A stretch of DNA of 42,389 nucleotides from Thiomicrospira sp. Its GTDB lineage: Bacteria; Pseudomonadota; Gammaproteobacteria; Thiomicrospirales; Thiomicrospiraceae. The DNA is taken from positions 1 to 42,389 of the forward strand of contig NZ_JACUTY010000014.1 in NCBI RefSeq assembly GCF_014859555.1, written 5' to 3'. A model generated the notes under the pieces. That model worked only from the letters and a program-made list of their open reading frames with translations. It searched no databases and was not told where the DNA came from. Positions 1 through 42,389 of this stretch are shown here, piece after piece (positions within the stretch are counted from its first letter, which is position 1; each line of letters begins with the position of its first letter). Position numbers and translations under genes: made by a program.

Positions 1-116
1 AACACCAAGCCAAAATCGCGGCACTCGATTTCTGGCAAACGGTCATTGACCACCCTCAGATTTCAGAAAGTTTTAAAAACCTCGCCACTCTGCTTTACCA
101 ACAACTTAAAAATTAA
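1..116 (+). CDS. 3' end of an unrecognised gene
   Basis: An open frame runs from the left edge to a TAA at 114-116 and encodes about 37 residues ending in ATLLYQQLKN. The start and most of the protein lie outside the window, so no family can be assigned. The tail is hydrophilic, with no obvious motif. The gene is followed within a few bases by a copy of the CAGGCCTG palindrome and then by the 3' end of the convergent acyltransferase gene. Codon use looks like that of the neighbouring genes. Confidence 0.5.
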   Translation, partial: HQAKIAALDFWQTVIDHPQISESFKNLATLLYQQLKN

Positions 117-126
117 CACCACCAAC

Positions 127-140
127 CACCAGGCCTGGTG
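127..140. repeat. Iterated palindrome CACCAGGCCTGGTG (first of a dispersed family)
   Basis: First copy of a dispersed palindrome, here between two convergent genes. Perfect CAGGCCTG cores in this window have their AGGCCT at about 131, 1079, 1229, 2051, 3271, 3498, 5694, 6098, 6933, 7254, 11921, 12289, 13472, 21827, 23294, 23814, 26476, 27474, 27834, 28802, 29483, 30554, 31666 and 39739. Fifteen of them extend to CCAGGCCTGG. Near-copies with one change lie at 5892, 11599, 9691 and 32347. The commonest flanks make ACCAGGCCTGGT, and some copies are symmetric over 18 bp (for example around 6098 and 27474). Copies occur in genes and between them. Confidence 0.9.
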
Positions 141-165
141 CTGGGCTGGACAACAATAATCGGGC

Positions 166-2154
166 TTAGTCTTTGGCTAACTGATCGCGGAACACCTGCT
201 CGAACATCGGCACCAGATATTTATTGCCGTATTCGCTGAGGTGGTCATCGTCGTAATACAAGGGGCGACCGTTGCGAGAACCGTAACAATATTTCTCATC
301 ACACAAATACGGCAATGGGTCGAGGATTTTTACCCCGCACTGTTCCGCCGCTTGGTCTTGCGCCTCCCACACCAATTTATGGCGCTCATGATATTCTTCA
401 AGGGTGATTTTGATATCGTCTTTAATGCCAAACATTAAATTTCGTGCCAACGTCTTTGGAACATGAATACCCATTTCGGGAACCGGGCGAACTAAATAAA
501 CCGATCTTTGACCAGAGAGCATGCAAGCCGTTTTAACCATTGAATTCCGAAACTGCTCCTGAAACAAAGAATCGTCGCCAAATTTTATTTCCTTATCAAA
601 AAATATCCTTGTCCGCCCTTGTAGCTCAACTGGTTCTTCATTACCGTTTAGAACTGCTCTTGTTAACCTACTAAACAATATTACAGGTTTAAAGTCATTT
701 CTGATTTCTAGTTTTGAAAATACTTGTTCGTTAAATTCGTAGCACCCTTGATTTGTCTCAAATGAATTAAACTTTGCATTTTTTAGAGTTGGACAAGCTG
801 CTTTTGCCCAGTACATCACGCTATATTGAAGTCTCTTTGCCGCTTCAGCGACCCCAGAAAAAGCACTATCAGCATGTGAGTCGCCAACAAGATAAGCACC
901 AACAACTATTGAACTAGACTGGCAATCAATCGGCTCATTAGTTTTACTTGAAACAGAGTAGCATTCAGTCTGCATGGGATTTTTATTATTCGCCTCAGCC
1001 GCCGCAATTTCTACCGCTGGTGGCAAACGATTATCAAAAGTAAATAATCGCACACTCACCGCTGCCAAGCCAATCACCAGGCCTGCTAGGGTTATGGCAA
1101 AGATTTCTTTGCGCAAGCTGGAGGCGGAGAGATAAGAGCGGGTGGGTACTTCGACCAGGTGGTAGGACAGATGCGCCAATACTAAACTCAATACAATGGC
1201 GCCACTGACCCACAACCAGTCGTTTTGCAGGCCTGCAAAATACAGCGCGACCACCAACGGCCAGTGCCATAAATATAATGAATAAGAACGATCACCCAAC
1301 CATTGCGCCAGCGGATTCACCGTGAATTTAGCTTGGCTTTGATTGGCGAGAATAATCAACACCGTGCCCAGCACCGGCAACAGTGCCCAGCCTGACGGCC
1401 ATGCGTAGGTGCTGTCTAATAAAACAAACGCAATAACCCAAAGTGCAAAGCCACTCCAAAGCATGGGTTTGGCAAAACGCTGTAGCGCAACCACTTCACG
1501 CCCAATTAAAAACGCCAAACCACCGGCGGCCAATTCCCAACCACGAGTCGGCAATAAATAAAACGCCGCTGTGGGTTGCCAGCTACTCGCCACAATACTC
1601 AACGCCAACGAAGCGACAAACACCAGCCCTAAACCCCAAAACAGGGTTTTAAGTTGCGGTTTAATTTTCCAAAGAATGATTAAAAAGATCGGGAACAGCA
1701 GATAAAACTGCGCTTCGACCGCGAGTGACCAAGTATGCAATAACCATTTTTCGTGCGCGGCGGCATCAAAATAACCGGTTGAACGCCAAAAATGAATATT
1801 CGATAAAAAGCCAAGCGAATACGCCGACTGTGAACCCAGCGCTTGATAATCCGGTGTTGGCAGAAAAAACCAACCCAAAGCCAAAAGCACCGTTATCACC
1901 ACCATGAGCGCCGGCAAAATGCGCCTTGCGCGCGCCATATAAAACTTCCAAATCGAGAAGTTTCCGCGCTCCAGCCCTTTAACAATAATCGCGGTCATTA
2001 AAAAACCGGAAATCACGAAGAAAATATCCACCCCAAAAAACCCAGCCCCCAGGCCTGGTAGTTGAAAGTGGAATAACAACACGGCGACAACCGCCCAAGC
2101 GCGTAGGCCGTTAATGTCTTCGCGATAAGCAACGGGGGAAGGTAAATGCTGCAT
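166..2154 (-). CDS. OafA/YrhL-type membrane acyltransferase with C-terminal SGNH domain
   Basis: Predicted inner-membrane O-acyltransferase of the acyltransferase-3 family, which transfers acetyl or similar groups to surface polysaccharides. About 662 residues. The N-terminal half holds the family opening REDINGLRAWAV, about ten hydrophobic segments, and the motif FFGVDIFFVISGFLMT. The C-terminal part (from about residue 420) looks like an SGNH hydrolase domain, with a GDSHADS block and a final DDDHLSEYG block carrying the Asp-x-x-His pair. The frame is open upstream to a TTG, but ATG at 2154 is preferred: it has AGG upstream and leaves the family motif near the N-terminus. It is divergent from the XRE regulator, with operator-like repeats between them, so it may be that regulator's target. 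The acceptor polysaccharide cannot be told from sequence. Confidence 0.88.
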   Translation of the reverse strand: MQHLPSPVAYREDINGLRAWAVVAVLLFHFQLPGLGAGFFGVDIFFVISGFLMTAIIVKGLERGNFSIWKFYMARARRILPALMVVITVLLALGWFFLPTPDYQALGSQSAYSLGFLSNIHFWRSTGYFDAAAHEKWLLHTWSLAVEAQFYLLFPIFLIILWKIKPQLKTLFWGLGLVFVASLALSIVASSWQPTAAFYLLPTRGWELAAGGLAFLIGREVVALQRFAKPMLWSGFALWVIAFVLLDSTYAWPSGWALLPVLGTVLIILANQSQAKFTVNPLAQWLGDRSYSLYLWHWPLVVALYFAGLQNDWLWVSGAIVLSLVLAHLSYHLVEVPTRSYLSASSLRKEIFAITLAGLVIGLAAVSVRLFTFDNRLPPAVEIAAAEANNKNPMQTECYSVSSKTNEPIDCQSSSIVVGAYLVGDSHADSAFSGVAEAAKRLQYSVMYWAKAACPTLKNAKFNSFETNQGCYEFNEQVFSKLEIRNDFKPVILFSRLTRAVLNGNEEPVELQGRTRIFFDKEIKFGDDSLFQEQFRNSMVKTACMLSGQRSVYLVRPVPEMGIHVPKTLARNLMFGIKDDIKITLEEYHERHKLVWEAQDQAAEQCGVKILDPLPYLCDEKYCYGSRNGRPLYYDDDHLSEYGNKYLVPMFEQVFRDQLAKD

Positions 2155-2193
2155 ACTACTTAGGCCTTGAAAATAAAACCCGAAGTTTAACAA

Positions 2194-2267
2194 AAAAGTA
2201 ACCGATAGTTACTTTTAAAAACAACTTTTAGTTACCGAATTTTTATACAAAAGGTAACTTCAGTTGC
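2194..2267. promoter_or_regulatory. Operator cluster, GTAAC-N5-GTTAC palindromes
   Basis: The 113-bp divergent gap holds a perfect 9-bp inverted repeat, AAAAGTAAC and GTTACTTTT, with a 5-bp spacer at 2194-2216. A second half-conserved site follows at 2221-2235 (ACAAC-N5-GTTAC) and a third at 2254-2267 (GTAAC-N4-GTTGC) directly before the regulator's ATG. Multiple related dyads between a phage-type repressor gene and a divergent gene are typical of an autoregulated operator region. Binding by the adjacent XRE protein is inferred. Confidence 0.65.
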
Positions 2268-2666
2268 ATGAAAAAAGACTCCGAACTATTTAGTCAACGC
2301 TTAACAGAAGCCATGAAAGAGGGGGGTTATCAACCCCGTCCTGTGGTTTTAGAGCGCGAGTTTAACCAGCGATATTGGGGACGACCTGTTTCCGTGCAAG
2401 CCATCAGAAAATGGTTAATGGGCGAAGTCATTCCCACGCAAGATAAACTTCAAGTTCTCGCTGAATGGTTAAATGTCGATCCGCATTGGCTAAGGTTTGG
2501 TGAGAAGTTGTCGGGGTCGGTGCAACAACAGCGCAAACGCTGGGATGCGAATATGACGCCACAAGAACGCCAGGTTGTGGAAAGCTTTATGAGCCTGCCG
2601 CCGGAAAAGCGCAAAATCGTTGGCGAAATCGTGTTCGCGTTTGCGCATTCAACCGCCAAACCTTGA
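2268..2666 (+). CDS. XRE-family (phage repressor-like) DNA-binding regulator
   Basis: 132-residue protein with an N-terminal helix-turn-helix of the Cro/CI type (about residues 8-68: VSVQAIRKWLMGEVIPTQDK is the recognition region, followed by LQVLAEWLNVDPHWLRFG). The remaining part is short and charged, with no peptidase or ligand domain visible, so it is a small dimeric regulator of the kind often found as a domesticated phage repressor. It starts at ATG 2268 after an AAGG about 13 bases upstream. The dyads immediately upstream suggest it controls itself and the divergent acyltransferase. No other phage gene is nearby. Confidence 0.8.
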   Translation: MKKDSELFSQRLTEAMKEGGYQPRPVVLEREFNQRYWGRPVSVQAIRKWLMGEVIPTQDKLQVLAEWLNVDPHWLRFGEKLSGSVQQQRKRWDANMTPQERQVVESFMSLPPEKRKIVGEIVFAFAHSTAKP

Positions 2667-2691
2667 CTTATGACAAAGATTGCCATACTGT
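2663..2691 (+). promoter_or_regulatory. Possible promoter of the parDE pair
   Basis: TTGACT at 2663-2668 is followed 17 bases later by TACTGT (2686-2691), with a TAAGAT nearby at 2691-2696. It overlaps the end of the XRE gene and lies about 30 bases before the antitoxin start. The -35 box is good and the -10 box is weak. Confidence 0.35.
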
Positions 2692-2719
2692 AAGATGGTG
2701 AATTTTATTGGAGAAGATG

Positions 2720-2950
2720 ATGGCGACCATGAATATTTCCCTACCAGATCAAATGAAAAGCTGGGTTGAAGAGTCGGTTCAGTCAGGGCTTTATGCCAAT
2801 GCATCAGATTATGTACGTGATTTGATTCGCCAGGATCATCAAAAAATGGCCGCGTTACGCCAAGCCTTAATCGAAGGTGAAAACTCTGGTGCAGCAAGTG
2901 AATTTGATTTGGAGGCGTTTATCCAAGCCAAAAAACAAACCGCCCAATGA
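2720..2950 (+). CDS. parD: ParD-family antitoxin (ribbon-helix-helix)
   Basis: About 76 residues. The N-terminal segment MNISLPDQMKSWVEESV followed by GLYANASDYVRDLIR is the ParD/CopG ribbon-helix-helix signature, which both represses the operon and anchors the toxin-binding tail. The acidic C-terminal half (residues about 45-76) should wrap the toxin. Several in-frame ATGs exist (2717, 2720, 2729); 2720 is chosen because GGAG at 2710-2713 lies six bases upstream. The stop overlaps the toxin start as ATGA at 2947-2950, the usual translational coupling of such pairs. Confidence 0.9.
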   Translation: MATMNISLPDQMKSWVEESVQSGLYANASDYVRDLIRQDHQKMAALRQALIEGENSGAASEFDLEAFIQAKKQTAQ

Positions 2951-3237
2951 AGATTGAGCTTTCACCCAAGGCGCAGGAGGATTTAAGCGATATTTGGGAT
3001 TATACCAATCAACAATGGGGTACAGCGCAAGCTGAAATTTATGTTCGCAACATTTGGCACGCCATTGAAAGTTTGAAATGCAGTTATAACCCTTCACAAA
3101 ATATCGATTTTGTTCGAGCCGATTATTACAAAATACAATCGGGTTCCCACGTCATCTTCTTTAAACAGGCTTCAGAAACACTCACTGTTATTCGTATTCT
3201 TCATCAGCAAATGGATATAACGAAACACCTCCCCTAA
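2947..3237 (+). CDS. parE: ParE-family toxin (RelE/ParE superfamily)
   Basis: 96-residue protein with the ParE fold signature: MKIELSPKAQEDLSDIWDYT at the N-terminus, then a helical region with WHAIESLK, and the C-terminal strands YKIQSGSHVIFFKQ and LTVIRILHQQMD. The family acts on DNA gyrase (ParE) or cuts mRNA on the ribosome (RelE); the closest pattern here is ParE, and the partner gene agrees. The length is usual for the family and no truncation is seen, so the module is probably active. It may be chromosomally stabilising or a remnant of mobile DNA; no integrase or plasmid gene accompanies it. Confidence 0.9.
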   Translation: MKIELSPKAQEDLSDIWDYTNQQWGTAQAEIYVRNIWHAIESLKCSYNPSQNIDFVRADYYKIQSGSHVIFFKQASETLTVIRILHQQMDITKHLP

Positions 3238-3281
3238 ATCGTAGATTCCATCTCTAAAACTTAAACCACCAGGCCTGGTGC

Positions 3282-3308
3282 TTGACAATTTTGCCGAGCA
3301 AGTTTAAT
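3282..3308 (+). promoter_or_regulatory. Promoter of the thiamine operon
   Basis: A consensus -35 TTGACA lies at 3282-3287, with TTTAAT 15 bases on (3303-3308) or TAATCT at 17. Transcription would begin about ten bases before the TPP aptamer. A CAGGCCTG palindrome abuts the -35 box on its upstream side. Confidence 0.6.
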
Positions 3309-3318
3309 CTGCATGACA

Positions 3319-3421
3319 TCTCTCGGGGTGCGTTTGTGTGTATTTTGTTTCGCGAACGCTGAGAAGGTCTTAGACCTAACCCGCTGAACTTGAACTGGTT
3401 AGAACCAGCGTAGGGAAGAGA
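3319..3421 (+). ncRNA. TPP riboswitch (thi box)
   Basis: The conserved aptamer elements are present in order: TCTCGGGGTGC at the 5' side of P1/P2, GCTGAGA at about 3358-3364, CCCGCTGAACTTGA at about 3390-3403, the CTGGTTAGAACCAG stem-loop, and the closing CGTAGGGAAGAGA. It binds thiamine pyrophosphate and turns down downstream thiamine biosynthesis genes. The aptamer is complete. Unusually, 335 bases separate it from the thiC start, with a palindromic repeat in between, so the switching part cannot be simple occlusion by an adjacent Shine-Dalgarno. No clear terminator hairpin with a U-run was found just after the aptamer. Confidence 0.95.
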
Positions 3422-3586
3422 ATCATCTTAATCGGCGTGCTTTATTTCCATCCTTCGCCGTTTCTGAATGCCTCCGGTGCCTACGTGTTCTATGACCAGG
3501 CCTGGTGGTTGCAAATCCCCATCAATCCTGATCATTCAACACGACTCAACCGACTTTTCACGCTGTTTTTCTGCCTTTGAATTTAA

Positions 3587-3734
3587 ACCACAGAGACACG
3601 AAGATTTTAAAAGCCCTCTCCCTTGATGGGAGAGGGTTGGGTGAGGGTGAGATGGTGCGACTAAAACAGCTCTCCCGCCCCCTAGCCCCCTCCCGCTAGG
3701 AGGGGGGACTAAAATGCCTTCGTGTCTCTGTGGT
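3587..3734. repeat. Composite palindromic repeat in the thi leader
   Basis: Bounded by a perfect 17-bp inverted repeat, ACCACAGAGACACGAAG (3587-3603) and its complement (3718-3734). Inside are two hairpins: CCCTCTCCC/GGGAGAGGG (3614-3636) and CCCCCTCC/GGAGGGGG (3686-3706). No coding potential. A shortened second copy lies between hrpB and queF (29564-29690). It looks like a short non-autonomous mobile or extragenic palindromic element inserted between the TPP riboswitch and thiC. Confidence 0.8.
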
Positions 3735-3744
3735 GAATCCATAA

Positions 3745-5646
<1,902 letters not shown>

Positions 5647-5649
5647 ACC

Positions 5650-6696
5650 ATGAACGATTTGTCCGCCGTTAAAAACGTGGGCATCGCGGGAGCAGGCCTG
5701 GTGGGTCGCGTGCTGGCGTTAAATTTGATTCGACGCGGCATTCAAGTGACTTTATTTGAACGTGATTCATCTGGCTCTGCGCCCAATGCCGCCGGTTATA
5801 CCGCCGCCGGTATGCTTTCGCCTTATGCCGAGTTGGAGTTGATGGATGCCGAGTTATTTCAACTCGGCGTGCGCTCGATTGAACTTTGGCCAGGCCTAGT
5901 GGATTGGATGGCGGAACAAGGCTGTGCGGTGGATTTTCAACATCGTGGCAGTTTGGTGTTAGCGCATCATAATGACCGCGCCGACTTGCAACACTTTATG
6001 CGTCAATTGATGGATAAATTGCCCAGCGGTTATCAGGTTGAACAACTAAACAACACACGTTTAACTGAGCTAGAACCCGAATTAATGCATCACCACCAGG
6101 CCTGGTGGTTGCCAAATGAAGGTCAGGTAGATTCAACCCAGTTTTTTCAGCAAAGCGAACGCCTGCTGAAAAACCATGTGTTAGTGGAGTGGTGCGAAAA
6201 CACCGAGGTGAAGCAACTGTCGTCTCGCCAAATGAATGGCCAAGTTTTTGACTGGGTGTTCGATTGCCGAGGCTTAGGTGCCAAGCCAGATATTAAAGAT
6301 TTACGCGGTGTACGGGGTGAGGTGTTTTGGTTAGATGCGCCCGAAGTAAAACTCACGCGGCCGGTACGTTTAATGCACCCGCGTTATCGTATTTATATTG
6401 TGCCGCGCGCGAATGGACGTTATGTGATTGGTGCGAGTGAAATCGAAAGTGAAGACCGCAGCCCGATGTCGGTGCGCTCCAGCTTGGAATTATTGTCGGC
6501 GGCTTACAGTGTTCATCCGGGGTTTGCTGAAGCACGCATCGTTAATCAACTCACCAATTGCCGCCCAGCCTTAGGTGATAATTTACCGCGCATTGAACAA
6601 CTGGACGGTTTAACCCGCATCAATGGTTTATATCGCCACGGCTATTTATTCTCACCCGCGATAGTGGAAAAGGCCTTGGCTGATTTAAAGATTTAG
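5650..6696 (+). CDS. thiO: Glycine oxidase ThiO (FAD-dependent)
   Basis: 348-residue amine oxidase of the DAO family. The N-terminal dinucleotide-binding motif VGIAGAGLVGRVLALNLIRRG and the acidic end of the second strand (LFERD) bind FAD. YTAAGMLSPYAE and the C-terminal RINGLYRHGYLFSP are typical of ThiO. It oxidises glycine to the imine used by ThiG for the thiazole ring, the oxygen-dependent alternative to ThiH. No thiH is present in this window, which fits. It starts three bases after thiC. The HHQAWW and AGLVG stretches are encoded by copies of the CAGGCCTG palindrome. Confidence 0.95.
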   Translation: MNDLSAVKNVGIAGAGLVGRVLALNLIRRGIQVTLFERDSSGSAPNAAGYTAAGMLSPYAELELMDAELFQLGVRSIELWPGLVDWMAEQGCAVDFQHRGSLVLAHHNDRADLQHFMRQLMDKLPSGYQVEQLNNTRLTELEPELMHHHQAWWLPNEGQVDSTQFFQQSERLLKNHVLVEWCENTEVKQLSSRQMNGQVFDWVFDCRGLGAKPDIKDLRGVRGEVFWLDAPEVKLTRPVRLMHPRYRIYIVPRANGRYVIGASEIESEDRSPMSVRSSLELLSAAYSVHPGFAEARIVNQLTNCRPALGDNLPRIEQLDGLTRINGLYRHGYLFSPAIVEKALADLKI

Positions 6697-6700
6697 TTGA

Positions 6701-6821
6701 ACCACGAAGACACGAAGAACACGAAGAACACGAAGGTTTTAGCCTAGTAGGTCTGATTAGGCTGCAAGCCGTAATCTGACAGCCAGCCGTTGTCGGTTTA
6801 CGCTAGGCTAAACCGACCTAC
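6701..6821. repeat. Palindromic repeat in the thiO-thiS gap
   Basis: The gap begins with ACCACGAAGACACGAAG and further CACGAAGAA units, then a dyad: TTAGCCTAG (6739-6747) pairs with CTAGGCTAA (6803-6811) and GTAGGTC (6747-6753) with GACCTAC (6815-6821). The 27 bases at 6755-6781 are identical to 7108-7134 in the next gap. Non-coding; fills most of the 183-bp spacer. Confidence 0.75.
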
Positions 6822-6879
6822 TCCATGCTGACATTGCAAAGCGGTTGATTTATTTGAGAACCACAAAGACAGGTGAAAT

Positions 6880-7074
6880 ATGATTTTACTGATTAACGAT
6901 AAACCTACAGAAACCAAGGCTCAGACTTTAGCAGGCCTGGTGGTTGAGTTGAATATTGAAGGCGCCTTTGCGTTGGCGTTAAATCAAAACTTTGTACCCA
7001 AAAGCCAATACGCCAACACACTTATAAATGAAAACGACCGCATAGAAATCGTCGCCCCCATGCAAGGCGGCTGA
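6880..7074 (+). CDS. thiS: Sulfur carrier protein ThiS
   Basis: 64-residue ubiquitin-like protein ending in the diagnostic Gly-Gly (IVAPMQGG). The C-terminal glycine is adenylated and converted to a thiocarboxylate that delivers sulfur to ThiG for the thiazole ring. Normal family length. It sits between thiO and thiG, separated from each by a palindromic repeat rather than by tight operon spacing. The LAGLVVEL segment near residue 20 is encoded by a CAGGCCTG palindrome. ThiF and ThiE, which would be expected in the pathway, are not in the window. Confidence 0.96.
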   Translation: MILLINDKPTETKAQTLAGLVVELNIEGAFALALNQNFVPKSQYANTLINENDRIEIVAPMQGG

Positions 7075-7099
7075 TTTGGTTTTAAACACAGTATACAAA

Positions 7100-7219
7100 G
7101 TAGGTCAGATTAGGCTGCAAGCCGTAATCTGACAATCATGCGTCAAGAGCATGTTGGATTACGGTCTTCGACCTAATCCAACCTACAAATATTCTGTGTC
7201 TTCGTGTCTCAGTGGTGAA
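7100..7219. repeat. Palindromic repeat in the thiS-thiG gap
   Basis: Starts GTAGGTCAGATTAGG and ends with CCTAATCCAACCTAC (to 7186): two hairpins built on GATTAGG/CCTAATC-type arms (7108-7133 and 7154-7181). It is followed by CTTCGTGTCTCAGTGGT, matching the right arm of the element at 3718-3734. It shares 27 identical bases with the previous gap. Non-coding. Confidence 0.75.
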
Positions 7220-7237
7220 TAAAAACAGGATAAAACC

Positions 7238-8038
7238 ATGACAACAAACAACCAGGCCTGGTTACTTGCGGATAAACAAATAAACAGCCGATTATTAATC
7301 GGTTCGGCCTTGTATCCGTCACCCGATATTATGCGCCAAGCCATTCAAGCCAGCGCTAGCCAAGTGGTGACGGTCTCAATTCGTCGACAGAATTCGGGCG
7401 ATCAAAGCGGTCAGGCTTTTTGGCAGATTATCCAATCACTCGGTTGTCATATTTTGCCCAATACCGCCGGTTGTCGAAACGCGCAAGAAGCCATTACCAC
7501 TGCGCAAATGGCACGTGAGATTTTCGGCACCCACTGGATTAAGCTCGAAGTCATCGGTGACGATTACACGCTACAACCGGATCCATTTGATTTGGTAAAA
7601 GCCGCACAGGTGTTAATTGAAGATGGCTTTGAAGTGTTCCCTTACGCCAGTGATGATCTGGTTTTGTGTCAGCGATTAGTTGATGTCGGTTGCCGTATTG
7701 TGATGCCTTGGGCGTCACCGATTGGTTCGGGCAAAGGTATTATGAACCCTTACAATATGGAATTGATTCGCCAACGCCTGCCCAACACCACCCTGATTGT
7801 AGATGCCGGCATCGGCAAACCGTCACACGCGACACAAGCGTTAGAAATGGGCTTTGATGGGGTTTTGCTTAATTCTGCCGTCGCTCTTGCGGATGATCCT
7901 GTGAAAATGGCGACTGCATTTAAACACGCCATCGAAGCTGGTCGTTTTGGTTATGAAGCCGGCACCATGCCGCAACGAGACTTCGCCAGCGCCTCCACCC
8001 CCGTTTTAGGCACGCCTTTTTGGCATCAAAATCATTGA
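7238..8038 (+). CDS. thiG: Thiazole synthase ThiG
   Basis: 266-residue TIM-barrel enzyme that makes the thiazole phosphate from deoxyxylulose phosphate, the glycine imine from ThiO and ThiS thiocarboxylate. The Schiff-base lysine is in [10 protein letters not shown] (about K102). Phosphate-binding loops are seen in [13 protein letters not shown] and [30 protein letters not shown]. The C-terminal [13 protein letters not shown] is typical of the family. It is slightly longer at the N-terminus than many homologues; the QAW in NNQAWLL comes from a CAGGCCTG palindrome just after the ATG. The gene after it is broken, so thiG is now separated from thiD by about 250 bases. Confidence 0.97.
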
Positions 8039-8039
8039 A

Positions 8040-8291
8040 TGAGTTGGGAATTCATGGTCTTGAAGATGACGAAGTGGTGATTAATCAAGTGAGATTTTAC
8101 GGCTCGATTTGGGAAGCCCACAACTTAGGCCGTTAGGCTGTGAGTGTTTACGTGAAACGCTGGATCAGCAACCTAATATTAAGCTGAGCTACAAACCGTT
8201 TAACGGCGTGCATTTTTATAACAGTGCCTATGTTAAATGTAATGAAAATTTACTCGCATTTCCACCCGTTATTGACTGGGCTAAATTATGA
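8040..8291 (+). pseudogene. Remnant of an unrecognised gene between thiG and thiD
   Basis: Two partly overlapping frames look like one broken coding region. The first (from about 8040) reads ELGIHGLEDDEVVINQ, then RFYGSIWEAHNLGR, and stops at 8136. The second, open from 8109 to the TGA at 8289-8291, reads LGCECLRETLDQQP and continues to FPPVIDWAKL. The end of the first and start of the second overlap around HNLGR/RPLGC, as a frameshift would produce. No Shine-Dalgarno precedes the second frame (only a TTG). It ends overlapping the thiD ATG. I do not recognise the family; it may be a decayed accessory gene inserted in the thi operon. Confidence 0.45.
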
Positions 8292-9094
8292 AGCAACCGA
8301 TTATTCTCAGCATTGCCGGCTCTGACACTTTAGCTGGGGCCGGTCTTCAAGCCGACTTAAAAACCATTCATGCCCTCGGCGGCTATGCGGTCACGGTGAC
8401 CACCGCGATTACGGCGCAGAATTTTGCGGGTGTACAAGCAGTTTACCCCTTGCCGTCCGATCAGGTAGCGGCGCAATTAGACAGTTTGTTATCCAATGTT
8501 CAGATTGATGCCATTAAAATTGGTCAACTGGCGAGTGCTAAAATTATTCAGGTGCTTAGCCAATCACTGCAAGGCCTGCATTGCCCGATTGTGCTAGACC
8601 CGGTTTTAGTCAGTTCTAGTGGTCAAGCTTTATTATCCGAATCGGCACATTCAACCCTGATTAAACAGCTACTTCCGTTAGCCAGCATCATTACCCCCAA
8701 TATCCCCGAGGTGAATACCTTGCTCGGCACGGATTTTAAAGGGCTGGCCAATCAAATGGCCGATATTGGGCGTGCTTTTTTTGCCCTGGGTGTGCAAGCG
8801 GTATTGGTTAAAGGCGGCCACAGTTTGGATGATCAGGCGGTCGATTATTTGTTACTACCCAATCAAGCGCCGCAAGCTTTTTCATCGCCTCGTATCGCAA
8901 ATTTGCATGTAAAAGGCACTGGTTGTGCTTTGTCTTCTGCGCTCGCTTTTTATCTTTCACAAGGTAATAGTTTAGAGAAAGCCGTCGAGCAAGCAAAGGC
9001 ATTTTTATTTCAACATTTAGCCCAGGCACACTTTGCACAACTCAACCAACCTGTTGATTCGCCTCGTTTAATTAACCCTTCTTTATCGGGTTAA
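8288..9094 (+). CDS. thiD: Hydroxymethylpyrimidine (phosphate) kinase ThiD
   Basis: 268-residue ribokinase-family enzyme that phosphorylates HMP and HMP phosphate before coupling to the thiazole. Signature segments: LSIAGSDTLAGAGLQADLKT at the N-terminus, TTAITAQNFAGV, VLDPVLVSSSGQ, TPNIPEVNTLLG, VLVKGGH, and the anion-hole VKGTGCALSSALA with the catalytic region near residue 215. It starts at ATG 8288, overlapping the stop of the broken frame upstream (ATGA), so translation may be coupled to that remnant. Length is normal and no fusion to ThiE is present. Last recognised gene of the thiamine cluster. Confidence 0.96.
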   Translation: MKQPIILSIAGSDTLAGAGLQADLKTIHALGGYAVTVTTAITAQNFAGVQAVYPLPSDQVAAQLDSLLSNVQIDAIKIGQLASAKIIQVLSQSLQGLHCPIVLDPVLVSSSGQALLSESAHSTLIKQLLPLASIITPNIPEVNTLLGTDFKGLANQMADIGRAFFALGVQAVLVKGGHSLDDQAVDYLLLPNQAPQAFSSPRIANLHVKGTGCALSSALAFYLSQGNSLEKAVEQAKAFLFQHLAQAHFAQLNQPVDSPRLINPSLSG

Positions 9095-9165
9095 TGCCTT
9101 GCTTGTTTTAATTAAGGTTTAGTGACACAATCCATAAGCCTATTCGAAAAAATAAGGAGCAGATT

Positions 9166-9672
9166 ATGGCGAGCATTACCCTCAAAGGCCAACCGATCAA
9201 AACGCTTGGCGACTTACCTGCAACGGGCACTCTTGCCCCAAATTTCACCCTCACAAAATCCGATTTAAGCGACACCAATCTTGCCGATTTTGCTGGCAAA
9301 AAGCTGGTTCTTAATATTTTCCCTAGTATTGATACCGGTGTATGTGCAGCCTCAGTTCGCCGTTTTAATGAACTTGCCTCCAAAGTTAAGGATGTGAATG
9401 TATTATGTATTTCGGCGGATCTACCCTTTGCCCAACAACGTTTTTGTGGTGCTGAAGGTTTAGAGCAGGTTATTAACCTGTCGAGTTTTCGTCATGCCAC
9501 CTTTGGTGAAAGCTATGGCTTAACTATTAGCACGGGGCCATTACAAGGTTTATTGTCGCGTGCGGTGGTGATTGTGGATGCCAACGGCCAGGTTTGTTAT
9601 ACCGAACAAGTACCAGAAATTGCCCAAGAACCGGATTACGACGCCGCACTAGATGCATTAAAACGCTGTTAA
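9166..9672 (+). CDS. tpx: Thiol peroxidase Tpx (atypical 2-Cys peroxiredoxin)
   Basis: 168-residue antioxidant enzyme that reduces hydrogen peroxide and organic peroxides with thioredoxin. The peroxidatic cysteine is C60 in PSIDTGVCAASVRRF and the resolving cysteine is C94 in RFCGAEGLE, the Tpx pattern. The N-terminal GNP-type segment (LKGQPIKTLGDLP) and length match E. coli Tpx. AAGGAG precedes the ATG by eight bases. It stands alone between thiD and a cytochrome b561 gene. No OxyR-type site was identified. Confidence 0.97.
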   Translation: MASITLKGQPIKTLGDLPATGTLAPNFTLTKSDLSDTNLADFAGKKLVLNIFPSIDTGVCAASVRRFNELASKVKDVNVLCISADLPFAQQRFCGAEGLEQVINLSSFRHATFGESYGLTISTGPLQGLLSRAVVIVDANGQVCYTEQVPEIAQEPDYDAALDALKRC

Positions 9673-9737
9673 GTCATATCAACCTAACAACCAGGCCGGG
9701 TTGTTTCCCTATGGAAAAAGTATTTTTATATTCAAGG

Positions 9738-9772
9738 GATTATCATCCATATGAGAAATAGTTAGGATAATC
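9738..9772. promoter_or_regulatory. Inverted repeat upstream of cytochrome b561 gene
   Basis: GATTATC (9738-9744) and GATAATC (9766-9772) form a 7-bp inverted repeat with a 21-bp spacer, in the 126-bp gap before the cybB-yceI pair. It could be a regulator site; which regulator is unknown. Confidence 0.3.
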
Positions 9773-9798
9773 ATGACAACACAAGGAAGCGGCGTTTT

Positions 9799-10338
9799 AT
9801 GTTAACAAATCAAGCAAATCAATACGGCGTCGTTCAGATTGCTCTGCATTGGTTAATTGCGCTGACAATATTCGGTTTGTTCGGCCTGGGTCTTTGGATG
9901 GTGGAGTTAACCTACTATAGTTCATGGTATCTAACCGCGCCAGATATACACCGCAGCATTGGTGTGATTGTGGTGAGTTTGATGATCTTACGTTTGTTAT
10001 GGCGTTTGGCCAATCCAAAGGTTGTGCCACTTGCAACCCACAAAACCTGGGAACGAAAGCTGGCACATGTTACGCACGCTTTGATGTATGTGTTAATCCT
10101 GCTATTGGGTATTTCAGGTTATATGATTACCACCGCTAAAGGCCAAGCCTTGCAGGTATTTGATTGGTTTTCGATTCCAGCGATTTCGTTTGGCATCGAA
10201 TATCAAGAAGACATTGCGGGTGACTTGCATGAGATCTTTGCTTGGAGTTTGATTGGGCTGGCCGTGTTACATATTGCTGGTGCATTAAAACACCACTTTG
10301 TGGTCCGGGATAACACGCTAAAACGCATGCTTCCATAA
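9799..10338 (+). CDS. Cytochrome b561 family membrane protein
   Basis: 179-residue four-helix di-heme cytochrome b. Histidines placed as in the CybB/YceJ family: LHWLIALTIFG (helix 1), IHRSIGVIVVSL (helix 2), HVTHALMYVLILLLG (helix 3) and LHEIFAWSLIGLAVLHIAGALKHHF (helix 4). The family passes electrons from the quinone pool to periplasmic or membrane partners. It is followed 25 bases later by a YceI gene, the same pairing as yceJ-yceI in enterobacteria, which suggests linked function and co-transcription. AAGGAAGCGG lies before the ATG. Confidence 0.93.
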   Translation: MLTNQANQYGVVQIALHWLIALTIFGLFGLGLWMVELTYYSSWYLTAPDIHRSIGVIVVSLMILRLLWRLANPKVVPLATHKTWERKLAHVTHALMYVLILLLGISGYMITTAKGQALQVFDWFSIPAISFGIEYQEDIAGDLHEIFAWSLIGLAVLHIAGALKHHFVVRDNTLKRMLP

Positions 10339-10363
10339 CTATTTTTCTACTCAGGAGCGTAAA

Positions 10364-10945
10364 ATGAAAACGTTTAAATATTTATTAGCTGGCTTATCTT
10401 TAGCCTTAGTTTTTCCGATCGCACAGGCTAAACCTGTTACTTATGATATTGATGTACCGGGTATGCATGCTTCGATCAACTTCAAAGTTAACCATTTAGG
10501 TTACAGCTGGTTAGTGGGTCGTTTTGACAAGTTTGAAGGTCATTTTGTACATGACGCCAAAAACCCAAAAAATGAAAAGGTTGAAGTTACGATTGATACA
10601 CGTAGTGTGAATTCTAACCACGCCGAACGTGATAAACACTTACGCAGCGATGACTTTTTAAATGTAAGCAAACACCCAGAAGCCAAATTTGTCAGCACCA
10701 GCGTAACTAACCAAAAAGACGGCACTAAGCTTATCAAAGGTGACTTTACTTTAAATGGCGTAACCAAGCCGATTGAAATCGTTGCCAACAAGATGGGTGA
10801 AGGCGACGATCCATGGGGTGGTTACCGTGCGGGCTTTGAAGGCACCGCTGAAATTACGATGAAAGACTTTGGTTTTAAGATGGATTTAGGTCCAGCTTCA
10901 GCTAAAGCTTATCTTGATCTTCATGTAGAAGGCATCCGTCGTTAA
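10364..10945 (+). CDS. yceI: YceI-family periplasmic lipid-binding protein
   Basis: 193 residues with a clear signal peptide (LLAGLSLALVFPIAQA, cut after about residue 22). The mature part is the YceI lipocalin-like barrel: YDIDVPGMHASINFKVNHLGYSWLVGRF at the start, DTRSVNSNHAERDKHLRSDDFL in the middle and VTKPIEIVANKMG then the GYRAGFEGTAEITMKDFGF end. YceI proteins bind polyisoprenoids such as ubiquinone precursors in the periplasm. CAGGAG precedes the ATG. It is the last gene of a two-gene unit with cytochrome b561, closed by a terminator. Confidence 0.95.
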   Translation: MKTFKYLLAGLSLALVFPIAQAKPVTYDIDVPGMHASINFKVNHLGYSWLVGRFDKFEGHFVHDAKNPKNEKVEVTIDTRSVNSNHAERDKHLRSDDFLNVSKHPEAKFVSTSVTNQKDGTKLIKGDFTLNGVTKPIEIVANKMGEGDDPWGGYRAGFEGTAEITMKDFGFKMDLGPASAKAYLDLHVEGIRR

Positions 10946-10970
10946 TTTATTTTGAACGAGCCATGATTTA

Positions 10971-10996
10971 AAGCCGGGGTTTGTCCCGGCTTTTTT
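10971..10996 (+). terminator. Rho-independent terminator after yceI
   Basis: AAGCCGGG, a short loop, CCCGGCTT and then a run of T (to about 10996). Strong GC stem followed by six Ts, 25 bases after the yceI stop. Confidence 0.9.
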
Positions 10997-11063
10997 GTAG
11001 CGTCACGTTAGGTTTAATTTATCGGCTATAATGAGGGGTTACTATTTACCGAAAAAGAGCTAT

Positions 11064-11552
11064 ATGAGCCAAGCGATTAAACAACTTCAGTTACGTTATC
11101 ACAACACCGAAGATCGGATTTTACTCACGATTGCGACCCCCACTAATCAGGTTATGAAGGCTTGGATTACACGTCGTTATGTCAAAATTTTGTTGCCTGC
11201 GTTACAGGGTTTAAATCCAGAAACGCTTAAACCGATAGTCGAAATGACTGACAATTTATCGCGTGAAGACCTCAACTACAAATTGGAAAACCAATTTAAC
11301 GAACCCGAAAACCCTCGATATCCACTGGGCGAAGATCCGATTATTTTGAATAGCCTACGATTTGTCAAACAAGATGTGCCGATGCCGCGCTTAGCATTGG
11401 AACCGAAAGGCGGATCGGGCATTTTATTGAACCTTTACCCGCCGTTTGTGCGTGCGTTACAAAGCCAATTAGCCAGCGCGATTATTAAAGCCGATTGGCA
11501 ATTAGATTTAGATCCGATGGTGGGGTTTGCGAGTTCACATCGCTTACAGTAG
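11064..11552 (+). CDS. Conserved-looking protein of unknown function
   Basis: 162 residues when started at ATG 11064, which has AAAGAG about eight bases upstream; an earlier in-frame start at 11031 lacks one. Soluble, with no signal peptide or membrane segment. The N-terminal half is basic with TNQVMKAWITRRYVKILLPALQ; the middle is acidic (DNLSREDLNYKLENQFNEPE); the C-terminal part has PKGGSGILLNLYPPFVRALQSQL. I do not recognise a family. Its last nine bases overlap the end of the convergent ubiA gene, so the two transcripts must oppose each other. Confidence 0.75.
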   Translation: MSQAIKQLQLRYHNTEDRILLTIATPTNQVMKAWITRRYVKILLPALQGLNPETLKPIVEMTDNLSREDLNYKLENQFNEPENPRYPLGEDPIILNSLRFVKQDVPMPRLALEPKGGSGILLNLYPPFVRALQSQLASAIIKADWQLDLDPMVGFASSHRLQ

Positions 11553-12413
11553 CTGAAAAGGCGCGCTGTAGTTTAATATCAAACCTAACAAAACCACCAG
11601 GCCTACCCAGTGGTTATGTTTAAAGGCTTTAAAACAAAGGGCTCGATCACGGTCTTTAATCAGCCATTGGTGATACACAAACAAGACCGCTACCAAAATC
11701 AAACTGACATAATAAATCGCATTAAGATCAAACAGCTTAGCCATTACCAACAACATGCCTAGCATGAGTATTTGCAACAAACCGATAATCAGGCGATCAT
11801 AATCACCAAATAGAATCGCGGTGGATTTAATGCCAACTTTTAAATCATCGGGTTTATCCGTCATGGCGTACATGGTGTCGTAAATTAATGTCCACAACAG
11901 TGTAATCGCAAACACCCACCAGGCCTGGTGGGGAACGGTATTTTGCACGGCGGCGAAACCCATTGGCACCGCCCAAGCAAACGCCAGCCCTAAAAACACT
12001 TGAGGCCAATGCGTAAATCGTTTGGTATAAGGATATAGCCCGGTCAAAAAAAGCGCCACAATCGCTAACATAATCGTGAGTGGATTAAGTAGCAAAACCA
12101 AACCAAACCCGACTAAACCCAACGCGGCAAATAATAATAACGCATCGCGTGGTTTAATTTCGCCGGTCGCCAAAGGGCGATCACAGGTTCGAGCCACGGC
12201 ACCGTCCCAATGACGGTCGGCGTAATCATTAATCACACAGCCAGCTGATCGAACTACAATTGCGCCTAGGATAAAGACCAAAAGCACCAGGCCTGGTGGT
12301 GTGCCTTCCGCCGCCAGCCATAAAGCCCACAGCGCCGGCCACAGCACTAAATAAATACCCACCGGCTTATTAAGCCGCATTAAATTTATATAGAGTTTAA
12401 TCTTCGAAAACAT
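11544..12413 (-). CDS. ubiA: 4-hydroxybenzoate polyprenyltransferase UbiA
   Basis: 289-residue membrane prenyltransferase that attaches the polyprenyl tail to 4-hydroxybenzoate in ubiquinone synthesis. The two aspartate-rich motifs are seen: NDYADRHWDGAVARTCDRP (NDxxDxxxD) and DTMYAMTDKPDD (DxxxDxxxD). About eight hydrophobic helices. The frame is open further upstream (to 12542), but ATG 12413 gives the normal length and N-terminus (MFSKIKLYINLMRLNKP). That start lies inside the 3' end of the preceding small gene (17-base overlap), which implies translational coupling. HQAWW and PPGLV segments are encoded by CAGGCCTG palindromes. Confidence 0.95.
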   Translation of the reverse strand: MFSKIKLYINLMRLNKPVGIYLVLWPALWALWLAAEGTPPGLVLLVFILGAIVVRSAGCVINDYADRHWDGAVARTCDRPLATGEIKPRDALLLFAALGLVGFGLVLLLNPLTIMLAIVALFLTGLYPYTKRFTHWPQVFLGLAFAWAVPMGFAAVQNTVPHQAWWVFAITLLWTLIYDTMYAMTDKPDDLKVGIKSTAILFGDYDRLIIGLLQILMLGMLLVMAKLFDLNAIYYVSLILVAVLFVYHQWLIKDRDRALCFKAFKHNHWVGLVVLLGLILNYSAPFQLL

Positions 12414-12648
12414 GGGCCCAGCCCTGTTGTTTAATCCACGCCACGCCTTTTGGGCTAGCGCTAATTTCGAAACTGACTTCGTTATAACGTTCACTGTGAT
12501 TGAGTGTAATTTTCGCGTCGTCTTTTTGCCAGACGCTTTCAATCGTCCAGCCCATTAAGTGACTTTGACCGCCATCAAAACTGACCCTTTGCCAGCCTTC
12601 TTCAGCGAGCTTAGCATTTATAGCTTGATAGTCTTGTTCGGTCATCAT
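12397..12648 (-). CDS. Small protein of unknown function between glmU and ubiA
   Basis: 83 residues, soluble, rich in Trp and acidic residues (EEGWQRVSFDGGQ, MGWTIESVWQKDDAKI, GVAWIKQQGWAHVFED). It begins two bases after the glmU stop and overlaps the ubiA start by 17 bases, so the three genes form one transcription unit. Start could be the first or second of two adjacent ATGs (12648 or 12645); no strong Shine-Dalgarno is seen, as expected for coupled translation. I do not recognise a family. Confidence 0.75.
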   Translation of the reverse strand: MMTEQDYQAINAKLAEEGWQRVSFDGGQSHLMGWTIESVWQKDDAKITLNHSERYNEVSFEISASPKGVAWIKQQGWAHVFED

Positions 12649-12650
12649 AA

Positions 12651-14015
12651 TTATTTTTTTACTGGCTTTTGCCAGCCCTTGAGGGTGAGTTGTTTGGCGC
12701 GGCTGAGGGTTAGTTCGTGCGCTGGGGCGGTTTTCGTAATAGTTGAACCCGCGCCGATGGTTGCACCATCTTCAATGGTTACCGGTGCAATCAACTGGCT
12801 ATCCGACCCCACAAACACATTGTTGCCAATAATGGTTTTGTATTTATTTACCCCATCATAATTACAGGTAATGGTACCCGCGCCAATATTTACACCCGAC
12901 CCCATTTCAGTATCCCCAACATAACTAAGATGGTTCACTTTTGAGCCCACACCAACCTGTGCATTTTTAAGTTCGACAAAGTTGCCAATATTCACCTTAT
13001 CGGCCAAGCTTGTGCCGGGGCGAATGCGTGCATAAGGCCCGATATTACAATTTTCACCTAACTTAGCTGAATCTAGATGACTGAAAGGTTTGATAATGGT
13101 GCCAGCGGCAATATCCACATCCTTCAACACACAATAAGCCCCAACTTTAACACCATCAGCTAGCTTAACTCGGCCTTCGATAATGACACCCACATCCAGT
13201 TCCACATCCATCCCAACTTCAATCTGACCACGAATATCCAAGCGATTAGCATCCAATAAAGTCACGCCTTGTTCCATCAAGTTTTGGGCTTGTTGACGTT
13301 GCAATTGACGTTCTAAGTCTTGTAACTGAGCTTTGTTATTCACGCCCAATACTTCCATTTCATCAGCTGGCGAAGCGCTACGCACTTGAAATCCATCATC
13401 TACTGCCATTGCAATAATATCAGTTAGATAATATTCACCTTGCGCATTATTATTTTGTAAACGCGACAACCAGGCCTGCAATTGTTTACCTTGCACGGCC
13501 ATAATGCCAGTGTTGACTTCGTTGATTTTTAGCTGCTCGGTATTCGCATCTTTTTGCTCAACTATCGCTGTTACACAATGATGTTTGTCACGCAAAATTC
13601 GTCCATAACCGGTTGGATCTTCTAAGTTAATGGTTAACAAAGCCAGCGGATGTTTGGCATCAAGTTGAGATAATAAATCTTGTAAGGTTTCGGGACGAGT
13701 TAAAGGCACATCACCATACAAAATTAATACACGATCCTCGTCATCAATACAAGGTAATGCTTGTTGTACCGCATGGCCCGTGCCGAGTTGCTCGGTTTGT
13801 TCAACCCAACGTATGGCAGGTGAATTAAAAACCTGTTTAACTTGGTCTGATCCATGTCCTACTACCAACGTAATTTTGGCAGGTTTAAGCTGGCTGGCAC
13901 GATCTAACACATGACCTAATAAAGGTTTGGCTGCCAAAGGTTGAAGTACTTTTGGCCATTTCGAACGCATGCGTGTGCCTTTACCCGCTGCCAAGATAAC
14001 AAGATTTAAATTCAT
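12651..14015 (-). CDS. glmU: Bifunctional UDP-GlcNAc pyrophosphorylase / GlcN-1-P acetyltransferase GlmU
   Basis: 454 residues, full family length. The N-terminal nucleotidyltransferase domain shows LAAGKGTRMRSKWPKVLQPL, GTGHAVQQ and LYGDVPL. The C-terminal left-handed beta-helix acetyltransferase domain has RIRPGTSLADKVNIGNFVEL, HLSYVGD and NIGAGTITCNYDG. It makes UDP-N-acetylglucosamine for peptidoglycan and LPS. AGGAGA lies nine bases before ATG 14015. It is first in a unit with the small unknown gene and ubiA. A glmU gene just downstream of the atp operon is the usual gammaproteobacterial neighbourhood. QLQAWLSRL is encoded by a CAGGCCTG palindrome. Confidence 0.98.
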   Translation of the reverse strand: MNLNLVILAAGKGTRMRSKWPKVLQPLAAKPLLGHVLDRASQLKPAKITLVVGHGSDQVKQVFNSPAIRWVEQTEQLGTGHAVQQALPCIDDEDRVLILYGDVPLTRPETLQDLLSQLDAKHPLALLTINLEDPTGYGRILRDKHHCVTAIVEQKDANTEQLKINEVNTGIMAVQGKQLQAWLSRLQNNNAQGEYYLTDIIAMAVDDGFQVRSASPADEMEVLGVNNKAQLQDLERQLQRQQAQNLMEQGVTLLDANRLDIRGQIEVGMDVELDVGVIIEGRVKLADGVKVGAYCVLKDVDIAAGTIIKPFSHLDSAKLGENCNIGPYARIRPGTSLADKVNIGNFVELKNAQVGVGSKVNHLSYVGDTEMGSGVNIGAGTITCNYDGVNKYKTIIGNNVFVGSDSQLIAPVTIEDGATIGAGSTITKTAPAHELTLSRAKQLTLKGWQKPVKK

Positions 14016-14116
14016 TGATGCTGTCTCCTAAAAATCCTCAACATTCTAAAACTAGTATAAAACTCGTGAGTAAAATGTTCAGGACTTTTAGTTAATCAAG
14101 GTAATTAGTTATAAAA

Positions 14117-14136
14117 AAAGCGCCCGTAGGCGCTTT
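14117..14136 (-). terminator. Rho-independent terminator of the atp operon
   Basis: Stem AAAGCGCC/GGCGCTTT with a four-base loop. On the minus strand it is followed by a run of T, just after the atpC stop at 14156. Confidence 0.9.
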
Positions 14137-14155
14137 CATTTTTCGGGGGACTAAA

Positions 14156-14590
14156 TTAAGCCATCCCAGTTTTTTCCAAACGATCACGTAGTTTCGTAAT
14201 CGTTTGAATTTGGGCCACCGCTTCCGCTAAATCAATTTGCGCACGCGCAATATCAACATCAGTTTTCGCGTTGTCCATTGCTTCTACAGCACGTTGTTTT
14301 GCTTCCAGTGCTAGCGCTTCGTCTAAGTCTTTAGAACGCACACAGGTGTCGGCCAAAATGGTCACCACATGTGGCTGGACTTCAATTGTGCCACTGTTGA
14401 CGTAGAATGCATCTTCTTCGTCACCACTTTTCACACGTACTTCGCCAGGTCTTAACTGACTCAAAAACTGGGTATGGAAAGGCAAAATACCTACCTCTCC
14501 ATTGGCAGCCTGCGCGAAAAGCATATCGGCTTTTCCAGAGAAAATCTCACCTTCCGCACTTACGATATCTACTTGCATAGAGACTGCCAT
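14156..14590 (-). CDS. atpC: ATP synthase epsilon subunit
   Basis: 144-residue F1 central-stalk subunit that couples rotation to catalysis and can inhibit ATP hydrolysis. The N-terminal beta-sandwich (MQVDIVSAEGEIFSGKADML, GEVGILPFHTQFLSQLRPG, FYVNSGTIEVQPHVVTILAD) and C-terminal helical hairpin (EALALEAKQRAVEAM and on) match the family. Last gene of the operon, six bases after atpD and followed by a terminator. Confidence 0.97.
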   Translation of the reverse strand: MAVSMQVDIVSAEGEIFSGKADMLFAQAANGEVGILPFHTQFLSQLRPGEVRVKSGDEEDAFYVNSGTIEVQPHVVTILADTCVRSKDLDEALALEAKQRAVEAMDNAKTDVDIARAQIDLAEAVAQIQTITKLRDRLEKTGMA

Positions 14591-14596
14591 AACTTA

Positions 14597-16006
<1,410 letters not shown>

Positions 16007-16873
16007 CTAAACCGCAGAAGCACCTGCGACAATTTCCGATAGCTCTTGGGTAATCGCGGCTTGACGTGCTTTGTTGTAAGCTAGATTAAGTTCTTTAATC
16101 ATATTACCTGCGTTATCAGAAGCACTTTTCATGGCCACCATACGCGCAGATTGCTCACAAGCTACGTTTTCCACAACTGCACCAAACACGGTGCTCTCTA
16201 CAAAACGTACCATTAAGGTATCCAATGCTTCTTTCGCATCCGGCTCGTAGAGATAATCCCAATATTTCGCTTCTTTATCCCCTTCAGATTGCAAAGGAAT
16301 AAGTTGCTCAATAGTAGGCACTTGAGTCATAGCGGATTCAAATTGATTCGAGGCAACATAAACAGCATCAACTTGCCCTTGCTCAAAATGATCTAACATA
16401 ACCTTAATGGTGCCAACTAAATCGCTAACATGCGGTTTGTCACCGATGTCGGATTTTGACGCGACTACATTTCCGCCATAATGTTTAAAGAAAGTTTGAG
16501 CTTTCTTGCCAATTAAAGCCAGCTCAACCTCTACATTTTCACTCTGCCAAGCTTGTAGCTTTTTCAAAGTTCTACGGAAAAGGTTGGTATTTAAACCACC
16601 ACATAAACCACGATCAGATGAAACTACGATTAAACCAACACGTTTAACTGGACGCTCAATGGTATAAGGATGCTTATACTCATGGTGTGCACCAGAAACA
16701 TGATCAATCACACGTTTCACCTTCTCTACATAGGGACGGGTCGCCGTCATGCGAGCTTGCGCTCTACGCATTTTCGACGCCGCCACCATTTCCATGGCCT
16801 TGGTGATCTTTTGGGTATTTTTAACGGACGCTATTTGCGAACGTATTTCTTTACTACCGCCTGCCATGGCCAA
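16007..16873 (-). CDS. atpG: ATP synthase gamma subunit
   Basis: 288-residue rotor shaft subunit. The N-terminal helix [35 protein letters not shown] and the C-terminal helix [33 protein letters not shown] form the coiled coil; [16 protein letters not shown] lies between. Seven bases separate it from the atpA stop. Typical length and no gaps. Confidence 0.98.
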
Positions 16874-16879
16874 ATCCCC

Positions 16880-18421
16880 TTAGTAAACGCCGGTTGATTT
16901 GAAAGACTCAATCGCAGCTTTTACGCCAGTAATAATCTCATCATTCCAATCACCTTTTTCATTTAGTTTTGCAACTAAATCAGCGTGAGAAGAATTAATG
17001 TAGGCGTGGAGTGCGGCTTCAAAATCACCGATTTTATTGACTTCAACGTCATCTAAATAGCCTTCGTTAGCCGCGTATAGAGACGTCGCCATTTCAGCAA
17101 TAGTCAAAGGAGAATATTGCTTTTGCTTCATCAACTCGGTTACACGCTTACCACGCTCTAACTGAGCCTTAGTTGTTGCGTCTAGGTCAGATGCAAACTG
17201 AGCGAAAGCCGCCAATTCACGGTACTGAGCCAAATCAAGACGAATACCACCACCAAGCTTTTTAATCGCTTTAGTTTGAGCCGCACCACCAACACGTGAT
17301 ACAGACAAACCAGCGTTAATTGCAGGACGGATACCTTGAGCAAATAAACCAGTTTCTAAGAAGATCTGACCATCGGTAATCGAAATTACGTTGGTCGGAA
17401 CGAATGCAGAAACGTCACCCGCTTGGGTTTCGATAATTGGTAAGGCTGTTAATGAACCAGTTTTACCTTTTACTTCACCGTTAGTGAACTTCTCTACATA
17501 GTCTTCGCTTACGCGAGCGGCACGCTCAAGTAGACGAGAGTGTAGATAGAATACGTCACCTGGGAAAGCTTCACGTCCTGGTGGACGACGTAACAACAAT
17601 GAGATCTGACGGTAAGCTTGCGCTTGCTTAGTTAAATCATCATAGATGATCAACGCGTCTTCACCACGGTCACGGAAGTATTCACCCATCGAACAACCTG
17701 CGTAAGCCGCTAGGAACTGTAGAGCGGCTGGATCAGAAGCATTAGCCGCAACAACAATGGTGTTTTCCATTGCGCCGTATTCTTCTAACTTACGTACGAT
17801 GTTGTTTACAGTAGAAGCCTTCTGGCCCATCGCTACGTAAACACATTTAATACCGGTGTTTTTCTGACTGATAACGGCATCAATAGCGATAGCGGTTTTA
17901 CCAACCTGACGGTCACCGATGATCAACTCACGCTGACCACGACCAACTGGAATCATCGAGTCAATAGACTTGATACCCGTCATCATAGGTTCATCAACCG
18001 ATTTACGATCAATAACACCAGGCGCAATACGCTCGATTGGTGAAGTCAGTTTCGTGTTGATTGGGCCTTTGCCATCGATTGGACGACCTAAACCGTCAAC
18101 CACACGACCTAGCATTTCTGGGCCAACCGGTACTTCTAAAATACGGCCAGTACAGGTTACTTTATCACCTTCCGAGATGTGCTCATATTCACCTAGAACA
18201 ACTACACCAACAGAATCGCGCTCAAGGTTAAGCGCCATACCAAAGGTTTGTTCGTCGAACTGAACCATCTCACCATACATCACATCTGACACGCCGTGAA
18301 TTAGCGCAATACCGTCAGCGATACTAACGACTGTGCCTTCACTGCCAGACTCTGCAGTCACTTTAAAACCGGCGATACGGTCTTTGATTAAGTCACTGAT
18401 TTCAGAGGGATTCAATTGCAT
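16880..18421 (-). CDS. atpA: ATP synthase alpha subunit
   Basis: 513-residue non-catalytic nucleotide-binding F1 subunit. The Walker A motif is [25 protein letters not shown] and [30 protein letters not shown] are family signatures. The frame extends to a TTG at 18436, but ATG 18421 is preferred because GAGAGGAAG precedes it by about six bases and [13 protein letters not shown] matches the usual N-terminus. It follows atpH in the standard order. Confidence 0.98.
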
Positions 18422-18436
18422 GTGTCTTCCTCTCAA

Positions 18437-18973
18437 TTAATAGGCTATTGCTGCGCCAAGTTTTTGTAATTGGGTGACAGCTGTATTTTCTACAACCCAG
18501 TCACCGACTTTAATACGGATACCGGAAATTAAAGATTCATCGACAACAAAGTCAATATCCACTTCGGCATCAAACTTAGTGTTTAAAGCAGCACTTAATT
18601 TACTTTTTTGCTCAGCCGTAGGCTTTCTTGCTGATGTTATAGTCGCTTTAATACGTTTTTCTGAGGTTGCCTTTAATTGATCAAACAATTTTGCAACGTC
18701 AGGTAACGCATTTAAACGTCCGTTGTCAGCAAGCGCGACCAATAGGTTTTTAACTGAATCTGAAAGCTTTGAACCCATCACCGATTCAAAAATACTGACT
18801 TTGTCAGTATCAGAATGACTTGGGTTACTAATAAACTTTTTCATTTGAATATCTTCAGCGATTAACGCCAAGTTGTTCAATGTTTCAGACCATTCAGCTA
18901 ATTGCTTGTTTTCAGTAGCAAAACTAAAAGCAGCTTCTGCGTAAGGTCGAGCGGTTGTGATTAATTCTGCCAT
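18437..18973 (-). CDS. atpH: ATP synthase delta subunit
   Basis: 178-residue peripheral-stalk subunit linking F1 to the b dimer. The N-terminal ARPYAEAAFSFATE segment and C-terminal VDFVVDESLISGIRIKVGDWVVENTA are diagnostic. It sits 10 bases after atpF and ends 15 bases before the atpA start. Confidence 0.97.
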   Translation of the reverse strand: MAELITTARPYAEAAFSFATENKQLAEWSETLNNLALIAEDIQMKKFISNPSHSDTDKVSIFESVMGSKLSDSVKNLLVALADNGRLNALPDVAKLFDQLKATSEKRIKATITSARKPTAEQKSKLSAALNTKFDAEVDIDFVVDESLISGIRIKVGDWVVENTAVTQLQKLGAAIAY

Positions 18974-18983
18974 AGCATTTTCC

Positions 18984-19454
18984 TTAGATTTGTTTTACTA
19001 AGGTTTCAAGCATCTCATTATGAGCCTTAGCATCGACTTCTTTGCTCAGGATCTTTTCAGCGCCTGAGACAACCAAAGTGGCGACTTCTTTACGAAGGTG
19101 CTCTCTTGCACGGCTAATTTCTTGCTCAATATCTGCTTGGGCGGCCGCTTTAATGCGTTCAGCCTCTTCCGCTGCTTTTACTTTCGCATCTTCTACGATT
19201 TCAGTGCCGCGTTTTTCAGCTTGGCTCAACACATTTTGAGCTTGAAGTTTGGCGTCTTTCAAAACGTCTTTAGCACGTTTTTCAGCCAATTCAAGCTCAT
19301 GCTTGCCTTTTTCAGCTGCAGAAAGGCCGTCAGCAATACGCTTCTGACGGTCTTCCATTAGCTTAGACATTGGCCCCCACAGCACCTTATTCACAAACCA
19401 GATTAATAGCACAAATGCGATCATCTGGATGATTAGGGTTGCATTAATACTCAC
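18984..19454 (-). CDS. atpF: ATP synthase b subunit
   Basis: 156-residue peripheral-stalk subunit: one N-terminal membrane helix ([19 protein letters not shown]) followed by a long charged coiled coil ([20 protein letters not shown] and on) that contacts the delta subunit. Start is GTG at 19454, not the later methionine: GAGG lies eight bases upstream and [10 protein letters not shown] lines up with the usual MNLNAT opening of the family. Confidence 0.96.
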
Positions 19455-19504
19455 AGTGGTTACCTCGTCATTCGTTGGTTAAAATTACAATCATTGACTC
19501 TTTA

Positions 19505-19837
<333 letters not shown>

Positions 19838-19913
19838 TTACCCAGTGGTAGGTGCGCTTAAACCCTTTTAGTGCTCAGCCTAAACTGAACACCTGTTCTT
19901 GCTTATCTACTTA

Positions 19914-21092
<1,179 letters not shown>

Positions 21093-21103
<11 letters not shown>

Positions 21104-21356
21104 CTGCGTCCTTGTTTTGTTCTTTTTGTTGCGTTTTGTCCATGTGCTGCAGTAAACGATGCACTTTCTGACTGCCACCGATTAAACCTAACAAACCACA
21201 TAACATCATAAAGATAGGCGTGGTTTCTAACAGGTAATCAATCGCAAACCCCACAATAAAGCCCGCAATGACCATTGAGGTGAACATTTGACCCGAGCCT
21301 ATTAGCAAAAAATTCATGCCAACTTTGGGTTTACTTTTGTTTGCGTCTTGTTGCAT
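21093..21356 (-). CDS. AtpZ/AtpI-type small membrane protein
   Basis: 87 residues with two membrane helices (MFTSMVIAGFIVGFAIDYLL and PIFMMLCGLLGLIGGSQKVHRLL) and a charged C-terminal tail. The pattern of Gly-rich first helix, Asp at its end, TPIF turn and GLLGLIGG matches the AtpZ-type family of putative F1Fo accessory subunits. It is the first gene of the atp operon and overlaps atpI by 11 bases. E. coli has only AtpI at this place. Role in c-ring assembly or in cation transport is proposed for the family, not shown here. Confidence 0.8.
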
Positions 21357-21593
21357 TATTAAACCTAACTTTATGGGTTGTCAGCCAGAGCCATACGACA
21401 AAGCCTGCACATATTATCCTGTTACAAGCCGAATTGCTAGCGTCGTTTGTTGTTAGATTTACTAGATTTAAGCCGCCAACTTCAATATATAGTTACTAGC
21501 TTGACTCAACCACTATATTTTGTGATCACAGCATTCAAAATTTTTATACAAAGTGTTTAAAAATTTTGGTTGGCGCGTTTACGCTAATTTAGC
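21357..21593 (-). promoter_or_regulatory. Upstream region of the atp operon
   Basis: The 237-bp AT-rich gap between the parB stop and the first atp gene must hold the atp promoter, but no pair of boxes stands out. A GGATAATATG stretch on the minus strand around 21410-21422 is a possible -10, and TGTGATCACA at 21521-21530 is a perfect 10-bp palindrome that could be a regulator site. No repeats of the two dispersed families occur here. Confidence 0.35.
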
Positions 21594-22463
21594 TTAATGT
21601 TCAATTCGTTGCAGAATCTGATCCAACTCATCTAGGTTTGAATAGCGGATTTCGAGCTTACCGCTGCCTTTAGCGCCGTGATTAATCATTACTTTGGCAC
21701 CCAACTTATCGGCTAAGCGATTTTGTAACACCTGGATATTCGGATCAACGGGTATCGATGTTTTAACCGAAGATGCTGAGGGCGATTGTTGCGTTTGCAC
21801 GGCCTGCTCCATCTGGCGCACTGACCAGGCCTGATCAATGGCTTTTTGCGCTAGCTTGATTTGCTCGGCTTCGTTCAAAGTCAATAGAGCGCGCACATGC
21901 CCCATACTTAACATGTCTTCATGCAACCACTCTTGAATCAATTCCGGCAGTTTTAACAAACGTAATAAGTTGGTCACGGCTGTTCTAGAACGCCCAACCG
22001 CTTCGGCCACTTCTTGCTGGGTTAATTCGAATTCTTGCATTAAACGCTGTAACGAACGTGCTTCTTCCAACGGGTTCAAGTCTTCTCGCTGAATGTTTTC
22101 GATTAAGGCCATCGCCAAGGTTTGTTTATCATCGACTTCACGCACAATCGCCGGCAAGGTTTCTAAACCGGCCATTTGCGCCGCACGCCAGCGACGTTCA
22201 CCAGCAATCAATTCGTAGCGCTGATTATCCAACCACTTCACAATAATCGGCTGGACTAAACCTTGCGCTTTAATCGAGTCCGCCAGCTCTTGCAAGGCTT
22301 GCTCATCAAAGTGTTGGCGTGGCTGATATTGACTTGAAATAACTTGATCAATGGGGAGCTTTTCAACCCGCCACTCATTTACGTGCGCATCGGATTTTTG
22401 CTTGCTGCTAATCAGCACATTAACACCGCGTTTACCTAGTCCAGAATGTCGTTTCTTTACCAC
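21594..22463 (-). CDS. parB: Chromosome partitioning protein ParB
   Basis: 289-residue CTP-dependent DNA clamp that loads at parS. The N-terminal CTPase domain contains LIAGERRWRAAQ and ALIENIQREDLNPLEEA; the helix-turn-helix is LTQQEVAEAVGRSRTAVTNLLRLLKLPE; the C-terminal dimerisation segment is LEIRYSNLDELDQILQRI. Start is GTG 22463, with AGAGG eight bases upstream. It follows parA by 12 bases. No perfect parS site was found in the window. Confidence 0.97.
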   Translation of the reverse strand: MVKKRHSGLGKRGVNVLISSKQKSDAHVNEWRVEKLPIDQVISSQYQPRQHFDEQALQELADSIKAQGLVQPIIVKWLDNQRYELIAGERRWRAAQMAGLETLPAIVREVDDKQTLAMALIENIQREDLNPLEEARSLQRLMQEFELTQQEVAEAVGRSRTAVTNLLRLLKLPELIQEWLHEDMLSMGHVRALLTLNEAEQIKLAQKAIDQAWSVRQMEQAVQTQQSPSASSVKTSIPVDPNIQVLQNRLADKLGAKVMINHGAKGSGKLEIRYSNLDELDQILQRIEH

Positions 22464-22475
22464 TGAGTTTTCCTC

Positions 22476-23243
22476 TTAAATGCGCGTCTTGCGGATCAGT
22501 TCGTTGGCCAAGGCTAAATAAGCCACGGCACCGGCTGATGCGGGATCATAGTCTAAAATGGATTCACCATGACTAGGTGCTTCGGCCAAACGAATGTTAC
22601 GCGGAATAATTGTTTGTAACACTTTCATGCCAAAGTGCGCCACCAACTCGTTGGATACATCGTTCGCTAAATTGTTGCGGCGATCATGCATGGTGCGCAA
22701 TAAACCATCAATATGTAAATCTGGGTTAAGTTCTTTTTGCACGGTTTGCAGGGTATCCATCAAAGCCGACAAACCTTCGAGTGCAAAATATTCACATTGC
22801 ACCGGCACCAACACACCATCGGACGCCACCAGGGCATTTAGCGTCAACATGTTCAACGTTGGTGGGCAATCAATAATCACAAAATCGTAGTTCTGACGAA
22901 TGGTTTGCAGCGCTTGACGCAGGCTTTTGGCGCCTTCATCATCGTCGAGCAACTGCACTTCTGCGGCGGTTAAATCACCATTGGCAGGAATTAAATCAAT
23001 CCCAGCTTGCTCGGCGCTTAACACCACATCTTGTGCGCAGGCTTCATCCATTAACATGTCATAAGCGGATTGTCTGACCTGATCTTTATCGACACCCAGC
23101 CCTACCGTGGTATTACCTTGTGGATCGAGATCAATTAATAATACATTTTTACCTAAACGGGCTAAACAGGCGGCCAGGTTAACACTGGTCGTGGTTTTAC
23201 CCACGCCCCCTTTTTGATTGGCAACCGCCATCACTCTACCCAT
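22476..23243 (-). CDS. parA: Chromosome partitioning ATPase ParA (Soj)
   Basis: 255-residue deviant Walker-type ATPase that acts with ParB in chromosome segregation. Motifs: deviant Walker A NQKGGVGKTTTSVNLAACLA, DLDPQGNTTVGLG, and IIDCPPTLNMLTLNALVASD. The start at 23243 is backed by GAGGAGAC about eleven bases upstream. It overlaps the rsmG stop by eight bases, so rsmG, parA and parB are probably read from the same message as mnmG. Confidence 0.98.
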   Translation of the reverse strand: MGRVMAVANQKGGVGKTTTSVNLAACLARLGKNVLLIDLDPQGNTTVGLGVDKDQVRQSAYDMLMDEACAQDVVLSAEQAGIDLIPANGDLTAAEVQLLDDDEGAKSLRQALQTIRQNYDFVIIDCPPTLNMLTLNALVASDGVLVPVQCEYFALEGLSALMDTLQTVQKELNPDLHIDGLLRTMHDRRNNLANDVSNELVAHFGMKVLQTIIPRNIRLAEAPSHGESILDYDPASAGAVAYLALANELIRKTRI

Positions 23244-23880
23244 TCAGCTTGTCTCCTCGTTGTTGCATAGCGACTAAACGACGTTCAGCCACCAGGCCTG
23301 GTACGCTCAGTTCATAGATGTTTTTTACCTCTACCCAATCAGGTAGGGATTTCATTTCTTCCGGCAAACTTTGCGACTTCATCGCCCACCAAGTGCCATT
23401 TGGCGCCAACAAAGTGCGAGTTAGATTCACGAAATTATCCAACGCAGTAAAAGCGCGCGATATCACCGCTTGATACTGGTGCTGATGATCTTCAACTCGT
23501 GTATGCAAAACCTGCACATTGCTTAAACCTAGCTGGGCTTTAACCTGAACTAAAAAACGGGTCTTTTTCTGGTTACTGTCTAATAAACTCACCGTCATTT
23601 GCGGGAATACTATCGCCAACGGAATGCCGGGTAAACCACCGCCGGTACCAACATCAATTAAGGTCGCCGGGGCATCGGATTCAATATAAGGTACGACCGC
23701 CAAGCTATCCAGAATATGCTTAACCAACATCTCTTGCGGATCACGAATCGCACTTAGGTTATAGACCTTATTCCATTTTTGCAACAGCTCTAAATACGCC
23801 AACAATTGCGAGCAGGCCTGGTGGTCTAAGCGCACGCCCATTTGGCTGGCGCCTGCTTTTAGCTCAGCTTCTAAGCTCAT
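23236..23880 (-). CDS. rsmG: 16S rRNA m7G527 methyltransferase RsmG (GidB)
   Basis: 214-residue SAM-dependent methyltransferase that modifies G527 of 16S r[30 protein letters not shown] is the family signature; the SAM site is [17 protein letters not shown], followed by [14 protein letters not shown]. It starts within the last bases of mnmG (ATGA overlap). Two CAGGCCTG palindromes lie inside, encoding HQA near the start and VPGLV near the end. Confidence 0.97.
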
Positions 23881-25784
23881 ACTTGTTCAGCGTCTAACTT
23901 GGCTTTGGCGGCGCGGTGTTTTTTCATAAAAATCGCCAACAACGAGATGGCCGCCGGTGTAATTCCGGAAATACGTGCCGCCATGCCCAAGGTCGCCGGT
24001 TTATGCGCGCGCAGTTTTTGTTTTACCTCATTGGATAAGCCGGAAATCACATCTAAATCCAAATCATCGGGAATCGGCGTGGTTTCTTCGCGTTTGGATT
24101 TTTGGATTTCGATCAACTGACGATCAATGTAACCGGCGTATTTGGCTTCGATTTCGATTTGCTCAACTACCGCTGGATCTGTCACCGACTCGCCAAATAC
24201 GTCCAACTCCGCCAAGGCGTGATAAGTCACATTCGGACGACGCAATAAATCAAATAAAGTGTGTTCTTTACTTAAAGGCAACTGCATCAAAGCTTCGGCT
24301 TGTTTGGCTTCTTTATGCGCCGGATAAATCCACACATCTTTTAAACGTTGCACCTCTTGCTCCAAACTTTCAAGCTTGGTTTCATAAGCCCCCCAACGTG
24401 TATCGTCGATCAAACCCATTGAGCGACCAATTTCCGTCAAACGCTGGTCGGCATTGTCTTCACGCAATAACAAACGGTATTCGGCGCGCGAGGTAAACAT
24501 ACGGTAAGGCTCTAACGTGCCCATCGTAATTAAATCGTCTACTAACACACCGATATAAGCTTCATCGCGACGTGGATACCAAAGATCTTGTTCTTGCGCG
24601 CGGCGCGCGGCATTTAAACCGGCCAACAAACCTTGGGCGGCCGCTTCTTCATAGCCGGTTGTGCCGTTAATTTGACCGGCAAAAAACAAGCCTTTAATTG
24701 CTTGGGTTTGCAAGCTGGGTTGCAAACCGCGTGGATCAAAATAATCGTATTCAATCGCATAACCCGGCCGCATAATACGCGCGTTTTCAAGGCCTTTCAT
24801 TGACTGTACAATTTTAACCTGAGTTGCAAACGGCAAGCTGGTCGAAATCCCATTTGGGTAAAGCTCATTGGTAGTTAAACCTTCCGGTTCAATAAAGACC
24901 TGATGCGAATTTTTATCCGCAAAACGCATCACCTTGTCTTCAATCGACGGACAATAACGTGGCCCAACACCCTCAATTACGCCAGTAAACATAGGCGATT
25001 GATCCAGCGAGCCACGAATCGCTTCATGAGTTTGTTCGTTAGTGTGGGTGATATAACAAGGCAATTGCTTGGGGTGCATATCACGCGATCCCATATAAGA
25101 AAACACCGGCGCCGGATCGTCACCCGGCTGCACCTGCATTTTAGAAAAATCGACCGTGCGTGCATCAATACGTGGCGGCGTACCGGTTTTTAAACGCCCA
25201 ACCGGTAAAGCCAGTTCACGCAATTTAGCGGCTAAACGATTAGCGGGCTCATCACCCGCGCGGCCGCCTTCGTAGTTTTCTAAGCCAATATGAATGCGCC
25301 CGGCTAAAAACGTACCGGCGGTCAACACCACTTGGCGTGCATAAAAATTCAGGTTCATTTTGGTGGCGACGCCAATTACTTGGTCGCCTTCAATCAATAA
25401 ATCCTCAACTGGCTGTTGGAAAATCGTCAAATTGGGCTGATTTTCTAAACGCATACGGATCGCTTGCTTATACAAAATTCGATCCGCCTGGGCACGCGTA
25501 GCGCGAACCGCTGGGCCTTTTGAGGCGTTTAGGATACGAAATTGAATACCGGCTTCATCGGTGGCGAGCGCCATCGCGCCGCCCAAGGCATCCACTTCTT
25601 TCACCAAGTGGCCTTTGCCAATGCCGCCAATCGCCGGATTGCAGGACATCGCCCCCAAAGTGTCAATATTATGCGTTAGCAACAGGGTGTTAACGCCCAT
25701 GCGCGCCGAAGCCAGGGCGGCTTCGGTGCCGGCATGTCCGCCACCAACAACAATTACATCAAAATGGGTTAAGGTTGCTTCCAT
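23877..25784 (-). CDS. mnmG: tRNA uridine-5-carboxymethylaminomethyl modification enzyme MnmG (GidA)
   Basis: 635-residue FAD protein that, with MnmE, modifies U34 of several tRNAs. FAD-binding [21 protein letters not shown] near the N-terminus; [53 protein letters not shown]; and the C-terminal helical domain that contacts MnmE. The frame begins at a TTG at 25793, but ATG 25784 ([10 protein letters not shown]) is the likelier start. It heads the mnmG-rsmG-parA-parB group, the arrangement found beside oriC in many gammaproteobacteria. Confidence 0.98.
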
Positions 25785-25897
25785 ATCACTCAAAATTCAA
25801 TATTTACAAGAAAACGAAATTTTACCACAAAGCGAAACCCGCCCAAGTGTAAGATAATAGATCGGCGGGTTAGTGATGATGGCAAGGAGGATTCAAC

Positions 25898-26470
25898 ATG
25901 TTTAAAATACTCGGTTTGCTATTGGCAGGTGCCATCTTAAGTGGCTGTAGCCAGTTTCAAACGGCAAAAGACTCTGATATTCAGCCTGGTCAATTTTTCG
26001 TGCTTAAACAGCCTATTGAAATTTTGCCCGATCAAACTCGACGCTTTATTCAAAAAGGTCTGCTGACCACTCGTGCTCAATTTGAGCGCCGAGAGCAACA
26101 TTGTCGAATTGAGGTTCGTAGCTTAAAAAACACGGCACAAACCATTAAGCCGGATCGATTTGAGGTCACGCGCGTGCGGTTTGATTCTGAACCCATTGCG
26201 CGTAACGAGTCATCGGTGATGTTGGCGTCCAATGTTCGATTTGGTATCGGCATAAATATTGGTGTTCCCATGTCATTTAATAATGATGGCCCGCCTGAAA
26301 TGATGGAATTAATTGAATTTCAGCTAGCCTCGGATCGCCAGCCGGATGTGATGCGTTTGGTTTGTGCTGGTGCGCTGAGTGACGGCCATCCAATCGACTT
26401 CCCAGACAGTCAGCGTCCTAATGCTGAACAAATCAAACGCATTTTGGGCGAAATTGGCTATTTTGAATAA
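25898..26470 (+). CDS. Putative lipoprotein of unknown function
   Basis: 190 residues with a lipoprotein signal peptide: MFKILGLLLAGAILSGCS, lipobox LSGC with the acylated cysteine at residue 17. The residue after Cys is Ser, so outer-membrane sorting is expected. The mature part has two Cys (REQHCRIEV and RLVCAGAL) that could form a disulfide, and no catalytic motif I recognise. The ATG has a perfect AAGGAGG seven bases upstream, suggesting strong translation. Divergent from mnmG; followed by a CAGGCCTG palindrome at 26476. Confidence 0.8.
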   Translation: MFKILGLLLAGAILSGCSQFQTAKDSDIQPGQFFVLKQPIEILPDQTRRFIQKGLLTTRAQFERREQHCRIEVRSLKNTAQTIKPDRFEVTRVRFDSEPIARNESSVMLASNVRFGIGINIGVPMSFNNDGPPEMMELIEFQLASDRQPDVMRLVCAGALSDGHPIDFPDSQRPNAEQIKRILGEIGYFE

Positions 26471-26554
26471 CCAGCAGGCCTGGTGCTGGTAAGCCTGCGC
26501 CAGCTTAACTTTATCTGTAAAAACCTTTTATCTGTAAAAACCTAAGGAACCGAC

Positions 26555-26989
26555 ATGATTGTTTGTGGTGTAGAACTAAGTAGCAATGAAGCCATCATTT
26601 GCTTATTAAAATTTGAAGATGGCATTTTCCATATGCCCGATTGTCGTACAACACGCATTCAATGCGCCGACCCCGACAAATCTGAGGATTTAAAACACTT
26701 TCAAAAAACCTTCGCCAAGCTGGTCGAAGACTACAAGGTTGACCAAGTGGTGATTCGCGCTCGACTTAAAAAAGGCAAATTTGCCGGTGGCGCAAATGGT
26801 TTTAAACTGGAAGGCGTATTACAAGTCACGCCCAACTTAAACGTGAGTTTAATAACCTCCAGCGAACAAAAGCTAAATCTGAAAAACTACGGTTTACCGA
26901 TTTCGTTTAACGAAACCGGTCTTAAAAAATATCAAGAAACCGCGTTTATGTCGGCCTTCGGTTATATTGCTGGCCAATATGAATGGTAA
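26555..26989 (+). CDS. DUF3010 family protein
   Basis: 144-residue soluble protein. The opening MIVCGVELSSNEAIICLLKFEDG, the middle VDQVVIRARLKKGKFAGGANGFKLEGVLQ and the C-terminal KYQETAFMSAFGYIAGQYEW fit the DUF3010 family of gammaproteobacteria, whose function is unknown. The fold looks RNase H-like from its GVEL...AIICLL start (inference). It is convergent with hrpB, with only 20 bases between the stops. A short direct repeat of CTGTAAAAACCT precedes it (about 26514-26543). Confidence 0.75.
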   Translation: MIVCGVELSSNEAIICLLKFEDGIFHMPDCRTTRIQCADPDKSEDLKHFQKTFAKLVEDYKVDQVVIRARLKKGKFAGGANGFKLEGVLQVTPNLNVSLITSSEQKLNLKNYGLPISFNETGLKKYQETAFMSAFGYIAGQYEW

Positions 26990-27009
26990 AAAGGTAAAAA
27001 AACCATACT

Positions 27010-29547
27010 CTAACGCCGCGCTTTAATCGAACGCCCGGGCTTTTCCTCTAGCGGTTTATCCGGCCAGCGGTGTTTGGGGTAACGGCCTTTCATATCTTTG
27101 ATCACCTCAAAATACGAATTGCGCCAAAAATGCGCTAAGTCGGCGGTGGTTTGAATTGGGCGACGTGCGGGTGATAACAGTTCAAACGTGAGCGGTTTTT
27201 GCCCCCAAGCCAACAAAGGTGAGCTCAGCTCTCCAAACACCTCTTGCAGTTGAATCGACACTTTGGGATCGTGGCTGGCGCTATACATAATCGACACGGG
27301 TTTTTGTGAGGGCGCGTTATAAAAAGCGGGCGCTTCGCGCTCCAATACTTGCTGTTGTTCATAGTCCAGTAGCGACTGCACCACCGTCAGCATATTTAAC
27401 TTCTGCAAAGCTTTTACCGACCGTATCCCCGACAAATATGGCGATAGCCAATGCACAATATTCGCTGACAACCAGGCCTGGTTGTAACTCGGCCAATCGG
27501 TGTTAAAGCTCGCCAGCCAACGTAAACGGCTTAACCAATGCTCGGCTTTTTCTGTCCAAGGCAATAAATCCAAGTTCTCCGCCAACACCTCAATTAACGC
27601 GGCTTGGAATTGGTCGGGCGTAATCGAGTCGACTGGCTTTTCGCTTAAAACCAGTTTACCCAAGCAGCGCTGCTCACTGGCGATCAATTCGCGTTTTTTG
27701 GCGTCAAAATTTAATCCTACCTGGGTTTTAATCTGTGTGGCAAAGGTTTGTTCCAAGCTGGCTAAATCCAACGGAGCGGCCAAATAAATTCGGCCTTGTT
27801 GACGTTGTCCGTCTAGGTTCGCAATCGACAACCAGGCCTGGTGGCGCAAGGGATCATCTGGTTTTAACAACGCGCCTTTGCCATTGCTCATTAAATAACG
27901 CGGCTCGTCACCTTGTCGACGTTGCGCGATACGATCCGGAAAGGCTAAAGCGACTAACGTGCCGCTATTTGTTTGCATTTGCGCCAAACTAAGCCGTATT
28001 GGCTTTGAAAAGTTTAACTGTCTGCGCCAGTTATCGGCATTTTTTAAGGCTTGTTCGATCGCGGGAATATGAATGCTGTATTCACGTTTGGCCTGTTGTC
28101 GATCCTGACGGTAGGTTTGCAACACCATTAAACGCTTCACCAAATCGGCATTCTGCGCGCTCGGTAAAATATCCGCTTCGGCTAATAAAGCGGCGATATC
28201 CAATGCCAAGCTTTGCTGTTCGGCAGACTGGTTTTGTACACTTAATAACATGCGCGCCAAACGTGCGTTCAGCCCTAAACCCTGCGCCGCTTTGCCTAAC
28301 TCAGTCAAGCCGCCATTCGGCGTTAACAATTCCAACTGCACTAGCAAGTTTTTCGCCGCCGCATAATGCGCTTGCGGCGGCGAGGTGATCCAGCGTAATT
28401 CGTCAGGGGAACTCACGCCCCACTGCGCCAACTCCAAACACAAATCCGATAAATCGGTTTGGCTAATTTCTTCGGTTTCAAATGCGCGCATTTGGTGTTG
28501 CTGGGATTCCGACCAAAGTCGATAACACCCCCCCGCCATTAATCGCCCTGCTCGACCTTTACGTTGTTCGGCGGCGGCTTGCGAAATCCGCAGGGTGACT
28601 AAACGTGTCATACCGCTGGAAACATCATAAATTGCTTGTCGTGCCCAACCCGAATCGACGACGGCGCCGATGCCTTCGATGGTCAAACTGGTTTCGGCTA
28701 TATTGGTGGCTAATACAATTTTGCGCCGTCCTTGTGGGTCAGGCACAAGGGCGATTTCTTGTTGATCGGCGGATAATTGACCGTATAAAGGACGCAGCAC
28801 CAGGCCTGGTGCTTGACTGTTTTCAATAAAGGATTCTTGCAACCAGGTTTGCGCGCGTTTGATTTCGCCCTGTCCTGGCAAAAACACCAACACATCTTTG
28901 CTAGTGGTTTTGAGCGCTTGGTTAATCAGCTGTTTTAGCGCTGGCAACCAATCATTAGGATGGCTAGAGTTGAGTGGCTGGGGTAAATAATGAGTGTTGA
29001 CCGGAAAACTTCGGCCTTCGGACTTTAGAATCGGTGCGTGATTTAAAAACGCGCTGACCTGTTCAGTGTCAATGGTGGCCGACATCACCAGCAGTTTTAA
29101 ATCATCACGCAAGGCGGATTGCACTTCTAAACACAAGGTCAGCGCCAAATCGGCATGAATTGAGCGTTCGTGAAACTCATCAAAAATCACCAATGCCACA
29201 TCCGATAGTTCCGGGTCTTGCTGTAAACGCCGAGTTAAGATGCCTTCGGTGACAATTTCCACCCGAGTTTGTGATGATATTTTACGTTCGTTACGAATTT
29301 GATAACCAATGGTTTGACCGACTTTCTCACCCAATTGACGGGCTAAATAATTCGCAATCGAACGCACCGCCAGCCGCCGAGGTTCGAGCATGACAATTTT
29401 CTTGCCTGCGAGCCAATCGGCTTTTAATAAAGCCAAAGGCACGGCGGTCGATTTACCCGCCCCCGGCTCCGCTTGAAGCACCAGGCCTGGTTGTTCGGCT
29501 AAGGTCGACACAATCTGAGGTAATAAGGCAGAAATCGGTAAGGTCAT
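27010..29547 (-). CDS. hrpB: ATP-dependent helicase HrpB
   Basis: 845-residue DExH-box helicase. Motifs in order: Walker A EPGAGKST, MLEPRRLAVRSIA (Ia), VIFDEFHERS (II, DEFH), MSATIDT (III), VLATNIAETSLTIEGI (V) and EQRKGRAGRLMAGGCYRLW (VI). The C-terminal HrpB domain follows, ending in a basic tail (RYPKHRWPDKPLEEKPGRS). The length is usual for HrpB. Its exact role in RNA metabolism is not settled in most bacteria. Four CAGGCCTG palindromes lie in this gene (27474, 27834, 28802, 29483), encoding QAWLS and PGLVL segments, the highest density in the window. Confidence 0.96.
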   Translation of the reverse strand: MTLPISALLPQIVSTLAEQPGLVLQAEPGAGKSTAVPLALLKADWLAGKKIVMLEPRRLAVRSIANYLARQLGEKVGQTIGYQIRNERKISSQTRVEIVTEGILTRRLQQDPELSDVALVIFDEFHERSIHADLALTLCLEVQSALRDDLKLLVMSATIDTEQVSAFLNHAPILKSEGRSFPVNTHYLPQPLNSSHPNDWLPALKQLINQALKTTSKDVLVFLPGQGEIKRAQTWLQESFIENSQAPGLVLRPLYGQLSADQQEIALVPDPQGRRKIVLATNIAETSLTIEGIGAVVDSGWARQAIYDVSSGMTRLVTLRISQAAAEQRKGRAGRLMAGGCYRLWSESQQHQMRAFETEEISQTDLSDLCLELAQWGVSSPDELRWITSPPQAHYAAAKNLLVQLELLTPNGGLTELGKAAQGLGLNARLARMLLSVQNQSAEQQSLALDIAALLAEADILPSAQNADLVKRLMVLQTYRQDRQQAKREYSIHIPAIEQALKNADNWRRQLNFSKPIRLSLAQMQTNSGTLVALAFPDRIAQRRQGDEPRYLMSNGKGALLKPDDPLRHQAWLSIANLDGQRQQGRIYLAAPLDLASLEQTFATQIKTQVGLNFDAKKRELIASEQRCLGKLVLSEKPVDSITPDQFQAALIEVLAENLDLLPWTEKAEHWLSRLRWLASFNTDWPSYNQAWLSANIVHWLSPYLSGIRSVKALQKLNMLTVVQSLLDYEQQQVLEREAPAFYNAPSQKPVSIMYSASHDPKVSIQLQEVFGELSSPLLAWGQKPLTFELLSPARRPIQTTADLAHFWRNSYFEVIKDMKGRYPKHRWPDKPLEEKPGRSIKARR

Positions 29548-29563
29548 GAGTTTTTCTTTTTTT

Positions 29564-29690
29564 AACCACGAAGGACACGAAGCTTTACTCCCTCTCCCTT
29601 AGGGAGAGGGCTGGGGTGAGGGTGAAGTTTAACCCCACAAATAAGGCTCTCCCTCCCCCTAACCCCCTCCCGCTGGGAGGGGGGAGACAC
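29564..29690. repeat. Second, truncated copy of the composite palindromic repeat
   Basis: Begins ACCACGAAGGACACGAAG (29564-29581), then CCCTCTCCCTTAGGGAGAGGG and a CCCCTCCCGCTGGGAGGGG hairpin, the same order as at 3587-3734. The right-hand arm CTTCGTGTC...GGT is missing: the element runs straight into the 3' end of queF. Fills the hrpB-queF gap; non-coding. Confidence 0.75.
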
Positions 29691-29693
29691 TCT

Positions 29694-30524
29694 TTACTGG
29701 CGCACGAAACGTGGCATGGCGTAGTGGGATTGGAAGTTGGAACGGTAGGGATTGATGTCCAAACCACCGCGGCGCACGTAACGCGCATACACGGTTAACA
29801 CATCGGGTTCGCACATTTTTTCTATGTCGGTAAAGATGCGTTCAACACACTGCTCGTGGAATTCATTATGATTACGGAACGACACAATATAGCGCAACAA
29901 CGCCGCACGTTCGATGCGTTTACCGCGATATCGAATCACCACCGTCGCCCAATCCGGTTGGCCGGTGACCAAACAATTGGATTTTAGCAGGTGGCTGTAT
30001 AAACATTCTTCTACCTGTTGCTCCATCGTGGTTAAGAGATCTGGGTTCACTTGGTAATCAGAAACCTCAATATCTTGATCATCTAAACAAATGCCATCCT
30101 CCAGGTCAGACACCAAAGTTTGGGTTTGCTCGATGGGGTGAATAATGACTTTAACCTTGCCGCCACTGGCTTGAGACAGGTCTTGCTCTAAGCGGTATTT
30201 GACATCTACCTGAGTACCAAATTTGGTGCCATTAAACGAATTGAGATACAGTTTGAAAGACTTAGATTCGATAATATTGGGTGTGTCCGATGGAAACGCA
30301 AACTCGCCAATCGCCACCATGGGTTTGCCTTTGTTATTTAACCAGGACAACTCATACGCCGTCCAAACATCCGCCCCATGAAACGGCATCATTGCGCCAG
30401 TCAAGCCCAGTTCATCGCGTTTGAGCTGGCGAGCTATTGGGAATAACAATGCCGGGTTATACTGCTGGCAATATTGAGCGGTTTTGCCCAATGGGCTTTG
30501 TTCAATGGGTTTGGTCACTGACAT
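29694..30524 (-). CDS. queF: NADPH-dependent preQ0 reductase QueF (type II)
   Basis: 276-residue long-form QueF that reduces 7-cyano-7-deazaguanine to 7-aminomethyl-7-deazaguanine in queuosine synthesis. The catalytic cysteine and aspartate lie in LLKSNCLVTGQPDW; the substrate-binding FPSDTPNIIESKSFKLYLNS carries the QueF ESKS motif; FHEQCVERIFTDI and the C-terminal RRGGLDINPYRS are also typical. TGAGGAG precedes the ATG. Other queuosine genes are not in the window. Confidence 0.97.
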   Translation of the reverse strand: MSVTKPIEQSPLGKTAQYCQQYNPALLFPIARQLKRDELGLTGAMMPFHGADVWTAYELSWLNNKGKPMVAIGEFAFPSDTPNIIESKSFKLYLNSFNGTKFGTQVDVKYRLEQDLSQASGGKVKVIIHPIEQTQTLVSDLEDGICLDDQDIEVSDYQVNPDLLTTMEQQVEECLYSHLLKSNCLVTGQPDWATVVIRYRGKRIERAALLRYIVSFRNHNEFHEQCVERIFTDIEKMCEPDVLTVYARYVRRGGLDINPYRSNFQSHYAMPRFVRQ

Positions 30525-30637
30525 AGCAAACTCCTCAGGTTTCGCAACCCACCAGGCCTGATGGGTTTAATGTCATAATTCTATCATCCAAGCCGATTTA
30601 AGATCATTTACAATCATGTATTTTGGAGTCAATCACG

Positions 30638-30835
30638 ATGCTTAACGCCTTATTTTGGGGATTCTTTCTGACTTTTGGTGGACTTGGTTTGCTATGGCTT
30701 GGATTTATCCAGCTTCGAAAACGCCCACGCTTTAATAAATTCAATAGCCAAATAGCCAACAAGCGTATGTTACAACTTAGTTTATTGATTTACTTTAGCG
30801 GTTTCGTTTTAACGATTTATTTAATGCTGAATTAA
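30638..30835 (+). CDS. Small two-helix membrane protein, unknown
   Basis: 65 residues when started at ATG 30638, with GGAG nine bases upstream (an earlier TTG at 30623 overlaps that site). Two hydrophobic helices: LFWGFFLTFGGLGLLWLGFIQL and LSLLIYFSGFVLTIYLML, joined by a basic loop RKRPRFNKFNSQIANKR. No family recognised. It is convergent with the outer-membrane protein gene and is followed by a GGGCACCTCGATTAA motif. Confidence 0.65.
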   Translation: MLNALFWGFFLTFGGLGLLWLGFIQLRKRPRFNKFNSQIANKRMLQLSLLIYFSGFVLTIYLMLN

Positions 30836-30840
30836 ACCTA

Positions 30841-30855
30841 GGGCACCTCGATTAA
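30841..30855. repeat. Solo end of the GGGCACCTCGATTAA element
   Basis: GGGCACCTCGATTAA, identical to the tip of the full element at 34896. The stop codon of the minus-strand gene (TAA, 30852-30854) is formed by its last bases. Confidence 0.6.
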
Positions 30856-31712
30856 AACTGATAACTGATAGCCAAAGCCGCACCCCAGGTAGATTGCACC
30901 TCATAAACATCTTGTTTACCCCCATCCGCATCAAACACCGTAAACTCATACAGTGGCGAAAAACGTAAACTCGTTGCCACACTCCAGTGTTTTGCCGGCT
31001 GATACTTCAAAGCCACATCCGCCTGCCAGGCATTAATTTCACCATAACCATCGGCCGAAATTCGACTGTCGTCAGCTAATTTGGCCATAATCGCATTATT
31101 CACCAAGCCAGCACTTAACTGCCATTGCGGTGTAAAACCATAGCCAATATAACTGCGTGGATAACCCAATAAACCACTCCAGCCTAATGGCGCATGCATG
31201 CGATAACTAAAACCCGCCACCGGCAAAAAACGTGAACGCACCGGATGGTAACTCATCGCCACACCATAACTTACGGCCCACCCAGCTTCCAGCTGTTGTA
31301 TCCACATAGTGAATAAACTTAAACTCATTGAATCGTGGGTTTGTTTTTCATAAGTCATACCTAAGCCCACCGAGTTTAACCAACGAACATTATCGCTCCA
31401 TTTATGCATATAACGCGCGCCCAAACGCACCGAGTGCATATGTTCAACGGGGGCATTTTGCCCATCTCCAAAAGGTAACTGGTCTAGGTCTTTCCAATTT
31501 AAACGCCAACGTTCGTAAGACAAACTAGCCAAGGCATTGGATAACTCAAGTTTATCTGCGCCAAACGCAAACTCGCCGCCCTCGTTTTGCAAACCAGTCG
31601 AATTTAAAAAACGATGCTCAACTTCGATTTTTGGCTTAAAACTAGGACGCCCCGACGCCAATACCAGGCCTGGTAATAAAATTAATAAACTCGATAAATA
31701 AGCTGTTTTCAT
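30852..31712 (-). CDS. Probable outer-membrane beta-barrel protein, unknown
   Basis: 286 residues with a signal peptide (LSSLLILLPGLVLASG). The rest alternates polar and hydrophobic residues with many aromatic girdle residues (for example SVRLGARYMHKW, WQLSAGLVNNAIM, WSVATSLRFSPLYEF) and ends in Phe (AISYQF), the C-terminal signature of outer-membrane barrels. No named family recognised. TAAGGAG precedes the ATG. Its stop codon is formed by a GGGCACCTCGATTAA motif (30841-30855). The PGLVL of the signal peptide comes from a CAGGCCTG palindrome. Confidence 0.75.
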   Translation of the reverse strand: MKTAYLSSLLILLPGLVLASGRPSFKPKIEVEHRFLNSTGLQNEGGEFAFGADKLELSNALASLSYERWRLNWKDLDQLPFGDGQNAPVEHMHSVRLGARYMHKWSDNVRWLNSVGLGMTYEKQTHDSMSLSLFTMWIQQLEAGWAVSYGVAMSYHPVRSRFLPVAGFSYRMHAPLGWSGLLGYPRSYIGYGFTPQWQLSAGLVNNAIMAKLADDSRISADGYGEINAWQADVALKYQPAKHWSVATSLRFSPLYEFTVFDADGGKQDVYEVQSTWGAALAISYQF

Positions 31713-31780
31713 TCGTGCTCCTTAAAAACGCTAACCGGCATTATACAAAACGATTACCGCAGAGGAATGAAAACAAAAAA

Positions 31781-31803
31781 GCCGAACCCAAATTTGGTTC
31801 GGC
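31781..31803 (-). terminator. Rho-independent terminator downstream of the ferritin gene
   Basis: Stem GCCGAACC/GGTTCGGC with a 7-base loop. On the minus strand it is followed by TTTTTTGTTTT, between the ferritin stop and the next minus-strand gene. Confidence 0.88.
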
Positions 31804-31847
31804 ATTTGTTAACGATAAACGAGGTGACACTAAAACGTATTCTAACT

Positions 31848-31885
31848 GGGCACCTCGATTAACCTCTGGTTGATTCTGCGGGACT
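31848..31885. repeat. Solo right end of the GGGCACC element
   Basis: These 38 bases are an exact inverted match to 35120-35157, the right end of the full element. The match stops abruptly at 31885, and no other part of the element is nearby. It lies between the ferritin gene and its terminator. Confidence 0.8.
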
Positions 31886-31916
31886 AGATGCGACTAATCG
31901 CCAACCAATTTAATGG

Positions 31917-32435
31917 TTATGGGTTCGGGTTATGGGTTTGGGCTAAGCGCTGTAAATACTGATTAATCAGATACATGGCTTCGCCGGTTTCGCCTTTAAA
32001 GGCCACCAATTTAACTTGATCAAGAATACCGCGGAACAAGACCTCTTCTTCGCGCTGTTCGGCGATAAAGAATTGCAGCATATTAAAAGTATTAAAATCC
32101 TTTGAATCCAGCGCCATTTCTGCCATCGCATTAATCAAGGCCGTCACTTTCAGTTCATGTTCAAATGCCTTGTTAATCACATCCACCAAGTTTTTAAACT
32201 CAGTGGGCGGAGCCGCCACTGCACCGACTGTTACCGGGGCATCACATTCAATTAAGTAATCAATAAACTTGTCGCGGTGCAACAACTCTTCTGGCACGTG
32301 TTGACGAAAAAACGCCGCCGCACCAGCCAAACCTTGATCTTCACACCAGGCCGACATTTGCAAATACAGATTAGACGCATACATTTCGGCCGTAATCTGT
32401 TCATTCAATTTGGCAATCATTTCTGGTTTTAACAT
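31917..32435 (-). CDS. ftnA: Ferritin (non-heme iron storage)
   Basis: 172 residues from ATG 32435, which has AAGGAG just upstream; an earlier in-frame start would add 28 non-conserved residues. Ferroxidase ligands of bacterial ferritins are in place: E17 and Y24 in TAEMYASNLYLQ, E50 and H53 in VPEELLH, the central glutamate in FEHELKV, and E-Q in FIAEQREEE. It stores ferric iron in a 24-mer shell. Neighbours (TonB receptor, HemP) are also iron genes. It is separated from the TonB receptor by a terminator. Confidence 0.95.
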   Translation of the reverse strand: MLKPEMIAKLNEQITAEMYASNLYLQMSAWCEDQGLAGAAAFFRQHVPEELLHRDKFIDYLIECDAPVTVGAVAAPPTEFKNLVDVINKAFEHELKVTALINAMAEMALDSKDFNTFNMLQFFIAEQREEEVLFRGILDQVKLVAFKGETGEAMYLINQYLQRLAQTHNPNP

Positions 32436-32494
32436 GAGACTCTCCTTAATGAAACTTGGCCATAAGGCCGAAAGTTCATTGTAGATGAAAAAGC

Positions 32495-32530
32495 GCGACT
32501 CGGGGAGCAGGCTATGCAAATCCGAGCCGC
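32495..32530 (-). terminator. Probable terminator after the TonB receptor gene
   Basis: GCGACTCGG (32495-32503) and CCGAGCCGC (32522-32530) pair with one G-U; on the minus strand the stem is followed by GCTTTTTC. The 18-base loop is long, so it may be weaker than the others. It also lies in the ferritin promoter region. Confidence 0.6.
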
Positions 32531-32548
32531 AAGAGGGGTTAGCTCGGT

Positions 32549-34588
32549 TTAAAACTTAACTTTCGCACCTAGCTCAAATGAACGCTCTGGACCTACATAA
32601 ATACCCTGACGTAAACCAGCGATATAACGCTCATCGGTTAGGTTTTTGACCGCACCAAACACGCTTAACTGTTTGTTGACCGTATAGTGCGCATTTAAAT
32701 CCATGGTGGTATAAGCATCCAATTTACCGCCCCAGATTCCCCCAGCAGCGTCGGTAGGAATGTCTTTAGTATTGGCACTATCTCCATACTGCGCTCCTGT
32801 ATGGTGCATCACCAACCCAGTTTTTAAACCACCAGTTTTATAACCCAAAATCAAATTAGCCATTATTTCTGGTGAATAGCTAATACGGTTACCCTTGTCA
32901 TCACCCGCTTCAAATTTTGAAGTTGGAATATAGGTTAAATTGGTATCTATGCTAACCCCACCATCAAGCTCAATCCCAAACGCCGCTTCTAAACCTTGGT
33001 GAAGTGTTTTACCGGCATTTTCTTTATCTAATAGTGGGTTAGAGTTGCCATCTACCACCTGATTAGAAAAGTCCATTTGGAACGCGGTTAACTCATAATA
33101 CATTTGATTATTGGCACCACGTACGCCAACCTCAATATTGGTTGAACGTTCGGCTTCTAGTTTCTGATCTACATCACCCGTTAAGGACGTACCGTTTTCA
33201 GCAGGTGAAAAGGCTTGATACATGCCACCATACACTTGCGCCATCGGATTTAATTGATAGGTTGCGCCTACACCCGGTAGGACTTCAGTATTCGATGTCG
33301 ATGTTGTTTTATTATTGTCTGTTAACACAATGCGTTTTTGCTCATAACTTTCAACCCGTAAACCGGGGGTTATAGCAAGCTTGTCGTTAATCATAAATTT
33401 GTTTTGACCATAAACCGCATAGCTAACGGCTGAATCTTGACGATGTCGATCGTTTACGCCGGTTCTATCTTGATCTCGTGTGGCGCGAATACGAGTGTCG
33501 TTGGATTCTTCGGTAAATACGCGCAAACCAAATTCACTTTCGTTCTGCATACCAAACGCGTTAAAGTCGAGGTTTAAACGGGTATCTAAACCAATGCGTT
33601 CAAAAGAACGGTTATTGCCAGTTAACGTGTCCTCGTATACCCAACGCCCAGCCGCATTTGAAGCCACCGTATCAACATCATAACGCCAATAATCACGACT
33701 GACATCACTCCAGTAAACCAAAGTACGCAACTTGGCATTATCGTTCAGCTGGATTTCGTGGTTAATATCAAAGGCTTTACGTTCTTGTAAATACCAATCA
33801 TCTGGTGCCGGGTTGTAGGTTTTGCCTGTCTTGAAATCATCCAACATTAAACCGCGATACGAAATATTGGCGTCATTGGCATTATGTGAGAACTTGAAAC
33901 CCAGTATTTGGTTATCGCCCATCGCCATACCGGCTTTGATCATGACATCTTCCATGTCATAACTCTTATCCATAAAACCATCACTTTGCGCTTTGGTAAT
34001 AACCACACCCGCAAACCCATCACCAGAAGGCGAGCTACCACCTGCTTCTAATGTGATTTCTTTCATATTATGAGAACCGACTCGGCCAGATAGCGACACA
34101 CCATCATCTGGTGTTTTAGTTTTGTAGTTAATCACGCCACCAATCGTGCTCGGGCCATAACGTAACGAAGCCGCGCCTTTAACGACCTCAATACTTTCCA
34201 TACGTTGAATACGGGGATTGTAATAACGACCATTACCAATAAATAAACCTGGCGCGACTGGCACACCATCCTCAAGAATCAGGGATTTCTGCTCCGCAGA
34301 ACTTAAGCCGCGCATACCTATATTCGCGACAACCGCCGACTCTTCTTCGGTTTTAATATTAATCCCCGGTACACGACGCAAGGCATCTTCAGTTGAAAGG
34401 GGTTGTTGTAATTGCAGGTCTTCTTTAGTTATGACCGTGACCGAGCCGGGTTGTTTGGCGACGGCAGCATAGCCTTCACCGACGACATCAATGCGCGGCA
34501 GACTATTTTCGACGGGGTATGCAGGCGTTGCCATAATCGCCGCCATACTGACAAACAGGGTTTTAAGTGCAAGTTTTTGAGTTGACAT
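32549..34588 (-). CDS. TonB-dependent outer-membrane receptor (FecA-like, iron or heme)
   Basis: 679 residues. Signal peptide (FVSMAAIMATPAYPVE), plug domain with PGSVTVITKEDLQLQQPLST, VPGINIKTEE, IGMRGLSSAEQKSLILEDGVPVAP and SIEVVKGAASLRYGPSTIGGVINY, then a 22-strand barrel ending in ELGAKVKF with terminal Phe. The first strands resemble the FecA/iron-siderophore group; the ligand cannot be read from sequence. TAAGGAAAT precedes the ATG. hemP lies upstream on the same strand, but the two are now separated by a 262-bp repeat element. Energised by TonB/ExbB/ExbD, which are not in this window. Confidence 0.92.
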   Translation of the reverse strand: MSTQKLALKTLFVSMAAIMATPAYPVENSLPRIDVVGEGYAAVAKQPGSVTVITKEDLQLQQPLSTEDALRRVPGINIKTEEESAVVANIGMRGLSSAEQKSLILEDGVPVAPGLFIGNGRYYNPRIQRMESIEVVKGAASLRYGPSTIGGVINYKTKTPDDGVSLSGRVGSHNMKEITLEAGGSSPSGDGFAGVVITKAQSDGFMDKSYDMEDVMIKAGMAMGDNQILGFKFSHNANDANISYRGLMLDDFKTGKTYNPAPDDWYLQERKAFDINHEIQLNDNAKLRTLVYWSDVSRDYWRYDVDTVASNAAGRWVYEDTLTGNNRSFERIGLDTRLNLDFNAFGMQNESEFGLRVFTEESNDTRIRATRDQDRTGVNDRHRQDSAVSYAVYGQNKFMINDKLAITPGLRVESYEQKRIVLTDNNKTTSTSNTEVLPGVGATYQLNPMAQVYGGMYQAFSPAENGTSLTGDVDQKLEAERSTNIEVGVRGANNQMYYELTAFQMDFSNQVVDGNSNPLLDKENAGKTLHQGLEAAFGIELDGGVSIDTNLTYIPTSKFEAGDDKGNRISYSPEIMANLILGYKTGGLKTGLVMHHTGAQYGDSANTKDIPTDAAGGIWGGKLDAYTTMDLNAHYTVNKQLSVFGAVKNLTDERYIAGLRQGIYVGPERSFELGAKVKF

Positions 34589-34686
34589 AAATTTCCTTAA
34601 GAAAATTTTTCAACACTTGGCTGGCGACTTCAAAGCTGGCTAATGTGTTTTTGTGACAGATAAAAATTTAATGATGCGCAATCGAA

Positions 34687-34712
34687 ATTATATTTGACGC
34701 CATAAACGTCAA
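34687..34712 (-). promoter_or_regulatory. Promoter/operator of the TonB receptor gene
   Basis: On the minus strand TTGACG and, after a 14-base spacer, TATAAT (34687-34692) resemble promoter boxes, although the spacing is short. TTGACG-N7-CGTCAA (34694-34712) is a 6-bp inverted repeat overlapping them, as an operator would. Confidence 0.4.
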
Positions 34713-34895
34713 GTTATGACGCGATTTTTGGCCCTGTGCTTGATGCGGACATTGTGAGCACAAGCCTTTTACGCAGGTTTGCAAACACAGGCGTTATATC
34801 GCATCACGACTTTGCGTATCCGAACAGTTCAGATCGGCCGCACAAAACACCCCAAGACGAAACAACTCAGCTAATTTTTGTTTGGAGAGTGATAG

Positions 34896-35157
34896 GGGCA
34901 CCTCGATTAACCCCTGATTTATTCTGGCAACGCCAAGTTTTTCAGATCAAGGCGTGAACCTGAAGGAATGTCTAGACCTTGCAAAGGTTCACAACGCAGA
35001 GCTGAGAAACTTGGCTAAGCCCCTGCGGGCGGGGCTTAAAGGTCACTTCTTCGTTGTTGTCCGCCTTGACCTTAGAATGACTAAGGTCGGCGACGCACGC
35101 CTAGAATAAGTGACCTTTAAGTCCCGCAGAATCAACCAGAGGTTAATCGAGGTGCCC
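34896..35157. mobile_element. Non-coding element with GGGCACC inverted ends (full copy 1)
   Basis: 262 bp with imperfect terminal inverted repeats (GGGCACCTCGATTAACC at the left, GGTTAATCGAGGTGCCC at the right) flanked by ATAG on both sides, a possible 4-bp target duplication. Inside are nested dyads: GCCAAGTTTTTCAG (34932-34945) with 35002-35015, GTGAACCT with AGGTTCAC, TAAGCCCC/GGGGCTTA (35016-35038), a perfect 14-bp pair CTTAAAGGTCACTT (35035-35048) with 35108-35121, and GACCTTAG/CTAAGGTC. No open frame for a transposase. MITE-like or a structured RNA element; a second full copy is at 38259-38532. The preceding 147 bases (34740-34895) hold nothing recognisable. Confidence 0.75.
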
Positions 35158-35195
35158 ATAGGTTAATTAAGCTGTTTTGTTTATGCATGCTTGAG

Positions 35196-35375
35196 CTACT
35201 TGGTCAAAATCAATTTGTTTTCTTTGGTTAAACACAAGCGATATTGGATATCGCCATGTTGTATCCGTACCTGGGTTTGGCCAGCTAAAATGCTCTGACT
35301 GTCCAGCGTTCTAACGCGACTGGATGCATTTGCCTTAGTGTTAGCTGACTCATTGGCAGGCTGAGATGATGACAT
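35196..35375 (-). CDS. hemP: Hemin uptake protein HemP
   Basis: 59 residues from ATG 35375, with GGAG upstream. The C-terminal half is the HemP signature: RVRTLDSQSILAGQTQVRI then QHGDIQYRLCLTKENKLILTK, ending in LILTK as usual. The N-terminal part is low-complexity (Ser, Asn, Ala). HemP promotes heme uptake, acting in some bacteria as an activator of the heme receptor gene. Here the receptor-like gene lies downstream on the same strand beyond a repeat element. A Fur-like site and a good promoter lie upstream. Confidence 0.9.
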   Translation of the reverse strand: MSSSQPANESANTKANASSRVRTLDSQSILAGQTQVRIQHGDIQYRLCLTKENKLILTK

Positions 35376-35396
35376 GTGAGACTCCAAGTTATAAAC

Positions 35397-35464
35397 AATA
35401 ATACAAATAATAATCAGTTTTAATTGTACGGTCACATATTAATGCACGCAATAATAGATGTCAA
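35397..35464 (-). promoter_or_regulatory. hemP promoter with Fur-like boxes
   Basis: On the minus strand TTGACA (35459-35464) and TAATAT (35436-35441) are spaced by 17 bases. The 19 bases at 35397-35415 match the Fur consensus at 13 of 19 positions by eye, and a 9-bp inverted repeat CAATAATAG/CTATTATTG (35449-35483) covers the -35. This fits iron repression of hemP. Confidence 0.6.
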
Positions 35465-35654
35465 ATGTTAATGACTATTATTGTTATTTAGGGCTAAAAT
35501 TTAGATGGAAAAATCCAGTGGGTTGAACATAAACTCAACACCCGAGAGCGATTAGGGTTTAAATCGCCCTATGAAGTCCTAAGGGTTCGGAATTTAAGGG
35601 CGGGTGTTGAAATATTAATTGAATTTAAGAGAAAATATCACTTGAAACCGCGTA

Positions 35655-36020
35655 TTAGCTAAGCTGTTGAATCTGAATGTTAAAGTGTTTTAGGTTTATG
35701 GGTTTAGCTAAAAATCCATCCATACCCGCATGGCGACAGCGCTCCCGCTCTTCAACTGAGTCATTGCCTGTTAAGGCAACAATAGGGGTGTTAATACCCC
35801 CATCTCGTATTTGCTTGGTTGTTTCTAAGCCATCCATTAGTGGCATTTGAATATCCATTAGGATCAGGTCATAACAATGCAATTTGACCTGTTCTAACGC
35901 AGAAATACCACTACTAACGACATTTACATGATGGCCGACACTTTGTAAAATTTCACCTTGAATTTTACGCATCATCAACTTGTCATCGACCAAAAGTATT
36001 TTTAAAGAATCTCCAGTCAT
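35655..36020 (-). CDS. Single-domain response regulator (CheY-like receiver)
   Basis: 121 residues, receiver domain only. Acidic pocket D12/D13 in LLVDDK, phosphoacceptor D56 in LILMDIQMP, Thr in ALTGND and Lys in LAKPIN. No output domain. Its ATG overlaps the stop of the chemoreceptor gene (ATGA at 36017-36020), so the two are translated together. It probably takes phosphate from a kinase such as the hybrid kinase or HPt protein nearby, or serves as a phosphate sink; no cheA or cheW is in the window. Confidence 0.92.
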   Translation of the reverse strand: MTGDSLKILLVDDKLMMRKIQGEILQSVGHHVNVVSSGISALEQVKLHCYDLILMDIQMPLMDGLETTKQIRDGGINTPIVALTGNDSVEERERCRHAGMDGFLAKPINLKHFNIQIQQLS

Positions 36021-38212
36021 TTATTAGACTTGTCTTTTGAGCTCGACAACCCTATGTATTTATTACAATTTTGATCCGTTTCAGTTTTAAAATAAGACAT
36101 TGTTTCTCTTAAATGCTTCGCTTCTGAACTTAAGGTTTCGGCTGCAGCCGTGGTTTCCTCAACTAAGGCGGCATTCTGTTGGGTGACACCATCAATCTGC
36201 ACAATCGCTTGATGTACTTGATTAATACCTTCGCTTTGCTCTGCCGAGCTGTGAGCGATTTGGTTAATCATCTCGGCTACTTCTTCGACAGCGTGAGTAA
36301 TTCCATTTAAATTATCGCCCGATTTTTTAGCTAAACTAGTGCCTTTTTCTACTCTGCTGACCGTGTCTTCAATTAAATTACGGATGTCTTTTGCTGCTTC
36401 GGCAGACTTTTGCGCAAGTCCACGAACTTCACCAGCTACAACCGCAAATCCACGTCCGTGATCACCTGCACGGGCCGCTTCAACAGCCGCATTTAATGCT
36501 AGTAAATTGGTTTGAAATGCAATACTGTCAATTAAAGTTACAATATCCGAAATTTGATGACTAGACCGTTGAATCGCTGACATTGCGTCAACCGTTTCTT
36601 GCATGACTTTTGTACTATCAATTGAGTCTGACTTAACTTTATAAGCTAACTCTGCTACCTTGCGAGAATGTTCACTATTGTTTTGAATCGCAGAGGCCAT
36701 CTCATTCATAGTTGCACTAGTTTGCTCGAGTGCTGCCGCTTGTGATTGCACACGCTCAGACAAATCTGATGCCCCTTGGGATACTTGAGACGAAGCTTCG
36801 CTTACCACTATCGCAGCATCTATAGCAATATTGACTATCTCCTTCACTTTTTGAGTGGAGTAGTTAATCGCATTTTTTAAATCATGAAGTTGGCCTTTAA
36901 ATACGTCTTTGGGCAATTCATGGGTCAAATCGCCTGCCGCTTGCGCCTCTACCACTTCGCTAATTGCGTTAACCGCTTCTGCAACCCTTTGCATAGAACT
37001 GTTGATATTATCTTTCATTAACAACAATACACCCTCGGCATCCGCTGTTACTCGACTATCAAACGAGCCTTCATTCATCATTTCCATTACTTCTATAATG
37101 TTTTGGGTAATGTTGGCTTCTTCCGTACGATCCAGCCACTCAACAACATATCCTAATCTTTCTTTTTTATGCAAAATGGGCACGACCGTTAATCTTAATA
37201 CCAGACCTGCTACCTTGAGCTCACCGGTCCAAGGCTCAACCATTTGAGCCACCATTTTACGTTGATGTGCTCGATCTTTATGGAACACATCCATGTTTGA
37301 CCCGACCACCTCACTGGCTTTAAAGTTTATTAAAGCCTGTTGTAGCTTATGTTCGTTTTTAGCAAACATCTGCTCTAAAGACTTGTTCATGCTTTTAATA
37401 TTAAAATCAGCATCCGCAACCATTATATTTGTACTTGCTGCATTTAAAGCCGTTGACATAACTTGAGTGGCTTTTAATTCATCATAATTACGTGCGGCTC
37501 GCTCAGCAACTCTTGAACGAATCATATTGAGGGCAAAGCCCCAGTCAGAATTTGATTTAATTGGTTTCTTGAAATGGCCGTTTGAGAGATCTTCAATCCC
37601 ACGTCGCAAAATTAATGGAATTCTGTGGTTTTGAAGTTGATTAAAGATAAGCCAGACTAGGCCCACTAAAAATACAAAAGTACTTATTATAGATACCATG
37701 CTTACACTAGCTTGAATCAGTAAGCCAATAAAGCCCATTGCGGCCAAGCCCAAAGGCACTAAAGTTTTTAGCCACTTTGTTATTTTAGACTCTGCGGTCG
37801 TCCAAGGAAATGATTTATGACCTGCCTTAACATCGGCATACAACCTTTGAGCAAATTGCTTTTGTTCCTGGGTTGCCGGGTAACGCACCGATAAATAACC
37901 TGTTATTTGACCGTTTTCAATTATTGGGCTAGCATTAGCCGCGACCCAATAATAATCGCCATTTTTTCGTTTATTTTTAACCATTCCAAACCATGGTCTG
38001 CCGGCTTGTATAGTTTGCCAGAAGTCCTTAAACGCCTCTTTAGGCATATCTTCATGGCGCAATATATTATGTGGTTTGCCAACTAACTCTTTATCTGAAT
38101 AGCCCGAAGCCTCTCGAAAGCCCTCATTATAATCAACGATATTACCCTTTAAATCAGACGTGGATAAAATCACCATGTCTGGTGAAAGTTGGAACTCTTG
38201 ACCCTGTTGCAT
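36017..38212 (-). CDS. Aer-like chemoreceptor with two PAS domains
   Basis: 731 residues. PAS 1 (about residues 10-110) closely follows E. coli Aer: PHNILRHEDMPKEAF then NKRKNGDYYWVAANASPI, including the Arg-His-Asp of the FAD site, so redox or oxygen sensing is likely. Two close membrane helices (about 150-195), a HAMP-like linker, a second PAS-like region (about 255-370), a further HAMP, then the methyl-accepting signalling domain with the hairpin tip IDSIAFQTNLLALNAAVEAARAG. No C-terminal CheR-binding pentapeptide. GGGAG precedes the ATG. It overlaps a receiver gene downstream. Confidence 0.95.
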   Translation of the reverse strand: MQQGQEFQLSPDMVILSTSDLKGNIVDYNEGFREASGYSDKELVGKPHNILRHEDMPKEAFKDFWQTIQAGRPWFGMVKNKRKNGDYYWVAANASPIIENGQITGYLSVRYPATQEQKQFAQRLYADVKAGHKSFPWTTAESKITKWLKTLVPLGLAAMGFIGLLIQASVSMVSIISTFVFLVGLVWLIFNQLQNHRIPLILRRGIEDLSNGHFKKPIKSNSDWGFALNMIRSRVAERAARNYDELKATQVMSTALNAASTNIMVADADFNIKSMNKSLEQMFAKNEHKLQQALINFKASEVVGSNMDVFHKDRAHQRKMVAQMVEPWTGELKVAGLVLRLTVVPILHKKERLGYVVEWLDRTEEANITQNIIEVMEMMNEGSFDSRVTADAEGVLLLMKDNINSSMQRVAEAVNAISEVVEAQAAGDLTHELPKDVFKGQLHDLKNAINYSTQKVKEIVNIAIDAAIVVSEASSQVSQGASDLSERVQSQAAALEQTSATMNEMASAIQNNSEHSRKVAELAYKVKSDSIDSTKVMQETVDAMSAIQRSSHQISDIVTLIDSIAFQTNLLALNAAVEAARAGDHGRGFAVVAGEVRGLAQKSAEAAKDIRNLIEDTVSRVEKGTSLAKKSGDNLNGITHAVEEVAEMINQIAHSSAEQSEGINQVHQAIVQIDGVTQQNAALVEETTAAAETLSSEAKHLRETMSYFKTETDQNCNKYIGLSSSKDKSNK

Positions 38213-38258
38213 TGAAATTCTCCCGAGATCATAAAAATAAACCTGATAAACAACTTAT

Positions 38259-38532
38259 GGGCGGCTCTATTAACCTCAGTTTGATTATGACCACGCGAAG
38301 TATGTTGACACGTTCCGTACAGATCAAGGCGTGATCCTGAAAGAATGTCTAGACCTTGCAAAGCTTCACAACACCGAGAGGCAAAGCTTGGCTAAGCCCT
38401 TCGGGCGTGACTTACCGGCCACTTACTCGCTGCTGTTCGCCTTGACCTTAGAATGACTAAGCTCGGCGACGCACGCCTAGAATATGTAGTCTGTAGTCAC
38501 GCAGAACTTAATTTGGGTTAATCGAGGTGCCC
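38259..38532. mobile_element. Non-coding element with GGGCACC inverted ends (full copy 2)
   Basis: 274 bp from GGGCGGCTCTATTAACC to GGTTAATCGAGGTGCCC. The core is strongly conserved with copy 1: CAGATCAAGGCGTGA, GAATGTCTAGACCTTGCAAAG, CGCCTTGACCTTAGAATGAC and GCGACGCACGCCTAGAAT are shared, while the outer arms differ. No clear target duplication. It lies upstream of the chemoreceptor gene. Further degenerate ends follow at 38638-38654 and 38745-38762; the rest of 38533-38686 holds nothing recognisable. Confidence 0.75.
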
Positions 38533-38686
38533 TAATATATAAGGCGTAAATGATACTTTATCAAAACTAACCAAAAACACATAACTATTTAATTAGTGGC
38601 ACCTTAGGCTATTTGCAAACTAAGGTTGGAATTTAAAGGTTAATCGAGATGCTCAACTCTTAATACTCTATTAGGCGACAATTATC

Positions 38687-38716
38687 TTGACACACAGGGC
38701 CGAGAACCCTTATAAA
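38687..38716 (+). promoter_or_regulatory. Promoter of the HPt gene
   Basis: TTGACA (38687-38692) and TATAAA (38711-38716) with an 18-base spacer, about 85 bases before the HPt start. The leader carries a solo element end (38745-38762). Confidence 0.6.
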
Positions 38717-38744
38717 TTATGAGATGGAAGAGTTATTCAAGCTG

Positions 38745-38762
38745 GGGTTAATCTAGGTGCCC
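38745..38762. repeat. Solo end of the GGGCACC element in the HPt leader
   Basis: GGGTTAATCTAGGTGCCC, one base different from the right end of the full elements. A more degenerate end, GGTTAATCGAGATGCTC, lies at 38638-38654. Confidence 0.55.
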
Positions 38763-38801
38763 TAGTATATAGTTCATCAACTCAACGCTTAGAGGTCTGA
38801 A

Positions 38802-39134
38802 ATGCCGTCAGTTATAGATAATAGTGTGTTAAAACAGTTGGTTGAATCAATTGGTAAGGACTCAACTTGTTTTGCTATTGAAGCCTTTGAAGAAGAATTA
38901 GCCGAGTTTAATTGTAAGGTTAACTGGAATGATACGGCTTCTCTAGCAACACTGGCCCATTCTCTAAAAGGAAGCGCCCGTGTTGTAGGTGCTCTGGCAT
39001 TAACAGCTGTCTTTGAAAGTATTGAATATAGGGCAAAAGATAATCAAACCCTTGACGCAGTCTATTGCATAAATCAAATTGAGCAGTTTTCAGGCGAAAG
39101 TTTACAACTTCTTAAAGCCGCTCTAGAGGCTTAA
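38802..39134 (+). CDS. Stand-alone HPt phosphotransfer protein
   Basis: 110-residue histidine phosphotransfer domain. The phosphorylated histidine is H53 in LAHSLKGSARVVGA, with the usual helix that follows. It shuttles phosphate between receiver domains. It is convergent with the hybrid histidine kinase gene (18 bases between stops), which has its own internal HPt, so this free HPt may connect that kinase to the single receiver upstream or to other regulators (inference). AGAGG lies before the ATG. Confidence 0.93.
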   Translation: MPSVIDNSVLKQLVESIGKDSTCFAIEAFEEELAEFNCKVNWNDTASLATLAHSLKGSARVVGALALTAVFESIEYRAKDNQTLDAVYCINQIEQFSGESLQLLKAALEA

Positions 39135-39140
39135 ATTATT

Positions 39141-39155
39141 GGGCATCTCGATTAA
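39141..39155. repeat. Solo end of the GGGCACC element at the kinase stop
   Basis: GGGCATCTCGATTAA, one base different from the element tip. Its last bases form the stop codon (39152-39154) of the minus-strand kinase gene, as at 30841-30855. Confidence 0.55.
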
Positions 39156-42100
39156 TTGATTGGCACAACGAAATAAGACATTAGCAGGTTCTTGAGCTTG
39201 TCCTCAGTTAACGGCTTTTCAACAAAATCATCCATACCGGCATCAATACAAACCTGCCGAAGATCACCTTCATTGCTCGCGGTTAACGCAAAAACCACAG
39301 GCTGGTGCCATGTTGTTTGTTTACGGAGCTGCTGTGTAGTCTCTATGCCACCTTGCTCGGGCAAGTTTAAATCCATCAAAACTAAATCATAATGATTTGA
39401 TTTTAAAAAATTAATAGCTTTCAATCCATCTTTAGCTAGCTCAAACGTCACTCCAATCTTTTCAAGTAACTTCATCATTACTATTTGGCTTACCTTGTTA
39501 TCTTCTACTAACAGAACTTTAATTTGACGAATTTTATGGTCAATATCAGCAAAATAATCATCAACATGAGAGATCAGCTCCTGACGTTGCTGCGTAAACA
39601 TGTCAATAAGAGATGGTGATGGCTGTTTTTTTTGTTTAAGGTGCTGGCTTAAATCACCGCACACTTTAGCTAATTTTTTAGCGGCCAGATTGCTTGCCAT
39701 ACCTTTTAAAGCATGGATTTTTTGCTCTAAATCTGACCAGGCCTGGCTATCAGAATCGGCTTGTAAAGATAATAAGTCATGGTCCAATGTATTAGATTCC
39801 TGCCTAAGGTCATCAATAAAACTGGCAAGTAATTGATGGTAGTGCACATGATCATCACAAAGCAAATTAACTCCCGCTTGCTTGTCCAGTATTTGATCAC
39901 TTGAAAGATGTTGTATGCTTTGAGCAAAACTTTCGATTTCAAGTGGTTTATTTACATCGACCTCAAGCCATTTCGCTAATACTATATATAAATCTTGTTT
40001 ATCAATCGGCTTACCGAGATGCCCATTCATGCCAACATCAAGTGCTTTTTTACGGTCTTCTACCATCGCTGCAGCCGTTAGAGCAATAATGGGCAGTTGC
40101 GTATTAAATGTGCGGATTATGCGAGTAGCTTCATAGCCACTCATAACTGGCATCTGTATATCCATCAACACCAAATCAATTTTAGTTTGGCCTTCTTTTA
40201 TTATATTTACGGCTTTTTTACCATTTTCAGCCAGATGGACATTCAAACCCATTTGTTTTAATTGTTTTTGAGCGACTTCTTGATTTATTTTATTATCTTC
40301 TACTAGTAACACATCACCAATGAAGGCTAAATGTTGATCTTTAACCCGATTATTTAGCTCAAGTAGCTCGGCTTGTTGCTCGCGCGAAGCTATATCCATT
40401 GGTAGTTCAAAAATAAAACTTGAGCCCTTACCTGGCTCGGTAATAATTAAAATATCATCACCACCCATTGCTTGTATTAAGCTTTGGCTAATAACCAGTC
40501 CAAGCCCTGTGCCACCGTATTTACGTGTAATAGAAGTATCGGCTTGGTTAAAAGCCTGGAATAAATTGGCTTGTTGAATTGTGTCCATTCCAATACCTGT
40601 ATCTACTACAGAGAAACGTAACCAAGCCATGTGGGAAGGATGACTAACCTTACTAACCTCTACTTGCACACCACCTTGGTGGGTGAACTTAACGGCATTA
40701 CTTATAAGGTTTGTTAAAACCTGACGTAAACGCGTTTCGTCACCAATGTAGACATTATCAAGACTGGGGTCATATTTAAATGACAAAACTAATCCCTTAT
40801 CTGTCGCCATCTGAGTGTAAAGACTGCCTAAGTTGTCAAATAATGCCTGTAGATTAAATGGATGCCTATATATTTCCATTTTCCTAGATTCAATTTTTGA
40901 GAAGTCAAGTATGTCATTGATTATGTTCAACAATATTCGGCTAGATCGATAAACTTTGAACAGGTTATTTTTAAGAATATATGGACTTTTTTCAGTTAAG
41001 CTCAATTCGCATAAGCCAATAATGCCATTAATTGGCGTACGAATTTCGTGGCTCATGTTAGCTAAAAACTCTGATTTAGCTTGGTTAGCTTTTTCAGCAG
41101 ATAGTTTGGATTTTTGTAAATCTTCAGCTTGGCATGCTTGCTTCTCCATTAAAAGATTAATCGCGTTAACAAGTGTGCCAACTTCATCTTTGTGCTTTAT
41201 CGGCAAAGCATGCATTGCATCTTTACCATCCACCATCAAATCTATACTAGTAGCGGCTTGTTGTAATGGTTTTAACAAAAATCGAGTCCAGAAAATCATC
41301 GCTAGGGTCAATGGTAGTATCAAGATCAAAATCAGCATCAAAATATTCAACAACACCGTATTCACGCTGGCTATTACCAATGAATAGGGTTGTGTATAAA
41401 TAATATCCCAATCCATTAGCTCAAGCTTTGTACTGTTGTACATGACTTTTTCGCCATGTTGATAAGTTGCTATACCATATCTTTTTCCGCTTGCAACCTT
41501 GTCAAACAAGGGTTGCATACTTGTTTCTTCAAACCGAATATGATCTAGCTCTGGACGTGATGAGGTAACTAGTCGTCGATTTTTTGGATCAGAAATATAA
41601 AGATCCCCACCAGAGCCAAACACCTCAAGTGCAATATCACGAATCATGTTGTCTTCAGAAAGATGTGTAATACCAAACAGAAACCCAAGCAATTTTTTTT
41701 GCTCGTTCAGAATGGGGGCTTTAATGATAAATACGGGTAACCCTGAAATGGGTAAAAGCTGAGGACGGGTTATAACCGCTTGTTTAGATTCTATTAAAGT
41801 TTTTATATACGAAAGATGACCACCTTGAACTCTCAATCTATCAGGAACCTTAGGGGAATCCGCAATTACCTTACCATCGAGATTTAATACGACCAGTCCA
41901 CCGTTAAAAAAGTCACGTAGAAATACACGACTATCTAGCACCTGTTGCATGCCCTCTAATTCAACCAAGTCATGGTTTTGAAATAAATGTTCACTTGCCG
42001 ACATCAAGATTTTTTTACCATCTGTCAAACTTCGTTCTAAACGACGAACAACAATCTGAGTCAGATCCTTTTGCTGGGCAAAGAGTAATTGTTGGCTTTC

Positions 42101-42211
42101 TTTTTTCACTTTTTCGGTTACGACTATCGCCACTACAAGCATGATTACAATAAACATCAATATAATCGCAAGAATAAAACGGTATAAAAGGCTGTTGGAA
42201 TTTAGCTTCAA
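39152..42211 (-). CDS. Hybrid sensor histidine kinase (dCache-like sensor, HisKA, HATPase, REC, HPt, REC)
   Basis: About 1019 residues. An N-terminal helix ([20 protein letters not shown]), a periplasmic sensor of about 250 residues of Cache type, a second helix, HAMP, HisKA with H388 in [15 protein letters not shown], HATPase ([30 protein letters not shown]), receiver 1 (D684 in [10 protein letters not shown]), HPt (H833 in HALKGMASN) and receiver 2 (D947 in [13 protein letters not shown]). The frame is open to a TTG at 42262, but TTG 42211 is preferred: AAGGAG lies nine bases before it. The receiver-HPt-receiver order after the kinase is unusual; the more usual order is REC-REC-HPt. The ligand is unknown. 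Confidence 0.94.
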
Positions 42212-42310
42212 ACTTAAAAACTCCTTTAAATTGCGCGGTTTTAAGTTACCTTGTATCGCCAAAATTTATATCACTTATTGCCAATATGATGCGTAATAAA
42301 CTAGTAATTG

Positions 42311-42325
42311 GGGCCGCTCGATTAA
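42311..42325. repeat. Solo end of the GGGCACC element near the right edge
   Basis: GGGCCGCTCGATTAA, two bases different from the element tip, seven bases past the stop of the partial minus-strand frame. Confidence 0.5.
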
Positions 42326-42331
42326 CTTAAA

Positions 42332-42389
42332 TTACGGCTTGGTTGGGGGGTCGAGCTGCAACATGGCTTGTTTATAAACTAACGCGGCT
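42332..42389 (-). CDS. Possible 3' end of a gene entering from the right
   Basis: A short open frame from the right edge ends at TAA (42332-42334) and encodes AALVYKQAMLQLDPPTKP. It is too short to assign. Support comes only from the open frame and from the position of a GGGC-type element end just past its stop, as seen for other minus-strand genes here. Confidence 0.3.
   Translation of the reverse strand, partial: AALVYKQAMLQLDPPTKP

Follow-up and report, generated by a model that had tools for sequence, protein, structure and literature searches.

A short regulator gene of the XRE type and a surface acyltransferase gene diverge from a common gap in Thiomicrospira sp., and this gap carries a phased array of four dyads. 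The window, meaning the whole 42,389-nucleotide stretch analysed here, is a contig of a 2.1-Mb genome. Comparison with other genomes reveals that such arrays recur upstream of relatives of the regulator and that the gene on the other side changes from locus to locus, while the genome itself has no further exact site between genes. The best reading of this pattern is that the regulator is probably a lambda/434-like autorepressor, whose phased operator array would control both its own gene and the gene that faces it.

The operator array in the control gap

The acyltransferase gene (166-2154, minus strand) is assigned the ATG at 2154-2152 from its orthologs, because the start M-x-HLPSPV is kept in two other Thiomicrospira genomes, G053 and G054, and the TTG leader of the window's longest open reading frame has a stop in G053. 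The gap therefore covers 2155-2267, up to the XRE gene (2268-2666, plus strand). It contains four AAC-N4/5-GTT cores at 2177-2187, 2200-2210, 2223-2233 and 2256-2265, with centres at 2182, 2205, 2228 and 2260.5 and centre-to-centre distances of 23, 23 and 32.5 bp.

Each core belongs to a predicted operator, to which no strand is assigned. The probable operator O1 (AACCCGAAGTT, 2177-2187), an AAC-N5-GTT core 23 bp from O2 centre to centre, overlaps a -10-like TGTTAAACT read on the minus strand. Its exact core is also present in G053, G054, G058 and G060, and with one mismatch in G059; in an alignment of control regions, it is absent from two Marinospirillum loci and from L019. The predicted operator O2 is the perfect 9-bp dyad AAAAGTAAC-N5-GTTACTTTT at 2194-2216, centred on 2205, and dyads of related sequence occupy the same place in several relatives. 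The predicted operator O3 has the core AACTTTTAGTT (2223-2233), centred on 2228 and again 23 bp from O2. Finally, the predicted operator O4, GTAAC-N4-GTTGC at 2254-2267 (centre 2260.5), abuts the XRE start codon. At this position, the other five Thiomicrospira loci, as well as L017, L019 and L041, carry AAC-N5-GTTAC right before the start codon; the site is altered in L018 and L020 and missing in L021.

The original prediction had described the perfect dyad, which is real, together with two weaker ones. Both of these exist as O3 and O4, but the last has a gap of four bases, not five. The array as a whole also stood up against shuffled sequence, although its reported extent, 2194-2267, missed the fourth dyad, O1. 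From the sequence, the dyad observation is correct and stronger than originally stated.

At least four cores occur in none of 5000 dinucleotide shuffles of the 116-nt gap, and three cores in 12. When the window is cut into 729 half-overlapping pieces of 116 nt, three have at least two cores, one has at least three and none has four, the piece borders splitting the array itself. The perfect 9-bp dyad by itself is weak evidence and only moderately unusual: it is present in 180 of 5000 shuffles of a 118-nt gap, and the window has 16 entries with perfect arms of at least 9 and gaps of up to 10, two of which overlap.

Two tentative -10 elements fit this layout. For the acyltransferase, TAAACT preceded by TG (2184-2189, minus strand) is proposed from sequence and conservation and overlaps O1; for XRE, TATACA (2244-2249, plus strand) is proposed from sequence only, lies between O3 and O4, and is not conserved in the alignment of related loci. 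Because a promoter scan found no consensus sigma-70 promoter in the gap, the promoter-operator layout is tentative.

Recurrence of the dyads upstream of XRE relatives

Upstream regions of 130 nt were compared for 77 of 80 loci with a usable XRE start (L036, L084 and L096 were dropped), and 47 representative regions were kept by shared 6-mers, a step in which loci duplicating one place collapse. For some loci a later ATG, 15 nt downstream, was chosen; this affects distances to the start and leaves those between sites unchanged. Over the 47 regions, 2.6 occurrences are expected for either spacing, but AAC-N5-GTT is found 44 times and AAC-N4-GTT 17 times, the largest count in 200 shuffles being 9 in each case; with any other gap from 0 to 15, the AAC-GTT core stays inside the shuffles' range. 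A second pattern, TGAA-N7-TTCA, is found 13 times against 0.2 expected. Inverted repeats of any 5-mer also exceed the shuffles at gaps of 1, 5, 6, 7, 9 and 11, and GAA-N12/13-TTC does likewise, an excess that would be expected from overlapping or neighbouring half-sites of an array.

At least one strict site is present in 34 of the 47 regions (5.3 expected) and at least two in 30 (0.24 expected), counts that are not independent because related sequences remain among the regions, 15 of which share one helix type. The 13 regions with no strict site belong mostly to distant relatives but also include L018 and L020, Marinospirillum loci that face an acyltransferase and have imperfect dyads only. 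The spacing is likewise regular: in 27 of 60 site pairs, from 20 regions, the distance is 22-24 bp, where uniform placement would give 1.6 and 2000 simulations reach 6 at most. A further 21 pairs are separated by 11-11.5, 34-35 or 46 bp; the last 12, with the window's 32.5-bp pair among them, have other distances. Shuffles, upstream-region counts and phasing together rule out a chance origin of the four-core array.

The half-sites vary with the regulator. Where XRE has F or Y in place of the window's V43, TGAA-type half-sites are present in 8 of 13 regions; the other 34 regions have none. With related sequences counted many times, this is the pattern that joint change of recognition helix and operators would produce.

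Loci without a facing gene give a mixed picture of array decay. In L017 (Thiopseudomonas), the upstream gene runs in the same direction as XRE, and two strict matches remain, one of them TTTAAC-N5-GTTACATG kept at the start codon; L088, where nothing convincing faces XRE, lacks strict sites, as do the partnered L018 and L020. All three acyltransferase orthologs that face XRE in Thiomicrospira genomes have three or four upstream dyads. Such dyads are absent from the 160 nt upstream of all six ortholog copies (36-57% identity) in five genomes of the family in which no XRE was found; only in L114 and L115 is this stretch a fair intergenic control, the other four copies having most or all of it occupied by another gene. 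That the dyads are the acyltransferase's own conserved promoter is unlikely given these XRE-less orthologs, four of them with coding sequence upstream, and given that the dyads face quite different genes. The originally predicted tie between an operator-like array and the regulator of a divergent pair gains from both the recurrence and the XRE-less orthologs.

Within the genome, control looks local. GTAAC-N5-GTTAC occurs five times, against three for a reversed-pattern control, and the four other copies lie within open reading frames of 259-725 residues, which leaves no other intergenic exact site. A genome-wide regulon of exact GTAAC-N5-GTTAC matches is not supported.

The XRE regulator and its relatives

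The 132-residue regulator belongs to the XRE/Cro-CI type by its HTH_3-type DNA-binding domain, as indicated by Pfam, a family alignment and an AlphaFold2 model. HTH_3 (PF01381) scores 23.1 bits against a cut-off of 23 over residues 41-75 and is the sole Pfam family found at E up to 1; neither a C-terminal peptidase domain (LexA-like) nor a ligand domain was detected. The model (pLDDT 84.4, pTM 0.59) places helices at 4-18, 25-35, 43-50, 58-67 and 72-77, and consists of an N-terminal Cro/CI-type bundle plus three further helices. Foldseek gives weak fold matches to P22 c2, SinR, C.Csp231I and 434 Cro, and also to C.AhdI and C.BclI, none of them at E 0.001 or better, and three solved relatives match weakly by sequence. 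Pfam likewise confirms all the gene identities that the original prediction had assigned: XRE, acyltransferase, ParD and ParE.

Relatives with 42-81% identity are found at 22 loci in Thiomicrospira, Marinospirillum, Thiopseudomonas, Thiobacillus and several Rhodocyclales-type genomes. At E up to 0.001, matches, some partial or distant, are present in 9 of 62 genomes of the regulator's own family, its own included. A sample of 369 genomes from the class contains 5 with a match, among them the regulator's own and G054, and the family of G423 has 79 among 250 genomes. Two XRE proteins of this last family match Marinospirillum ones at 100%, which places Marinospirillum in it. Plasmid records contain a match in 11 of 72,556 cases, two of them near full-length (48% and 40% identity), and one genome, G001, has three copies plus a fourth, distant match.

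Exchange of the divergent gene

The divergent gene encodes an AT3-SGNH surface-glycan O-acyltransferase (OafA-like), in which PF01757 (E 1.2e-34) is followed by PF19040 (E 1.8e-48). XRE faces such a gene in the window, in G053, in G054 (where it is interrupted by stops), in two Marinospirillum genomes and in one uncultured gammaproteobacterial genome. Elsewhere in the genus, it faces an MBOAT gene and a gene without a Pfam family (G060), a glycosyltransferase-2 gene with further genes behind it (G059) or an MmeI-like methylase (G058, locus L047). N6_N4 methylases diverge from XRE in L024, L029 and L095, with a weak match below the Pfam cut-off in L036, and a PAPS-reductase gene that we labelled DndC-like does so in L028. 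In G001 and the family of G423, the facing genes encode GGDEF proteins with PAS, GAF-EAL, phytochrome-like or PAS_2 parts, and a third G001 locus has an MCP gene with a GGDEF-EAL gene behind it. Other distant relatives have mixed neighbours, such as LPG_synthase_C, AdoMet decarboxylase, a deoxyhypusine-synthase-like protein and FAA hydrolase. Co-conservation in relatives, as envisaged by the original prediction, is seen for regulator and dyads in most regions but not for the acyltransferase, which on these comparisons is not a constant partner of the family. The proposed switch for surface polysaccharide modification loses its specificity accordingly, surface acylation being one of several partners.

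DNA homology between the window and G060 stops at 2140, in acyltransferase codon 5, and returns at 163-220, in its last codons; the acyltransferase body was therefore replaced in G060, with both ends and the control region kept. Marinospirillum minutulum and M. insulare share common flanks, and their acyltransferases are 36% (over 342 residues) and 57% identical to that of the window. A constant start with a different body is also seen in L028 (2755-3912), where the first residues of the methylases of L024, L029, L036 and L095 (MPKSLLEQLPEI or close) are kept and a PAPS-reductase body follows, which may be another sign of exchange.

A tree of XRE proteins from 37 hand-picked loci carries at least 12 partner changes (20.9 when shuffled), or 8 without the 10 rows labelled 'other', the labels being set by hand from Pfam, tblastn or the sequence start and several of the 'other' rows (L022, L023, L027 and L100) lacking a Pfam check. 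L036, whose XRE has a frame break, enters with its best aligned part only. The XRE proteins of G054 and G058 are tree neighbours on short branches, yet they face different genes. Partner-label changes would also be expected from transfer of XRE between loci, and the tree is silent on which of the two moved.

The address of the module varies in the genus as well. Judged by eye, it lies near a leuS-like gene in G053 and G060 (L037, L048) and beside a thiC-like gene in the window, G054 and G058 (L039, L047), where DNA homology spans the thiC-like gene. In G059 (L038), a remnant of the acyltransferase 3' end at 6886-6945, 92% identical to window 166-226, lies downstream of parDE, across XRE from the divergent side, and suggests duplication and deletion at the locus.

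Proposed mechanism and alternative readings

In the autorepressor model, the gap would be the shared control region of a divergon. The 132-residue XRE protein would bind, probably as dimers, to the four dyads with the core AAC-N4/5-GTT. O1 and O2 would cover the putative acyltransferase promoter, while O3 and O4 would flank the putative XRE promoter, with O4 abutting the start codon. Given these positions over and around both putative promoters, rising XRE would shut off its own gene and the divergent one, in the manner of lambda, 434 or P22 repressors or of restriction-modification C proteins; surface acylation would respond in turn. XRE might also activate instead of repress. With neither a peptidase nor a ligand domain detected, the likely input is the concentration or turnover of the protein itself. 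Regulator and array would act locally and would have stayed while the divergent gene was replaced, so the acyltransferase can be regarded as the current occupant of a regulated slot.

Whether the divergent gene is controlled at all is the point on which the simplest alternative differs: the array would only autoregulate XRE, and the facing gene would be incidental, its transcription uncontrolled. The varying identity of the partner fits this account, as does L017, where the upstream gene is co-directional and the start-codon site and one more strict match remain. It is nevertheless unlikely, as O1 and O2 lie closer to the acyltransferase start than to the XRE start and O1 overlaps the -10-like element of that gene. 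Methylases facing XRE in L024, L029, L095 and L047 (L036 weakly), the DndC-like gene in L028, and the Foldseek matches to C.Csp231I, C.AhdI and C.BclI would instead suit a controller resembling C proteins, able perhaps to activate and repress, that ancestrally served a DNA methyltransferase or Dnd gene and was recruited later by surface and c-di-GMP genes. On the XRE tree, however, the five methylase rows are scattered (five changes, no clustering), so an ancestral methylase partner is not indicated, and since all those structural matches are weak, with none at E 0.001 or better, this history is very improbable.

The name 'phage-type repressor' in the original prediction points to yet another origin, a phage-derived immunity switch for serotype conversion of the host surface. 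The Cro/CI-type fold and a weak similarity to lambdoid cI (35% over residues 8-84) and to PHROG repressors speak for it, as does O-antigen acetylation by an AT3 protein that is phage-encoded in Shigella, according to the available part of PMC9558356. However, the fold is common to XRE regulators in general, and scans reaching close relatives only confirmed no relative of XRE (0) or of the acyltransferase in viral contigs. Only 31 of 50,697 phage records match XRE; none reaches 60% identity or spans 80% of its length. The C-terminal peptidase domain of LexA-like phage CI repressors was not found in the protein, several of its close relatives sit on contigs of 1.4 to 5 Mb, and the genes to the right look, by eye, like thiamine genes behind a TPP riboswitch. 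A phage origin of XRE is not supported, given these viral-contig scans and the partial, weak phage matches, and the serotype-conversion switch as a whole is extremely unlikely. The originally suggested effect on phage adsorption gains no support either.

The autorepressor reading has a broader and more tentative extension. The XRE subfamily and its array, phased at about 23 bp, could possibly form a portable control cassette, in which recombination in the first codons of the divergent gene swaps its body and leaves regulator and operators in place. A surface, defence or signalling gene that enters the locus would then find concentration-dependent control ready-made. The bodies concerned are surface acyltransferases, MBOAT or glycosyltransferase genes, methylases, Dnd genes and c-di-GMP enzymes. 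Helix and half-sites would drift together, which could insulate copies in one genome, such as the three in G001. The locus would then be a candidate for a portable genetic switch that occurs in nature.

ParDE and the right flank

Behind XRE lie a ParD antitoxin (2720-2950, plus strand; PF03693, TIGR02606) and the ParE toxin of the pair (2947-3237, plus strand; PF05016), whose open reading frames overlap by 4 bases, as a ParDE toxin-antitoxin pair. The original prediction rightly placed the pair directly after the regulator in the window; it is also present in G054, G059 and G060 but not in G053 or G058. Since ParDE accompanies four of the six Thiomicrospira loci and is missing from the other loci compared, it is rejected as a component of the conserved module. 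In G060 (L048, 9273-9381), the last ~28 XRE codons and a few bases are repeated after parDE with 89% identity to window 2573-2684, as if the arrival of parDE had brought along another copy of the XRE 3' end. Just downstream of parE, a TPP riboswitch (RF00059, 78.6 bits) at 3314-3433 precedes the thiC-like gene, named by eye.

Relation to known systems

Autoregulated local repressors with phased operator arrays are a kind of system already known, and the mechanism proposed here is a textbook one. Like the lambda/434/P22-type repressors, XRE has a Cro/CI-type fold, with weak Foldseek matches to P22 c2 and 434 Cro, and several dyads about 23 bp apart between two divergent genes; lambda operators are spaced 23-24 bp. 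Unlike them, it was not found in phages by sequence scans, has no C-terminal peptidase domain, and faces a surface or signalling gene here rather than a lytic programme. With restriction-modification C proteins, as presented in the available part of PMC6237814, it shares its short XRE-type protein and dyads just upstream of its own gene, and some family members face DNA methyltransferases. It differs in its 132 residues with extra C-terminal helices and its acyltransferase partner, and no restriction gene is present among the neighbours tested by Pfam (acyltransferase, ParD and ParE). The acyltransferase, in turn, resembles the OafA/Oac type in its fusion of AT3 to SGNH, an architecture that acylates surface glycans; the available part of PMC9558356 mentions no divergent XRE with an operator array for such enzymes.

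Judged by titles and the starts of abstracts, the papers found in literature searches give no description of this XRE subfamily with these partners or of partner exchange. The subfamily forms a natural series whose members differ separately in regulator, half-site and regulated gene. Such a series would allow tests of repressor-operator co-evolution and of the way in which surface or defence genes come under control once newly acquired. A regulator of one kind is also predicted to switch both surface acylation in Thiomicrospira and, in the family of G423, the GGDEF genes that lie opposite XRE.

A separate feature of this DNA is the palindrome ACCAGGCCTGGT, which is very strongly over-represented in the window, with 27 matches at up to 2 mismatches against 1.06 expected, including 128-139, 2048-2059, 3268-3279 and 3495-3506. 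Among the literature matches listed, 'highly iterated palindrome' does not occur together with Thiomicrospira. The genome has 660 exact copies and each of nine genomes of the genus has 181-688, against 0 for the reversed pattern, an abundance that resembles that of cyanobacterial HIP1.

Follow-up and report, generated by a model that had tools for sequence, protein, structure and literature searches.

Our analysis shows that the repeat present in two full copies in the window (the whole stretch of 42,389 nucleotides of Thiomicrospira sp. DNA that was analysed) is built like a MITE but is not derived from a single insertion sequence (IS). Its core, which recurs across the phylum, contains the same hairpin module twice, in opposite orientations, while its terminal inverted repeats (TIRs) have been exchanged among unrelated IS types. 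That we are dealing with a non-autonomous MITE-type element, moved in trans by DDE-type IS transposases, is well supported, and the pattern of base changes supports the view that selection acts on the single-stranded fold of the core, as RNA or as single-stranded DNA (ssDNA). A sequence-only reading of the same DNA had proposed either a MITE family or a repeat encoding a structured RNA; the first half of that proposal stands, on the strength of TIRs, target duplications and near-identical copies elsewhere, whereas the RNA nature does not stand as such, ssDNA being possible as well. The twin-hairpin core, its phylum-wide occurrence and the exchange of its ends go beyond what that reading contained.

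The features of the element in the window are collected in Table 1. The two full copies, their inverted ends and the ATAG on either side of copy 1, all noted from the letters in the earlier reading, were confirmed in the sequence, and so was the lack of an open frame in copy 1, where the longest stop-to-stop frame has 63 codons and no ORF of at least 80 aa was found. The folding proposed for copy 1 was borne out too, and the fold is very stable (-139.5 kcal/mol versus -75 +/- 4.6 for dinucleotide shuffles, z -14), and the perfect 14-bp stem with its halves 60 bases apart proved to be the outer stem of the second hairpin (TTAAAGGTCACTT / AAGTGACCTTTAA). Copy 2 has 81% identity to copy 1 over the aligned bases; its left end has decayed to GGGCGGCTCTATTAACC, its flanks are TTAT/TAAT and its fold reaches z -3.4 relative to shuffles. 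The changes from copy to copy respect base pairs, and the selection on the fold suspected earlier is now backed by both covariation and a strand-specific wobble bias (see below). Solo ends extending over just 15-40 bp are frequent, in the window (30841, 31848, 38638, 38746) and at many loci of its own genome, and are possibly the footprints of hairpin deletion.

Table 1. Copies, parts and remnants of the element in the window.
Feature	Position	Strand	Remarks
Copy 1	34896-35157		262 bp; first bases GGGCACCTCGATTAACC, last bases their exact reverse complement
Target-site duplication ATAG, left flank of copy 1	34892-34895	no strand	same 4 bp on both sides
Left TIR of copy 1	34896-34921	+	17 bp perfect, imperfect from there to the core
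Structured core of copy 1, ~210 nt	34922-35131	+	covariance model R1, 247.7 bits, copy 1 itself being in the R1 building set
Arm A hairpin module, motif CAAGGCG-stem-loop-stem-CACAACGC	34927-35017	+	R2 (built from distant arm A sequences only) 81 bits, E 2e-18; wobble bias
Small central hairpin, UNCG-type loop (GCCC-CTGC-GGGC)	35019-35030	+	fold; loops of distant elements
Arm C hairpin module, an inverted second arm A module	35034-35125	-	R2 on the opposite strand, 46.8 bits, E 1e-9; reversed wobble bias
Right TIR of copy 1	35132-35157	-	
Target-site duplication ATAG, right flank of copy 1	35158-35161	no strand	
Copy 2, older diverged full-length element	38259-38532	+	274 bp; core 38303-38506; R1 117 bits, E 4e-30
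Solo/degraded element end (GAGCATCTCGATTAACC)	38638-38654	-	
Solo/degraded element end (GGGCACCTAGATTAACC)	38746-38762	-	
Truncated element	31848-31885	+	right end, stops after ~38 bp
Solo TIR remnant	30841-30855	+	15 bp

The window has several other features. Genes for a methyl-accepting chemotaxis protein (MCP) with a PAS domain (36017-38212), a response regulator (35655-36020) and an Hpt protein (38802-39134) are clustered, and copy 2 separates the MCP gene from the divergently oriented Hpt gene, at a distance of 47 bp ahead of the MCP start. A TPP riboswitch occupies positions 3314-3433 of the plus strand (RF00059, 78.6 bits). The 16-bp palindrome CCACCAGGCCTGGTGG occurs at 15 sites in 42 kb with up to 2 mismatches, compared with 0.02 expected by shuffling (for example at 6093-6108, 11916-11931 and 30549-30564), and ACCAGGCCTGGT is recurrent at many loci of the window's relatives, also beside their IS ends. 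This iterated palindrome is unrelated to the twin-hairpin element.

The evidence for mobility comes from the window's own genome and those of its relatives. A search with the 17-bp end gave 123 matches (up to 3 mismatches) in the 2.1-Mb, 146-contig genome, versus 0 forward and 1 reverse for a reversed-pattern control, so that the further copies on which the earlier reading depended do exist; copy 1 itself is among the sequences found again, with 100% identity. The true number of full copies must be higher, since the assembly broke at collapsed copies, as seen from the many contigs that stop some 50 bp into an element. Shorter forms were also seen, either of about 150-160 bp with one hairpin or of 48-52 bp with little beyond the TIRs. 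When 192 sampled genomes were searched for the TIR pattern (up to 1 mismatch), it was found in several genera of the window's own family, the two matches outside it being single ends. Full-length elements in this family are nearly all 262-263 bp long and sit at different sites in relatives, and 16 of 31 are flanked by an exact 4-bp target duplication (0.18 expected). In one genome (G568), 12 of 19 copies have an exact 4-bp duplication and 14 of 19 have the IS5-type YTAR on both flanks. In the complete genome G183 there are 22 copies, each 262-263 bp long. Of these, 20 were examined: every one is flanked by TA, 17 on both sides and the others on one, and they are 99-100% identical where their lengths are equal, which indicates a recent burst. 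The TIRs, the target duplications and the many sites with nearly identical copies together identify a mobile element and, with multiple dispersed copies and no transposase gene of its own, it has features by which MITEs are recognised. Forms with arm A only (146 bp) or arm C only (165 bp) occur at several G568 sites and are 93-94% alike; single arms thus appear to be mobile too, and since short forms without the full core have also moved, the full core is not strictly needed for transposition.

Some observations on individual copies belong here. Disruption of reading frames was considered as evidence of mobility in G183 and set aside as uninformative, because long chance frames span most junctions. 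At two G183 copies (L201 at 457 kb and L204 at 882 kb) the outer flanks are mutual reverse complements and have no TA duplication, as would result if recombination between the two copies had produced a chromosomal inversion. In another case (L005/L107, G000 contig C78: 11-311), the element directly adjoins the 3' end of a transposase frame of the IS4 family, and that frame continues into the element.

The core reaches well beyond the family of the window. Among the elements retrieved with a DNA pattern taken from the second hairpin, some combine this core with a different TIR, GGAACCTCTG(ATTGAATC/CACGAATC). R1, a covariance model of the ~210-nt core built from 16 elements, found this core in 68 of 369 gammaproteobacterial genomes (55 of 271 genera), with E-values down to 1e-34 outside the window's family, and in 24 of the 299 genomes of a phylum-wide sample, 14 of the 24 being from other classes; as 6-8 candidates were scored per genome, copy numbers from this search are minima, and its shortened calibration makes the E-values rough. 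In 27 of 29 distant elements, both arms carry the CAAGGCG and CAACGC motifs (up to 1 mismatch), and a GC-rich plasmid with unrelated 262-bp MITEs scored at most 14 bits. Together with the fact that most genomes had no match, these results argue that the distant cores are not chance palindromes. No Rfam family matched at gathering or relaxed E-value thresholds (best 27.9 bits versus a threshold of 41.2, E 0.11). Among plasmids and phages the core was absent save for one Azotobacter chroococcum plasmid, and two exact patterns found no element in viral contigs. A copy in a Methyloprofundus MAG (L148, JACUUF010000175.1) was dropped as a case of transfer to another order; its contig may be mis-binned, since ACCAGGCCTGGT, a palindrome characteristic of the window's relatives, occurs on it three times.

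The ends of these elements behave quite differently from the core. We compared the TIRs of 41 elements, taking the stretch that abuts the core (median 29 bp, range 26-42, including adjoining flank letters). Left and right TIRs within one element have 90% identity, whereas the median identity of TIR tips between elements is 0.38, equal to that of shuffled sequences, and single-linkage clustering gave 18 groups. One of these is the classical IS5 end GGAAGGTGCGAATAAG of G568, which is that of E. coli IS5; another, CTAAGACAAACGATA.. (G183), goes with TA duplications, and further groups begin with GGAACCTCTGATCAATT.., TAGTGTCCTGTC.., AGTACTCCTTCAAGG.., TATACCCAAGTGACTTC.. and GAGCCTGTCTCATAA... IS5-type ends with a 4-bp YTAR duplication are found in some clades, such as G568, but not in all members, others having TA and unrelated TIRs. 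Since different duplication lengths imply different transposases, the occurrence of one core between 26-30-bp TIRs of many unrelated types, with differing duplications, indicates that ends from various transposon families have been taken up by the core time and again. This weighs heavily on the simplest account of the element, namely that it is an ordinary IS5-derived MITE, the internal-deletion product of one IS, whose palindromic filler is of no consequence. The IS5-type TIR and 4-bp duplication of the window's own clade are what this account expects. A deletion product should nevertheless keep its parent's ends and lose its filler, whereas here the filler is kept over 55 genera and the ends change completely; the loops and bulges preserved between covarying stems also speak against inconsequential filler, and we regard this account as improbable.

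The search for a transposase with matching ends, foreseen in the sequence-only reading, had a mixed outcome. The fragmented assembly of the window's own genome has three PF01609 matches, none of them with the element TIR. A near match came from another genome of the same genus (G006), where TIRs GGGAACCTCGAATAACC, one mismatch away from the TIR of that genome's own element, bound an IS whose transposase is of the IS5 family (NF033581, E 8e-81). All 44 ends in G183 belong to its 22 elements, leaving no IS with the element TIR, and none of the IS630-, IS4- and IS5-type transposases inspected there is bounded by element ends. G568 has no TIR pair at IS length and only a degraded PF01609 remnant, located elsewhere. 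For the TAGTGTCC ends (G083, G087, G547, G621, G486), the search for an autonomous IS returned only elements or remnants. Where copies are most numerous, in the complete genomes examined, the search brought to light no active transposase whose ends match.

What is constant in the element is the architecture of its core, in which two copies of one ~92-nt hairpin face in opposite directions on either side of a small hairpin. This was seen most directly with R2, a covariance model built from arm A of 24 distant elements only: nearly all elements, among them ones not used in training, match it at arm A and, on the opposite strand, at arm C. Scores on arm C are typically 35-75 bits, compared with at most 29 bits (four cases) for arm A on the wrong strand. 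Each arm, read on its own strand, has the form CAAGGCG-stem-loop-stem-CAACGC. Alignment A1 was folded with RNAalifold with its insert-bearing rows left out. In the family alignment, both sides have changed in 26 of the 75 core pairs, versus 14.1 +/- 1.8 for shuffled alignments and 9 or fewer for slid structures; with the TIR stem included, 37 of 101 pairs are double-changed versus 16.9 +/- 2.3 when shuffled. For 30 elements from the class set, in an alignment fitted to the model structure, there are 597 double-changed cells versus 160 +/- 10, and 90% of cells pair versus 63%. Loops and bulges are kept between the covarying stems.

The wobble pairs are the most informative, because what pairs as G-U on one strand becomes an A-C mismatch when the other strand is read. 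In arm A the mismatches are 52 G-U and 6 A-C, with 25 elements leaning to the former and 0 to the latter (p 6e-8). Written on the strand of arm A, arm C has the reverse, 28 G-U and 74 A-C (2 elements to 21, p 7e-5), a bias that is not significant when counted by pair column (10 to 16, p 0.33). The TIR stem, which served as a control, shows no bias (G-U 39, A-C 46; 10 elements to 14, p 0.54). The orientation of distant copies was set by R1, which could produce one overall bias but neither opposite biases in the two arms nor unbiased TIRs. The opposite wobble biases thus indicate that each arm matters as a single strand, and that the two do so on opposite strands.

A cruciform in double-stranded DNA, or the 'correction' of one half of a palindrome from the other, would be symmetric with respect to the strands and is disfavoured by this bias. 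Long near-perfect stems are known substrates of template-switch correction, and the covariation might accordingly be purely mutational, arising when template switching in imperfect palindromes copies one hairpin arm onto the other; the near identity of left and right TIRs within an element would fit such a process. Since it should treat both strands alike, the opposite biases of arms A and C and the unbiased TIR stem are hard to reconcile with it, as are the conserved mismatches and bulges within the arms, which remain uncorrected, and we consider this explanation very improbable indeed.

The choice between RNA and ssDNA is a finer one. On the strand of arm A the central loop is UNCG in 20 of the 24 distant elements in which it could be read, with all four letters at N, which suggests RNA. 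In DNA, however, the complementary loop, CGNA, is stable. For that reason, and because orientation depended in part on the loop, we do not rest a claim of RNA on it. In its fullest form, such a claim would make the core a structured RNA (a regulator, an mRNA stabiliser or a processing signal) that benefits the host, with mobility merely its means of spread. G-U tolerance and UNCG-type loops fit RNA, one orthologous copy diverges at 5 of 263 positions, below most of the surrounding bins, and known bacterial MITEs give rise to sRNAs or to RNase III/E substrates (PMC5896051, PMC2229807). We nonetheless think a host-serving RNA rather unlikely, given the varied places at which copies are found, the opposite functional strands of the two arms, the lack of a promoter-like site around copy 1 and the lack of an Rfam match at gathering scores.

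If the single strand is DNA, one might think of an HUH (Y1) enzyme such as RAYT, acting on the inverted hairpins as in REPINs or BIMEs, with the TIRs incidental. The single-strand constraint agrees with this, and inverted pairs of one hairpin have here multiplied without a matching IS, much like REPINs that are mobilised by a stand-alone RAYT (PMC2817692). TIRs and fixed duplications of 2 or 4 bp point instead to cutting and insertion of the DDE type; moreover, the arms are ~92 nt long rather than 20-40, and no tagging tetranucleotide was recognised. We therefore give this idea little credence.

The explanation that we prefer, and hold to be highly probable, is that of a non-autonomous MITE with a conserved inverted hairpin pair, exchangeable ends and arms constrained as single strands, whose hairpin would be recognised in the cell. 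With the inverted layout, either strand would present one correctly oriented hairpin, whatever the direction of insertion or transcription. The hairpin might be exposed in read-through RNA from neighbouring genes or as ssDNA at the replication fork, and something in the cell would recognise it, whereby the element persists or spreads. New ends would let the element use whichever transposase is present. As both ends of an element always match, a swap presumably replaces one arm of the terminal palindrome, which is then copied to the other side. More tentatively, and with a little less than even confidence, we propose that these elements form a phylum-wide class whose identity lies in the strand-specific inverted hairpin pair and which swaps TIRs to hitch-hike on the transposon family at hand, a bacterial counterpart of SINEs.

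Bacterial MITEs are usually viewed as dead-end deletion products of one IS, with conserved ends and meaningless filler. Here the roles are reversed: many sets of ends have come and gone around a structured core, which makes the core the part that endures and the ends its exchangeable tools. This opens testable questions on the joint replacement of both ends, on binders of the hairpin and on effects on RNA or replication. On a practical level, the covariance models make it possible to annotate this repeat family, which Rfam lacks, and the element explains some assembly breaks.

Eukaryotic CORE-SINEs have a conserved central domain and exchangeable ends with which they parasitise different partners; they are retroelements copied via RNA, unlike the element described here, and the likeness is one of analogy only. 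We found no description of a core with exchangeable ends of this kind in the open-access literature, and the bacterial systems known to us each share part of its features. Like our element, MITEPsy1 of Pseudomonas syringae (PMC3189936), compared by description only, is a short IS5-type non-autonomous element with GGAA.. TIRs and a 4-nt CTAG/YTAA duplication, and its transposition has been shown; it differs in being 100 nt long and tied to one IS (ISPsy2), with no two-arm core reported. The Tn3-derived TIMEs (PMC4133298) also measure 262 bp, have a stable fold and short conserved core stretches, and are moved in trans, but they have Tn3-type 38-bp ends and 5-bp duplications. Homology to TIMEs was considered and rejected, since the two copies on pZM1P1 gave only background scores with R1 and R2, and the equal length is coincidental. 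MITEAba12 of the Moraxellaceae (PMC6382973) is likewise an IS-derived non-autonomous element found across a bacterial family, but its TIRs are conserved and its centre variable, the opposite of what we see. QMITE1 of Coxiella burnetii (PMC5896051), again compared by description only, is a transcribed MITE, long and palindromic, whose ends have been described as variable and whose core as conserved; unlike the present element it is 300-400 bp long, has 2-3-bp repeats and is reported to be unique to Coxiella burnetii. REPINs and BIMEs with their RAYT (PMC2817692) resemble it in being an inverted pair of one hairpin, non-autonomous, and multiplied without an autonomous copy. The REPs that compose them are short (20-40 nt) and have neither IS-type TIRs nor target duplications, whereas both are present here, around arms of ~92 nt.
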